Shown: positions 1 through 64,000 of the stretch, piece after piece
Position numbering within the stretch: position 1 is the first letter of the stretch
How the letters are laid out: every line of letters begins with the position of its first letter
Origin: Candidatus Sulfuritelmatomonas gaucii
GTDB lineage: Bacteria; Acidobacteriota; Terriglobia; Terriglobales; Acidobacteriaceae
Length of the DNA: 64,000 nucleotides
Reading direction: 5' to 3'
Assembly: GCA_900290245.1 (NCBI GenBank)
Contig: OKRB01000103.1
Coordinates: 17,756 to 81,755 of the forward strand
Position numbers and translations under genes: made by a program
The notes under the pieces: generated by a model
Seen by the model: only the letters and a program-made list of their open reading frames with translations
The model's database searches: none
Told to the model about the DNA's origin: nothing

Positions 1-80
1 AAGGGAGCTAGGGAGCAAGGAGGCGGACACAGCGACTAGCTCCGCACTTGCTGACTTAGCCGCCGAATAAGGAGAACGAA

Positions 81-395
81 GTGCCGATAACCCTTGCGCT
101 GTGGTTCTGCATCCCGATTGGAGCTTTGTACTATTTTGCTGCGCGCTCATTGCTCCGCTTTTTCCTAGGTCGCTACGAGCAAAAAGAGCGTAACGCCGCG
201 CGTCTGTTTGGGGCTTTTGGCGCTCTATCGATTCCCTTGATTTATTGCTTCGGATTGGTCGGGAATTCAATTTCAGGAAAGTTCGGACATGCGATTGCCG
301 GGGGATTATTTGGGATCGTCGCTCTAGCGCTTGTCAGTCCGTTGCTTATGACTCTAATGGAAGGGAAGTGGAAAAAGTTTGGCAAAGATCATTGA
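81..395 (+). CDS. small multi-pass membrane protein, hypothetical
   Basis: 104-aa ORF with several hydrophobic segments; 3' end overlaps the start of the next CDS. Confidence 0.5.
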
Positions 396-1437
396 TCTGC
401 GTTCGGATACGGTAACGAAGCCGACGCTCGAAATGCGTGCGGCGATGGCGGCTGCGGAGGTGGGCGACGACGTATACGGCGAGGATCCCACCGTCAATCT
501 GCTGGAGAGGCGCGCTGCAGCGATCTTTGGGCGTGAGGCGGCGCTGTTTGTGCCCACGGGCACTATGGGCAACCAGGTGGCGATTCGCACGCTTACGCAA
601 CCGGGCCAGGAAGTAATCGCAGAGTCGCGCGCACACATTCTGGATTACGAAATGGCAACCACGGCGGTCTTCTCCGGCTGCCTGATTCGCGCTGTGCCGG
701 CCGAGGGCGGGATTCTGACGTGGAAACATATCGAGCCGGTCATCAGCCCTTACGGAGGTTTTCGCGCAGCCACCGGACTCATCGAAATCGAGAATACGGC
801 GAACCTCGCCGGCGGGCGCGTAACGCGCATGGAACTTTTGGAAGAGATTTGGGAAGGCGCCCGCGCGCACAAGCTCCCCACACACCTTGACGGGGCGCGC
901 ATCTTCAATGCAGCCGTTGCCCTGAACGTCGATGTAAAGACGCTGACACACGGATTCGATACGGTGATGTTCTGCCTGTCGAAGGGGTTGGGCGCGCCGG
1001 TGGGTTCGATGCTTGTGGGTTCGGCGGAACGGATCGCTAGGGCGCGGGTCTTCCGCAAAGCAATGGGTGGAGGAATGCGCCAGGTGGGCGTATTGGCGGC
1101 TGCGGGACTTATTGCTCTCGAAGAAGGACCGAAGCGGCTCGCGGACGATCATGCCAACGCGCGACTCCTGGCCGAGGCGCTGGCGAATACTGAAGGCGTT
1201 TCGATCGATCTGCCATCAGTCGAGACCAACATCGTGGTGTTTCGATTGACGGCCGGCCGCGGCGCCGCCGATCTGGTGGCGCGGCTCAAAGAGCATGGCG
1301 TGCTGGCGGGCGCGTTCGGGCCGGACGCGATCCGGCTGGTTACACACCGCGACGTGAGCCGGAAAGACTGCATTGACGCGGCGGAGATTCTCGCCCAGGA
1401 AATTGCGGCCGGAATGAAAACGGCCAGCATCGCTTGA
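379..1437 (+). CDS. ltaE: low-specificity L-threonine aldolase (PLP-dependent)
   Basis: [19 protein letters not shown] start, [25 protein letters not shown] and [13 protein letters not shown] motifs; TTG start. Confidence 0.9.
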
Positions 1438-1446
1438 CGCTGGCCG
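1421..1446. terminator. hairpin between convergent ltaE and glutamine synthetase genes
   Basis: CGGCCAGC (1421-1428) / GCTGGCCG (1439-1446) perfect 8-bp stem, T-rich stretch following. Confidence 0.5.
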
Positions 1447-1490
1447 CTTCTGGATTGAGTTTTCCCACCCTGTGCGTTGGTTGGCGCCGC

Positions 1491-2921
1491 TTAAAAAAGA
1501 TTCCATAGCGACTGGTTGTAGACCGCGTGGTGGAATTGCACTTCGGACGCCTTGACGATCGATCCCAACTCGCGCGGAGAGCGATTGGCGGCGGCTTCCT
1601 TGAGATCGGCGTAACGGCCCTGCACGTCTGCACCGAGAATCTGCGCGATCCACTTCGATGATTTGAAATCGGCGATCGCCTTCTGGATGTTGTCGGGCAG
1701 GTAGCGGCCGCCGGCTCGCAGATCCTTCGCCTTGGAAATGTCGCCGTCGATCCCGGTCTTGAAGATGGCGTAAAGCGAGAGATAGGGGTTGGCATCCGGC
1801 GCAACTGCGCGCACCTCGGTGCGCATCGAGCGGTGGTTGCCGATGGGCACACGAACCATGGCGCCGCGGTCGACCGCCGAAGCGCGGATCTGGTTCGGTG
1901 CTTCAAAGTGCGGATCGAGCCGGCGATACGCATTCACGCTGGAGTTGAAGATCAGGCAGAGATCGAGGGCGTGGGTCAGGATGCGATCGAGGAAGTCCCA
2001 GCCAAACCTGGAGAGCTGCTCCTCGCCCTTTTCATCCCAGAAGAGATTGGTTTTGCCCTTTGAGACCGAGACGTTGGTGTGCATCCCGCTTCCATTCACA
2101 CCCACGATCGGCTTGGGCAGGAAGCTCGCGGTGTATCCCAGGTTGTTGGCGATCTGGCGGCACAGCAGTTTGTAAAGCTGAATCTGGTCGGCTGCGGCCA
2201 CCACCTGGGCATAGCTGAAATTGATTTCAAACTGGCTGGGAGCGACTTCAGGGTGGTCCTTCTCATTCTGGAAACCCATGGCGCGCTGGACTTCGGCCGA
2301 AGTGTCGATGAACTGGCGCAGCGGATCGAGCGGCAGAACGTGGTAGTAGCCGCCGGTGTTGATGAACTCGAATTTGCCGGTCTCGTGGTAACGTTGCTCT
2401 GCATCTTTGCCAGCGAAGAGGAATCCCTCAATCTCGGCGGAGGCGTTGAGGGTGTAGTTTTTGTCCTTCGCCAGCTTGTCGGCGTAGTTCTTCAGCACGC
2501 CGCGCATGTCGCCGGGATACTGGCTTCCGTCCTTGTTGATGACGTCGCCGAAGACCAGAACTTTGCCGTTGCCGAAGACGTCGGCCGGTACCCAATAGAA
2601 CGAAGTCCAGTCGATGCCCAGGCGCAGGTCGCTTTCCTTCTGGGCGGTGAACCCGCGGATCGACGAGCCGTCGAAGGTCAGGTTTCCATAGGACCCGAGC
2701 AGGAATTTCTTGTCGTAATCGAGCAGGTGCAGGCGGCCCTCAAGGTCTGAGAACAAAACGGTCACGGCCTTGATGCGTTTCTCGTCGGTCAAATACTTCA
2801 GGCGTTTTTCGCGAACTTCATCGGCAGGCACGCGGTTCACGCGGTCAGCCTTGGCTTTCAGGTTCAGCGTCTCCAGCTCATCGTAGGTGAGAGCTAGAAA
2901 ATTACGGTACTCGTTGGACAT
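1491..2921 (-). CDS. glutamine synthetase (GSI-fold, non-adenylylation-type)
   Basis: [32 protein letters not shown] and NAYRRLDPHFEAPNQIRAS motifs; no NLYxLPPEE-like Tyr site near C-terminus. Confidence 0.88.
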   Translation of the reverse strand: MSNEYRNFLALTYDELETLNLKAKADRVNRVPADEVREKRLKYLTDEKRIKAVTVLFSDLEGRLHLLDYDKKFLLGSYGNLTFDGSSIRGFTAQKESDLRLGIDWTSFYWVPADVFGNGKVLVFGDVINKDGSQYPGDMRGVLKNYADKLAKDKNYTLNASAEIEGFLFAGKDAEQRYHETGKFEFINTGGYYHVLPLDPLRQFIDTSAEVQRAMGFQNEKDHPEVAPSQFEINFSYAQVVAAADQIQLYKLLCRQIANNLGYTASFLPKPIVGVNGSGMHTNVSVSKGKTNLFWDEKGEEQLSRFGWDFLDRILTHALDLCLIFNSSVNAYRRLDPHFEAPNQIRASAVDRGAMVRVPIGNHRSMRTEVRAVAPDANPYLSLYAIFKTGIDGDISKAKDLRAGGRYLPDNIQKAIADFKSSKWIAQILGADVQGRYADLKEAAANRSPRELGSIVKASEVQFHHAVYNQSLWNLF

Positions 2922-3227
2922 GGATCTCCTTTTGCGATGCCAGGTGGTTTTGGCGTGGAAGCCGGCGGTTCATCGCGGCGCGGTGCGAGGATGCGTTGCA
3001 ACAAATGATAGCGTCGCTGGTTCCGGTTCGGTTAATGCCCGCGCCGCAGCACCGGAATCAGGACCCGACAGTACTTCGCGACATACTGCTCCCCGAGCTT
3101 TGAGTTCGCGAGGTACCGGCTATGCAACGATTCTAACCGGTCCATCCTTCGAGGCTGTGGAGATGTGGTGCGAGGCGGGGACGGCTTGGCGAAGCTCGGC
3201 GCGGCCGGAAGATCACCACAAACAACA

Positions 3228-3253
3228 CGGCCAGCATCGCGTGATGCCGGCCG
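3228..3253. terminator. hairpin downstream of the second glutamine synthetase, related to the element at 1421
   Basis: CGGCCAGCATC/GATGCCGGCCG, 11-bp stem with one mismatch, 4-nt loop. Confidence 0.5.
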
Positions 3254-3269
3254 CATTTGAGCTGAGTTT

Positions 3270-3309
3270 CCCATCCTAGCCGCAAAAACAAAGACGCGGC
3301 GAGGGTGGG
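3270..3309. repeat. imperfect palindromic element
   Basis: CCCATCCTAGCCGC (3270-3283) / GCGGCGAGGGTGGG (3296-3309). Confidence 0.55.
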
Positions 3310-3325
3310 GAACCCATCACTTTTC

Positions 3326-4747
3326 TCACAGATCGTAGTACAGGAAGTATTCGTAAGGCACGGGGCGCAGGTTCACGGGCGCCAGTTCGCGCTCGCGCTT
3401 GTAGGTGATCCAGGTCTCGATCAGGTCCGGAGTAAACACGTCTCCCTGCAACAGGAACTCGTGGTCCTTCTCGAGAGCCGTGAGCACCTCGCCCAATGAC
3501 CCGGGCGTGCTCTTGATCTTCTTCGCTTCTGCCGGTTCGAGCTCGTAGAGGTCCTTGTCGAGCGGCTCGCCGGGATCGATCTTGTTCTTGATGCCGTCGA
3601 GGCCGGCCATGAGCAGGGCCGAGAAGCAGAGGTACGGGTTGGTAGATGGATCGGGACAGCGGAACTCGATGCGCTTGGACTTGGGGCTCGTGGAGTAGAC
3701 GGGAATGCGGCAGGCCGCAGAGCGGTTGCGCTTGGAATACGCTAGGTTGACCGGTGCTTCGTATCCCGGTACCAGGCGGCGATACGAGTTCGTCGTCGGA
3801 GCGGCGATGGCCAGCAGAGCCGGCGCGTGCTTGAGCAGTCCGCCGATATAGTACTTCGCGGTCTGGCTCAGCAGAGCATAGCCCTTGGCATCGAAGAAGA
3901 CGTTCTTGTCACCCTTCCAAAGGCTCTGGTGCACGTGCATGCCGGAGCCGTTATCGCCAAAGAGCGGCTTCGGCATGAAGGTTGCGGTCATACCGTGCTT
4001 CTTGGCAATCATGCGGATGATGTACTTGTAGGTGAGCAGGTTGTCGGCCATCTTGACCAGCGTGCCGAAGCGCATATCGATTTCGCACTGGCCGGCCGTG
4101 CCCACTTCGTGGTGATGCACCTCGACGGGCACGCCCATTCCCCTGAGCGCGATGATGATCTCCGAACGAATATCCTGAAGCGTGTCAGACGGCGGCACCG
4201 GGAAATAGCCTTCCTTGTGGCGCAGCTTGTAGCCGAGATTGGGGCTCTCTTCCTTGCCGGTGTTCCAGATGCCCTCGACCGAGTCGACATAGTAATAGCC
4301 GCTGTGTGCCGTCTGGTCGTAGCGCACGCTGTCAAAGATGTAAAACTCCGCCTCCGGACCCCAGTAGCTGATGTCGGCAATTCCGGTCTTCTTCAGATGC
4401 GCCTCGGCCTTTTGCGCCACGTAGCGCGGATCGCGGCTGTAGGGCTTGCGGGTGATGGGGTCGAAGACATTGCAGATGATGTTCATTGTGGAGATCGAGA
4501 GGGTTGGATCCATGACGGCCGTATCGGCATCGGCAATCAGAAGCATGTCGCTCTCATGAATCTGCTGGAATCCGCGGATGCTCGACCCATCGAAGCCGAT
4601 GCCTTCGCTGAATAAATCGTCGTCAAGATCTTCCACGGGGAGGGAAAAATGCTGCCACATGCCCGGCAGATCGATAAATCGCAAATCGACGATCTTCGCG
4701 CCGGCTTCCTTGGCGAGCTTTTTCACATCATTTGGGGTACGCGGCAT
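3326..4747 (-). CDS. glnA: glutamine synthetase type I
   Basis: [52 protein letters not shown]; adenylylation-type tyrosine context [15 protein letters not shown]. Confidence 0.95.
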
Positions 4748-5195
4748 GATTGCTACTCCTTCCTTTCTTTGGGTTCGAACGGCGGTTCATGATTGTGGCA
4801 GATACACGTTCAAGGGAACAGGGCTTTTTGAGGGCGATCGGAACCCGGAAAATACAGCGAGAGCCCTGATCCGCTGCGTGTCAGTTAGGTCCTAGAGTGA
4901 TCTTCGCGGAGTTCGCGGGCCGCGCCCCGGTTCATTTTGTCGGCGTTGGCTTTCAGGTTGCGCGTTTCTAGCGCTGCAAAGCCGGTCGATTAACGGCATC
5001 AGGACCGCTCTGCAACCAGGGTCATTTTTGGAAGCGCGGAGAGAGGGTGTTCCTTGTCTCCCCAAAATCTACCATCCGCGCCAGAAGCATCGCAACCAAA
5101 ACTGCAAACGGGAAAAAGGGAAGCGGTCAGCGAAGATCGCTTACCACTTCCCCCGGGTTTTGAAACACGCAATGCCGGGTGGCTCGGGAGTTTCT

Positions 5196-6218
5196 CTACG
5201 CCGCGACCGCCATTGCAACTGTCTGAATCGTCTTCCAAATCCGCGCAACAATCTGGTAAGGATCGGCCTCCGAGTTGGGACGGCGATCTTCCAGGTATCC
5301 TCTGTATCCGTTCTTGATGAAGTTGACCGGCAGGCGGATCGACGCACCTCGATCAGAGAGACCATAGCTGAACTTGTCGATGGCCTGGGTCTCGTGAAGC
5401 CCCGTCAGACGGAGGTGGTTGTCGGGTCCGTATACGTCGATGTGGCCTTCGATGTTGTTCTCGAAAGCCTCCATCAGCGCTTCAAAGTATTCCTTGCCGC
5501 CAACTTCACGAAGTTGCTTGGTGGAGAAGTTGGTATGCATGCCCGATCCGTTCCAGTCGCCGCGAATGGGCTTGCAGTGCAGTTGGAGATCGACTTCATA
5601 CTTCTCGCACAAACGAGCCATCAGGTAGCGCGCAACCCACAGATCGTCGGCGGCCCGGTGCGAGCCTTTGCCAAAGATCTGGAATTCCCACTGGCCTTTG
5701 GCCACCTCGGCGTTGATGCCTTCGTGGTTGATGCCGGCTGCGAGGCAGAGGTCGAGATGCTCGTCCACGATCTGGCGAGCAAGGCTGCCCATGTACTTGC
5801 AGCCGACGCCGCAGTAATAGGGACCTTGTGGCGCGGGGAATCCGGTCTCAGGGAAACCGAGAGGCCGGCCGTCTTTATAGAGAAAGTACTCCTGCTCAAA
5901 TCCAAACCAGAGCTCGGGATCGTCGGGGGCGGTGGCGCGCATGTTGGTGGGGTGCGGCGTGCCGTCAGGATGCATCACCTCACTCAGCACGATATAGCCG
6001 CTCTTGCGGCTGGCATCGGGATAATGGGCCACGGGCTTCAGGATGCAGTCAGACTTATGGCCCTCGGCCTGCATGGTCGAGCTGCCATCAAAACCCCAGT
6101 GGGGCAGATCGGCCAGGCTGGGTGGATTGTCGAACTCCTTGATCGTCGTTTTGCCGCGCAGTTCAGGAATAGGCTTTTTACCATCAAGCCAGATGTATTC
6201 CAGTTTGTACTTAGCCAT
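5196..6218 (-). CDS. glnII: glutamine synthetase type II (eukaryotic-like)
   Basis: KYKLEYIWLDGKKPIPELRGKT, HWGFDGSSTMQAEG, GDWNGSGMHTNFST, DRRPNSEADPYQIVARI. Confidence 0.92.
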   Translation of the reverse strand: MAKYKLEYIWLDGKKPIPELRGKTTIKEFDNPPSLADLPHWGFDGSSTMQAEGHKSDCILKPVAHYPDASRKSGYIVLSEVMHPDGTPHPTNMRATAPDDPELWFGFEQEYFLYKDGRPLGFPETGFPAPQGPYYCGVGCKYMGSLARQIVDEHLDLCLAAGINHEGINAEVAKGQWEFQIFGKGSHRAADDLWVARYLMARLCEKYEVDLQLHCKPIRGDWNGSGMHTNFSTKQLREVGGKEYFEALMEAFENNIEGHIDVYGPDNHLRLTGLHETQAIDKFSYGLSDRGASIRLPVNFIKNGYRGYLEDRRPNSEADPYQIVARIWKTIQTVAMAVAA

Positions 6219-6330
6219 AGATCTCCTCAGGAAGGGGTCTGAATTTCAGAGTATTCAAGAAAATCGTAGGGCCTGTCGTATAAAGATCCCGTGAAGATTT
6301 TGGGGATGGGCGATGTGGAAAAAGCGGTCG

Positions 6331-7305
6331 TTAATGGTGGCGTGCGATCAGCACCATCAACAGGAGAATCACCACCGGAATCATCGCCAGCCCTCCGTAA
6401 TAGAGGATCTTGCGGGTAAGCTGCGATTTGCGTTTCTGCCAATCGCGGATTTCCGGACGGTCTTCTACACCCACTGCCTCAGGGTGTTCAAGATCCGTGA
6501 GAAATTCGTGCGCCGAAGCGTACCGGTTTTTGGGATCACGCTCCAGCGCCCGGTAAAGAATTTCCTGTAACTGGGGTGAGACAGAAGGGTCGGCCACGCT
6601 CGGCGGCAGCGGATGATTCAGCAAACGGTCGTTCATGGCCGCCAGTGGCGTCGGACCGGAGAAGGGAAGTTTTCCCGTCAGCATTTCATACAGAATCACG
6701 CCCATGGAATAAATGTCGGTGCGTCCGTCGCCGCGCTTGCCCTTGACCTGTTCGGGCGCGATGTAATCCGGGGTTCCGAGCGTCGCCGTGAAATTCGCGT
6801 AGGTGAGCCGCCGCGACGCCGTATCGCCGGCGATCCCGAAGTCGATCAGCTTGATGTGATCGTGATCGTCAACAATGATGTTCTCCGGCTTCAGGTCGCG
6901 GTGCACCACGCCGTTGGCATGGATGTAATCGAGCGCCTTGAGAACTTCGATGGCGATACGGATGGCCCGCTCCTTCGAGATGCGGCCTTCATCGAGGATT
7001 TTGCGCAACAGTCGTCCATCGCACCACTCCATGACCATGTACACGCGGGAGCGCTTTTCGTTGTTGAAGACGCGCATCACGTTGGGGTGATTCAGCCGTT
7101 CGCCGATGGCTGCCTCGCGCTTGAAGCGATCGAAGAAGATGGGGTCGGCTTCCATGTCGGGGTGGGGAATTTTGAGCGCCACGTTGCGGCCGTCACGCGT
7201 GTCGGTAGCGCGGTAAATGGTCGCCATCCCGCTCCGCGCAACAGGTGTGTCGATGCGGTAGTAGTCGAGCTGCGAACCCCGCTCCAGGGCGTCGTAAAAA
7301 CTCAT
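6331..7305 (-). CDS. Ser/Thr protein kinase with C-terminal TM segment
   Basis: VVHRDLKPENIIV, KLIDFGIAG, GTPDYIAPEQ; C-terminal ILYYGGLAMIPVVILLLMVLI. Confidence 0.93.
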   Translation of the reverse strand: MSFYDALERGSQLDYYRIDTPVARSGMATIYRATDTRDGRNVALKIPHPDMEADPIFFDRFKREAAIGERLNHPNVMRVFNNEKRSRVYMVMEWCDGRLLRKILDEGRISKERAIRIAIEVLKALDYIHANGVVHRDLKPENIIVDDHDHIKLIDFGIAGDTASRRLTYANFTATLGTPDYIAPEQVKGKRGDGRTDIYSMGVILYEMLTGKLPFSGPTPLAAMNDRLLNHPLPPSVADPSVSPQLQEILYRALERDPKNRYASAHEFLTDLEHPEAVGVEDRPEIRDWQKRKSQLTRKILYYGGLAMIPVVILLLMVLIARHH

Positions 7306-7443
7306 CGTGCAGGTTGCTCCATGGCTCTCTTTACTTTACCGACTTAGGGTGACGAATAAGTAAGGATTCTGTAAGTCTTTTCGGCCGGCTCCAGCGCGCC
7401 TTTAACTGACTTTCAAACGATCAGGGCTGGTGCCCGCCGCTCT

Positions 7444-8301
7444 TCAAACGGGAAGCCGGTAGGGCCGGCCGCGGTACATTCCGACCTGTTCCACCGCACG
7501 CACGCGAATCACGATCGCCGAGGTGTTATCCCCGCCGTCGATTTCGACCGCGCGTGCCACAAGTTCGCGGGCGACCTGGGACGGGTCTTTCTTTTGCGAA
7601 GCGATTGTGGCGATCTCGGCCTCGCCCATTTCGTCGTGCAGGCCGTCAGTGCAAAGGACCAGAACGTCTCCGGGCTGCAGCGTGAGGGCATTGGTGTCGG
7701 GCGATACGAACATCTCGGGCCCCAGAGAGCGAATCAGGACGTGCCGGGCGTCGGAAGCGGGAATCTCGCCGGCTGAAATCAGCCCCATCTTGCGCTGCTC
7801 GTTAACCAGCGTATGATCCTGCGTGATTTGCCGGGCCTGCCCATTGCGCACGAGATAGCACCGCGAATCGCCGACGTGGGAAACGACGGCCTGATCATAG
7901 CGCAGGGCGCACGCCACAACAGTGGTAGCCATCTTATGGCCGTGATGCTCCGGCGCTAGCGTGCAATCGTGTACGGCCGCATTCGCCTGCTGGACAAGCT
8001 TGGGCAGCAGGCTGATTAGCATGGATCCGGGCTGTGCCTTGGCAAATAAATCGGTGATCACCGAGATGGCCGTGGCCGAGGCGACTTCGCCCAGATCCAG
8101 TCCGCCGACTCCGTCGGCGACCACAAAGAGAAATCCGTGAGAACGAGCCTGCTGGCGTGAGGCAGGGATAAAGGATCCCAGAGCGTCTTCATTGTTGGTG
8201 CGGACTTTGCCGAAGTCGCTTGCCTGGCCGAACTGTACGTCCAACATGTGCGCCGCCGAAGAGGGCATCCGGCGCATGCAAGCGCCCGTGATGCTGTTCA
8301 T
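7444..8301 (-). CDS. PP2C-family protein phosphatase
   Basis: VRTNNEDALG, VVADGVGG, VSHVGDSRCYLVRNG, LCTDGLHDEM, GGDNTSAIVI. Confidence 0.92.
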   Translation of the reverse strand: MNSITGACMRRMPSSAAHMLDVQFGQASDFGKVRTNNEDALGSFIPASRQQARSHGFLFVVADGVGGLDLGEVASATAISVITDLFAKAQPGSMLISLLPKLVQQANAAVHDCTLAPEHHGHKMATTVVACALRYDQAVVSHVGDSRCYLVRNGQARQITQDHTLVNEQRKMGLISAGEIPASDARHVLIRSLGPEMFVSPDTNALTLQPGDVLVLCTDGLHDEMGEAEIATIASQKKDPSQVARELVARAVEIDGGDNTSAIVIRVRAVEQVGMYRGRPYRLPV

Positions 8302-8418
8302 TCAGAGTAATTCAGGATGCAGGTCGAAAAGAACGATCGGGTGGCCCCTCCCCCCAGCCTCCAACGTCCAGGCTGAGGAGAGGATCCACCCCGAGGTCCA
8401 ATGTGGTTGACAGGTGCT

Positions 8419-10209
8419 CTACGAGACCTGTTGCTGCTGTTTTGCCGTCAGCAGAACCGCTTTGCCCTTGGCCTTTGAGGAGCGCATGAAGTAGATCCCG
8501 CCATACAGGCCCCAAATAGCAGAGATGGCGAGCGCAAGCAGCGGTTCTTTGAAGGTACCCAGGCCGAAGATCGGGCTGATCAGGTAGAAGGCCATGCACA
8601 CCACATTCGCGAGGAGGCCAAAGCCGGGGATGAGCGTGTGCGTCAGCACGTTGTGGTCTGGCCGCTTGTTGTAGGCGACGATGCACAGCAGGCAGCTTAA
8701 CGCGTAGAGGATGAATGTGCCGAAGTTTGAGGTGAGCGTAATGGCAAGTAGCGAGTTGGGCATCGCCGCCATCGTAGCGTGGCTACTGTATCCGAAACTG
8801 GAGAAGATGCCGTGGGGCAGCGCGGCGATGGAGGCATCGCTGGGTGCGCTGGCGTCGCTGAAGGGCATCGATACGGCGACGACGCCGATGACGGCCGAGA
8901 TGACGGCCAGCGTCCAGATGGCGCGACGCGGCGAGAGCGACTTGGCGTGAAGCATGCCGAAGTGCTCGGGAGCTTCATCGTCCTTTCCCATGGCGTAGGT
9001 CACGCGAGCCCCGGTGTTCATGCAGGCCAGCGTGGTACCGATGAGTGCGAGGAACACCGTGAAGGCCTCGATCAGCATGAAGTACTTGCCATTGCCTTGG
9101 CCCAGCAATGCGTCGCCGACCATGATCATCATGTCGCCAATCGGTGCGGCTGAGGTGACCGCGCTTTGCATGGTGTACCCCGAGTTGAGAAAGTAGTTGG
9201 CACAGAAGTACTCAAATAAGTAGCAGAACAACCCCTGAATGAGCAGCGACGCAATGACAGCGATGGGAATGTGCTTGGTTGGGTTTTTGGCCTCGCCTCC
9301 CATCGAGGTGACCGATTCAAACCCTACGAGGATCAGAATCGCGACGGTTGCCTGAATAAACATGAAATTGAGCTTGTGGATGCCGACCACTGAAGCGGCG
9401 TTGGGGTGGGTGAGGAAGTTGCCACTGGAGTCGGTCGTGGGATAGGTGACCTGGAAGGGAACCGGCTTGCCGTCGCTTCCGAGCAGCGGAAGAGGCGTGC
9501 CGTTGGCATCACGCATAATGGAGCCGTCTTTGGGATTGGTAGCGAATTGGTATGTGTATGTGGCGAGCGTTTGCCCATCGTACTGGAATCCAGGCGTGCC
9601 CGAGGGATGGCTGGACCGGTAGCCAAGAGCCAGGACGCTGAAGACCACGAGCGCCGAAATCTGCACGATGTTAATGGCGATATTTACCGCCGTCGATGCG
9701 CCTGCGCCCTTCGAAGCGATCCAGGCTACGAAGAACGAGAAGACAACCGCGATGAGACCCATGAAAACCGGGCCGGGGTTAGAACCGCTGAGAAAGTTGG
9801 GATAGAGAAAACCCACGACGTAGCCGACAAAGATGCCGGTGACGGCCACCATGACGCCGGGATAGACCCAGTAGTAGAGGTGTGAGCCCCAGCCGACAAC
9901 GAACTTGGCGACGCGGGCGTATTTAAACGCCTTGTCTTTGGAGAGCATGGCCTGCTCGGCGTAGTAGTAGCTGGAGCCGGTGCCGGGATAGAGCTTGGAG
10001 ATCTCGGCGTACGCAACCGCTGTGGCTAAACACAGCAGCAGCGCGGCGAAGATGCCGATCCACATCGACGGGGAGGTCGTCCCAGTTGCGGCCTGAATGA
10101 CGAATGTGAGCCAGAGGAAGGCGCCGGGAGCGATGAGCGCCATTGCGTTGCTGGTCAGCCCGGTCAAGCCGAGCGTGGCCTGCATCTGAGGTGCTTTCTG
10201 TTCTGCCAT
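8419..10209 (-). CDS. APC-family amino acid permease
   Basis: multi-pass membrane protein; TGLTSNAMALIAPGAFLWLTF, GFESVTSMGGEAKNPTKHIP; start chosen at MAEQKAPQM with upstream AGGAG. Confidence 0.85.
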   Translation of the reverse strand: MAEQKAPQMQATLGLTGLTSNAMALIAPGAFLWLTFVIQAATGTTSPSMWIGIFAALLLCLATAVAYAEISKLYPGTGSSYYYAEQAMLSKDKAFKYARVAKFVVGWGSHLYYWVYPGVMVAVTGIFVGYVVGFLYPNFLSGSNPGPVFMGLIAVVFSFFVAWIASKGAGASTAVNIAINIVQISALVVFSVLALGYRSSHPSGTPGFQYDGQTLATYTYQFATNPKDGSIMRDANGTPLPLLGSDGKPVPFQVTYPTTDSSGNFLTHPNAASVVGIHKLNFMFIQATVAILILVGFESVTSMGGEAKNPTKHIPIAVIASLLIQGLFCYLFEYFCANYFLNSGYTMQSAVTSAAPIGDMMIMVGDALLGQGNGKYFMLIEAFTVFLALIGTTLACMNTGARVTYAMGKDDEAPEHFGMLHAKSLSPRRAIWTLAVISAVIGVVAVSMPFSDASAPSDASIAALPHGIFSSFGYSSHATMAAMPNSLLAITLTSNFGTFILYALSCLLCIVAYNKRPDHNVLTHTLIPGFGLLANVVCMAFYLISPIFGLGTFKEPLLALAISAIWGLYGGIYFMRSSKAKGKAVLLTAKQQQQVS

Positions 10210-10575
10210 GAGCATTCTCCTGAGATTGGAATTTCGTTCGAGTGCTCCCGGTGATTGACCCCCGGGGAATCTCTTTACAACTGGTTGCGGTGCGTTCACT
10301 GCCGCGTGAGATGGAGACTTCACGCTCACCGGAGCGGTCCCGCCAGGTGCGTTGCATGCCGCATGACCGGTTCCGGTTTCCCTTACGGTGTTGCGAGTCT
10401 ATCGATCGTCCCATGAGGACGAAATAAGAAATTGAGATTTTCCGTCACCAACTTCCGGACGAGAGGGTGTCTTTGAGCGCCGCAGCTTCAATGGAGTCGG
10501 CGTTGGCCTTCCCGACAATTGAAGTTGCGGCCGGAGCGCCGATACCCGACGTCCTCTCAAGGTGTTGAAGCTGCG

Positions 10576-11820
10576 TTACTGGTGTGGCGCGAGGACCAGG
10601 ATCAATCCCACTGTCACTGTTGATTGGCCGTCAACCATCCCCGTCTTGTTCTTATGAAAGAATGGCTCGTTGGATTGGTCATGACGGTATTCCGCCCGTG
10701 AAATCAACGTCTGCGGCAGCTTGGGCACTTTGTATTCGAACGTTCCTGTGAACTCATTCAGGTGCTGAGCTGTGCCCGTCGCGAACCCGTTGGCATCGTT
10801 GAAGAATTCATAGCGTCCCGCGATCGCGGTCGTGGCGTTGATCTGCTGGTGGGCGGCAAGAGCGATGCCCTGCCAATCGTTGATGTTGTGATCGCCGCTG
10901 GTGTATGGAGGTATGCCGACCACGGAGTCGTGGTTTCTGCCGTAGTCGTAATTGATATACGCGTTGAACTTGCTGGTTGGCGTAAGCAGCAACGTCGTGT
11001 CGACCAGGTTCCGGTAGCCGTGGCCCGGCAACGCGTTTTCGGGGCCTGTGTAGACATTCAGGTCCCATGTGTACTTGGTCTTCACGTAGGCGCTGGTCAG
11101 GCCGATGGTTGCCCAGCCATTGTTCTTGGTCACTTCGTTCCAGCCGTTCACCACCTGCACGCCGATGGTTTCAGTTTTCGATACCGGCATGGATGTGCGC
11201 AGGCCGAAGTTTGTGTAGGGTATGGCCCACGCGAAGAGTAGGGACCGCGAATAATTCCAGTTATCCTTCGCTTCAATCACTTCCGCTCCGGCCGAGGTAA
11301 CGAATTTGCCGAAGTCCGCCTCGAAGCCCTTCGCCTTAGCCGGTTTCAGGCTCAGAAATGCCTGCTCGATATAGTCCGCCTGCAGACCGGCATTTACCAG
11401 TTCGTTCGTCCGGCCGTAGATAAAGTCAAAGTGCGCGCCGAACGGGGCCGGGTCGTGGTTCAACGTGAGTTTAGCCGCACTCAAATCGACCGTGTCCGTC
11501 CTGTCGTTGAAGTTATAGAGGTCGTTGAGTTGATTGTTAGCCGAAGTCGTGGGCTGGTTGTAGTTGTAGCTGTAATAGCCATCAATAAAACCTGTTACAG
11601 CCATGGGGCCAACCTTCCAGGGGAACTTGAGCGGCGCCGCCGCAGGCGCAGCCGGAGCCGCTACCGGGGTTTGTGCGGCTGCGGGCTGGGATGAAGATGT
11701 TTGTGCCCCCGTCGACGATGAAGCATCAGACGGCGCAGGAGTTTGCGCACCCGCTGCGAGCGCAAGTGCCATGGCAGCCCCAGCGATCGATCGAAGAATG
11801 AGCTTGGCGTTCCAGTTCAT
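10576..11820 (-). CDS. outer-membrane beta-barrel porin (BBP2/OmpL-like)
   Basis: signal peptide followed by ...VTGFIDGYYSYNYNQP; alternating barrel-like sequence, C-terminal strand. Confidence 0.7.
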   Translation of the reverse strand: MNWNAKLILRSIAGAAMALALAAGAQTPAPSDASSSTGAQTSSSQPAAAQTPVAAPAAPAAAPLKFPWKVGPMAVTGFIDGYYSYNYNQPTTSANNQLNDLYNFNDRTDTVDLSAAKLTLNHDPAPFGAHFDFIYGRTNELVNAGLQADYIEQAFLSLKPAKAKGFEADFGKFVTSAGAEVIEAKDNWNYSRSLLFAWAIPYTNFGLRTSMPVSKTETIGVQVVNGWNEVTKNNGWATIGLTSAYVKTKYTWDLNVYTGPENALPGHGYRNLVDTTLLLTPTSKFNAYINYDYGRNHDSVVGIPPYTSGDHNINDWQGIALAAHQQINATTAIAGRYEFFNDANGFATGTAQHLNEFTGTFEYKVPKLPQTLISRAEYRHDQSNEPFFHKNKTGMVDGQSTVTVGLILVLAPHQ

Positions 11821-12360
11821 CGGCTTGATACCTCCAGAAAGGTTTTTGAATGACACGAGATAAATTCAGGCTGCAGAGAGACATGGGAATGCGCTCACTG
11901 CAAAATTGGATCCAGCGCTTGAAAGCTGCGCTGCTGCGTCTACGCCCGACTGGGATTGCCAACGGCATAGTTGGCAATCAAGTGAAGGTGACATTCGCCG
12001 TGACTTGAGCAAATCGTGCTAGCACCAGTAATGCAAACAACGCATAAAGAAAATATGAGGAACTCGTGAGGAAGGCGTGAGGATTGAGGCCAGGATTCCG
12101 TTTCGGGGGGACATTCGGGAGGCAACCATCCCTTTGGCCTCAACTGCTTGCGCGTCCCTAGCCTGCCGTCTTGTGACCGGCAAAAGCCCTTCCGCAACCT
12201 GATAAACTTGAATTTTCCTCGCTCAGACCCTGCAAATTGAGAGGAATTCCCTTGGTGAATCGGGATTGGTTCCCGGAATTCGGCGGGGCAGGTATCGGCC
12301 GCTGCGCTACCTGAGTTATCTGCGCCGGATAAGCGCTGGCAGTGAATCCAAAAACGGAAG

Positions 12361-13872
12361 GTGAGTGCCCGGTTGTCTCAGAGCTATTCTGCGCGTTCCG
12401 TCTTCCGGCTGGGGCGTTCGCGTGGCTCGAGCTCGCGACTGCTCCTGTTTGCGCTGGAGTGCGCGCTGGGAATGGTCGCCGTCATTCTGCTTGCGACACT
12501 GGCCCACTGGTTCAGTTGGCTGCACCCTGAAGCCGGCCTCCTTTATCTGCTGGTAGTGGTTCCCATCGCACTGCTGTGCGGATTCCGGCAGGCCGTGATT
12601 GTTTCGCTCGCGGCGGTCGTGGCGCATAGCTGGTTCGCGGTACAAGAGCGGCATTTCGCCATCGCGACGGATCCGGCCAACTCGATCTCACTGGTCGTCT
12701 TTGTCCTTGTCGCCTTGATGGTAAGCCGTCTGTCCGCCCGCGTTACGGCTCACGCGCGCGGGGCAGAGATTGGCGAAAGGCAGATGCATGATCTCTACGA
12801 GTTCACGCGGCGCACCCTGCAGATGAATCTTCATATGGAGCCGGGGCAGGAGCTCGCGGAGCTGGTGCACGAGATCTTCGAGCTTGAAGCCGTCGCCGTC
12901 TTTGACGCAGATCTGCACGAGGTCTATCAGGCCGGATTCTGGAGCGTGGATCCGCAGGAGATGGCGCAGAACGTCTACTACTTTGAAACATCCGACGACG
13001 ATCCGGATTTGGGGATGGGGCGCCGCGTTGTGCGCCTGGGATCCGTGCCTATCGGCAGCTTGGTCGTTCGCGGCGATACCAATCCGCTGATCAACAATGC
13101 GATCGCCTCGTTGATCGCGATCACATTTGACCGCTATCGCGCATTTGCCAACGAGAGTCGGATCGAAACCGAACGCCGCACCGAGCAATTACGCGCCACG
13201 GTGCTTGACAGCCTCGCACACGCCTACAAGACGCCACTCACCGCCATCCGCGCCGCCTCAACAGGCCTCGGTGAAATGGGCCATCTTTCCCCGGGACAGG
13301 CGAACCTGGTGTCGCTCATTGACGAGCAAACCACCGTGCTGGGCGAACTGACCACGCGCCTCTTGACCACCGCCCGTCTGGATGCGGGCGAAGTTTCCAT
13401 TCATGTCGCGCCGCTGAGTGCGGGTTCGCTCATTGAAGAGGTGTTGGCCGCCTTGAAAGACCGGCTGGCCAGTATGAAAGTCTCTGTCGAAATCGAAAAG
13501 GAAGAGCTGGTGTTGCAGTGCGACCGTCAGTTGATGGTGATGCTCCTTACCCAGTACATCGATAACGCGTGCAAGTATTCGCATTTCGGCAGCACCATCA
13601 CCATCCGCGCGTTGACTGTCGGCGCGGAGGAAATCTTTTCCGTGCACAGTTACGGGCCGGTGATTCCCATGGCCGATCGGGAGCGCATCTTTGACCGGTA
13701 CTATCGCTCATCGAACTATTCCAATCGCGCGCCGGGCACGGGCATTGGACTCTCCGTCGCCAAGCGCGCCGCGCAGGTTCATGGCGGATATGTTTGGGTG
13801 ACCAGCGACGAGCAGGAAGGAACCACGTTTTTTGCGGCCATTCCGCTTACAGTAGAGAAAGCGAGTTCGTGA
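12361..13872 (+). CDS. sensor histidine kinase with DUF4118/KdpD-like membrane domain
   Basis: four hydrophobic segments, H-box-like LDSLAHAYKTPLTAIRAAS, N-box DNACKYS, G2 GTGIGLSVAKR. Confidence 0.85.
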   Translation: MSARLSQSYSARSVFRLGRSRGSSSRLLLFALECALGMVAVILLATLAHWFSWLHPEAGLLYLLVVVPIALLCGFRQAVIVSLAAVVAHSWFAVQERHFAIATDPANSISLVVFVLVALMVSRLSARVTAHARGAEIGERQMHDLYEFTRRTLQMNLHMEPGQELAELVHEIFELEAVAVFDADLHEVYQAGFWSVDPQEMAQNVYYFETSDDDPDLGMGRRVVRLGSVPIGSLVVRGDTNPLINNAIASLIAITFDRYRAFANESRIETERRTEQLRATVLDSLAHAYKTPLTAIRAASTGLGEMGHLSPGQANLVSLIDEQTTVLGELTTRLLTTARLDAGEVSIHVAPLSAGSLIEEVLAALKDRLASMKVSVEIEKEELVLQCDRQLMVMLLTQYIDNACKYSHFGSTITIRALTVGAEEIFSVHSYGPVIPMADRERIFDRYYRSSNYSNRAPGTGIGLSVAKRAAQVHGGYVWVTSDEQEGTTFFAAIPLTVEKASS

Positions 13873-14642
13873 TGAACCAGTCGTCCATTCGTGTCCTTGT
13901 AGTTGACGACGAGCCGGCGATTCGCCGCGCTCTCAGGCCGCCGCTTCTTGAACTAGGCTTTCAAGTAGCTGAAGCTTCGCGCGGCGAAGAGGCATTGCAG
14001 GCGTTGCGCGCGGCCAGCTATGATGCTGTGCTGCTCGATATCAACATGCCCGGCATTGGCGGCATCGAGACGCTGCGCCGCATTCGCACCTTCGCGCCCC
14101 GCCTGCCGGTTCTGATGCTCACCGTGCGCGACCAGGAAGAAGACAAGGTGGAGGCGCTGGATATGGGCGCCGATGATTACGTCACAAAGCCTTTCAGCGT
14201 GCGGGAGCTGGTCGCGCGCATTCGCACGGCCGTCCGCCGTGTGCACGCTCCGGCCCGGCCGGAGGACGCACCCATCGAGATTGGCGAGATTCTTCTGGAG
14301 CCCGCCAAGCGCCGGGTGACCAAGCGCGGCGCGCCGGTAAAGCTCACGCGCAAAGAGTTCGACATTCTGTACTGCCTGATGAGCCGCGCCGGCCGCGTGA
14401 TTACCTACGCAAAATTGCTTACGGCAGTCTGGGGCGCAGATTGCCGCGAGGAGGTTGAATACCTGCGCACGTTTGTTCGCCAGTTGCGCAAGAAGATTGA
14501 GGACGATCCCTCCAATCCCCTTTACCTGCTCACCGATGTTTATGTCGGCTATCGCTTCGCCGATGCACAGATGTTTCAGGGGGAGCCGGTAGCCCAAACC
14601 AATGCGCGGTCCCCGGAAGACCCGCCGGAGGATCCGTCGTAG
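13872..14642 (+). CDS. OmpR/KdpE-family response regulator
   Basis: VLVVDDEPAIRRALRP, DAVLLDINMPG, VTKPFSVREL; winged-helix EYLRTFVRQLRKKIEDDP; overlaps kinase stop by 1 nt. Confidence 0.93.
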   Translation: MNQSSIRVLVVDDEPAIRRALRPPLLELGFQVAEASRGEEALQALRAASYDAVLLDINMPGIGGIETLRRIRTFAPRLPVLMLTVRDQEEDKVEALDMGADDYVTKPFSVRELVARIRTAVRRVHAPARPEDAPIEIGEILLEPAKRRVTKRGAPVKLTRKEFDILYCLMSRAGRVITYAKLLTAVWGADCREEVEYLRTFVRQLRKKIEDDPSNPLYLLTDVYVGYRFADAQMFQGEPVAQTNARSPEDPPEDPS

Positions 14643-14681
14643 AGCAGGCGCCAGGCCTGAAGACGCGCCGATTGCAGTTGG

Positions 14682-15230
14682 CTACTCGTCGTAGTGCAGA
14701 AGGCTGAATACGTCGTACTCCTTGAAGCGATCGCGCCCCTTCAGGAAGTCGAGCTCGACGGCAAAGCCCAGCCCGGCAATGCTGCCACCAAGTTGCTTGA
14801 CCAGCTTCACCGTGGCCTCCATGGTGCCGCCAGTGGCCAGCAGGTCGTCGACCAGCACGACGTTCTGCCCCGGTGCGATCGCATCCACGTGAATCTCCAG
14901 CGCGTCGGAGCCATATTCCAGGTCGTACGTGACGCGTGCGACAGGAGCGGGCAATTTGCGCGGCTTCCGCACGGGAACGAAACCGGCATTCAGCCGGTAA
15001 GCCAGCGCCGGCCCGAAGATGAATCCGCGTGCCTCGATACCCAGGACCAGGTCGATATTGCGCCCGATGTAATGCGCCGCGAGCGCGTCAATCAGTTGCG
15101 CAAAGCCCGTTTTGTCCTTCAACAACGTGGTGATGTCGTAAAAGAGAATCCCCGGCTTGGGAAAGTCGGGCACAGTGCGGACGAGCTTCTTCAGATCCTC
15201 TACGTTCACAGGCTTCGATTCTTTGGGCAT
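14682..15230 (-). CDS. apt: adenine phosphoribosyltransferase
   Basis: [45 protein letters not shown]; start chosen at MPKESKPV. Confidence 0.95.
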
Positions 15231-15240
15231 GAATCGATTA

Positions 15241-15420
15241 TAGGGAATAGGGAGAAGGGAACAGGCAACAGGGAACGGATAACAGGGAACAGAGAAAAGA
15301 GAAAATCGGGGTGGGATCGCAGGATTTGTGAATGATTTTAATAGGCAATCCACGCGTAGGATGGAAGTATTGCCCACCTGGTTTTTCTATTCCCTATTCC
15401 CTAATCCCTGTTCCCTGTTT
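15241..15420. repeat. GGGAA(C/T)AG-type short repeats in inverted orientation around a ~90-nt core
   Basis: GGGAATAGGGAGAAGGGAACAGGCAACAGGGAACGGATAACAGGGAACAG on left; TTCTATTCCCTATTCCCTAATCCCTGTTCCCTG on right. Confidence 0.7.
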
Positions 15421-15422
15421 TT

Positions 15423-15704
15423 TCACCACGCTCCGTCAATCTGGAACGATCTGAGGCCTTCGACCTCACGCTCATTCAGGTTGTGCTCCACAACACGGTC
15501 GACGCGGGCGCCGCGCGGTCCGCGGCGAAGGCTCGCGCGAAGCTCGGAAAGATCGTCAGGTTCGCCGGCCGCGACCACCTCCACGTCGCCGTCTTCAGTG
15601 TTGCGCACCCATCCGCGCAACTCGAGCTCGGTGGCCTCGCGCTGCACAAACCAGCGGAAGCCCACTCCCTGCACACGCCCCTGAATGAGAAAGTGGAGAA
15701 CCAT
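15423..15704 (-). CDS. acyP: acylphosphatase
   Basis: GRVQGVGFRWFVQREATELELRGWVRNTEDGDVEVVAAG. Confidence 0.93.
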   Translation of the reverse strand: MVLHFLIQGRVQGVGFRWFVQREATELELRGWVRNTEDGDVEVVAAGEPDDLSELRASLRRGPRGARVDRVVEHNLNEREVEGLRSFQIDGAW

Positions 15705-15840
15705 GAGGACCGGCCACGCCCAGTTTTGCAGATGCATGCGAGCGCGCGCAAGCAGAGAAGACGGTCGATAGGCCGAACGGGGTCGCATGCCGGTCTGAGG
15801 TCAAACACCCGACATGGTCACCGCACTACAAGAGCTTCGG

Positions 15841-17145
15841 CTACCAGCGGTACACCGTTAAGTTATCCATGTATACGGTCGAGGTTGACTCGCCCTCGGT
15901 CCATCCATCCACCTGGAAGTTGGTGAGCAGCGTCGGGCCCCAGTAGAGGGCAAACGCATCGGGCACGGTGATGTTCAGATCCTGCTCCACGTTATCGAGC
16001 CACACCGAATGGTAAGTGGCGTTGCCGTTCGCATCGTGCGAATACTCGATCTGCACATGATGCCAGGAATTCTGCGCCCAGTTGTTCAAATTACAGGTCT
16101 GAGTTGAGGGCAGCCATTCATCCACAAACGCGGCAGGAGTCCCGGCATTGGCCGTGTAATCCCAGGTTCCGAGCCAGGAGTCGCATTGGAACCCGAAGAT
16201 CACGGTTTGGCCGTTCGCCATCGTTTGATACAGGTCGAATTCCAGATTGGCGATATTGGCCGAAGAGCCGGTGAGGTAAAACCAGCCGTCATAAAGGAAA
16301 TTGGAAGTCGATGTATCTGCGCCGAATTGAATGTCATAGCGCTCTCCGCCATAGTTCGCCGACGTGGTGTAGAACTCCCGGCTCGATCCGCTCAGCGAAG
16401 GCGAAGCAGTGAGAACGGTAACGCCGGAAGACGAAGCACCCCCTCCTGTTCCCGTATCGAACCCGGCTTGCCAATTGACAAGATTCTGGATGGACGGCAC
16501 GGCAATGGCGTTGGATGGAAGCTGAGAAACTGGAGAAGGCACCACATTGATGGCGACGTTGGTCACGCAACCTGCTCCCTGATTCCCCCATGACTTGACG
16601 CGCAGCGTATGAGCGCCGAGCGGCGAGGATACCGGGGCATTGACCGAATTACCCATTGCAAACGTGGTCTGGCTGCTGTCATCAACGGAAAAGCCAAACG
16701 CCACGATGGCCTGCGAGTCACACTGTGTGCCCGACGCAGCGAGCGTAAACCCCGACACCAGCTCAGCCCCATTGTTAGGTTGACTCACGGTCACATCCGT
16801 ATATTGCCCGGGAGGGGCCGATGCCGACACGACGATCGGAACATCGGTGTCGCAGCCTGCTCCCAGGTTGCCCCACGATTTCACGTGAAGCGTGTGCGAG
16901 CCGGTCGCTGCCGTCACCGACGCATTGATCGAAGCGGCGTACACGAATGCGGTTGCACCGTAATCGAGCGAGTAGCCCATGGCGGAAACGGTCTGCCCTG
17001 AGCAGGGACTGGCAGTTGCCGCAAGGACAAAGGGCACGCCAACGGTCGCGCTTGCTTGAGGACTGCTGACAACAATGCTGGAATCACAGAATGCAGGCAC
17101 TGCACACACAAAGAGTGCAGAAGCCAAGAGCAAATTGGCTTTCAT
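15841..17145 (-). CDS. secreted protein with two Ig-like repeats and a C-terminal lectin-like domain
   Basis: signal peptide; two copies of (S/A)HTLxVKSWGNxGAGCxTxVxIxV. Confidence 0.65.
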   Translation of the reverse strand: MKANLLLASALFVCAVPAFCDSSIVVSSPQASATVGVPFVLAATASPCSGQTVSAMGYSLDYGATAFVYAASINASVTAATGSHTLHVKSWGNLGAGCDTDVPIVVSASAPPGQYTDVTVSQPNNGAELVSGFTLAASGTQCDSQAIVAFGFSVDDSSQTTFAMGNSVNAPVSSPLGAHTLRVKSWGNQGAGCVTNVAINVVPSPVSQLPSNAIAVPSIQNLVNWQAGFDTGTGGGASSSGVTVLTASPSLSGSSREFYTTSANYGGERYDIQFGADTSTSNFLYDGWFYLTGSSANIANLEFDLYQTMANGQTVIFGFQCDSWLGTWDYTANAGTPAAFVDEWLPSTQTCNLNNWAQNSWHHVQIEYSHDANGNATYHSVWLDNVEQDLNITVPDAFALYWGPTLLTNFQVDGWTEGESTSTVYMDNLTVYRW

Positions 17146-17216
17146 GGAGTACCTATCCATCCTTATAAAAAACTTGAAAAGCTATGCTGATATGTAAGCT
17201 GCTTCAGAGTCGATTG

Positions 17217-17236
17217 AATGTGATTCAGCTCACATG
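17217..17236. promoter_or_regulatory. CRP/FNR-type operator
   Basis: ATGTGATTCAGCTCACAT: TGTGA-N6-TCACA with perfect half-sites, ~75 bp upstream of the minus-strand secreted protein gene. Confidence 0.5.
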
Positions 17237-17578
17237 AATCGCAAACAAAACTCGAGAAGGACCAAGGCAGAGCCAAGCTTGGAGAGCAAAGGCTTTCAAG
17301 AAATTCGTCTTACTGAGCGCACTCTAACCTTGCAAGATCACGCGTGCTTGAGGTCCGTCAGCAAGACCCCTGGCGTGTAGATCTTTACAGTCCCTGATTT
17401 GGATCTAATTTACCGGCGACTCTTTTGATCGATTGGCGACAGATTAAGGGCATGCTCAAAATGAAGTCAAGCGAAAAACGTGTGATTTCATGCGAGGTAA
17501 CGTGACTCCCACTCATTCGGCGTTGCAATCGGAGTGGCGCCTCTCGGCTGATACTGCCGCGTTACACTGGAATTCACG

Positions 17579-18157
<579 letters not shown>

Positions 18158-18160
18158 CGC

Positions 18161-19234
18161 ATGGAAATTGCTTCCGACGCCACCACGGCCGCGGCGGTCT
18201 TGTCGCGCGTTGCTGGACTGCTTTCCCTACTTGCGCTTTGCGTAGCCGTTGCAGGGGCGCCGAGTTCGCGCGCACAATCCCCGCCTGCAGCGAACGCGAC
18301 GCAATCTGCCGGTGCCGCAGTTGCGGACCAGCCCACGGCGACTCCGTCTGCGCCCGAAGCAACTCAGCCGCCGGTGCTGAGCGGGCGCCCGATGGCGATT
18401 GTGCCTATCGACAAATCCATTCCCGGCGCGGCGCTTGACGTTGCGGGGTCGCTGCAGGCCCGGAACGGAAGGGCGTATCTCACCTCGAGCGGTACAGTGA
18501 CTGCGGGTGATGCAACGGCTCAGGTCACGCTGCCCTATCGCGGAACACTCCGTGTCTGCGCGTCGAGCACAGTGAAGCTCGCAGCGGACTCGAGCATGCC
18601 CACGGATCAGGTGCCGGGGCTGCTGATTGCTCTCGATCAGGGCGCGGTGGAAATGAGCTTTGCGGAGAGCGAGGCCCGCGAACGCATTGCCGATACGCTG
18701 CTGACGCCCTATTTCCGCATCCTCATCGGCGGGCCAAGCGCCGCGGATGTGAAGGTGCGGCTAGGCGATCACGGCGATACGTGCGTGGATAACGCCGGGG
18801 CGGATGCGCCCTATGTGGTGGTGACCAGCGTCTTCGATAGTGGGGTCTATCGCGTGCAGCCTGGCCAACGCGTGATGTTTGAGAATGGCAGCCTGCATGA
18901 AGTGGTCGACGAGGAGAAGGAGCCCTGCGGATGCCCGTCACCCAAAGCTGCGGCAAATGAATTTCCCCTGGCGCAGAGCGAAGGACTTACATCCGCTTCG
19001 AACCCGCCGCCGGCGTCCGCAGTCAAGCAGCCCGCGGGAAATGACCAGGTGGCGACCACGCTGGTTTACAACAGTGGCGCCCACGCGCCGCCGACAGTCA
19101 CCATTCCGCAGCCCGAATCCAGCGCGGCAGTCCCAGCGGCTCCTGCACCCGCGCAAGCGCCTGCAACTAAGAAGAAGCCTGGATTCTTCCGCAGGGTCGG
19201 GCGGTTCTTCAAACGCGTGTTCGGCGCGGAGTGA
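18161..19234 (+). CDS. secreted/periplasmic hypothetical protein with basic aromatic C-terminal tail
   Basis: signal-like N-terminus, Ala/Pro-rich linkers, C-terminus KKKPGFFRRVGRFFKRVFGAE; 3 nt after trpG. Confidence 0.7.
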   Translation: MEIASDATTAAAVLSRVAGLLSLLALCVAVAGAPSSRAQSPPAANATQSAGAAVADQPTATPSAPEATQPPVLSGRPMAIVPIDKSIPGAALDVAGSLQARNGRAYLTSSGTVTAGDATAQVTLPYRGTLRVCASSTVKLAADSSMPTDQVPGLLIALDQGAVEMSFAESEARERIADTLLTPYFRILIGGPSAADVKVRLGDHGDTCVDNAGADAPYVVVTSVFDSGVYRVQPGQRVMFENGSLHEVVDEEKEPCGCPSPKAAANEFPLAQSEGLTSASNPPPASAVKQPAGNDQVATTLVYNSGAHAPPTVTIPQPESSAAVPAAPAPAQAPATKKKPGFFRRVGRFFKRVFGAE

Positions 19235-19334
19235 CAGAAGCAGGGAACAAGGGAACAGGAAACGGGGAAAAGATACCTGCCCGCTGCCCTTCCGGCCGGT
19301 TGTAGCCCGTGCTCAGCGTTCGTTTGTGCTTAAC

Positions 19335-19652
19335 CTATGGGTTCAGTTGTGGTACCGCGCAGGGAACGCGGTGAATCACGCCGCCTGGCCTATCCATGTG
19401 AAACATGTACGTGCATTGCAGCGCCGCGTTGCCCTGCGTCGCACCCTGGTAGACGTACACCGTCTTGGTTTCCGGCTGGTAGACCAGCAATGCGCTCGAC
19501 TCACTCAACCCGGCGAGTTGAAACTGCACGCCGAGTCCGCCCGAGTCATAGCTCGACGCCTTCACGGTTCGGCCTGCTCCAAGCCAGAACCCTAATGCCA
19601 ATACGCCAACAACCGCGAGTCCATCCCTCGTCCACTGCCACGCTTTCTGCAT
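19335..19652 (-). CDS. small membrane-anchored hypothetical protein
   Basis: MQKAWQWTRDGLAVVGVLALGFWLGAG N-terminal TM segment, compact C-terminal domain. Confidence 0.55.
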   Translation of the reverse strand: MQKAWQWTRDGLAVVGVLALGFWLGAGRTVKASSYDSGGLGVQFQLAGLSESSALLVYQPETKTVYVYQGATQGNAALQCTYMFHMDRPGGVIHRVPCAVPQLNP

Positions 19653-19746
19653 CTTGCCCTCCCGCAAGCGATGACTTTCCACTAAAGACGCACGTGCGTC
19701 CTCCGTTGCTCGCAGATTAATGTGAATTCACTTCGGCAATGCAGCG

Positions 19747-21324
19747 TTAAATCTCTCTCGCGCGCTCGATGGCGCGGAGGACGGCCTGGGCTTTGTTAAT
19801 CGACTCCTCGTACTCAAGCTCCGGCACGGAATCAGCAACGATGCCCGCACCCGCCTGCACCGAGCCCTTGCCGCCGACTGAGAGCATCGAACGGATGGCA
19901 ATGCAGGAGTCGAGGTTGCCTGAGAAATCGGCATAGAGCACCGCTCCACCATAGGTGCCGCGCCGCGCGGGCTCCAACTCCTCGATGATCTCCATGGCTC
20001 GCACCTTGGGCGCTCCTGAGAGCGTCCCGGCAGGGAAGCAGGCGCGAAGCGCGTCGACCGCGGTGAGTTCGGGCCGCAGTTTCCCTTCGATCGAGCTCAC
20101 TATGTGCATTACGTGGCTGTAGCGCTCAACAAACATTAGCTTGTCGACCTTCACGCTGCCGAAGCGGCTCACACGGCCGACGTCGTTGCGGCCCAGGTCG
20201 ACCAGCATGACGTGTTCAGCGCGCTCTTTTTCATCGCTCATCATTTCCTCGGCGAGCGCGTGGTCTTCCGCTTCGCTTGCGCCGCGGCGGCGCGTGCCGG
20301 CGATGGGCCGGTACTCGACCTTGCCCTGGTGTACGCGGACCAGAAGCTCAGGCGATGAACCGGCAAGTTCGAGGGTCTCCGCCCCTTTTGATTTTTTGGA
20401 GGAGTGGGTTAGCCTGCCGGTTTGTCTCGCGCCTAGCGGCCCATCTGGTGCGAAGCGCAGGAAAAACATGTATGGGCTCGGGTTCACGGTGCGCAGCGCG
20501 CGATAAATCTGAAAGCTGTCCACGCCCGGCTCGACGTCAAAGCGTTGCGAGATCACGACCTGAAATGCATCTCCTGCCCGGATGTATTCCTTGGTGCGTG
20601 CCACTGCGGCCGTGAAGTCCTTTTTCGCCGTGCGGTGCTTCACCTTGAGTTTGCCGTGCGTTTGTGGCTTCCGGCGCTCCAGGGGCGGCAGAGGTTGCGC
20701 AAGCCGTTTCTCCAGCTTGTCGAGGCGCCTTACGGCGCGATCGTAGACGGCCGCGGCATTGCCGTTTCTTACGTCTGCCGTCACCACCAGCCAGATCTCC
20801 TTGCGCACATGATCGAAAGCCAGCACTTCGTCAAAAAACAGCAGGCAGGCGTCCGGGACTCCGAGCTCGTCTTTTGCCAGCGCGGGCAGGCGTTCGATCT
20901 GGCGCACGGCGTCATAGGCAAAAAAGCCCACGGCGCCGGCAGTAAACGGTGGCAGCCCCGGCAACCGGGCCGCTTGGTGGCCACCCAGCGCGTCGCGCAA
21001 CACAGCGAAGACGTCGCCTTCAACGTGCGCCGTTTTCGGGCGCGCGGAGCCCAGACCTTCGGTGATGGCGATCTGGCGGCCACGCGCCACGATGCGCTTG
21101 AACGGCGAGAGGCCGATGAACGTGTACCGGCCCACCTGCTCGCCGCCTTCAACCGATTCCAACAGAAAACATTCGCGCTCAGGCCAGGCCGCCCGCAGAA
21201 AGGCCGAGACGGGTGTCTCCAGGTCGGCCATCAGCGTCCGGCAAACGGGCACGAGCGTGTGCGACTGAGCCAGGGCCAGGAACTCTTTGCGGCTGGGAAA
21301 GGCTGAGCGGGAAGCGAAACTCAC
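19747..21324 (-). CDS. trpE: anthranilate synthase component I
   Basis: GDAFQVVISQRF, LAGSSPELLVRV, RPIAGTRRRG, DEKERAEHVMLVDLGRNDVGRV, GTLSGAPKVRAMEII. Confidence 0.95.
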   Translation of the reverse strand: MSFASRSAFPSRKEFLALAQSHTLVPVCRTLMADLETPVSAFLRAAWPERECFLLESVEGGEQVGRYTFIGLSPFKRIVARGRQIAITEGLGSARPKTAHVEGDVFAVLRDALGGHQAARLPGLPPFTAGAVGFFAYDAVRQIERLPALAKDELGVPDACLLFFDEVLAFDHVRKEIWLVVTADVRNGNAAAVYDRAVRRLDKLEKRLAQPLPPLERRKPQTHGKLKVKHRTAKKDFTAAVARTKEYIRAGDAFQVVISQRFDVEPGVDSFQIYRALRTVNPSPYMFFLRFAPDGPLGARQTGRLTHSSKKSKGAETLELAGSSPELLVRVHQGKVEYRPIAGTRRRGASEAEDHALAEEMMSDEKERAEHVMLVDLGRNDVGRVSRFGSVKVDKLMFVERYSHVMHIVSSIEGKLRPELTAVDALRACFPAGTLSGAPKVRAMEIIEELEPARRGTYGGAVLYADFSGNLDSCIAIRSMLSVGGKGSVQAGAGIVADSVPELEYEESINKAQAVLRAIERAREI

Positions 21325-21719
21325 AGCCTAAGTGTAACTGCTCCAGTAGAGCGGCTAGATCTGGTTGCATAAATGGCTTTGTAAAAGGGCACGACTTTAG
21401 TCGTACTGGAAAAGGCGCATGAAATGCGGCGCTTTGACCCCCGAGGGACGTTTTACGGCCGGCTCCCGGGGGCTTATGCAACCAGCTCTGCGGCTTTCCG
21501 CAAGAGGGCTCGAACGGCCGTCATCGGGCCGGTTTGGGAATGTGTTGAGGCGCCGGGTTCATCCCGCTTGACGTTGAAGGCCTCTGAGCCTAGACTCACT
21601 GAGGTTTGGGCCTGCGGGCAGTGAGGGGCGAACCCGGCGCGCCGGAGCAGGATTTTTCTGAAATCAAGAGGCGAGTACGAATCCCATTCACCGGGATTCA
21701 ACGAGAGATGGAGTTCGAT

Positions 21720-22997
21720 ATGTCCACTGGTGCGACCAACGTGACGTTAGACCAGGAAATCAATCCCTGGGAGGCGCAAAGTGCGCGCTTCGATTTTGCC
21801 GCGCGGAAACTGAATCTTGACGAGGGGCTCTGGAAGGTGCTGCGCTCGCCATCGCGGGAGGTAATTGTTCATTTTCCTGTCTCACTCGATAACGGCATGA
21901 TCGACATGTTCACTGGCTTCCGTGTGCAGCACTCGATGGCGCGCGGCCCGTGCAAGGGCGGTATCCGCTACGCCCCTGACGTGACGCTGGACGAGGTGCG
22001 CGCTCTGGCCAGTTGGATGACCTGGAAGTGCGCGGTCGTGAATATCCCGTTTGGCGGGGCAAAGGGCGGCGTCATCTGCGACCCGCACAGCATGAGCCGC
22101 AACGAGCTGGAACGCATGACGCGCCGCTACACTTCGGAGATCATCGAGTTTATCGGGCCGGAGAAGGATGTTCCCGCACCCGATGTGAACACCAACGAGC
22201 AGACCATGGCATGGATCATGGACACCTATTCCATGCATATGCGCCAGACGGTCACCAGCGTGGTGACCGGCAAGCCGTTGAATATTGGCGGATCGCATGG
22301 CCGGATTGAAGCCACTGGACGCGGCGTGATGGTGGTATGCGGCGAGAGCCTGCGCTACCTCAACATGCCGGTCGAAGGTTGCCGGGTCATCATTCAGGGA
22401 TTCGGCAACGTGGGATCCAATGCCGCGCGGCTGATGCAGGAACAGGGCTACAAGATCATCGGCATCGCCGAGCGCGACGGCGGTCTCTATAATTCCGGCG
22501 GTATCGACATTCACCAACTGCTCGAATACAAGTACCGCAACAACACAATCCTCGGCTTCCGCGGCGCGGAGGCCATGCCCAGCGAAGAATTGCTTATTGC
22601 CGAATGCGACATTCTCATCCCCGCGGCGACCGAGAATGTGATCACCAGCCGCAATGCCGACAAGGTCCGTGCCCGCATCGTGGTGGAAGGCGCAAACGGG
22701 CCGACCACCGCCGTCGCCGACGAAATCCTGGCCGAAAAGCGCATCTTCATCGTGCCCGACATCCTGGCCAACGCCGGCGGCGTCACCGCCAGCTACTTCG
22801 AATGGGTGCAGGATCGCCAGGGATATTTCTGGAAAGAATCAGTCGTGAATGAGCAACTCGAGAGCATACTGCGCGACAGTTTCGACGACGTCGTACGTTA
22901 CGCCGAAGCCCACGACGTGAACAATCGCATCGCAGCGTATATGCTGGCAATCGACAGAGTGGCCTACACCATCAAGCAGCGCGGCATTTACGCGTAG
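21720..22997 (+). CDS. gdhA: glutamate dehydrogenase (Glu/Leu/Phe/Val family)
   Basis: [75 protein letters not shown]. Confidence 0.93.
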
Positions 22998-23030
22998 AAC
23001 ATCCGACGGGAGCCGACCCGGACCGAATCT

Positions 23031-23071
23031 GGCGAGAGGAGCAAAGCGCTTCTCTCGCCATGATTTTGTTT
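23031..23071 (+). terminator. rho-independent terminator after gdhA
   Basis: GGCGAGAG (23031-23038) / CTCTCGCC (23052-23059) followed by T-rich ATGATTTTGTTTT. Confidence 0.65.
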
Positions 23072-23226
23072 TCTGCGCATCCTCGCGGATGAGCTTATTC
23101 TGAGGCAACATGCCATCGCTCGGCCAACTCATCCGGCGTGAAGCGTCGCTCCAAACCACCCGGATCAATGAAAGCGAGTTCGAGGCACCGATCTACGACA
23201 AGCGATTCTCCATAACGCCCCTCGGT

Positions 23227-25311
23227 TTAGCCAACCTGGAAAGGGATCCAGACCTGCATCGATGACGGCTCTCGATTGTCCCACGCATAGTAAGGAATGA
23301 GTCGGAGCGTGGTCGGAGACTCGGCGGCCTTGTGGTTATCGGTGCCCGAGAAGTAAAGGCTCGTGTCTGCCACGACGCTTGCGACGGATCCTGGATGTTC
23401 GAGCACCATCACACCGTCAAGAAGATCAGGCGCGTAATGGGGCACGGTGGTGTCATCAAGATGAGCAGTGTAGCCAACGATGCTCGGGGCGCGCGTCACA
23501 TCCGGCTGGTCGAGCATTTCCATGCAGAAGACAATGGGGCCACGCTGAAATGCGACGCGACCACGATCTTCGTTAACGGCAGGATTGGCTTTCAACAAGC
23601 GCGTGGACATGTCGAAGTTGAGCTCAACGACATCTCCTGCTGACCAGCGGCGGTGGATCGGCAAATACTTTCCCGGTTGAATGCCTGATTGGTCAGTTCC
23701 GTTGACTCGAACAGATGTCTGCTGCGACCAGCCGGGGATGCGAACGTGCAACGTGAATTCGCTCGGAGTCGCAGGATCCACCGCGATTCGGACGTTGCCT
23801 TCCCAGGGATAACGGGTGGTTTGCTCAATGCGGAAGCGGCGGCCGTCACCGAGTCGCCAATCGATGGCGGAATTGTCATAGAGATGCACGTAGACGCCGT
23901 CGTCGCTGGTGCCGTAAAAGTACCCAGGCAGAGAAGCGAAGGTGCGCTCAAGGTTCGGCGGACAACAAGTGGTGTCGTACCACGGGTTGCGGATCCTGCC
24001 TTCGGGTGCGTGGCGGTCGCTGGAGTCTCCCTCTGGATCGAATGCGAGCGGATTGCGATAACAGTAGGTGCGGCCGTCAAGCGACATGCCGGAATTGATT
24101 CCGTTGTACAGAGAGCGTTCGATGACGTCGGTGAAGCGCGCATCGCCCGAGGCGGTGAGCATGCGCCAGTTCCACATCATGACGCCAATGGCGGCGCAGC
24201 TTTCGCCGTAGGCGCGCGCATTGGGCAGTTCGTAAGGATCGCCAAAGGCTTCGCCGGTTTCGCGCGCGCCCACCCCGCCCGTGACATAAAGCTGATCGTG
24301 GACCAGATCTTCCCAGAGTGTGTTGAGGGTCTTCCAATAGGCCGGGTCGCCCGTTTCGAGGTAATAGTCTGTGGCACCGCAGCACGCGTACATGGCGCGC
24401 ACGGCATGACCCTCAAGATGCGTGCGCGAGGTGAAGGGAATTCCGCAGAACATGTAGACGATTTGCTGCGGGCGGAGGGGGATGCGCTCGTCGCCATGAA
24501 GAATGTAGCCGGCGAGATCGACATAAGCGCGTTTGCCGGTTGTGCGGTAGAGTTCGATTAACGACATTTCAATTTCAGGATGGCCAGCGACAATGCCCTT
24601 CTGATTGGCGCCGGGGCCGTAGTTCGGCAGCAGGAAATCGTCGACCATGCGGATGCCGGCATCGAGCAGCGTGCGGTCGCCAGTGGCACGGTAGATGGCA
24701 ATGGCTCCCTGGAGCATGTGGCCAAGACAGTAGAGCTCATGGCCGGTGGTCTGCGTCTCGTAAAGCATGCGCAGCGGCTTGCGACCGTCCTGGTAGTAGG
24801 TGTCGATATAGCCGCTCGGTTCCTGCGTGGCGACCACCTGATGGATCATTTCGAGAGTGGTAGAGCGGAGTTGCGAATGGTCGGCGGTCTGCAGAGCAAA
24901 ACCAACGGCCTCGGCCCATTTGTAGATATCGGAGTCGGAATAGACGGGACCGATCTGCGGCGCGGAGGATCTGCCTTCGAGCCGGAGGAAGTTGTTCATG
25001 CGCCCGTGATCGACCAACTCATCGTGCATCGAAGGAATGCTCGATTCGATATTGGTGACGCGACGCTTTGACCAGAAGCCTTCCCGAATCTCGACGGCGC
25101 GAACAGGAACTGTTTTGAGCTTGGCATAGGGTGAGCGGGAGACGTCGATGACGCCTGCGTCTTTCCATGTCCCAGCCGGGGAGTCAGGAGCGGCGGCAGC
25201 AAGTGAGTTGAGCGCTCCGGCGACGCGGGGGCTCGCCTGTGCAATTGCGGCGGGGACAACAGTTGCGGCGGCGGTGGCAAGAAAACGACGGCGGGAGAGT
25301 TTGGATTTCAT
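23227..25311 (-). CDS. GH127-family (DUF1680) beta-L-arabinofuranosidase-like protein, Tat signal
   Basis: SRRRFLATAAATV Tat signal; YESCAA-like GESCAAIGVMMW, WYDTTCCPPNLERTFASLPGYFY. Confidence 0.87.
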   Translation of the reverse strand: MKSKLSRRRFLATAAATVVPAAIAQASPRVAGALNSLAAAAPDSPAGTWKDAGVIDVSRSPYAKLKTVPVRAVEIREGFWSKRRVTNIESSIPSMHDELVDHGRMNNFLRLEGRSSAPQIGPVYSDSDIYKWAEAVGFALQTADHSQLRSTTLEMIHQVVATQEPSGYIDTYYQDGRKPLRMLYETQTTGHELYCLGHMLQGAIAIYRATGDRTLLDAGIRMVDDFLLPNYGPGANQKGIVAGHPEIEMSLIELYRTTGKRAYVDLAGYILHGDERIPLRPQQIVYMFCGIPFTSRTHLEGHAVRAMYACCGATDYYLETGDPAYWKTLNTLWEDLVHDQLYVTGGVGARETGEAFGDPYELPNARAYGESCAAIGVMMWNWRMLTASGDARFTDVIERSLYNGINSGMSLDGRTYCYRNPLAFDPEGDSSDRHAPEGRIRNPWYDTTCCPPNLERTFASLPGYFYGTSDDGVYVHLYDNSAIDWRLGDGRRFRIEQTTRYPWEGNVRIAVDPATPSEFTLHVRIPGWSQQTSVRVNGTDQSGIQPGKYLPIHRRWSAGDVVELNFDMSTRLLKANPAVNEDRGRVAFQRGPIVFCMEMLDQPDVTRAPSIVGYTAHLDDTTVPHYAPDLLDGVMVLEHPGSVASVVADTSLYFSGTDNHKAAESPTTLRLIPYYAWDNREPSSMQVWIPFQVG

Positions 25312-25629
25312 GGCTGCGGCTCCTTTGGTGAGCGGAACAATGCGCCGGAAAAGTGCGAGTCATCCGGAAACGGGTTCACCCGGATTCAAATCGAATGGGT
25401 GCGGGCTACGCTCCGCGGGACCCACCATAGCAAAACCTGCGACCTGTGATCAATCGCGGTCGCGGGAATGCGCGTGCAGGACCAACCTTTTCCGAGACCG
25501 CGGATCTACTACTTGAGGTGCATGAGCGAAACAGCCTGGCGTGCCAGGGTCGTGCCGAAGCGCGAACTCCACAACCGCCGCTCCCACCCAACGGGACCCG
25601 CCAATTCACTTTCCGGTGAAGGTGCTCTT

Positions 25630-27918
25630 TCATCTTTGCGCATGAGAGTAGTCGCCGTCCGCGAACCTGGTCGTAAGTTCGGTTGGCGGCCATTCTCCTG
25701 CGTTTGTCACGTCGAAATTGCCTTTTTGGCGGATGTCATCCGAGGCGCTTCCAACCATCACGTCGTATACTCCCGGGCTGATGACATATGCATGCTTGTT
25801 TGTGTCCCAGGACGAAAGCTGTTCGACCGGCAATTCAAAATTAACTGTCTTCGTCTCGCTGGGATTCAGGCTGACGCGCTCGAATCCCTGCAACTGTTCG
25901 CGGGGCTGCACAGAACTTTTGTCGTTGTTGTGCACGTAGAGCTGCACCACTTCTTCGCCGGCGCGGTCGCCTGTGTTCTTCACGTTCACATGGATTGTCA
26001 CGGTCCCGTCGCTCCCGGTTTGCGGGGCAGAAATACTGAGGTTACTGTAGTCGAAACTCGTATAGCTTAGCCCATGCCCGAATGCGAAGAGTGGCTTGTC
26101 AATCACATACATATAGGTAAAGCCCTTCGAAATGTCGTATTCCGTCATTGGCGGCAGACCTCGATCCGACGCATACACCGTGTAGGGCAGCCTTCCGGAC
26201 GGGTTGTAATCGCCGAACAGCACGTCGGCAATTGCAGTTCCACCTTCCTCACCTGCCCAGAACATATCGAGTACCGTGGGATAACGAACTTCTGTTGTGC
26301 GCTGGCCTCCCCCCGCGAACGGCGGTGCAAGCGATATCGGACCGCCGTTCAGCAACACAATCACTGTATTCGGATTGGCTTGCATCACCCTCTGGACCAG
26401 CGCAATCTGCACGGGTGGAAGATTGAGGAATTCGCGGTCGAGTCCTTCCCGTTCCAGCAACTGGTTGGTTCCCACAAAAAGAATGGCAACATCGGCTTGC
26501 TTAGCCGCGTTCACCGCCTCGGCAAGACTGGCTTCCGGATTGTCCGTTTCGACAATTCCGCTCCCTCGGGCATAAAGCACCTTCACTCCCGGCCCGGCTT
26601 TCTCCTGAATGCCCTCCAGCGGTTTTACGAATTTTGAGTACTCGCCGGTGTAATTCGGCCCGGTCTGCGCATAATCGGCGAATGGCCCGATAACTGCCAA
26701 CGTCTTGATTTTGCTCTTGTCCAGCGGCAACAGGTGATTTTCGTTGGCCAGCAGCACAATCGATTCCCGCGCAGTGCGCAGCGCAAGCTCCCGGTGGGCA
26801 GGCGAGTCGATCACATCGGGGCTGAGCTTGTTATAAGACACCATATCCGGGGGGTCGAATTCGCCAAGCCGGAAGCGGATTTTCAGCACCCTGCGCAGTG
26901 ATTGATCGACGTCCTTCTCCGCAAGCAGACCTTCGTCAAGCGCTTTGGGCAGCGCGATTGCATACGAACCATCATCCAGATCGCTGCCTGCCAGAACGGT
27001 CTTGGCCGCTGCTGCCTGAAGTGTCGGGTATTTCCTGTACTCATTCACAAGGTTTCGCACAGCACCGCTGTCAGGGACAACGAATCCCTGAAATCCCCAC
27101 TCATCGCGCAAGATATCGGTGAGCATTATCTTGTTTTCGGCGTTTGGCATGCCATTAATACCGTTGTACGAGGACATGATCGAAGAAGCCTTGCCCGCCA
27201 TAATCCCGGCTTTGAATTGAGGCAGGTAATAATCCATCAGGGTCCTCTCGGGCACCATATCGTTTGCGGTCTTCACGCGGTCTCTTTCATCGTCGTAAGC
27301 GGCATAGTGCTTCAGCGTCGCAGCCAACTCAAGATACTTTGGGTCGCTCCCCTGCGTTCCCTGTACGTAAGCGACGGTGATTCGCGAGGCGAGCAAAGGA
27401 TCCTCGCCAAATGTTTCCCAGATGCGCCCCCAACGTGGATCGCGATCCATATTGATGACAGGCGACCGGTAGACAAGACCGTTGTGCGCAATCCTCTTTC
27501 CGTCAGGAGTAATCGTGACCAGCTGCCCGCGCATTGTTTCCGTCGATCCTTGCACCGTGTGCCAGTAGTTATAGACAGCTCGGCCCTCGTCCGCGATCGC
27601 ACCTGCCACATCGTGAACCAACTGCGGGTCCCATGTTGCTGCCATGCTGATTGACACTGGAAACATCGTGGTCGGCTGTGACCACACGATCCCATGCAAG
27701 CTCTGGTTCCAGCCATTCATCACCGGAACCTTCAGCCGGTCAATTGCGGGCGCGGTCGTACTCAGCAGCGAAGTCTTTTCCGTGGGAGTGAGCTGGCTCA
27801 TCAGGTCGTCGACTCGCTTGTTGATCGGTTGGGATGGATCGAGATAGGCGGATTGAGCGCTTGCCCACAACGGGAATCCGAGGACGATAGCCAACACGCC
27901 GAATGCAGCTTTCTTCAT
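25630..27918 (-). CDS. GH3 beta-glucosidase/beta-xylosidase, secreted
   Basis: VYRSPVINMDRDPRWGRIWETFGEDP, GFVVPDSGAV, C-terminal fibronectin-III-like domain. Confidence 0.93.
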   Translation of the reverse strand: MKKAAFGVLAIVLGFPLWASAQSAYLDPSQPINKRVDDLMSQLTPTEKTSLLSTTAPAIDRLKVPVMNGWNQSLHGIVWSQPTTMFPVSISMAATWDPQLVHDVAGAIADEGRAVYNYWHTVQGSTETMRGQLVTITPDGKRIAHNGLVYRSPVINMDRDPRWGRIWETFGEDPLLASRITVAYVQGTQGSDPKYLELAATLKHYAAYDDERDRVKTANDMVPERTLMDYYLPQFKAGIMAGKASSIMSSYNGINGMPNAENKIMLTDILRDEWGFQGFVVPDSGAVRNLVNEYRKYPTLQAAAAKTVLAGSDLDDGSYAIALPKALDEGLLAEKDVDQSLRRVLKIRFRLGEFDPPDMVSYNKLSPDVIDSPAHRELALRTARESIVLLANENHLLPLDKSKIKTLAVIGPFADYAQTGPNYTGEYSKFVKPLEGIQEKAGPGVKVLYARGSGIVETDNPEASLAEAVNAAKQADVAILFVGTNQLLEREGLDREFLNLPPVQIALVQRVMQANPNTVIVLLNGGPISLAPPFAGGGQRTTEVRYPTVLDMFWAGEEGGTAIADVLFGDYNPSGRLPYTVYASDRGLPPMTEYDISKGFTYMYVIDKPLFAFGHGLSYTSFDYSNLSISAPQTGSDGTVTIHVNVKNTGDRAGEEVVQLYVHNNDKSSVQPREQLQGFERVSLNPSETKTVNFELPVEQLSSWDTNKHAYVISPGVYDVMVGSASDDIRQKGNFDVTNAGEWPPTELTTRFADGDYSHAQR

Positions 27919-28047
27919 TTTCTGTTCTCCTCAAATGACTGTGAATTGATCGTGCAGGCTTCGATTGAAACATGATGTAATGTCCCATCCCGGCCGCAGC
28001 ATGGTATTGCGGCAAGGATGGGACATGAAGTCGGACCTTAACGGCTG

Positions 28048-31000
28048 CTAGAACACATACTTCAAGGCGAACTGCAGCTGTCTTGGGCTATTAGAGATAC
28101 TGTTTATCGATCCGTACGCGGAGGCATCGATGTTAGTATTGCTCGGGCCCGAGAAGTCAGTCAGGTTGGGAACGTTGAACGCCTCGAAGCGGAACTGGAA
28201 TTTCGATCCTTCCGTGACGTTGAAGTCTTTGGAGAGAGACGCATCGACTGACTGGTGATTACCTGTGTAGCAAACGTTGAAGCCTGAATTGCCATAGGTT
28301 AAAGCGGTGGGAACTTGGTAGGCGGCTGCGTTGTAGTTCTTGGTGAGCACGCCCGTAGTGGCGCACCCGCCTGCGGCCACCACATTCGGGTGTTGGGGTG
28401 TCACACCGATGTTAGCTACGTCAGTGGAAATGGTGGGGGTCCACGGAACGCCACTGCGGAAGTTACTGATGGTCTGGAACTGCCAGCCCCCCAGGATGGC
28501 ATTCACTGCCGGATTCGTCGTGTTCAGGAATTGTTTACCGCGCCCAAAGGGCAGGCTGTATCCCAGGGCGACCGTCAGGATTTGTGGAATGTTGGAGCCG
28601 TCCACAAATCTTGCCATGTGGCCGTCTCCTCCCAATACCACTTGCTGGCCTCTGTCGATGTTCTTTTCAAATGTGTACGACAGCGTGTACCAGAGCCCAT
28701 TTGATATCCGCTTGTGGACTGCGACCTGGAAGGAGTGGTAGATGGACGACGCGTTCTGCGTGTTGAAGTTGATCGTTCCGAAGTTGGTATAGGGACGTCG
28801 TGCTTGAATGGCTCCTGTAGCCGGCGTGGGATCGTTGACGTTGAGCGAGCCCGGCAAATGCCTTCCCGTCGTGCCAACGTAATTCGCGTCCACCACTATT
28901 CCACCAGGTAGTTGCCTCTCAAAACCAAAGCTCCAGTGCGCATTGCTTGCCATCTTCGCGTGCTCAGGAAGCGGAGACCAGGATACGGGCGTATTGGCCG
29001 GCGTCATATTCAAGCCGAATGCCTGGTTGAGGAAGAAGTTCGCCGTAGTCTGGGTCGGGATAACGTTTGTTGTGGCATTGACGGTTTGGGTGAAATTGAA
29101 GGGAATAAAGTTGAAGTTCAAACGCAGGTTGGTACTCTCAATCTGGTAGTACTGGCCAATGCCGCCGCGAATCACGGTCTTCTCCCCGAAAGGACGCCAG
29201 GAGAACCCGAGGCGCGGCCCAAGCAGATCCTTGCTCACGTTCGTGACTGTAAGTGGGAGACCCGCAGTGCTCGTCGTCTGAATCAAACTTCCGAAAATCG
29301 CGACGCCCACGGCGGCGTCGGGTTGTGCGTTCAGATTCACGGAACTTGTGCTGCTTGAAACGATCACTGGTTTGGCCTGGGTGGGATCAAACGTTGCCCC
29401 TTGTCCGAGATAAGGCGTCAGCCAGGGCATATATTGGTAGCGCAACCCCGCGGTGATCGTCAGCTTTTCCGTTGCCCGCCAATCATCCTGGCCGTAAAAT
29501 TCCCAGAAGGTTCCAGCGCCGCCCCAGAAGTTCGGATAATTGCCACGTGTCGCGCTAGCCGGATACCCCAGTAACCAGTCGGCAAAACCGTCTCCGGTTC
29601 CGGAGGCGCCTTTATTTGAGGTCTCGGCCCCCGTGAAGCTGAAACTCCCGTCTGAGGTCCGCGAGTCAAAGAGCAAGCATTTGTTGTCTTCGATCATGGT
29701 TCCCACCTTGATAAGGTGGCGTCCCTTTTCCCACGTCAGGTTGTCAACCCATTCATAGATATATCTGTTCTGACCCTTCGGGCGACCGTCGCCAAATTGC
29801 CCGGTCAAGTTTCCTCCAAGATAGTTCGTGAGGTTAAAAATTGGAAAAGTCCCGGCTCCGGGACTGATGAGCCCAGCCAGGGTGGAGGAGACGATGCCCG
29901 CCGCCTGGTCCATTGCGACGCCTTGCCCTGGCAGCAAGGAATAGCCCCGATACTGCCCGGGAAGCTCGTTATACAGCGCCTCGTTGACAATATGCGGCCC
30001 AATCGAACTGGTGAGGGCAATTTCGAAGTCCGTCGCGGGCCCTTCAAGAAATGCGGATCCCAGGGCGGGAAACGGAGAAGCGTCGTTCTCTCGGTTCCGA
30101 TCTGTGCTGTACCTTGCGAAGACCCTGTTGGTGTTGTGGATGACTTGATCCACGCGCAGCATGAAGTTGTCGTAGCGATAATACTGAACTGGATTGGAGA
30201 TGTAATTGAGCCCATTAGCCGAGTTTGGCGCCGGAATGAGCTTGTCGAAAAATGTTGCGACCGAAGAGATCTGTCCCGAAAGAATCTTGTTGCCCGGAAA
30301 CTGCGTGCGGGCTCCGCCAGCCACCGTGGTCGTGGGATCGTAAATTGCATGCAAGCCTGATGCGCTGAAGTCGCCTCCCAGTTGCGCCTGTGTTGGAACG
30401 GGAACATTGGAAGTGAGGCCCTGCACCTGCCTGTTGCCCTCATAGCTTGCAAAGAAAAAGGTTCTATCCTTTCCACTGTAAAGCTTGGGGATCGACAGCG
30501 GTCCGCCTATCGTTCCGCCGAACTGGTTGCGCTTAAGCTCAGGTTTCGTCAGTGCGAAAAAGCCCTGTGCGTCGGTGTCCTGGTTGCGCACAAATTCGAA
30601 AAGATCGCCGTGAAATTCGTTCCCTCCCGATTTCGTGGTGGTATTGAAGGCGGCGCCAACCCCCGTGTATTCAGCGGAATAAGGACTCGATTCAACGTTG
30701 TATTCCTGCGTAGCATCGATCGAGGTCATGATCTGAGTGCCGCCTTCATGATGCGCGGTAATGTCGCCGCCATCGAGCAGGAAGTCCGATTCCTGTCCGT
30801 TGATTCCGTCGAACACGTTTCCATTCAAATTTTCGGGACGGACATTCTGCGTGTTCCCCGAAGCCGGCAGGGGAGCTACTCCGGGCGAGAGTTCGGCAAG
30901 TTGGGTAAACTGTCTGCCATTGAGCGGAAGACTTTCAACTTGCGTATTCGTGACGGTCATATTCAAGGAACCGGATTGTGTCTCCAGAATGGGGCCCTCA

Positions 31001-31380
31001 GTGGTTACTTCCACTTTGGTATTTGCTGTGCCGATGTGCAGATTCAGGTCCACCTCTGCGGCTTGACCGACTGTGAGTTCAATTCCGCTTCGAACCTCTG
31101 TCTGAAATCCCCGCGCGGTGGCGCTGACCGAATAAGTTCCCGGATTGAGGGGAGTCACAACGTAATTGCCAGCAGCGTCGGTCTTGACGGTTTCAGAAAT
31201 GTTCGTAGCGGGGTTGGTGACAGTGATTGTCGCTCCAGGCACGGCAGCGTGCTGAGGGTCGAACACTTGACCCAGAATTCGTCCTGCTTGAAGCTGTGCA
31301 AATGCTGTCGAGCCGGCCAGCAGAAAGGCGCCGACAAAAGACAAGGCATACAGCAACTTCTTTCCAACGTGATTTTGCAT
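28048..31380 (-). CDS. TonB-dependent receptor, Oar-like, with carboxypeptidase-regulatory N-domain
   Basis: GRILGQVFDPQHAAVPGATITVTNPATN, LNPGTYSVSATARGFQT, terminal strand LQFALKYVF. Confidence 0.93.
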   Translation of the reverse strand: MQNHVGKKLLYALSFVGAFLLAGSTAFAQLQAGRILGQVFDPQHAAVPGATITVTNPATNISETVKTDAAGNYVVTPLNPGTYSVSATARGFQTEVRSGIELTVGQAAEVDLNLHIGTANTKVEVTTEGPILETQSGSLNMTVTNTQVESLPLNGRQFTQLAELSPGVAPLPASGNTQNVRPENLNGNVFDGINGQESDFLLDGGDITAHHEGGTQIMTSIDATQEYNVESSPYSAEYTGVGAAFNTTTKSGGNEFHGDLFEFVRNQDTDAQGFFALTKPELKRNQFGGTIGGPLSIPKLYSGKDRTFFFASYEGNRQVQGLTSNVPVPTQAQLGGDFSASGLHAIYDPTTTVAGGARTQFPGNKILSGQISSVATFFDKLIPAPNSANGLNYISNPVQYYRYDNFMLRVDQVIHNTNRVFARYSTDRNRENDASPFPALGSAFLEGPATDFEIALTSSIGPHIVNEALYNELPGQYRGYSLLPGQGVAMDQAAGIVSSTLAGLISPGAGTFPIFNLTNYLGGNLTGQFGDGRPKGQNRYIYEWVDNLTWEKGRHLIKVGTMIEDNKCLLFDSRTSDGSFSFTGAETSNKGASGTGDGFADWLLGYPASATRGNYPNFWGGAGTFWEFYGQDDWRATEKLTITAGLRYQYMPWLTPYLGQGATFDPTQAKPVIVSSSTSSVNLNAQPDAAVGVAIFGSLIQTTSTAGLPLTVTNVSKDLLGPRLGFSWRPFGEKTVIRGGIGQYYQIESTNLRLNFNFIPFNFTQTVNATTNVIPTQTTANFFLNQAFGLNMTPANTPVSWSPLPEHAKMASNAHWSFGFERQLPGGIVVDANYVGTTGRHLPGSLNVNDPTPATGAIQARRPYTNFGTINFNTQNASSIYHSFQVAVHKRISNGLWYTLSYTFEKNIDRGQQVVLGGDGHMARFVDGSNIPQILTVALGYSLPFGRGKQFLNTTNPAVNAILGGWQFQTISNFRSGVPWTPTISTDVANIGVTPQHPNVVAAGGCATTGVLTKNYNAAAYQVPTALTYGNSGFNVCYTGNHQSVDASLSKDFNVTEGSKFQFRFEAFNVPNLTDFSGPSNTNIDASAYGSINSISNSPRQLQFALKYVF

Positions 31381-31617
31381 TCAAGCCTCCTCCATCAATG
31401 GCCCCATGACTAGGGGCGGCCGATCGTTGATCGAATGGTTTTGCGAGCAATGGGTTCGGGAACGCTCGAGTTGAAGTGGTACGAATCCTAGTAGCGAAAT
31501 TCCAGGTATGTCAAGAAGAAAAGATGAAGATCAGGTTGTCTGATGGCGACCCTACATCATGAAAATAAAGAGAGAACAAGTGACTGCCACGCGGTTACAA
31601 CTTCACCGCGGTCAGTG

Positions 31618-31649
31618 AAGCCGTCAGATGCAATTCCGACTGACGGCTT
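31618..31649. terminator. perfect 10-bp hairpin between cupin and TonB-receptor genes
   Basis: AAGCCGTCAG / CTGACGGCTT, 12-nt loop; no T-tract on either strand, so terminator role uncertain. Confidence 0.45.
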
Positions 31650-31768
31650 GTGCTATTGACCCCGAATTCCGCATGAATGAAACACTTCCTGCCCTAACAT
31701 CTGATTCCTGGATTCAAGGCGCGCTGGAACATTACGGCAAACCAGGAAAATCTCCTCTGTCCCTCCTC

Positions 31769-32368
31769 TCATTCTGTCGTAGATTCCAACGTCACAATCT
31801 GCCGCACACCCGAACTGTAAGAGATGACTGCGCGCATCGGCGCGTTCGTGTTATTGATTCCCTGGTGTGGGACATTGGGTGGAATCCGGATGATGTCACC
31901 GGCGTGCAGAACGACTCTTCGACTCCCGACGACGCTTTCAAACGAGCCCGACAAAACATAGAGCAATTCCTCGCAGTTGGGATGCTTATGCAACGGGTTC
32001 CGCTTTCCGGGATCAATCTGCACAATGCCGAATGTCTGAGACGTCGCAGGATCCAGCTTGGAATTCATCATCCATCGGATCCAGCCCCATGGATATTTAA
32101 CTTCAGTGACGGAATCAAATTTTTCTATCGAAAATTGCGTGGCTTCTTGTGTATTGCTTATTGACGCGGTTGTCGCCGGGGCCGATGCAGTCTTGGCATG
32201 GCCGGTCCGGCAGCCTGCCAGTGAGGCGCATGCCAGAAGCCCCGCGACTGTCAAAACACGACGATGCCAGGTCGTCCTGGCTTTTCCGGCATTCAAATCC
32301 GGCGTTGAATGCCGCCTCGAAACTGACGCCACCGTGTTCGACAAGCACCTGCTCTTTGACACTTTCAT
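31769..32368 (-). CDS. cupin-domain lipoprotein
   Basis: LLACASLAGC lipobox; PLHKHPNCEELLYVLSGSFE and HAGDIIRIPPNVPHQ cupin motifs; start chosen at MKVSKSR. Confidence 0.75.
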   Translation of the reverse strand: MKVSKSRCLSNTVASVSRRHSTPDLNAGKARTTWHRRVLTVAGLLACASLAGCRTGHAKTASAPATTASISNTQEATQFSIEKFDSVTEVKYPWGWIRWMMNSKLDPATSQTFGIVQIDPGKRNPLHKHPNCEELLYVLSGSFESVVGSRRVVLHAGDIIRIPPNVPHQGINNTNAPMRAVISYSSGVRQIVTLESTTE

Positions 32369-32427
32369 CTCCTTGTTTGCCGTGCCATGCGTTGTCAGCG
32401 GGTCGCTGGAGATAGTGCCCCGCATTC

Positions 32428-33207
32428 TCAATGCTGCGCGGCCCTGTACCATCCCAGGCCGTCCGTCGTTTTGCCGGCCGGGCGGTACTCGCAGCCCAGC
32501 CATCCCGGGTAGCCGATCTCATCAATTACACGAAACAGATACTCGTAGCAGACCTCGCCTGTATCCGGCTCGTGCCGCTCGGGGCATCCGGCAATCTGAA
32601 TATGTCCGCACTGCGACGCATATCGCCTAAGGCTCGTGGCGAGATCTCCCTCCATTACCTGCATGTGATAGAGATCCATTTGCATCTTGAGGTTTGCTGC
32701 GCCAACGGCTTCGCAGATAGAGTGTGCGTCTTTTTGCGTGCAAACCAGAAAGCCAGGCATATCTCGCGTGTTGATGGCTTCAAGAAGCAGTGTGATGTCC
32801 CGCGCGGCCAGTTTCTGTGCGGCGTACTTGAGATTTGCAATGAGGGTCGCGCGGCAGGCTGCCGGATCAGCGCCGGCTGGGGCAATGCCGGCCATCGCAT
32901 GAAGGCGCGAGACGCCCAAGTGCTCGGCATACAACAGCGCCTTTTCCACGCCATCACGAAATTCCTGCTCTCTTCCCGGAAGTCCGGTGATGCCTCGCTC
33001 GGCCGCAGCCCAATTGCCCGCAGGCATATTGAACAGCACAATCTGCACACCTGCGGTTTTTGCCTTCTCAGCAACCTCTTGGGGCGAGTGCTCGTATGGA
33101 AACAGGAACTCTACAGCTGTGAATCCCGCCTCCGAAGCCGCCTTGAAGCGGTCGAGGAAGGGGACCTCGTTAAACATCATGGTGAGATTCGCTGCAAACC
33201 TCGGCAT
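32428..33207 (-). CDS. hydroxypyruvate isomerase / 2-oxo-tetronate isomerase-like (TIM barrel)
   Basis: MPRFAANLTMMFNEVPFLDRF, AVEFLFPYEH, VLFNMPAGNWAAAERGI. Confidence 0.88.
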   Translation of the reverse strand: MPRFAANLTMMFNEVPFLDRFKAASEAGFTAVEFLFPYEHSPQEVAEKAKTAGVQIVLFNMPAGNWAAAERGITGLPGREQEFRDGVEKALLYAEHLGVSRLHAMAGIAPAGADPAACRATLIANLKYAAQKLAARDITLLLEAINTRDMPGFLVCTQKDAHSICEAVGAANLKMQMDLYHMQVMEGDLATSLRRYASQCGHIQIAGCPERHEPDTGEVCYEYLFRVIDEIGYPGWLGCEYRPAGKTTDGLGWYRAAQH

Positions 33208-34495
33208 ATCGTTCACTCTCCTTACCGGTGAAGTTCGCCATGATGTCGGCACCCGCTGTGATCACTCCAATGCGCGCATGTTTTCCGTGCCGCGCAAGAG
33301 CCGCCGCTAGCGCTTCATCAAAGTTGGTCGTCGCCGTGATCCCGATCTTGCGCGCTTCAATATCCGGAATTCCATCTGACACCAGCGCAATGTTCAGGCG
33401 CCGTCGCGTTCGATCGAATGCCAGATAGGTTGCCGCTGCCACCTCGTCGTGCACTTTGCCTTCGGTGACCAGGTCCATCACCATGTCTCCGGGCATGGTG
33501 CCGAAATCGACAAGCAAAGTGTGGTCGGGCGCGATACCTTCGGGCGCGGGGATCAGGAGGATGAGAGTCCCCCCATCCTTGACGATCATTCCGCAGTTGT
33601 TCACCGGTTTGAAGCCTTGCCACAGGTCGCGATCAGCGGGATGCGAGCTGGCGACGACGATGTCTGGCCTCTCTGGAACAGAGACGGTGTAGATGGGGCG
33701 CGCGATCTCAATGCCCGCTCGATGCGCTTTCACTACATCTCCCGCAACCACACCCGCAACCGTTCCACTTGCATCCAGCGCCACATTGACAATGAACTTG
33801 AGCCCGGACTTGATGGCGATGTTTTCCATCTCTTTCCGAACTTCGTTGTCGACGTTGCCGAGAATCTCGTAAACGCGCGGTCCAGCGATTAAATGCGTTC
33901 TTCCCGTCGTAATCGCGCTGCTGACGCCCGGTTGCACCATCTTGGCTCCCCCCGCCCAGCCCGCATACATATGAGGAATAATGTTGCCCACGGCAATCGT
34001 TATGGGAGTCTCCAGGTACCGGCGACTTAACTGGATCGGGATCCCGAGTGGACTCACGCCCAGGTCGACGAAGTCTTCTGGCTTGTGAGACATGTTGGTG
34101 ACGGAAATACGCCGCAGCACGGGTTCACCTACGCGCGCCGCGATCTCGGTCTCACTCATCCATCGATGAGTCCCGAGTGCGATCATGCCCGAAATCTCGC
34201 TGTCGGGGACTCCCGCCGCATTTAGCTCATCGAGAAGAATCGGCAGGACGATTTTCTGCGGTGTGGTCCGTGTGCTGTCATCCACCAGAATGAGAGTGCG
34301 CTTGCCATGTCGGGCTACCAATTCCGCGAGTGTCGGTGAGCCAATGGGGTTACGGATCGCGTGACGGACCACGGCTGCTATGTCCGGAATTGGAACGGCA
34401 TGCCGAGGTCCTTCGATCCAGGCGAGATTCGCTTCGGGAATTTCTATCGTCCGCTGTTCATGGCCATAGGGAAGCGTAATCTTCTTCATCATCAA
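33170..34495 (-). CDS. LarA-family nickel-pincer-dependent 2-hydroxyacid racemase/epimerase
   Basis: GTHR, PHMYAGWAGGAKMVQPGVSSAITTGRTH: His, Lys and His spacing as for LarA H174/K184/H200. Confidence 0.88.
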   Translation of the reverse strand: MMMKKITLPYGHEQRTIEIPEANLAWIEGPRHAVPIPDIAAVVRHAIRNPIGSPTLAELVARHGKRTLILVDDSTRTTPQKIVLPILLDELNAAGVPDSEISGMIALGTHRWMSETEIAARVGEPVLRRISVTNMSHKPEDFVDLGVSPLGIPIQLSRRYLETPITIAVGNIIPHMYAGWAGGAKMVQPGVSSAITTGRTHLIAGPRVYEILGNVDNEVRKEMENIAIKSGLKFIVNVALDASGTVAGVVAGDVVKAHRAGIEIARPIYTVSVPERPDIVVASSHPADRDLWQGFKPVNNCGMIVKDGGTLILLIPAPEGIAPDHTLLVDFGTMPGDMVMDLVTEGKVHDEVAAATYLAFDRTRRRLNIALVSDGIPDIEARKIGITATTNFDEALAAALARHGKHARIGVITAGADIMANFTGKESERYAEVCSESHHDV

Positions 34496-35490
34496 TACAC
34501 CTCGCTTGTTGCGTGTGACGAGCTTGCTTGTTTGCGTGCCATGGCGCGCTGAGCGGCAGCCACGATTGCTTCCACGCTCATCCCGTATTTGTCGAGCAGG
34601 TCGAGATAAGGACCGGACTCGGCAAATGTATCATTCACGCCGATTCGTTCCAGCGGAGCCGGATACTGCTGCGCCAGACACTCAGCCACCGCGCCGCCAA
34701 GTCCTCCAATGATCGAATGTTCTTCGACCGTCACAAGGGCGCCGGTTTCCTGCGCACAGCGGACAATGAAGTCGCTATCGATCGGCTTGATGGTATGCAT
34801 TTCGACAACGCGTAGCCGGATATCCTGCCGGGAGAGCGACCTTGCCGCCTCAATGGCCCTAGCGACCATGACACCGCACGCAATCACAGTGGCGTCATCG
34901 CCGTCGATCAAGGTGACTCCTTCGCCGATCTTTGGTTCGTAGGCATCGGTAAAGACCTCCGGCACTTCATTCCGGCAGAGCCGGAAATACACGGGACCCT
35001 TCCACGCGGCGACTTGCGGCAACAGTTTCCGCACCGCAAGCGGATCCGCGGGCACCACGATCGTCATATTGGGCAAACTGCGAAAAATGGCGAAATCGGA
35101 AATCGTCTGGTGGGTTGGCCCATCGAAGGAATCGGAAAGGCCGCCATACGCGCCCGCCAGCTTGACGTTTGCTCCTCCAAAACAAAGATGCGTCCGCACC
35201 ATTTCCAGCGCGCGCGTCGCGAAAAGGAAGGCAAAGGTATTCGCGATCGGCACCTTACCGCTGCTGGCGAGACCAACCGCGACATCCACCAGCGCCGGCT
35301 CGGCAATGCCTACGTTGATAAACCTCTCGGGATAGACCGCCTCGAACATATAGCTGAAGTCGGAGCTCTGCACGTCTGCACTCAGCACAACGACGTCCTG
35401 CCGGGCGCGGCCCAGTTCCACCAGCGCCTCGCCATAGGCCTTGCGCATCGAGCTCGGACTGCCCAGCGGATTGCGGATCAAACCGTCCAT
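34492..35490 (-). CDS. transketolase, C-terminal subunit
   Basis: split-transketolase Pyr/C-terminal domain; RFINVGIAEPALVDVAVGLA; 4-nt overlap with larA-like gene. Confidence 0.9.
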   Translation of the reverse strand: MDGLIRNPLGSPSSMRKAYGEALVELGRARQDVVVLSADVQSSDFSYMFEAVYPERFINVGIAEPALVDVAVGLASSGKVPIANTFAFLFATRALEMVRTHLCFGGANVKLAGAYGGLSDSFDGPTHQTISDFAIFRSLPNMTIVVPADPLAVRKLLPQVAAWKGPVYFRLCRNEVPEVFTDAYEPKIGEGVTLIDGDDATVIACGVMVARAIEAARSLSRQDIRLRVVEMHTIKPIDSDFIVRCAQETGALVTVEEHSIIGGLGGAVAECLAQQYPAPLERIGVNDTFAESGPYLDLLDKYGMSVEAIVAAAQRAMARKQASSSHATSEVY

Positions 35491-36380
35491 GCGCGCGTCC
35501 CTTCGTTCAGCTCAGCCAATGCCGCTTCAAACTGCGCGCTGTCCGGAATGCCGCCATGCCAGGCAGGCGAATTTTCCATGAAGCTCACACCCTTGCCCTT
35601 GGTAGTTCGCGCAATGATGACGACTGGCCGGCCGTGAACCTCATCCGCGCGATCCAGCGCATCGAGAATCTGCCCCACGTTGTGGCCGTGAATCTCAATC
35701 ACGTGCCAGTTGAATGCTGACCATTTGTCTGCGATGGGTTCGGTGGGCATCACATGCCGCGTGGTCCCCGTCTGCTGCACGCCGTTGTAGTCCACGATCA
35801 CGGTGAGATTGTCGAGCGCGAATTTAGCCGCCGTCATCATGCCTTCCCATATGACGCCGCTGTTCAACTCGCCGTCGCCCAGGATCGCATAGATTCTTCG
35901 CTTCGATCCGTCCATGCGCGCAGCCAGCGCCATGCCCGCGGCAATGGCCACCCCGTGCCCCAGCGGCCCGGCAGCCACTTCCACTCCCGGCGTCTTTTGC
36001 GGCTCCGGATGGCCCTGCAAACGCGAATCGAGGCCGCGGAACGTAGGCAGCTCGTCGACCGGGAAGAACCCGCGATGCGCCAGAACCGTGTAGAGCATCG
36101 CGCACGCATGCCCCTTCGAGAAGACCAGCCGGTCGCGGTCGCTCCAATCGGGCCGCGCTGGATCGACCCGCAGATGATGAAAGTAGAGCGCGGTTAAGAT
36201 TTCAGCGCAGGAGAATGCCCCGCCGATGTGACCGGATTTGCGCCCATACACCATGCGCAATACGTGCGTACGGTATTCGCCGGCGCGCCGCGAGAGATCA
36301 GCTACCATCGCGTCAGTGTGCCGTGTTCCGTATGGATAAACGGCGTTAGCGAGCACCGGGTTAGCGGAAGGCGACGTCAC
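35478..36380 (-). CDS. transketolase, N-terminal (TPP-binding) subunit
   Basis: SGHIGGAFSCAEILTALYF, KGHACAMLYTVLAHRG, GDGELNSGVIWEGMMTAAKFALDNL. Confidence 0.92.
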   Translation of the reverse strand: MTSPSANPVLANAVYPYGTRHTDAMVADLSRRAGEYRTHVLRMVYGRKSGHIGGAFSCAEILTALYFHHLRVDPARPDWSDRDRLVFSKGHACAMLYTVLAHRGFFPVDELPTFRGLDSRLQGHPEPQKTPGVEVAAGPLGHGVAIAAGMALAARMDGSKRRIYAILGDGELNSGVIWEGMMTAAKFALDNLTVIVDYNGVQQTGTTRHVMPTEPIADKWSAFNWHVIEIHGHNVGQILDALDRADEVHGRPVVIIARTTKGKGVSFMENSPAWHGGIPDSAQFEAALAELNEGTRAWTV

Positions 36381-37075
36381 GCATGTACCTCCGCAGGAGC
36401 AGCAGCTCCATATAGGGTGCGGCGAATGAAGTCGAAGCCCGTGGTGCCGCTGTTATAGACAGGAACCGCCGTCTTGCCCAGGTACGGCTCCAGTGCCGAC
36501 ATCGAAAGCTGCGCCATCACGATGGAATCGACCTTGCTCGAAAGACGATTAATCTCTTCCAGAAGAATTCTGTTGTGCGTTTCTTTATCGCCTCTCTGAA
36601 TGGCCTCGAACGCTTCAGGACGCAGCACCGTCGTGATCTCCACCGGGCGCTTCTTTTCCTCCGCAACGATGCGCAGCAGCCGCTCCGATGAGGGCACGGT
36701 GGTGGCAAGCGTGGCCAGCATTCCCACGCGGCGGCCTTGCGATACAGCCAGTTCCATCATGGGCCGGTCGATCTGCATGATCGGAATATCGATCATCGGA
36801 CGAGCCAGTTCCGCTGCATAGTTGAAGGTGGAGCACGCAAGAAGAATCAACTCCACGCCCGACTCCTCGAGGTTGTGCGCATACTGTGCGAACCGGAAGT
36901 AGTTGTGCTTGGGAATCACTCCCACGCCGGCGGCGATGTTGTCGCGCTGGATTGTGTCGTCGCACAGATGCATGACCTCTACATCCGGAATGTACTTCTC
37001 GAGAAACGGCTGCATTGCGCGAATGGTGAGGTGAATCGCATGAATAATGCCGATCGTCTTTGTCTCTTTTTCCAC
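36377..37075 (-). CDS. Asp/Glu racemase-superfamily protein (single catalytic cysteine)
   Basis: IGIIHAIHLTI, first Cys motif LLACSTFNYA; second motif reads VMAQLSM without Cys. Confidence 0.85.
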   Translation of the reverse strand: MEKETKTIGIIHAIHLTIRAMQPFLEKYIPDVEVMHLCDDTIQRDNIAAGVGVIPKHNYFRFAQYAHNLEESGVELILLACSTFNYAAELARPMIDIPIMQIDRPMMELAVSQGRRVGMLATLATTVPSSERLLRIVAEEKKRPVEITTVLRPEAFEAIQRGDKETHNRILLEEINRLSSKVDSIVMAQLSMSALEPYLGKTAVPVYNSGTTGFDFIRRTLYGAAAPAEVHA

Positions 37076-37086
37076 TGCATTCCCCT

Positions 37087-38382
37087 TTACGTTGGTCTAC
37101 CGGCGTACGCCGCCGCAGTATGAGTAAGTGTCTTCTTGAAATCGATCGGGCCGATCACGCGGATCGACGCCAGGATGACGCAGAATGCAATCACATGAAA
37201 TACGCCGACGCACGCAAACACGGGACCATAGCTGAAGCCATGATCCAGCAACTCGCCCGCAACAAGTCCGAACACGATACCGCCCGTTGCTCCCCCGAAA
37301 CCCACCATTCCTGCAACTGACCCCACCACGTTGGTGGGCACCATATCGGAGGGTAATGTCATCACGAGTGTGGACCACGATTGCTGGCCGGCGAACGCAA
37401 TACTGAACAGAACGATCACGAATTGCACAGGCGAGTGCATCACCAGCAAAATCGACGGCATGACCCCGGCACTGATGCCGAGCGCGATCTTCCGAGCCGC
37501 ATTCACTGAAAAGCCACGCTGGATAAGCCGGCTCGAGAACCAGCCGCCGAGCACACTGCCAATTCCCGCCGCGGCGTAGGGAATCCAGGCAAATGCTCCC
37601 ACCTGTTTGGTGTCGAAGTGGTGCACGTCGTAGAGGTATTTGGGCAGCCAGAAGATGTAGAAGTACCAGGCCGCATCGCTGAGAAATTTGGCCGTTACGA
37701 GACCTGCAATTTGCGGATAGCGCAACAGGTCGATCCATCGAATCGCCTGCATGTCTGCGGGCTTCTGGGCAAAAACTTCGGCGAGTTTTACGCGCTCTTT
37801 CGCGGTCAGGCGGCGATGTTGCGAGGCCGGGTAATACTCGGCCATCCACCAAACAGTCCACATCAGCCCGGCAAAACCGGCAAGGAAGAAGACCCAGCGC
37901 CAATTCAAATACTCCAGCGTCAGTGCGATCAGCGGGGGCGCCGCCACTGCTCCGACGGCAGTGCCCGCGTTCATCAAACCCATTGCCGTTGAGCGCTCCC
38001 GTGCCGGAAACCATTCTGCCATCGCTTTGGTTGCCGCTGGAAACCCGCCGCCTTCGCCCATGCCGAGCAAAAACAGGCCGACCGAAAGAAAGACGACGCT
38101 GTTCGCCAGTCCCAGGCTGGCGCACGCCAACGACCACCAGAGCATAATGACCAGGAACCCTTTGCGCGTTCCCAGAAGATCGATCAGTTTGCCGCTGCCT
38201 GCATACATCAATGCATAGGCGCAAAGAAAAGCAGCCTGCAAGTGCGAGAACTGTATATTCGAGACGGGGATCTCCCGCTGGATGGCGTGGATCGCTACGG
38301 GGAGCGTCTGCCGGTCGAAATAGCTGATCGCGATCGCCGCCGTGATCAGAATCGCCATCTTCCAGCGGAGGGCGTTTTTCAT
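37087..38382 (-). CDS. MFS transporter, anion:cation symporter (sugar-acid/hexuronate) type
   Basis: YFDRQTLPVAI, GMGEGGGFPAATKAMAEWFPARERSTAMGLMNAGTAVGA. Confidence 0.88.
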   Translation of the reverse strand: MKNALRWKMAILITAAIAISYFDRQTLPVAIHAIQREIPVSNIQFSHLQAAFLCAYALMYAGSGKLIDLLGTRKGFLVIMLWWSLACASLGLANSVVFLSVGLFLLGMGEGGGFPAATKAMAEWFPARERSTAMGLMNAGTAVGAVAAPPLIALTLEYLNWRWVFFLAGFAGLMWTVWWMAEYYPASQHRRLTAKERVKLAEVFAQKPADMQAIRWIDLLRYPQIAGLVTAKFLSDAAWYFYIFWLPKYLYDVHHFDTKQVGAFAWIPYAAAGIGSVLGGWFSSRLIQRGFSVNAARKIALGISAGVMPSILLVMHSPVQFVIVLFSIAFAGQQSWSTLVMTLPSDMVPTNVVGSVAGMVGFGGATGGIVFGLVAGELLDHGFSYGPVFACVGVFHVIAFCVILASIRVIGPIDFKKTLTHTAAAYAGRPT

Positions 38383-38629
38383 AACATCGGCTCATTTGAT
38401 ACGGTTTTGACTGAAGCCTCGGGTCAGCCGTCCGTAAAAGCAATGCTGCTGCCCGCCACTTCGAAGTTCAATGATATTGCTGCGAAATGGATGACGCTGA
38501 TATCACCCGGCCGCATCGAGGAATACCAGGCGAATCGACTACTGATGGGAAGAGGTAGATCGTTTATCTCCAAACATCAGACATCCAGATAAGCAGATGT
38601 TCTGCCCGTCGAACTATAATTAACCCGAG

Positions 38630-39367
38630 GTGAGCATGTCAACCCTGAAGCCGGTTTCCCGAGTGACTTTGGCTGAGCAGGTCGCGGAACAGATTTCAAG
38701 TCAAATTGCCGAAGGCCGCTGGAAGCCTGGCGACAAGCTTCCCTCCGAAGCCGAGTTGTGTGGCACCCTCCGTATCGGACGCTCGACTTTGCGCGAGGCC
38801 CTCAAGTCGCTCGCCTTCGTGGGGATGGTACAGATGAGGCCTGGCGAAGGCACGTATGTGATTGAAGAATCGAGGTTACTGATCGATCGGATTATGGCGC
38901 GGGGATCCCTCAAAACCGACAAAGAACTCCAGGATGTCGGCGAAGCGCGCCTCATTCTCGAAGGTGAAATCGCCGCTCTGGCCGCGGAGCGTGCAGAGCC
39001 CGAGGACCTCGAACGGTTGGAATCCATCATGCGCGAAATGACGCGTAGCCTCGAAAGCGGTGGCAGTGATTATGTCGACTTTGACGTCGAATTTCATCTC
39101 GCCATTTCCCAATGCGCCAAGAACCAGATGCTGTATGAATTGCTTTCGCCCATTCGCGGAGTCCTAGCCGAATGGATCAGCAAGTCGCAGGAGTTGCCTG
39201 GAATTCAGGAGAATGCGCATCGCCAGCACATCAAGATTCTTGCCGCCATCCACAGCCGGAATCCCGAAAAAGCCAGGCACGCCATGAAGACGCACCTCCG
39301 CACCTGCGAAAAGACATTCAACTTGCTCGGAAGGCTCGTCGAGAGCAAGGATCTTGTCGAAGCGTGA
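38630..39367 (+). CDS. GntR/FadR-family transcriptional regulator
   Basis: GRWKPGDKLPSEAELCGTLRIGRSTLREALKSLAFVGMVQMRPGEGTYV; FCD-type C-domain; divergent from the MFS operon. Confidence 0.92.
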   Translation: MSMSTLKPVSRVTLAEQVAEQISSQIAEGRWKPGDKLPSEAELCGTLRIGRSTLREALKSLAFVGMVQMRPGEGTYVIEESRLLIDRIMARGSLKTDKELQDVGEARLILEGEIAALAAERAEPEDLERLESIMREMTRSLESGGSDYVDFDVEFHLAISQCAKNQMLYELLSPIRGVLAEWISKSQELPGIQENAHRQHIKILAAIHSRNPEKARHAMKTHLRTCEKTFNLLGRLVESKDLVEA

Positions 39368-39572
39368 GCAGCACTCAAAGTTTGAGCATCATTCATCGAT
39401 TCGGAAATCCTGATCTTGTCGCAGAGTCAGCGCGGTGGAATGGGCATCGGGTTCGCCCTAAGGGATTACTCTCGTTGCGCAACAATGGGGATTCAAACTC
39501 TGCAGATCAAGTATCACAAGCGGGCAAGTTGCCGCAGAGAATCAAAGTCACATTTATCGAATTCATTTCCTG

Positions 39573-41759
39573 CTACAAGCATGGTTCGAAATCTTTCTGT
39601 CGTGCGTCGGCCACTGGAAACCGATAAATCCCAACGCTGATCGGCGCAACCGCGATCGTCCCGGGAGCTCCGCTTACCGGGATCTCCTTCACCTCCACCT
39701 GCGGCGGCTGATCAACGTGATTGGCGGCGTCGGGACTACTCCCCGTCATCTGCCACAAGGTCGATGGCCCTGTCAGTCGCGCGCCGGTTACGCTCAGATC
39801 AAACTTCTGTTCCGACTCCGTCGCATTCACCACCGCGATGGTCAGGTACTTACGATCTGGAGTCAGCGCGGCGAACATGTCCAGCGGATACGTCGGGCTG
39901 CCCGGGTGCGTTTTTGGCTGGTCCCCGGCGATGGGATACTTCGGCGCCGGCTGGGGCGAGTTTCCTGAAAGAGCGACCGGGATCGTGCCGAGGTGATCGC
40001 GGTACATCTTGAACAGGAGTCCGGTCGTGTTGTACTCGGCTTCGGTCCTGTTGTAATCGAGCGTCGAGACACCCATGGTGAATGCCGACATTTTGAGAAA
40101 ATCGGTGTAACGCAGCATTTCGTTGAAGACCATGCCATAGGCAAGGGCTAATTTTAGATTCACGGGCGTACCGCTGTAGGCGTACTCATCAATGGAAAGA
40201 AATATTTTCTTATCGAGCATTGCCGGAAAGCGCTTCTCGTATTCCTGCCACGCCTCAGCCTTCTCGCGCACCCGGTTGGATGGATAACGCGCCCACTCAA
40301 GCAGGCTCTGGTCGACATTCACATACCCGGCTTCGTTCGGCGCATCCGGCGCAAGGCTCTTTGCATGCTCGTAATCGAAGCGCTTGCCCGCCCGTGCGTA
40401 CCAATGTTCCGTAAGACCGTCGAAGCTCCCCCAACTATGCGCAAGCAGTCCACCGGTAAAGTCCGCCGGTGAACCGAATTGAGCCTGCGGGTCAGCCATA
40501 TGCAGGGCGCGTGCCTGACCTGTGACCGTCATTTCGTCGGGCATCGCTCCTGAAGCGAGTAGCGTGATCGATGGGTCGGCCCTGCGCATCGCCTTGGCAA
40601 ATTCATTCGTCTTGAGCGTGAAATACCGCAGATCGGTGCGGCCAATTTGCCATTCTCCGTAGGGTTCGTTGCCGATGTCCCAGAACTTTACGTGGTAGGC
40701 CTCGGGATGGCCATTGTGTGCCCGCATCGCTCCCAGTCTCGTGCTCAACGCGCCGTTCATGTACTCCACTTCTTCCGCCGCCGAATGCGCATCACCTAAA
40801 CCCGCGTTGACGGTGATGTACGGCTCGGTGCCGATCAGTTTGCAAAGAGTCATGAACTCGTCCATGCCTACATCGTTGGTCTGCATGGCATTCCACGCAT
40901 GGTCGAACATCGGCGGACGCTTGTCGATGTCGCCCACCGAGTCGTACCAACTCCAATCCGAAAGGAAATTGCCGCCCGGCAGCCGCCATATGCCCGAGTG
41001 CAGTCCTCGCAACAACGCGATGGTCTCTGGGCGAAAACCCTGCACGTTGTCAGCCGGCATCAGCGACACCGTGCCGATGTGAAAGTTCCCAGTCCCCGTT
41101 CCGGTGATTTCAAGATTTGCCGTGTCGGCATCGGCCTGCGACGTGAAACCGAGCGGGAACTTCTTGTACTCGTTCGTGAGCGCTCCAATCGAGATCGTTT
41201 GCCGATCGCGCTCGCCGTCGCCCCAGATAAGCGAAACCTTCACATGGCTTTCAGAGTTGCCACGAAGATAAATCCTGCCGGTATACTTCTTCCCCTTAAC
41301 CAGGGCAAGGCCCGTTTGCCGGATGCCGTGCTGCGCGGTGCCGTTCAGTTCAACGCGCGGGCTCTGGTCGCCCACAAACGGCTGATCTTTGTCCATCATC
41401 ACAACTTCGTCCGGACCCACTGGCCGCCATTTGCGAAGCTGCATACTGCGCAACGGACTGCCCGGCGGCGGCGGGGGGGTGTCGAGTTCTTTGGATGAGA
41501 TTGGGAAATAGAACTTCCGGTCGTCCAGCATCTCCGACCACAGGCTGCGATAGATGAGACTGCGAAGGTGTTCAATGAACATGCCGAACTGGTACTGCGA
41601 CACCGGTTCAAAAGTTTGCTGCGCATCGATGTTCACCATCAGCCGGTCCGGAACTGCCGGCGTGGACTGCTGAGCGGTGGCTGCAAGCGCGCACCCAAAA
41701 TAAAGAGCCGACGCGGCAAACAGTTTGGTCTTCATCCTCATCGAGTTCCTCCAGTTCAA
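39573..41759 (-). CDS. GH51-like alpha-L-arabinofuranosidase, secreted
   Basis: signal peptide; QYQFGMFIEHL, RLPGGNFLSDWSWYDSVG, KFWDIGNEPYG, LSIDEYAYSG. Confidence 0.85.
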   Translation of the reverse strand: MNWRNSMRMKTKLFAASALYFGCALAATAQQSTPAVPDRLMVNIDAQQTFEPVSQYQFGMFIEHLRSLIYRSLWSEMLDDRKFYFPISSKELDTPPPPPGSPLRSMQLRKWRPVGPDEVVMMDKDQPFVGDQSPRVELNGTAQHGIRQTGLALVKGKKYTGRIYLRGNSESHVKVSLIWGDGERDRQTISIGALTNEYKKFPLGFTSQADADTANLEITGTGTGNFHIGTVSLMPADNVQGFRPETIALLRGLHSGIWRLPGGNFLSDWSWYDSVGDIDKRPPMFDHAWNAMQTNDVGMDEFMTLCKLIGTEPYITVNAGLGDAHSAAEEVEYMNGALSTRLGAMRAHNGHPEAYHVKFWDIGNEPYGEWQIGRTDLRYFTLKTNEFAKAMRRADPSITLLASGAMPDEMTVTGQARALHMADPQAQFGSPADFTGGLLAHSWGSFDGLTEHWYARAGKRFDYEHAKSLAPDAPNEAGYVNVDQSLLEWARYPSNRVREKAEAWQEYEKRFPAMLDKKIFLSIDEYAYSGTPVNLKLALAYGMVFNEMLRYTDFLKMSAFTMGVSTLDYNRTEAEYNTTGLLFKMYRDHLGTIPVALSGNSPQPAPKYPIAGDQPKTHPGSPTYPLDMFAALTPDRKYLTIAVVNATESEQKFDLSVTGARLTGPSTLWQMTGSSPDAANHVDQPPQVEVKEIPVSGAPGTIAVAPISVGIYRFPVADARQKDFEPCL

Positions 41760-41936
41760 TATAATCGCGCCCGTTCGGACCGTTACATGCGCGACAAATC
41801 GCAGAACTTCGGATCCAGCTCGTCGCAGCGCAGTGTGAGTGGACGGAACCTTCTAGATCTTAGCGCTGACGGGCGCAACCTAGAACATCGTGAAAACAAG
41901 GCTCGGCATTCCGTCAGATTGCCGCTGCTGGACGGG

Positions 41937-42129
41937 ATGCGGCAGCGAGGGGACATCCTCAGCGGCGGAAGCTATTTGTCGTCGAACGATCTGCGCGGGC
42001 ATTTCGGAATCGGCGACGCTACCGAAGCCGGCACGACGGAGATTCACTGGCCGAGCGGCAAAAAGGAAACGGTACGTCTGCCTGCGGTAGACCGTATTTA
42101 CACCATCGAGGAAGGGCAAGGCATTATTG
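41937..42129 (+). pseudogene. C-terminal remnant of an ASPIC/UnbV (CRTAC1-like) protein
   Basis: MRQRGDILSGGSYLSSNDLRGHFGIGDATEAGTTEIHWPSGKKETVRLPAVDRIYTIEEGQGI with no upstream FG-GAP portion. Confidence 0.7.
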
Positions 42130-42263
42130 GTGCTTTGTGCGGTCCCAAGCCGTGCGAAACGGGCGCCAAACCTGCATTAGAACACCACTCTGGACCCCAT
42201 GACGGGAAAACGGACCAGGAAAACACGGGTTTGGCCAGTTTGATCAATCAGATGCGAAGCTGC

Positions 42264-42397
42264 GGCGGCGCTGCACCCGCCGTTTGGCAAAAACAGCCCA
42301 ACAGCGGGTATGGCTGCCCTCCTGCGGTATGGGCGGCGCTGCCCCCGCCGTTTGGCAAAAACAGCCCAACAGCGGGTATGGCTGCCCTCCTGCGGTA
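42264..42397. repeat. 68-bp tandem duplication
   Basis: two near-identical copies of GGCGGCGCTGC(A/C)CCCGCCGTTTGGCAAAAACAGCCCAACAGCGGGTATGGCTGCCCTCCTGCGGTA..; period 68. Confidence 0.95.
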
Positions 42398-42583
42398 ATC
42401 GCTTACTTTCGATCTTTCATAGCCCGGAGGCCGCTTTCGAAGGGAAGATTGCTTGATGGATAAACGGATTTACTTCAGGAATAATCTTCAAGATTTGAAA
42501 TCAAATTTCTATTGACAGCCCGAGGTCGTGGGTCCATTATTGTTGGCACTGAAGAAAACGTATGCTCGCAGCAGGATTGACCA

Positions 42584-42642
42584 CGTGTCGCAAGAGGACC
42601 GAAGGGGACCGCATGGTCTTTTTCGGAATTCTTTGCGACACG
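42584..42642 (+). other. candidate structured RNA / long hairpin
   Basis: CGTGTCGCAA..TTGCGACACG outer stem and CCGAAGGGGACC-GCAT-GGTCTTTTTCGG inner stem (3 G:U pairs on + strand). Confidence 0.5.
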
Positions 42643-43152
42643 AAGCGCTTGGTAATCCTGGCGCTAAATCCCGCTGACGGGCGCTCGTCGCTATTCATGT
42701 CGAACGGGGCCTATCAATGCCCCGAGTCCGGGCTTCTTCAGTGAACGATGTCGGGACTTGGCGCCATGCGCGCGTGCATTTCTTGAAATCAAGAAACGTT
42801 GTTCGCTTCTGATTTGCAGTTCGGAAGATTCGAGGGCTATTTAGAACGCCCGCGATTCTCCCGCGAGGCACGTTGACTGCGATTCGTGGTGAACAAAAAC
42901 GGAATGCCAGGAGGCAGGCAACTGCTCTCGAATGGAGAGCGGGCTTGAATTCCTCAGGAAAGTTTTGTCCCGGCTCAAGGGAGACACTCAACGGACTCGC
43001 CGTACCAGAGATTGCCAAGAGCAACGCAAGAAGTCGGGTAGGGCGAGCCAAGAAACCAACTTCTCAGGAGATAGACCATGACACAAACCGTTACCAAGTC
43101 AAGGAGACGTTTGACGGATAGATCTAAGAAGGGACTGGGAGTGCTATGGATA

Positions 43153-43228
43153 GCACTCGCCATGATGATCGTGGCTCTCACACCGCGTGTGCACTCGCCA
43201 TGATGATCGTGGCTCTCACACCGCGTGT
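43153..43228. repeat. 38-bp exact tandem duplication in the receptor signal peptide
   Basis: GCACTCGCCATGATGATCGTGGCTCTCACACCGCGTGT x2. Confidence 0.97.
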
Positions 43229-44537
43229 GTGGGGGCAAGACAACGCAACGATCGCCGGGAATGTCGCAGACTCGAGCGGAGCGATGGTCCCCAATGCGGC
43301 GATCGATCTGACCAACAATGCGACCGGGCAGATAAGAGAGACGACGTCAAACACTGTGGGCGCCTTTCGCGTCGCTAATGTCGGCATTGGCACCTACACC
43401 CTCACAGCCACCGCCTCGGGCTTTGAGAAGTTCACAAGAACCGGCATCGTTGTGAACGTCGCTCAGTCACTGGAGGAAAACATCACCCTCTCAGTCGGCA
43501 GCCAGGCGCAGACCGTGACCGTGCAGGCCGATGCGTTACAGGTGCAGACAGAGACCAGCGAAGTGAGCACACTGATCAGCGGCCAGCAGGTCGAGCGCCT
43601 GGCGACCAACGGACGCAACATCGTGCAGCTCGCTGCTCTGGGCATGGGCGTGTCGAATAGCCTCGCTTCCTTTGGCGGCATCAATGCTCTTACGTCTTCA
43701 AGCAACATCACCTTCAACGGCACCAGATCAACGCACAACGTCTACCTGCTCGATGGCACCGAGCTGAACGATCGCGGCTGCGGCGGCTGCTACATGGTTC
43801 TGCCGTCACAGGACTCGATCGCCGAGTTCCAGACGCTCCAGAGCAACTACAGCCCCGATTACGGCATCGGCTCCGGCGGAACGATCACCATGGTGATCAA
43901 GTCGGGCGGTCGCCAGTATCACGGCGAGGTGTACGAATACAACCGCAACACGGCCTACAACGCCAACGACTACTTCAACAAGCAGGCGGGCAGAACCAGG
44001 CCGGAATTCATGTTGAATGAACCGGGCGGCAACATCGGCGGCCCGCTCTACATTCCGCATGTCTACAACGAAGGCAAGACCCGCACATTCTTCTTCTGGA
44101 ATGAAGAATGGCGCAGGCTCATCCAGGGTGCTACGCCCTCCCTGTACAGCACGGTCATGGCGAACGACTTCCCGACTGCAGGCCAGGACCTCAACTACAC
44201 ACCCTACGTGGCGAATGCTGTGATTCCGAAAGTACCCAACCTGCCCAGCAATGCAACCTATACAGCTATGGAAACCGGCCTGGGGTTGACACCGGGACAG
44301 CCATTCCCTCTCAACGCCAACGGCACCTACAGAATTCCCAGGCAGATGATGGATCCCAACACAGTGGCGGAAGCGAACTCGGGTGCATTCCCGAAGCCGA
44401 ACCTCGCCAACGGCTACCAGTTCACGGCTTCGCCGGCGCAACCAAACTTCGTCCGCGAGGACGCGGTACGCATCGATCATGCCATCAACAGCAAGATGCA
44501 GTTGATGGGACACTACGTGCATGACGCAGTGCAGCCG

Positions 44538-44599
44538 ACGTTCTTCCCGCCGTTGTGGCAGGGCAGCTACGTTCTTCCCGCCGTTGTGGCAGGGCAGCT
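44538..44599. repeat. 31-bp exact tandem duplication inside the receptor gene
   Basis: ACGTTCTTCCCGCCGTTGTGGCAGGGCAGCT x2. Confidence 0.97.
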
Positions 44600-46875
44600 A
44601 CCCGACAGTCGGAACGCAGATGTTGAACCCGTCCTATACTGCGGCGATTAAGCTCACGCAGACCTACTCGGCGAACCTGCTCAACGAAACCGCACTCCTT
44701 TATAGCGGCAACAAGATCTTCCTGACACCGATTCCGGCAGCGGGTGTCAAGATCAAGATCCCCAGCGGGTGGAGCGCATCCAGCTTCTTCCCGATTGCCG
44801 ACAGCGCGGGTGACCTGATGCCTGCGATCACCTTCTCGGGCAAGCCGTTCGGCGCAACATGGAGCGGATCTTACTTCCCATGGAAGAACGGCTACGAAGG
44901 ATTTGAATACAGAGACGATCTTTCCTGGACGAAGGGCCGTCACCAGTTCAAATTCGGCGCAGGCGTGCTCCACGATTACAAGAACCAGCAGTTGCAGGCA
45001 AACACCGAGGGAACGGCGAACTTCAGTTCGAGCAACACCAACTACTCGGGCGATGCCTACATCGATTTCATACTGGGTCTTGCCAGCCAACAGCTTCACC
45101 CAGTTGCAATATCTGTCTGACAAACACTGGGTCAACAACAACTACAACGGTTACATCAACGACAACTGGCACATCTCGCAGCGGCTCATTCTTAACCTTG
45201 GAGTACGTTATGACGGCATGCCGCATGCCTTTGAGCGGTACGACCAGTTCGCCAACTTCGTGCCCGCGTTTTACAACACTTCGCTGGGCAATCCTGTCAC
45301 AGCTGCCGGAACGCTCGATCCAACCAAGCTGACCACGTTCAGCTGCTCGACGACGCGCTGCCAGACCAACGGAGAACAGTTCTACATGAACGGCCTTGCG
45401 GAAGCAGGCGTCAACGGCTTCCCGCGCGGCAACGTGACCAACCGGTACTTCACCTGGCAGCCGCGCATCGGGTTCACGTACGACGTCTCGGGGAACGGCA
45501 GGACGGTACTCCGGGGCGGCGTGGGCATGTTCTATGAGCGCGTTCAGGGTAACGATGTTTATAACGCTGCTTTGAACCCGCCATTTGCCTATCAACCTTC
45601 GGCAAACAACGTGATGTTCTCGAATCCGTTTACCAGCGCGTTGACGGGTGCGACCACCTCGCAGAGCTTCCCGTCGGGCATGACCACCATCAAGTACAAC
45701 TATCCGCCTCCAGGAACGGCAGATTACAGCTTGGGTATCCAGCATCAGCTGATGCCGTCGGTCATCGCCGTGGTTCAGTACGTCGGCTCTACGGGCTGGG
45801 ATCAGAACGACGACCGGCCGATCAACGCCCTGCCATTGAGCGATTTGACCGATCGCCAAAAGGTTGCCGGGGGCACGGGCGCAAACCCCTACCGTACTTT
45901 CCCCGGATACGCCGGCATCACCCAGGAGGAAAACGAAACCAACTTCAACTACAACTCGCTGCAGGCCGGACTCCGCATGGAAAACAAGCATGGACTGACC
46001 ACGCAGCTTTCTTACACATGGTCCCACAACATCGACATCGGCCAGAACGACCTGGCCGGGCTGACTGCTCCGTGGAACGCGAAGTACGACAAAGGCAGCG
46101 ATGCCGGTTATGACCGCCGACATATCTTCAATGCGAGCTACGTTTACGATCTGCCGTTCTTCCAGAAATCGTCGAACCTGGCAGCGCGTGAAATCATTGG
46201 TGGCTGGTCGGTCTCCGGGATCACCACGCTGGAGACGGGGACCCCGATCTCGATCGGCCTGTCCGGTGTCGATACTGTGGGTCTCGGCAGTGGCGGCAAT
46301 CGTCCCGACCTGGTTTCGCCGGTGGTCTATCTGAATCCGAAGGCGTCAATCGGCGGATATGGCCACTATTTCTCGAAGGCCTCCTTTGCCACACCGGCAA
46401 CAGCCTGGAGCGGCCTCAGCACAACCAACGGATACGGCACGGCCAGAAAAGACACGGTTCATCTTCCGCCGTGGGACCTCTGGAACCTCTCGCTGTTCAA
46501 AACCATTCCGCTTACCCCGGGTGAAGGCACGAAGCTTGAACTTCGGTTTGAGTCTTTCAATACCTTCAACCACACCATCTTCACAGGCTTAGATACAAGT
46601 AGCGGCGACGGAAACTTCGGTTCCGTAACCGGCGACTTCGCACAGCGCGTGCTGGAGCTGGGCGGAAAGATTACCTTCTGAACCGGAACGCTTCATAACC
46701 CGGGCGCGGCATGGCAAACCATGTCGCGCCCTTTTTCTGCGCATTTTCGGCTTGAAACGATTTGCATGGCGCCTGCAACTTCACTTGCAGATACTGATTG
46801 CGATGGCTCACCATGACAAGGGCGAGCAGGGTCGCGTGCGTCGCACGCGAAGTAGCGCGCTCCGCCTGGGTCATA

Positions 46876-47289
46876 TCAATGGCCTGCGACCCGGACCGGC
46901 TCCGCGTCACGCGGCAGGCTGCGTAGAAAAGCAATGATTTGCCATCGTTCCGGCTCAGGCAGCGTACTCCACGAGGGCATGCCTTTCGCTAGGCTGCCGT
47001 TGCGCAGCAGCCACGCCAATTCACCGTCCGTCGCTCGGGCTACGCGTTCGCTGCGCAGATCAGGATGCCCGTGCCTCCCGTGCGCATCGCTGCCGTGACA
47101 CTGGGCGCAGTGTTCGGAAAACAGAAACTTGCCCGCGGCGATAGCTTGCGGCTGATTATCGTAGGGATCGACGAGGTGCCGTTCTATTGCGGGGACCCTT
47201 TGTAGCCATGAGCCGTCGGCGGCCAAAACTGCAGCGGCAGAAGCCAGAAGCAGGGCAAGCACGAAACACACATTCTCTGGCTTTTTCAT
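46876..47289 (-). CDS. c-type cytochrome (mono-heme)
   Basis: signal peptide; FSEHCAQCHGSDAHGRHGHPDL; distal Met in AKGMPSW. Confidence 0.85.
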   Translation of the reverse strand: MKKPENVCFVLALLLASAAAVLAADGSWLQRVPAIERHLVDPYDNQPQAIAAGKFLFSEHCAQCHGSDAHGRHGHPDLRSERVARATDGELAWLLRNGSLAKGMPSWSTLPEPERWQIIAFLRSLPRDAEPVRVAGH

Positions 47290-48266
47290 CGCGCCTTCTT
47301 GCTGCGGAATAGGTCGCGGAATTGCTGAACCTCATAAGAGGCCGTGACGCGCCACAGAATGCCTGCGCTGTTGCTGCTCAGCCCGAATTGCGGTGAGAAG
47401 CCGAGAGTCGGCCCGTGTGGCAGGTTGAAGAACATCGTTGGTCCGGCGCAGTGCGATGTATGGTGCAGACCGAAGTCATGTACCGTCGCCAGCCCGCCAT
47501 ATAGTTCGGCGCCGGCACTGAAGTTCTGCCTGCAGAAGGTGCACTCGCGACTGCCTCCGGTGAACGCCAACGGCCGGCTTGCACCGAGCGCATAGCCGAA
47601 CTCCCACGCGCCGCCCATCATGTTCTTTTCCATGATCCAGTTTTCCGAAACGTCCCAGCCTTTCGGCTCGCTTGAAAGAATCAGTTTTCCCTCTATCGTC
47701 CGCGAAATGTCGCCGCGGCTGTCGGCATTCCGTTCTTGAAAATCAGCAATGCTGTCGTGTCCGGTCACTTCGAGAACACTCTTGTCCGCTCCATTCACGT
47801 CTTCATACTCCAGGTAAAGAACGGGGTTGATCCAACGCTCGGTCGGCAGCACGCGAAAGCGGTTCTCCCAGCGAAACCCGGTGAAGATGGCCGAATCCTT
47901 CGCCGTCGCTTGGCCTTGCAGGTAGAGCTCGGTCGTCCACCATGCTTTGGCGCCGTACTCCAGTTCCAGGGTTGAGTTGTAGAACGCGTTTGAATCTTTC
48001 GGAGACCCGGTCAGGCCTCTCTGCGCGATTTCGAGGTTGCCCGGCTCTTCCAGTACCTGTGAGTAAGTCACGAAATAGGGTGGTTCCTGCGCGCGGGCGG
48101 CGGTGCTTGCGGCAGTGGGAGGAAGAAGAGCGGAAAACAGAGGCAGCGCCGAACTGAGAAGGGCAGTCCTGTGCCAGGAATGATTGCGAGAATTAGAAAA
48201 GCGATGAGGCAGGGAGTGCAGCGTTCCCAGCGGCGCAGCAATACGAAAAGCAGGTGCGGTGAACAA
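47286..48266 (-). CDS. outer-membrane-like hypothetical protein
   Basis: signal-like N-terminus, barrel-like strands (LELEYGAKAWWTTELYLQGQ); 4-nt overlap with cytochrome gene. Confidence 0.6.
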   Translation of the reverse strand: MFTAPAFRIAAPLGTLHSLPHRFSNSRNHSWHRTALLSSALPLFSALLPPTAASTAARAQEPPYFVTYSQVLEEPGNLEIAQRGLTGSPKDSNAFYNSTLELEYGAKAWWTTELYLQGQATAKDSAIFTGFRWENRFRVLPTERWINPVLYLEYEDVNGADKSVLEVTGHDSIADFQERNADSRGDISRTIEGKLILSSEPKGWDVSENWIMEKNMMGGAWEFGYALGASRPLAFTGGSRECTFCRQNFSAGAELYGGLATVHDFGLHHTSHCAGPTMFFNLPHGPTLGFSPQFGLSSNSAGILWRVTASYEVQQFRDLFRSKKAR

Positions 48267-48660
48267 GCCATCAATCTCCTCTCAGGGATGGAATGGTGGC
48301 CGACGTTTCCGCTAGGCTAGGAAAGCCGTCAGCTCACTAGTTGCCGGTTGTGCGGCCCTGATGATGCTTCGCCAAAAGACCTTCACCAGGGCCGCCGCTT
48401 GTTTGCCTACCCGCCCCTGCACGAGCGGCGAGAGCAGCGGGAATTCCGGGCAGTAATCCTAGCCCAAAATAGAGAAACACTAATTACGACCAATTTGGTC
48501 CTATATCACATTAGCAGAGCGCCCAAGCCTCCGCAATCATGTCGATTCCACGTTGTGAACCGGCTTCTCCGCTGCGCCATCCCGGTCCAAGCCCGAAAAT
48601 CGTGGCGGTGCAATAATGGAGCCAACGCCACCAGAGATGTGAAAGTGTGGCGCGAGTCAG

Positions 48661-49302
48661 ATGAATCTGCCTAACTCCATCACGATGACGCGGATCATCA
48701 TGATCCCGCTCTTTTTGTGGATACTCTCATCCCACTTTCCCGGGCGGGGGCTGAGCGGCGAGCAGGAGATTCTGGCTTCGATCCTCTTCGTGTTGGCGTC
48801 GATTACCGACGGCCTTGATGGATACCTGGCGCGTAAGCGCGGGCAGATCACGACCATCGGCATGTTGCTCGATCCGCTGGCCGACAAGATTATGGTCACG
48901 GCCGCGTTCATCGCCCTCGTTGCCTACAATCCCGAAGTCGTGAAGGTGTGGATCGTGGTCGTGATCATCGGCCGCGAATTCCTTATCTCCGGGCTGCGCT
49001 CGATCGCATCTTCGGAAGGGTTCACCATCACCGCAAGCGAGCTTGGCAAGCTGAAGACCGTAGTACAGATCGTTTCGGTGGTCTCCGCCATCCTTGCACA
49101 CCGCTGGGATCAGTGGGTGATCGGCGTGGTGGTGATTCCGGTCAAGTGGTACGCGATCGCCGCAATTTACTTTACCGTGGTGGTTTCCACGATTTCCGCG
49201 ATTGATTATTTCATCGGCTTCTGGAAACAAATCGATCACGCGTCCGAGGACCGGCGCAAAGCCGCAGTGCTTTCGCGCGGCAAGAGCGTCCGAATCTCGT
49301 AG
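48661..49302 (+). CDS. pgsA: CDP-diacylglycerol--glycerol-3-phosphate 3-phosphatidyltransferase
   Basis: NLPNSITMTRIIMIPLFL; CDP-alcohol phosphotransferase signature DGLDGYLARKRGQITTIGMLLDPLAD. Confidence 0.95.
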   Translation: MNLPNSITMTRIIMIPLFLWILSSHFPGRGLSGEQEILASILFVLASITDGLDGYLARKRGQITTIGMLLDPLADKIMVTAAFIALVAYNPEVVKVWIVVVIIGREFLISGLRSIASSEGFTITASELGKLKTVVQIVSVVSAILAHRWDQWVIGVVVIPVKWYAIAAIYFTVVVSTISAIDYFIGFWKQIDHASEDRRKAAVLSRGKSVRIS

Positions 49303-49321
49303 AAGCAGGGAATAGCCAATT

Positions 49322-49451
49322 GGGAGTAGCCAGTAGGAGAAGCTCTCGGCTGTGCGAAGCCCCCAACGGTTCCTCAATGTCCAAATAAGATCTGAAATCT
49401 GAGGTGTGACTCTCCGTCAAAGGGTCTTTCTATTCCCTACTGGCTACTCCC
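49322..49451. repeat. 16-bp perfect inverted repeat between convergent pgsA and tolC-like genes
   Basis: GGGAGTAGCCAGTAGG (49322-49337) / CCTACTGGCTACTCCC (49436-49451). Confidence 0.85.
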
Positions 49452-49455
49452 TGTC

Positions 49456-50898
49456 TTATTGCCCAATTTCATAACGCACCACGGCCAGAGCTGTTTGATA
49501 CGAATATTGCGCATTCGTGTGGGCGATCTCCGCCTCAGTCTGGTTGAGCTGCGCCTGCGTGATGTCGACAATGCCGCTCAGTCCGATCTTGTATCGCGCC
49601 GAAGCCAAATCGAGGGCGAAGTTCGCCTGGTCGAGTAACTGCTGCGTTACTGCGATCCGCTGATAAGCCGTTTGTGCGTTCAGCACGGCCGTGCGCACGT
49701 CGCGTGCGATCACGTCGCGTAGGTTGCGCACGTCCTCCTGCGCTGCCTGTGCGCGCAGCTTGGCTTCTTTCTCCTCCGCGTTGTAGAGGAAGCCGTTGAA
49801 CACGGGAATGCTGATGATGGCGCCTGCGGTGCCATACCAAGATGAAAGGATCTGGTCGGCGCGCACTGGCGTTCCTCCCACCGCGCCCATTGCCGAAAGT
49901 GTCGGCATCCAAAGATCGCGCTCGGCTGTGCTGTACTGGCGGGCCGCGATGTATTTGTCGTTGAGCGATGCCAGATCGGGACGCGCGGTGAATGCAGCTT
50001 TCACCATCGCTTCCGGGTCGTCGGGCGCTGGCGGCGGCGCCCCGCCCGTTTCATCCACCAGCGTGTACTGCTCGTCCTGGTCGGAGCCGAGCACGTTGTT
50101 GAGCACGGCCATTGCCGATTGCACGTTGTTCTGCGCGTCAAGCAACAGCAGCTTGGCCTGCGAAATTTGTACGTTGGCAAAGCTAAGGTCGAGATCAGAG
50201 CGGATCTTCGCCTTGGTGAGAGCGCCAACCTGGTCCACGGTCGCCTGGCGTTGCGACACCGTCTGTTGTGCAACTTTGAGCACTGCCTGTGCAGTGAGCG
50301 CCTGATAAAAGGCCTGGTCGACCGTCAGCGTGATGTCGAGTTCCGTGGCCCGCTCGCTTTCCAGTTGCGCCTTTGCATTCGATTGCGCGCTGAGAACCAG
50401 ATGATGCGTGCGCCCGAAATCCGTGATGAGCTGGCTTACCACAAGGCCGCCGGCGGCACGATTGTAAATTGACGGGTTGGACAATGCGCCGGCGGTGATG
50501 CGGCTGCCATCGTGTGCATCGACAGCGGTCAGAGCGCCTTCGGCCGTAGGCATTTCCATTGAGCGCACTTGCCGCGTGACCTGTGCCTGCACCAGCGCCA
50601 GCAGCCGCGCAATGCTGATGTTGGGATTGTGCTGGATGGCCATTTGCTCGGCCTGCGCAATGGTCAGTTCCGACCCAGACGGCGCTTTTGCGGCCGGTGC
50701 AGTTGTTTGTGGAGTTGCAGTCTGCGGCTGCTCCTGCATTGCGGGAGCTTGCCCCAGGACGGCAATCAGTTGCTCAGACGGCGCGTCGGGCAGTGTCTTT
50801 TGGGGCGACTGCGCACCGGCCGCCGGCGCAAGAAGAACGGCAGCAAAAACGGCGGCGCCGGCGACTTTGAGTTGTGCAATCAATGGCTGCTTACTCAT
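49456..50898 (-). CDS. TolC-family outer membrane efflux protein
   Basis: QAEQMAIQHNPNISIARLLALVQ, coiled-coil repeats, LASARYKIGLSGIVDITQAQLNQTEAEIAHTNAQY. Confidence 0.9.
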   Translation of the reverse strand: MSKQPLIAQLKVAGAAVFAAVLLAPAAGAQSPQKTLPDAPSEQLIAVLGQAPAMQEQPQTATPQTTAPAAKAPSGSELTIAQAEQMAIQHNPNISIARLLALVQAQVTRQVRSMEMPTAEGALTAVDAHDGSRITAGALSNPSIYNRAAGGLVVSQLITDFGRTHHLVLSAQSNAKAQLESERATELDITLTVDQAFYQALTAQAVLKVAQQTVSQRQATVDQVGALTKAKIRSDLDLSFANVQISQAKLLLLDAQNNVQSAMAVLNNVLGSDQDEQYTLVDETGGAPPPAPDDPEAMVKAAFTARPDLASLNDKYIAARQYSTAERDLWMPTLSAMGAVGGTPVRADQILSSWYGTAGAIISIPVFNGFLYNAEEKEAKLRAQAAQEDVRNLRDVIARDVRTAVLNAQTAYQRIAVTQQLLDQANFALDLASARYKIGLSGIVDITQAQLNQTEAEIAHTNAQYSYQTALAVVRYEIGQ

Positions 50899-53800
50899 GG
50901 TCAGTTCCCTCCGCCGCTGCGGGCTTCGGCTCGCTCCGGCCATGGATAAGGAGATACACAGCTGGAACCAGGAAGACCGTGACCACCACCGACAGCGCCA
51001 GCCCGCCGATGATGGCGCGTGCCAGCGGCGCATACTGTTCGCTGCCCGCTTCCAGGCCCAACGCCAGCGGAATCATACCGAGCAGCGTGGCTACCGACGT
51101 CATCAGGATGGGCCGCAGTCGAACTCGGCATGCCGTCACCGTGGCTTCCAGCAGCGTCTCGCCCTCTTTGTGCAAAATGCCAGCAAACTCGACGATCAGG
51201 ATGCTGTTCGAAACCACGATGCCGGCCATCATGATCACGCCCATCAGCGACATGATGTTGAGTGTGCTTCCGGTCATCACCAGGATGAGCACCACGCCCA
51301 CCAGTCCGGGTGGAATGGCCATGAGAATGATGAAGGGATCGAGAAATGAGGCGAACTGTGCCATCAGGATGAGATAGACCAGCGCGATGGCGATAATAAG
51401 CCCGATGCCGAAATCGTGAAATGCCTCGTTCATGTTCATCACCGCACCGTGCACGGTCAGCACAGTGTCGCGATCATGCGGCGTTGAGGTGACCAGGCGA
51501 TTGATGCGCGCGCCGACAGCCTGCAGCGCCTCGGTACGTGTAGCGACGTAGATGTCGATCACAGGCCGGATCTGGTAATGGTCGACCTCGGTCGGCGTGT
51601 TGATCTGCTGGATGTCGGCGACCTGTCCGAGCGGCACGTAGCCCGAACGGTGGTCGCCGGTGAACATGGCCGGCGAAACCGGATCGGCCTCCCGGCCCTC
51701 CTCGCTCGGACTGTAGCCGGCAGGCCGCTCGCCGCGCAGGGGAATGTTGCGGAAATCCTGCATTGACATGTTGTCGATCCAGCGGTCTGCATACTGTACC
51801 GTCACCATGTAGTTGTTGCCGGTTTTGGGATCGATCCAATAACTGGGCGCAACCTGCCCGTCCGACGTCATCGCCGTAATTACATCGTCAACGACATCCT
51901 TTGCAGAGAGTCCGATCAGGCTTGCGCGCTCGCGGTCGATGTTCAGCTTGAGGCCCGGGTAGTTGATGTTCTGCGGGATGTAGACGCTGGCCACGTTGGG
52001 AATGGTGCGAATTTTGGCAGCGAGCTGCTGTGCCAGGGCATAAGCGCCATCGATGTCCTGGGAGCCGACCTGGATATCGATGGGCGCAGGCAAACCCTGG
52101 TTGATCACTCCGTCGATCAGGCCGCCGGCCTGAAAGTAAGTGGTGAGCTCGGGCATCTCGCGCGAAAGCTTGGCCTGCACGCGGCGCATGTACTCATAGC
52201 TGCCAATGCTGTGGTCCTCTTTCAGGCTCGTCTGCACGAACGCTGTGTCCATCGAAGCATTGGTCGTATAAATCGCCGAGAGATCGGGATATACGCCGAT
52301 GTTGGACACGATCATGTCCAGGTCCTTCGGCTTCACCACGCTGCGGATCACCTGCTCAACTCTTGCGATGTAATCATTACTGACTTCAATGCGCGAGCCG
52401 CTGGGCATGTGCACGTCGATGATGAACTGCCCCGGATCGGTGCGCGGAAAATAGGCGCGGCCCAGAAATGGAAAGGTAATGACCGTCAGGATCGCCATGC
52501 CTGCGAAGATCACAGCCGTCGTCAGACCCGGCCTGCGCAGCACTCTGTAGGCGAGCTTTTCGTAGCGCTCGACAAGCTGGTAGAAGCGGCGATTGAAGCC
52601 GATCAGGAATCGCTTGAAGAACATCGGCTTGCGTCCCACGACAGCGTCGTGCTCACCTTCGTGCTCCTCGCCCAGCAAGTCGAGGCTGATGAACTTTGCG
52701 CAAAAGAGCGGCACCACTGTCATGGCGAAGAAATACGAAGCGAAAATCGACAGCGCCACGCCCAGAGCCAGCGGCGTAAAGAGGTATTTGCTCACGCCAT
52801 TGAACGACGTGACAGGGAAGAACACGATCGCCGTGGTGAACGTCGCTGCCAGCACCGCCATCGACACCTCGGTTCCCCCTTCGTCCGAGGCAACCTGCGG
52901 AGCTTTGCCCATCTCCATGTGGCGGAAGATGTTCTCGAGTACGATAACGCCATTGTCGATCAGGCGCGAAAACACCAGCGCCAGCCCGCCCAGGAGCATA
53001 GTGTTGATTGATCCGCCCATCCAGTTGACGATTAGCAGACATACCAACATAGAGAGCGGAACCGCGAGCAAGACCGCGATGGTGGCGCGCGGGCTGCCCA
53101 GAAACACCAGGATCATCACTCCGGTCATCAAGAGTCCAATTGCAGCCTCTCGCGAGACGTTGGCAATGGCCAACTTCACGAAGACCGACTGATCGAAGAC
53201 CACTGCGGTCTTGAGTTGCGCCGGGATATCGACCAGGTTCTTGATGGCCGCCTTGATGCCTTTCACGATGGTGATGGTGTTGCTGCCGCCGCCCTGCTTG
53301 AAGATGGGCACGTAAACAGATTTCTGGCCGTCGATGCGGACGATGTTGTATTGCAGCGCTCCCGCGTCGACCGCCTTGCCCACGTCAGCCACCAGCACAG
53401 ACGAGTTGCCGACCGACTTGAGCGGCATTTCATTCATGGCATTTGCGTCAGGGAACTGGCTGTTGGCGTAAATGTTGAAGTCTTTGCTGCCGATGCGCAC
53501 ATCGCCGGCCGGAAGGATGAGGTTCGAGTTGTTGACCGCCGTCACAACGTCGTTGAGGCTCAGGTTGCGTGCTTCCAGTTTGAGGGGGTCGACGTAGATC
53601 TGGATCTGGCGGTAGGTTCCTCCGTAGGGTTGGGGCACCGAGGCGCCTTGCACGTTCGAAATCTGGTTGCGCACCTGGTACTGCGCCAGGTCCTTCAATC
53701 GCGTCTCGTTCAGCCCTTCGCCCTTCAACGTCACTAGGCACACGGGCTGTGTGGAAGCGGTCATGCCCAGCACCACCGGAGGCAGCGTCCCCGGAGGCAG

Positions 53801-54148
53801 GCGGCGCAGGTCGGCCATGGCCAGGTTGGCCACGTTGCTCAGTGCTGCGTCTGCGTTGGTGCCGGGCTTGAAGTAGATCTTGATGATGCTTACACCTGTC
53901 AACGAGCGCGACTCGCTGTGGTCAACATTCGCGGCCAAGGTAAAGAATCGCTCGAATGTGTCCGTGATGTCGGCTTCGATCTGTTCGGGCGGCATGCCGT
54001 TGTAAAACGTCGCAACTACCACCACCGGCATGTCGATCTCAGGGAAAAGATCGACGGGCATGGTGATCATGGTCACCGTACCGATGAGCGCGATGACCAG
54101 GCAGATCATGAGAATGAAGAAGGGATACCGGAGAGCAAACTTGGGCAT
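50891..54148 (-). CDS. RND efflux transporter permease (AcrB/HAE1-like)
   Basis: 1085 aa, PVDLFPEIDMPVVVV, TM4 LIDNGVIVLENI, TM10 GIVVSNSILIVEFA. Confidence 0.95.
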   Translation of the reverse strand: MPKFALRYPFFILMICLVIALIGTVTMITMPVDLFPEIDMPVVVVATFYNGMPPEQIEADITDTFERFFTLAANVDHSESRSLTGVSIIKIYFKPGTNADAALSNVANLAMADLRRLPPGTLPPVVLGMTASTQPVCLVTLKGEGLNETRLKDLAQYQVRNQISNVQGASVPQPYGGTYRQIQIYVDPLKLEARNLSLNDVVTAVNNSNLILPAGDVRIGSKDFNIYANSQFPDANAMNEMPLKSVGNSSVLVADVGKAVDAGALQYNIVRIDGQKSVYVPIFKQGGGSNTITIVKGIKAAIKNLVDIPAQLKTAVVFDQSVFVKLAIANVSREAAIGLLMTGVMILVFLGSPRATIAVLLAVPLSMLVCLLIVNWMGGSINTMLLGGLALVFSRLIDNGVIVLENIFRHMEMGKAPQVASDEGGTEVSMAVLAATFTTAIVFFPVTSFNGVSKYLFTPLALGVALSIFASYFFAMTVVPLFCAKFISLDLLGEEHEGEHDAVVGRKPMFFKRFLIGFNRRFYQLVERYEKLAYRVLRRPGLTTAVIFAGMAILTVITFPFLGRAYFPRTDPGQFIIDVHMPSGSRIEVSNDYIARVEQVIRSVVKPKDLDMIVSNIGVYPDLSAIYTTNASMDTAFVQTSLKEDHSIGSYEYMRRVQAKLSREMPELTTYFQAGGLIDGVINQGLPAPIDIQVGSQDIDGAYALAQQLAAKIRTIPNVASVYIPQNINYPGLKLNIDRERASLIGLSAKDVVDDVITAMTSDGQVAPSYWIDPKTGNNYMVTVQYADRWIDNMSMQDFRNIPLRGERPAGYSPSEEGREADPVSPAMFTGDHRSGYVPLGQVADIQQINTPTEVDHYQIRPVIDIYVATRTEALQAVGARINRLVTSTPHDRDTVLTVHGAVMNMNEAFHDFGIGLIIAIALVYLILMAQFASFLDPFIILMAIPPGLVGVVLILVMTGSTLNIMSLMGVIMMAGIVVSNSILIVEFAGILHKEGETLLEATVTACRVRLRPILMTSVATLLGMIPLALGLEAGSEQYAPLARAIIGGLALSVVVTVFLVPAVYLLIHGRSEPKPAAAEGTDHE

Positions 54149-55431
54149 TATTGATTCCCTCCGTTGGCGTCGGCCTTCAGGTCGATTGTGCCGCCCGTCT
54201 CATGCACGGTCTCGGAGGCAGGCTCGGTGGTCACCAGCGGGCTCACTTCTTCGTTCTCCTGGTATTTTTCCTGCCCGCCGAGAATGACGCGGTCGCCAGG
54301 GTTCATCCCCTGGTCGATCTCGGCCAGCTTCGATCCCTCAAGCCCGACCTGAACGCGGCGAATGTGGACGTGATTGTTTGCGCCGAGCACGTAGACCGTC
54401 CTCTGCTGTTGCGCATTGATCACTAGTGCATCCACGGGAATGGTCACCACGTTGTGGCCGCTCGCCAGTTGCAGGGCCGTATTGGCGTACATGCCGGGAG
54501 CGATCGAGAGATTTTTGTTGTCTACATCCACTTCCGTTTCCATGGTGCGCGTCTCGAAGTTCACGCTTCGCGTAAATCGCACGATCTTGCCGGTGAAGGT
54601 CCGATTGATGGCATCCACCCGAACCTGCAATTGGTCGCCCTCGTGAACGTAGCGGATATCATCTTCCGGCACTGGGATGCGAAGGCGCAGCAGACTGCTC
54701 TGCGAGATGCGGACGATGGGAAGCGTCTGGTCGTTGGAGTTGGTGCCGCCTTGAATCAATGCGCCCGTGTCTGCATAACGCCAGATTACGACGCCGGCAA
54801 TGGGCGCGGTGACGGTGGTGTAGTTCTTGAGCGCCTGCACCCGCTCATTTTCGGCTCGCGCAGCCTCGGCGTGTTGCTGTGCAGCGGCCAGCGCAGACTT
54901 GGCCGCGTCCACCTGCGCTTGCGAATTCAGATCCTTGGCATTCGAATCGTCCAGCTCCTGTTGCGCAATCAGGCCGGGCCGGGTTGCTGCAGCCTGCTGC
55001 AAACGCTCCGACTCCGCATGCAAGGCGTAGTTCAAGGCCTCGGCGCTTTTCACTTCATGCTGCGCACGTGTGATCTCCTCCTGGCTTTGCTTGAGCTGAA
55101 ACACTGTCTGCTGCAACTGTGCCTGCAGCTCCGGGACCTCGAGGATTGCAATCGTTTCACCCTGTCGCACAAAATCGCCGATATCGACATTGATTTTCTT
55201 CATGTACCCGCTCACTTTGGGGTGAACATCAACCACCTGATAGGGCTGAAACTGGCCGGCCAGCGTAAGAATCTGGGAGATATCGCCGCGTTGCGCGACG
55301 GCGACACGCGCCGACGGGACCGTGGCGGCTTTAGCCTCTGAAGTGGAGTTGCCGTCATGGCAGGAGGCGATCCCCAGCGCCGCGATGAAGGCCACGCCGG
55401 CAGCCGAGGCGGAAAACAATCGCTTATTCAT
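54148..55431 (-). CDS. RND periplasmic adaptor (membrane fusion) lipoprotein
   Basis: GIASC lipobox; VHPKVSGYMKKINVDIGDFVRQGETIAIL. Confidence 0.93.
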   Translation of the reverse strand: MNKRLFSASAAGVAFIAALGIASCHDGNSTSEAKAATVPSARVAVAQRGDISQILTLAGQFQPYQVVDVHPKVSGYMKKINVDIGDFVRQGETIAILEVPELQAQLQQTVFQLKQSQEEITRAQHEVKSAEALNYALHAESERLQQAAATRPGLIAQQELDDSNAKDLNSQAQVDAAKSALAAAQQHAEAARAENERVQALKNYTTVTAPIAGVVIWRYADTGALIQGGTNSNDQTLPIVRISQSSLLRLRIPVPEDDIRYVHEGDQLQVRVDAINRTFTGKIVRFTRSVNFETRTMETEVDVDNKNLSIAPGMYANTALQLASGHNVVTIPVDALVINAQQQRTVYVLGANNHVHIRRVQVGLEGSKLAEIDQGMNPGDRVILGGQEKYQENEEVSPLVTTEPASETVHETGGTIDLKADANGGNQ

Positions 55432-55793
55432 ATCGAACTTGCTCCTGGTCCAGGATGCCGCTTTCCTGCGCGGTGCCTGGAATGAAATGAAAATGAATTC
55501 GATGAAACCCGGGGGATAACCAATTGGATGCCACCCTGAAAAGGCTGGTTAACCGTGCGGTTATCTCCGGAACTTACACCCACGTGGAAGCCTGGCCAGT
55601 GAATCTTCCACGCCCACATCACACGCCAGACCGTCAGAATCGCGTATTTGTTTGCGCTTCGTGCAAAAAGATCGGTTGTCAGAAACAACGCGCGCTCGAA
55701 GCAACAGCAAACCCGAAGCCGTCACTGCGCGAAAACTGCTTGCAATGTTTTCAGGCAGGACGGAAACGCAATGAAGACAGAAAGGCGTATACG

Positions 55794-56162
55794 CTAGGAA
55801 ACCGGAGGTGGGCGGAAGAAAATCGGAGGCGAAATGCAGGTCGCAAAGAAGAATAGATGGTTTCGCTGGATCTCCCCGAGCGCGGAGATCTTGATCCGCA
55901 GCAGCGATGCCACCGTGCTCACGGGAAAAGTAGGAACTTCGACTCTGGGATATGCAGGATCGGGCGTCGGGACGCCGTGATCGACCAACTCCGGCGAGCC
56001 CACGGGCAATGCCTTTGCGGCGCTGATATCTCTTCCTGGACCAACCAGAGGCCCGTACCACGCCGTCTTCGCTTCGAGTGCAAAGAGGATTGCCAGCAAG
56101 CAGAGGCCAATCGCGAGGGGTGTACGCCGCAGGAGTGGGGAATCGGCGAACCATCCTGACAT
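55794..56162 (-). CDS. small membrane-anchored hypothetical protein
   Basis: 122 aa, N-terminal TM segment TPLAIGLCLLAILFALEAKTAWYGP. Confidence 0.45.
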   Translation of the reverse strand: MSGWFADSPLLRRTPLAIGLCLLAILFALEAKTAWYGPLVGPGRDISAAKALPVGSPELVDHGVPTPDPAYPRVEVPTFPVSTVASLLRIKISALGEIQRNHLFFFATCISPPIFFRPPPVS

Positions 56163-56220
56163 ACCTGCAGTTTATCATACGCCGCGCCGGCAGTGCCTCG
56201 CCGCGGTGACTGCGATCTGG

Positions 56221-57243
56221 TCAGTCCGCCGCTGCGACGGTACTCGAGATCGAAGCCGCAACCATATCGCGAATCGAATCAATCACCAGATCGGGCTCGT
56301 CGAGATGAATCCAGTGTTCGCTCTTGCTGGCGATGACCTGCCGGATGTTGTCGCCGATGCGCTCCAATTGCTCCTGCGAGAGCGGCTCGGCATTACCCGG
56401 CGTCAGGACAGTGATGGGAGTATCGGCGATCGGCTCAGCCGCATCCATCTCTCTCACGGTCTCCGGAATCGACTGAATGTGGCAGCGTACGCCGGCAAAG
56501 AATCCCGGCCGCGACCAGTGCGCCGCGACAGCAGGCCAAACCTCCCGCGGCATCTTTTGCACTTCGGTCTTGACCCGATCCAGAACGTGGCGAGAATGGG
56601 CGCCGGCGGCGCCGGCAATCTGATGAGATAGTTTTGCCGCGCGGCAAAACAGCAAAGAGACCAGCAGACGTGCCAGGCCGCAATGTGTCACCGGCATCGC
56701 GAAACGGATGAGCTTCCGCCCGAGATCGAGTTGCGATTGCTTGGATGGGTCGAGCGGCGGCCATTCTTCGCAGCGCATGGGATCAATGAGAACGATGCCG
56801 GCCACGTCGTTGGGGAAGAGCAGGGCAAAGCGGCGCATCACCAGTCCGCCGAAAGAGTGTCCAACCAGAACGTACGGTGGGCTGACGCCGGCGAGTTGCA
56901 AAGCCTCGCGCAGCTCTGTCGCGATGTTGTTTGGTGTGCGCGGAGTTCGGCTCGGTCCGCTCCATCCCAGTCCGGCGCGATCGTACGAGACCGTGCTGTT
57001 GAACTGCGCGATGGAATCTTGAATATACCGCCAGTTCAGGTGAGTCGCACCGATTCCCGCTTCAAATAGAACGACCGGTTCTCCCTCGCCGCGCTCGAAG
57101 AAGTAGAGATTGTGCCGGCCGATACGGACCCAGCGCCCCTCAGTGTACCGGCGCCGATCGCGACGGCTGCCAATCCATTGATACACGAAGCCGGTGGCAA
57201 CAAGAACCATAGCGAACGAGACAAAGTAAAGGGCGATAACCAT
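56221..57243 (-). CDS. alpha/beta hydrolase
   Basis: VVLFEAGIGATHLNW, VSYDRAGLGWSG, YVLVGHSFGGLVMR. Confidence 0.9.
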   Translation of the reverse strand: MVIALYFVSFAMVLVATGFVYQWIGSRRDRRRYTEGRWVRIGRHNLYFFERGEGEPVVLFEAGIGATHLNWRYIQDSIAQFNSTVSYDRAGLGWSGPSRTPRTPNNIATELREALQLAGVSPPYVLVGHSFGGLVMRRFALLFPNDVAGIVLIDPMRCEEWPPLDPSKQSQLDLGRKLIRFAMPVTHCGLARLLVSLLFCRAAKLSHQIAGAAGAHSRHVLDRVKTEVQKMPREVWPAVAAHWSRPGFFAGVRCHIQSIPETVREMDAAEPIADTPITVLTPGNAEPLSQEQLERIGDNIRQVIASKSEHWIHLDEPDLVIDSIRDMVAASISSTVAAAD

Positions 57244-57250
57244 GGATCTC

Positions 57251-58021
57251 CTAGAATCGCGCGAGCTGAGCCGAACTGAAGTCGTTGTTCGTGAGATGTG
57301 CCTTCACAGTGCCGCGATCGAAGATCAGAAGCGTCGAGCCGGAACGCCCGCGGATCTTCCCCTCGATTTGGTGCGCCGACCACACTCCTTCATCATGGCG
57401 GATGCCGTAGTACGTGAATTCCTTCACCGCCCCGGTTTCCTTCACTGTCTTCTCCACGTAGACCGGAAATGCGATGGTGGGATCGAACCAGGTCTTCACT
57501 TCACTGTAATCGGTTTTGTCCGCCGAGCCGGGTGTGCTCTTTACGACCTCACAATCGCGTGCGCCGAACTTTAGCTTGCCATCTGCGGTTTGCCCTTGCC
57601 AGAAATATTGCTGCTCGAGAAAGTCCTCGTAGTTGAAGCCGGGTCCGAGCGCATTCGTGTTCCACTTATCAAACGGTACGATGTGCGGCGCCGCATCGCC
57701 CGGTTCGGCAAGGCGAATTGTGTCGTCGCCGCCGGGGCGCATCTCAAGAAGAATATGCTCCCGCAGATCGCGCTGTGTATTCGGCGGCTGGCCCAGATCG
57801 ACCCGGATGCGCAAGATGCCTGGGAACCAGTGCGCCTTGATGGTCATGGGATAACTGATCCGCGCTCCGCTCTCTTGCACCGCGACCAGGTGCCCGGTGG
57901 CGCGTAGATCGGCGGTTTCAATCCGCTGGCGCGCAGCGGCAACCAGGTCGTGGACTGAAGCGGTCTGCGCCCAGAGCGCGGGGACGACTGCCGCCAGCCA
58001 TACTACCCGCAGCGCCTTCAT
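57251..58021 (-). CDS. secreted LolA-fold-like hypothetical protein
   Basis: signal peptide, beta-rich sequence with DCEVVKST..YSEVKTWFDPTIAFPVYVEKT; next to ABC exporter genes. Confidence 0.6.
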   Translation of the reverse strand: MKALRVVWLAAVVPALWAQTASVHDLVAAARQRIETADLRATGHLVAVQESGARISYPMTIKAHWFPGILRIRVDLGQPPNTQRDLREHILLEMRPGGDDTIRLAEPGDAAPHIVPFDKWNTNALGPGFNYEDFLEQQYFWQGQTADGKLKFGARDCEVVKSTPGSADKTDYSEVKTWFDPTIAFPVYVEKTVKETGAVKEFTYYGIRHDEGVWSAHQIEGKIRGRSGSTLLIFDRGTVKAHLTNNDFSSAQLARF

Positions 58022-58683
58022 GCCTCAATCCTTCCATCGCGGATGCGGATATGGCGCGGGGCCGAGCAGGCGATCCCCTGTTCGTGGGTCACAATCACCA
58101 GCGTCATGCCGCGCTGCAGCCTAACGTTGCACAGCAATTCCATGATGTGCGCCGAATTCATGCTGTCGAGATTGCCCGTGGGCTCGTCAGCTAGCAGGAT
58201 GGTGGGATCGTTGGCCAGCGCGCGCGCAATGGCCACGCGTTGCCGCTCTCCGGCTGAGAGCTCGTTTGGATAATGGCGCATGCGGTCCTTCAGGCCCATC
58301 TCCTCAAGCAACGCGGCAGCGCGCTCGGCGCGGTGATTCGCGCGGCTGTTCATGGCCAGCATCGCCACCTGGACATTCTCAACGGCGCGAAGCGTGGGCA
58401 GCAGGTGAAACGCCTGAAAGATGAATCCGACCTGGCGCGAGCGATAACCATCGAGATTGACAGCCGTTCCCAGCGGTGAGCCTCGAAACAGAACTTCACC
58501 GCTGGTGGGAGTATCGAGCCCGCCCAGCAGATGAAGAAGCGTGGACTTTCCGCTGCCGCTTGGTCCGCTGATCGCGACATACTCCCCGGCATCGATCGTC
58601 ACGTCCACGCCGCGCAGTGCTTGCACGCGCTCATTGTCGTAGGTCTTCACCAGGCTGCGCGCATCCAGAAGAGGGTTACTCAT
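58018..58683 (-). CDS. ABC transporter ATP-binding protein (LolD/MacB type)
   Basis: Walker A GPSGSGKSTLL; signature LSAGERQRVAIARAL; Walker B TILLADEPTGNLD. Confidence 0.95.
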   Translation of the reverse strand: MSNPLLDARSLVKTYDNERVQALRGVDVTIDAGEYVAISGPSGSGKSTLLHLLGGLDTPTSGEVLFRGSPLGTAVNLDGYRSRQVGFIFQAFHLLPTLRAVENVQVAMLAMNSRANHRAERAAALLEEMGLKDRMRHYPNELSAGERQRVAIARALANDPTILLADEPTGNLDSMNSAHIMELLCNVRLQRGMTLVIVTHEQGIACSAPRHIRIRDGRIEA

Positions 58684-59809
58684 AACGCAACGCCTCCACG
58701 GGTGAAAGCCGCGCGCCGCGCCATGCCGGGTAAGCTCCGGCCAGTAGCCCTGAAGCGATGGCGATGATCATGGATTCCACCAGGTGCAGCGGCGAAACTG
58801 AAGGTGACACCACACTCGCGGTTTGGGGCAGGTTCGACAACAGGCGCAGCATGCCAAGTCCCGTGACAATGCCAAGAAGCCCCCCGGCAACTCCCAGCGC
58901 TGTTGCTTCGGTCAGAATAAGCAAGATAACGTGCCGTCCCTTCCAGCCCAGCGCGCGCAGAATTCCGATCTCCCGCGTACGCTCGAAGACTGACATTGCC
59001 ATGGTGTTGGCGATGCCCAGGATACCAATCAGAAGCGCGATTGACGATGTGCCCCACGCCACGGAATGCGCCAGCTCCACAAGCTGATTGTTCGCTGCGC
59101 GGTCGGCAGCGGGATCGGCGTGGATGCCCGGCACTGCCGCTTCGATTTCGGTTTGGGCGCGCTTCACGTAGTGGTCGTAAGATTCGCCGGCAGGCGCGGG
59201 CCTCAGGCGCACATGGAAGGCCGTCACCTTTCCTTGCATGCTTGAGATCTGCTGCATCTGGTCAAGCGCCATGATCACCGCGCCTTCTTCCAACGCAGTG
59301 CCCCCGTGAAAAATGCCCACTACCGTGAAATCCTTGCCCTGAATGGGAAGGATGTCGCCGGTTCTTTTCTTCAAATCATCGGCGAGATAACGGCCCAGCA
59401 TCACTTCCGGCTGGCCGTCGTGGAACCTCCGCCCTGAGAGCATCGTGAGCGAATCGAGTTCGTAGGAATCGGCGCGCCATCCGTACACGAGAGCGTTGAC
59501 ATCCGGGGTGAGATCGATGAGGTTGAAGATCATCGGCATCGCGCGCGCGACCACCGGGACGGCTCGAATTTTTGGGCCCAACGACTCATCGAGCGACGTG
59601 TTGATGAAGTTTTTTTCTACAACAGCGATGTCGGTGCCGGCGACTGTGTAGAGGCGCATCCATTCATCCTCGAAGGCGCGCGAAAACCCCACCAGCGCGA
59701 CAAATGCGCCGATACCCATCGTGATTCCGAAGAGGGTTAGCAGCGTTCTAAGGCGACGGCGCCAGAGATTTTTCCAGGCGAATCCCGTAAAGGAAAGTTG
59801 GGAGGCCAT
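58676..59809 (-). CDS. ABC transporter permease (FtsX/MacB type)
   Basis: N-terminal TM, periplasmic MacB-PCD-like domain, ERTREIGILRALGWKGRHVILLILTEA. Confidence 0.93.
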   Translation of the reverse strand: MASQLSFTGFAWKNLWRRRLRTLLTLFGITMGIGAFVALVGFSRAFEDEWMRLYTVAGTDIAVVEKNFINTSLDESLGPKIRAVPVVARAMPMIFNLIDLTPDVNALVYGWRADSYELDSLTMLSGRRFHDGQPEVMLGRYLADDLKKRTGDILPIQGKDFTVVGIFHGGTALEEGAVIMALDQMQQISSMQGKVTAFHVRLRPAPAGESYDHYVKRAQTEIEAAVPGIHADPAADRAANNQLVELAHSVAWGTSSIALLIGILGIANTMAMSVFERTREIGILRALGWKGRHVILLILTEATALGVAGGLLGIVTGLGMLRLLSNLPQTASVVSPSVSPLHLVESMIIAIASGLLAGAYPAWRGARLSPVEALRYE

Positions 59810-60289
59810 GATCCAAAAAAAGGTCCTCGTCGGCTATTTTTCAGGGAGGGGCCTTGTGCGCAAGTGTACCGGGTGGCGCCATTTCTGTCCATTCAGGATA
59901 TTCGAGCGGCATCGAATGAGGTACTGCTGCATGTTTGCGCCCGGTCTGCGCCTGCGATACCCATTGCTGGCTCGATTGCCTGCACAGTCTGCCATGCGGA
60001 AAAGTGCTTCGCGTTCCCAACGGTCCTGCGCATCACCGGCACAACCAGGGGCGATACGCTTTCACCGCGCGGAAGGGAATTGTCTCAGGCACGGAGTTGA
60101 TGCTTCCGCATCCAGCGCCGGCATCCGTTCCGCGCAGAGAAGATCGCGTCCCGCCGTCGCAATGCGCAAAACTTCCCTAGTTACGGCTCCGCGTAAAGAC
60201 TTCTGCGCAGACACGCCGCAACGCGGCGACCACGAACGCGCCTCGAATGCCGCTACTCTTTTTCCGATACCGCCGTCGCCCTGCAGCCT

Positions 60290-60607
60290 TCAGGCTTCAG
60301 GCGACCGCGACCCACCCCTGGTGCCTTTCCGCGCGGTGTAGCACGACCGGCAAAATACCGGCCGATCCCCTCGCGGCTCGAAAGGAACGGTGGTCGGCTG
60401 GCCACAACCCGAACAAATCACAGGTGTTCCCTGTGAAGGAGCCGAACGGTAGCCGGAATCTCCCTGTGCGTTTTTCTTTGCTTGGCGGCAAGGTCTGCAT
60501 CGCTTCGGGATCGAGTAACCGCGTTCTTGAAAAAACGCTTGATCGGCAGCACTGAAGATAAATTCCTGCCCACAGTCGCTGCAAGTAATTTGCATGTCTC
60601 CGGCCAT
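60290..60607 (-). CDS. small zinc-ribbon protein with four CxxC knuckles
   Basis: ITCSDCGQEFIFSAADQAFFQERGYSIPKRCRPCRQAKK..ICSGCGQ..FCRSCY. Confidence 0.8.
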   Translation of the reverse strand: MAGDMQITCSDCGQEFIFSAADQAFFQERGYSIPKRCRPCRQAKKNAQGDSGYRSAPSQGTPVICSGCGQPTTVPFEPRGDRPVFCRSCYTARKGTRGGSRSPEA

Positions 60608-60791
60608 AGGTCTCCTTGTTGAGGAATTGTACAGCCCATTTGCCCTTTTCCGGCAAGGATTCTTTTAAGAAAGAAAAGCTTACCGTGAAATCTTGATGTC
60701 CTTTCCCGGCTTCCTGCCCGGCTGCCGCTGTATAGTTCACTGCAACGGGGCGAAACGCCGGTTTGTACAACTTTTCGGCATTTGCGGCAGC

Positions 60792-61427
60792 ATGAACAAA
60801 GCACCCAATCCGGAATACGAGGCCGAGTGCATTCGTCGCATTCTGGCAGGGGAAAAACAGTTGTTTCATGAGCTGATCCGCCCTTGTGAGCGAAGCATTT
60901 ACTTCCTGCTGTTCTCGCTTTTGCGCAATGAAGCCGATGCCGAAGACGCGGCCCAGGAAGCTGTGCTCAAGGTCTATCGCAACCTTCACCTGTTCCGAGG
61001 GGAGTCGCAGTTCCGCACCTGGGTGCTCTCCATCGCCAGAAACGAAGGCTTGGGCCGCCTGCGCAGGGCAGAGAACCGCCGCGAGGACTCGCTGGACGCC
61101 CTCATGGACGATCAGGCCGGAGACTTCACGCCGGCCATCCTGACAAGTTGGCGCGAGGTGCCGGCTGAGGCTCTGGAGCGCAAGGAACTCGGAATGGTGC
61201 TGCGCCAGGCCATCGACGGCCTGCCCGCGATTTACCGTAACGTCGTGCTTTTGAGGGACATCGAAGAGATGGATGCACGCGAAACCGCCGCCGTACTGGG
61301 AATTGCCGAGGGAGCCGTGAAGGTTCGGCTGCACCGGGCGCGCGCCCTGTTGCAGCGCAGCCTGGCTCCGAAACTGAAAGGGTTTGTCCCCAAACGGGCA
61401 GGCAAGCTGTTTGGGTGGGCCAGATGA
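60792..61427 (+). CDS. ECF-family RNA polymerase sigma factor
   Basis: EADAEDAAQEAVLKVYRNLHLFRGESQFRTWVLSIARNEGL; GLPAIYRNVVLLRDIEEMDARETAAVLGIAEGAVKVRLHRARALLQ. Confidence 0.94.
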   Translation: MNKAPNPEYEAECIRRILAGEKQLFHELIRPCERSIYFLLFSLLRNEADAEDAAQEAVLKVYRNLHLFRGESQFRTWVLSIARNEGLGRLRRAENRREDSLDALMDDQAGDFTPAILTSWREVPAEALERKELGMVLRQAIDGLPAIYRNVVLLRDIEEMDARETAAVLGIAEGAVKVRLHRARALLQRSLAPKLKGFVPKRAGKLFGWAR

Positions 61428-61669
61428 GGATCGACTGCAAGCACGTGTGGGAACACATCTCCGCCTACATCGATGGCGAGGTGAACGTGGTTCTGCGCGC
61501 CGAAATCGACAAGCATCTGGAGACCTGCGAAATCTGCTCGGCCGTGCTGGATTCGACGCGCAATGTGGTCGTTTTGGTAGCCGACGACCGCATCTTTGAG
61601 CTGCCCGCCGGCTTCAGCCACCGGCTGCATGAAAGGCTGGAACGGGAATTGGAAGCTTCAGGGCCTTAG
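61424..61669 (+). CDS. zinc-finger (ZAS-type) anti-sigma factor
   Basis: MRIDCKHVWEHISAYIDGEVNVVLRAEIDKHLETCEICSAVLD; ATGA overlap with sigma gene. Confidence 0.88.
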   Translation: MRIDCKHVWEHISAYIDGEVNVVLRAEIDKHLETCEICSAVLDSTRNVVVLVADDRIFELPAGFSHRLHERLERELEASGP

Positions 61670-61699
61670 AAGCTTCCACTGGCTCTGCCCGCCGTGCGG

Positions 61700-62134
61700 C
61701 TATTGCCGGCTTGTTTGCGCAGCGCCGGGAGCGAATGGGTTGCGATTTACGATGGGATGCGCCCAAAGTTCAACGCCGACGAGCAGCAGGGTCAAGATCG
61801 CGATCGCCACTTGCGCCCTTTCGGAGCGCCGCTGCTTCTTCGTGATTTCGCGCTGCCGCCATTGCGATTCCGGTCGTGAGCGCAGATGCAGTATCCATGC
61901 CAGCACAGCGAGATTCACCACCGAACCAACTACGGCCAGCGTAAGCATGGGAATACGGATGGCATCGCGGTGGAAGGAGAGTATCGGGATGGCGATGCCG
62001 CCGGCGAAAAGCGCGGCAAGTCCAATACCGAGGCGAATGCCGTTGATGGTCAGCACCGCCGTGCAAAAGCTCTGCAACAGCGCCATTGCCACGCTCGCGC
62101 CCGACAAGACGCTTAATCCTTTTGTGTTTTCCAA
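61700..62134 (-). CDS. hypothetical four-TM membrane protein
   Basis: hydrophobic segments LLQSFCTAVLTING, LGIGLAALFAGGIAIPIL, MLTLAVVGSVVNLAVLAWIL, VAIAILTLLLVGVELWAH; TTG start assumed. Confidence 0.5.
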   Translation of the reverse strand: MENTKGLSVLSGASVAMALLQSFCTAVLTINGIRLGIGLAALFAGGIAIPILSFHRDAIRIPMLTLAVVGSVVNLAVLAWILHLRSRPESQWRQREITKKQRRSERAQVAIAILTLLLVGVELWAHPIVNRNPFAPGAAQTSRQ

Positions 62135-62417
62135 ATGGCCTCCGCGGCAGGAAAGTTCCAGGCAGGGGTTCCAACAGGGTAGCGCAACAGCCACATGGAC
62201 GCCAATGCGAAATTTCAGGATTTTCCGGTCCCGGAACGGCCGCATCCCGCAACAAAAATTCATTTGCCAGCAGCGCAATTCTCTGTAACCATTTCGTGGG
62301 CCCTTCACTCCAAGGTTGCGTACCACTCATCCTGCGGGACGGACCCAAACCGCTCCTGCCTCGCCACACAACTCGCGGACACCCTCCGCCCAAATCCCCA
62401 AGTGAGGTCCAATCATT

Positions 62418-62708
62418 ATGAAGAACCAGTTGAATGCACTGCTCTTGTCGGCTGCATTGGCCGGGCTCACCGGTGGAACCACCGTTGCGGTCCATGCCCA
62501 GACTACGAATGGTGCCACCACCGTAAAGGCGATGAAAGCCGGCCTTCGCTACAACACCAACGCTGACACCCCAAAGCACTCCTGTAAAGGCAAGAACGAC
62601 TGCAAAGGACAGGGCGGCTGCAAGAGCAGCGACAACGGATGCAAAGGCAAGAACAGCTGCAAGGGCAAGGGCGGCTGCGCTACCGATGGCTCTCCGATGC
62701 CTGACTAA
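62418..62708 (+). CDS. bufA: bufferin-like Cys-rich RiPP precursor
   Basis: signal peptide; HSCKGKNDCKGQGGCKSSDNGCKGKNSCKGKGGC, six Cys in two C-x5-C-x5-C repeats; next to DUF692 gene; RBS GTGAGG. Confidence 0.85.
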   Translation: MKNQLNALLLSAALAGLTGGTTVAVHAQTTNGATTVKAMKAGLRYNTNADTPKHSCKGKNDCKGQGGCKSSDNGCKGKNSCKGKGGCATDGSPMPD

Positions 62709-62826
62709 CAACGTCGTGTTCCGGGGATCGGCGGCCGGGCGCGAACGAAACACCTTCCGGCCCGCTGATCCCAGAACATTAATCCCTGATCCCTGACCAC
62801 CAACCACTGATCCCTGATCACTTCTA

Positions 62827-63684
62827 ATGCGCAATCGCTTCAATGCGTTTCAAAACCACGGCGTCGGCATAGGCCTGCGCATTCCGCACTACGACCACAT
62901 CTTTTCCCGCAAACCCGTCGTCGACTGGTTTGAGATCATCTCAGAGAATTTCATGATCGATGCCGGGCGTCCCCTGGCTATGCTCGACCGGATTCTCCAA
63001 CAGTATCGCGTGGTTCAGCACGGCGTATCGATGTATTTCGGCTCGGTCACTGCGCCCGATCCCGAGCACCTGAAGCGCCTGAAAGAGCTGACTCGCCGCA
63101 CCAAGACTCCGTGGCTCAGCGACCATCTCTGCTGGGGATCGGTCGACGGCACCTACACGCACGACCTGCTGCCGCTGCCCTACACCTGGGAAGCTGTGGA
63201 GCGCACCGTCGAGCGCGTGCGCATGGTGCAGGACTATGTCGAGATTCCTGTCGCTGTCGAAAACGTCAGCTCCTACGCGGCGTTTACCGGATCGCAGATG
63301 ACCGAATGGGAGTTCCTGAATGAAGTGGTCGAGCGTGCGGACTGCGGCATTCTACTCGATGTCAACAACATCTATGTCTCCGCGATGAATCACGAGTTCA
63401 ACCCGATGGACTATGTGAATGCCGTGCCTGCGCAGCGCGTGGCGCAGATTCATATCGCCGGCCATTCCAAGTACGAGAAATACATTCTTGACACGCACGA
63501 CCATCCGGTCATTGATCCCGTGTGGCAGCTTTATGCGCGCGCCATCGAGCGCTGCGGACCCACACCGACGCTGCTCGAATGGGATGACCACATTCCGAGC
63601 TTTGAAGAAGTGCACGCTGAGGCGAAGAAGGCTGGGCGCTATCTGCACCGGCAAGTGGCCGAAGTGGCGGAGGCCGCACGATGA
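62827..63684 (+). CDS. bufB: DUF692/MNIO-family iron enzyme (BufB/MbnB-like)
   Basis: GVGIGLRIPHY, DWFEIISENFM, LSDHLCWGSVDG, VENVSSY, LDVNNIYVSAMNH, QIHIAGHS, DTHDHPV, LEWDDHIPSF. Confidence 0.93.
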   Translation: MRNRFNAFQNHGVGIGLRIPHYDHIFSRKPVVDWFEIISENFMIDAGRPLAMLDRILQQYRVVQHGVSMYFGSVTAPDPEHLKRLKELTRRTKTPWLSDHLCWGSVDGTYTHDLLPLPYTWEAVERTVERVRMVQDYVEIPVAVENVSSYAAFTGSQMTEWEFLNEVVERADCGILLDVNNIYVSAMNHEFNPMDYVNAVPAQRVAQIHIAGHSKYEKYILDTHDHPVIDPVWQLYARAIERCGPTPTLLEWDDHIPSFEEVHAEAKKAGRYLHRQVAEVAEAAR

Positions 63685-64000
63685 ATTATCCTGCCGTGGA
63701 GCCTCCGAAGGATCTGGCTGCATTGCAGCGCGAGATGGCCGCGGCCGTCATGCAGCCGCTGACCGCCGATGAATCCATGCACCGGACCACCCGGGACGGC
63801 CGCTCGACGTCGGCTGTCGCGGAGTCGTTCATCGCGCCCAACAGCCGGCTCACGCCGTTCGAACGCCTCGAGATCTACAACCGTCAGTACTGGTTCCGTG
63901 TGCTGGGTTCTCTCGCCGAGGATTTTCCTGGCCTGCGCGCCGTGATCGGCGGCCGGCGCTTTGAAGCGCTCTCCATCGCCTACCTGACCGAACACCCCAG
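63681..64000 (+). CDS. bufC: DUF2063-like MNIO partner protein, truncated by window end
   Basis: MNYPAVEPPKDLAALQREMAAAVMQPL...RLTPFERLEIYNRQYWFRVLGSLAEDFPGLRAVIG; ATGA overlap with bufB. Confidence 0.88.
   Translation, partial: MNYPAVEPPKDLAALQREMAAAVMQPLTADESMHRTTRDGRSTSAVAESFIAPNSRLTPFERLEIYNRQYWFRVLGSLAEDFPGLRAVIGGRRFEALSIAYLTEHP

Follow-up and report, generated by a model that had tools for sequence, protein, structure and literature searches.

The window, the whole stretch of 64,000 nucleotides that was analysed, contains an outer-membrane receptor gene on the plus strand at 43078-46681, which as assembled lies in three reading frames. The translated fragments matched the carboxypeptidase-regulatory-like family PF13620 (66.6 bits, cutoff 32.3) and PF25183 (364 bits, cutoff 30), and PF00593 reached 26.4 bits, slightly under its cutoff of 27. 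Since the fragments carry both an N-terminal carboxypeptidase-regulatory-like domain (CarboxypepD_reg) and an outer-membrane barrel (OMP_b-brl_4), the gene was assigned to the Oar-like TonB-dependent receptors. As shown by tblastn, intact relatives of the receptor (1165-1210 aa, 60-70% identical) aligned with 43078-46681 as three collinear pieces in three frames, which bears out an earlier reading of the locus as one receptor gene split over three frames. The first piece started at the site of a 38-bp duplication, and the boundaries between the pieces fell at a 31-bp and a 4-bp duplication, at about 44567-44570 and 45065-45099. In a relative of 1181 aa (L117), residues 28-489 aligned in frame 1, residues 479-655 in frame 2, and residues 641-1181 in frame 3. 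The likely start ATG at 43078 is put out of frame with the receptor body by way of the 38-bp site, and the main receptor frame is opened by a later ATG at 43146. No further decay was seen in the gene outside the duplications. Its domain content and length are those of the Oar-like, CarboxypepD_reg-containing receptors of Acidobacteriaceae, and the apparent frameshifts are its sole departure from them.

An exact 38-bp tandem duplication is located at 43153-43229 (plus strand) in the signal-peptide region, within the poorly conserved leader of the receptor, and its copies share 1 bp of flank. An exact 31-bp tandem duplication, with 2 bp of shared flank, is located at 44538-44601 on the same strand. 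Both are probably unmerged contig overlaps. At about 45082-45090 (plus strand), the motif GCCA is doubled (GCCAGCCA), giving a frameshift relative to the homologues. These three duplications are present in the sequence as the preliminary description had stated. In this study, we also found a near-exact 68-bp tandem duplication of the same class at 42264-42397 (plus strand), 0.75 kb upstream, which had been overlooked. Its copies differ at one internal position and in the last two bases, and it adjoins the end of what we take to be an ASPIC/UnbV-type fragment.

No other exact tandem pair was found in the 64-kb window at the longer unit sizes that were counted (10, 12, 15, and 20 bp); therefore, the exact 31- and 38-bp pairs are not due to chance. 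Exact 4-bp pairs are frequent, at about three per kb in the window and nine within the receptor gene, so it is only the coincidence with a frameshift that makes the 4-bp duplication stand out. This site may stem from an indel or other base-level error, from a join across an overlap of only a few bases, or from a genuine frameshift mutation, and unmerged overlap does not explain it with any certainty. If real, the 4-bp frameshift is sufficient alone to break the receptor gene.

Tandem duplications across the genome and in relatives

The source assembly is a draft of 162 contigs and 5.29 Mb, from which 1.75 Mb was sampled. Ten exact two-copy tandem repeats with a unit of at least 25 bp were found in this sample, with unit lengths of 30, 31, 36, 38, 45, 47, 49, 51, 55, and 57 bp. 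In the first 1.60 Mb, where units of up to 2000 bp were also sought, 57 bp was the longest exact tandem unit. The homology at the flanks was 0-1 bp in eight of the ten cases, 2 bp for the 31-bp unit, and 4 bp for the 57-bp unit (L225), which is located inside a repeat rich in glycine and is possibly natural. Four more duplications were near-exact, with one or few internal mismatches: the 68-bp duplication in the window and others of 68 bp (L076), 45 bp (L086), and 58 bp (L221). The 13 exact or near-exact duplications that are not natural correspond to approximately one site per 130 kb at which a segment of 30-68 bp is doubled, apparently falsely, with no N to flag it.

The genes that carry these duplications are unrelated. 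They encode a TPR protein, an HPt protein (L023:13036-13137), a P-type ATPase (36-bp duplication, L209:12645-12717), a second receptor-like protein (L076), and a dihydroorotate dehydrogenase-like (DHOD-like) protein (58-bp duplication, L221:4405-4520). No frame preference was observed, as the duplications were spread about equally over the residue classes modulo 3 and some were in-frame.

The preliminary description had proposed a comparison with sister strains. We examined 1.59 Mb from relatives, including several draft metagenome-assembled genomes with N-gaps. Except for one natural array of 78-bp (and 156-bp) units, no exact tandem unit of at least 25 bp was found in this set, and near-exact tandem units were few and were short or simple. 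Within the receptor, copy number was compared at the 31-bp site. In G102, query positions 1-72 and 69-140 matched overlapping bases, a pattern shared by G015 and G009, so all three relatives hold a single copy of this site. Dozens of relatives have one copy of the 58-bp site of the DHOD-like gene as well (for example, G019, with matches at 2369-2498 and 2447-2581). The 36-bp site in the P-type ATPase gene gave one weak partial match only, and the N-gap sites in L230 and L220 gave one-sided matches only. Because relatives have one copy at both the 31-bp and 58-bp sites, the single copy is ancestral there. By itself, this is compatible with both a recent mutation and an artefact; it is the assembly evidence that tells them apart.

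Scaffold gaps and contig ends

Most N-gaps in the sampled 1.75 Mb are exactly 10 N long. We found that 13 of the 47 gaps have an identical exact sequence on both sides, with overlap lengths of 18, 20, 21, 23, 26, 48, 51, 52, 53, 54, 58, 63, and 63 bp. Gaps flanked by exact overlaps of 21-63 bp are located at L087:832, L095:10304, L197:18202, L204:18207, L205:8025, L215:18790, L220:9176, L230:2363, L237:128, and L248:3518. In the relatives, none of 21 N-gaps had the same sequence on both sides. Examination of 145 contig ends revealed three pairs from different contigs with overlaps of exactly 63 bp, the same length as the overlaps at two of the N-gaps. A ceiling of 63 bp is common to contig ends, gap flanks, and gapless duplications, which points to unmerged de Bruijn ends with k of about 63. 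Such a ceiling fits a k-mer size and no biological process.

The distribution of these joints was also examined. Eleven of 52 joints lay within 2 kb of another, compared with 5.9 expected; since some shuffles reached 18, the clustering is weak. N-free tandem duplications were not enriched near N-gaps. At the receptor, three or four events fall within 2.8 kb, which is denser than the genome average. Four 10-N gaps lie inside 5.2 kb in L018. The density at the receptor likely reflects a local patch of low coverage or a tangled graph. A 10-N scaffold gap also starts at the base right after window position 64000 (L071:1-10, G000:C155:81756).

Origin of the duplications

It has been reported that overlapping sequence at contig boundaries becomes a tandem duplication on scaffolding, termed homotype false duplication (PMC8081667), and that false copies joined through incorrect gap filling are a known artefact (PMC9516828). 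The duplications in this assembly resemble these artefacts, in which an unmerged contig-end overlap yields tandem copies with or without a gap between them. Their copies are identical and adjacent or parted only by a scaffold gap, the class recurs at other joints of this assembly up to a size that the assembler would dictate, and the sites in the receptor (31 bp) and the DHOD-like gene are single-copy in close relatives. They differ in that the overlaps are tens of bases long, on the k-mer scale of short reads and not of read length, and in that the genome is bacterial.

We conclude, with a probability of about 0.92, that the 38-bp, 31-bp, and upstream 68-bp tandem duplications are assembly artefacts derived from unmerged contig overlaps. 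The overlap between two short-read contig ends would have been shorter than a de Bruijn k-mer (about 63), and the contigs would have been set side by side in a scaffold with the overlap unrecognised. The overlap would then have been written twice, separated by 10 Ns in some places and by none at gaps that were closed or set to zero. The pattern suggests a failure of the scaffolder or of gap closing, and k of about 63 would be the assembler's setting. The near-exact duplications of 68, 68, 45, and 58 bp, whose copies are mismatched, would require base errors at contig ends in addition. Thus, the duplications exist in the file but very probably not in the organism, whose chromosome most likely has a single copy of each segment within an ordinary receptor gene. 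The receptor would then probably be intact in vivo, provided that the 4-bp site is also an error.

The preliminary description had presented the gene as broken by three duplications, which is probably untrue of the organism, given the same class of duplication in unrelated genes and across 10-N gaps. It had offered recent inactivation, a reversible switch, and an assembly artefact as options. The genome-wide class, its size range, and the overlaps at 10-N gaps favour the artefact over the other two. Recent pseudogenization and a reversible switch were both rejected as main explanations, as duplications of this class are spread over the whole assembly. That the duplications are real, and that an unusual homology-free process in this acidobacterium inactivates or switches genes through copies of 30-60 bp, appears very unlikely.

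A real recent inactivation would place the duplications in the cell and knock out the receptor, as in the loss of a phage receptor. As would be expected of such an event, each of the two long duplications causes a frameshift and the gene is otherwise undecayed. Nevertheless, we consider it very unlikely, because a single hit would suffice, because like duplications occur in unrelated genes, sometimes in-frame, and across 10-N gaps, and because their size ceiling equals the length of the contig-end overlaps.

We also considered a genome-wide mutator that generates homology-free tandem duplications of 30-60 bp, for example by end joining with fill-in. With a single exception, the junction homology is 0-2 bp, and the duplications are spread over the genome of this organism and absent from relatives, which is consistent with such a process. 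However, it leaves unexplained the identical overlaps that flank 10-N gaps and the overlaps of exactly 63 bp between separate contigs. A mutator is therefore highly improbable. A literature search on microhomology-mediated tandem duplication in bacteria found nothing relevant.

Exact tandem duplications can revert by recombination or slippage, and surface receptors are frequent targets of phase variation. A reversible on/off switch in which a tandem copy is gained and lost is thus conceivable in principle, and the frame-shifting copies in a surface protein gene resemble phase-variable tandem-repeat genes. Known phase switches use many copies of a short unit, or inversions, whereas here two long copies occur at separate sites and also in non-surface genes. 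A switch is scarcely credible, since no second allele was observed, the 31-bp site is single-copy in relatives, reversibility would be lost with three independent sites in the same gene, and the class is not confined to surface or regulatory genes (P-type ATPase, HPt, TPR, and DHOD-like genes). A literature search for phase variation by tandem duplication in TonB-dependent receptors found no papers, which counts for little.

With assembly artefacts as the preferred explanation, neither a switch nor a pseudogenization need be invoked, and the artefact is an ordinary one with nothing new in it. The value of the case is mainly as a warning, as such sites would be annotated automatically as pseudogenes with frameshifts or as tandem-repeat switches. 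Whether the same sequence flanks N-gaps and contig ends provides a quick test for the artefact that does not require reads.

Repeats of other kinds were also observed. The natural array in relative G008 (L112:17030-18092) is an in-frame 78-bp repeat of about 13 copies. In the organism studied here, heptamer arrays (AGGGAAC, CTATTCC, and AGAGAAC-like), which are probably intergenic, occur at 15242-15305 and 15387-15416 of the window and at L082:17746. Strings resembling these arrays occur in relatives (L114 and L122).
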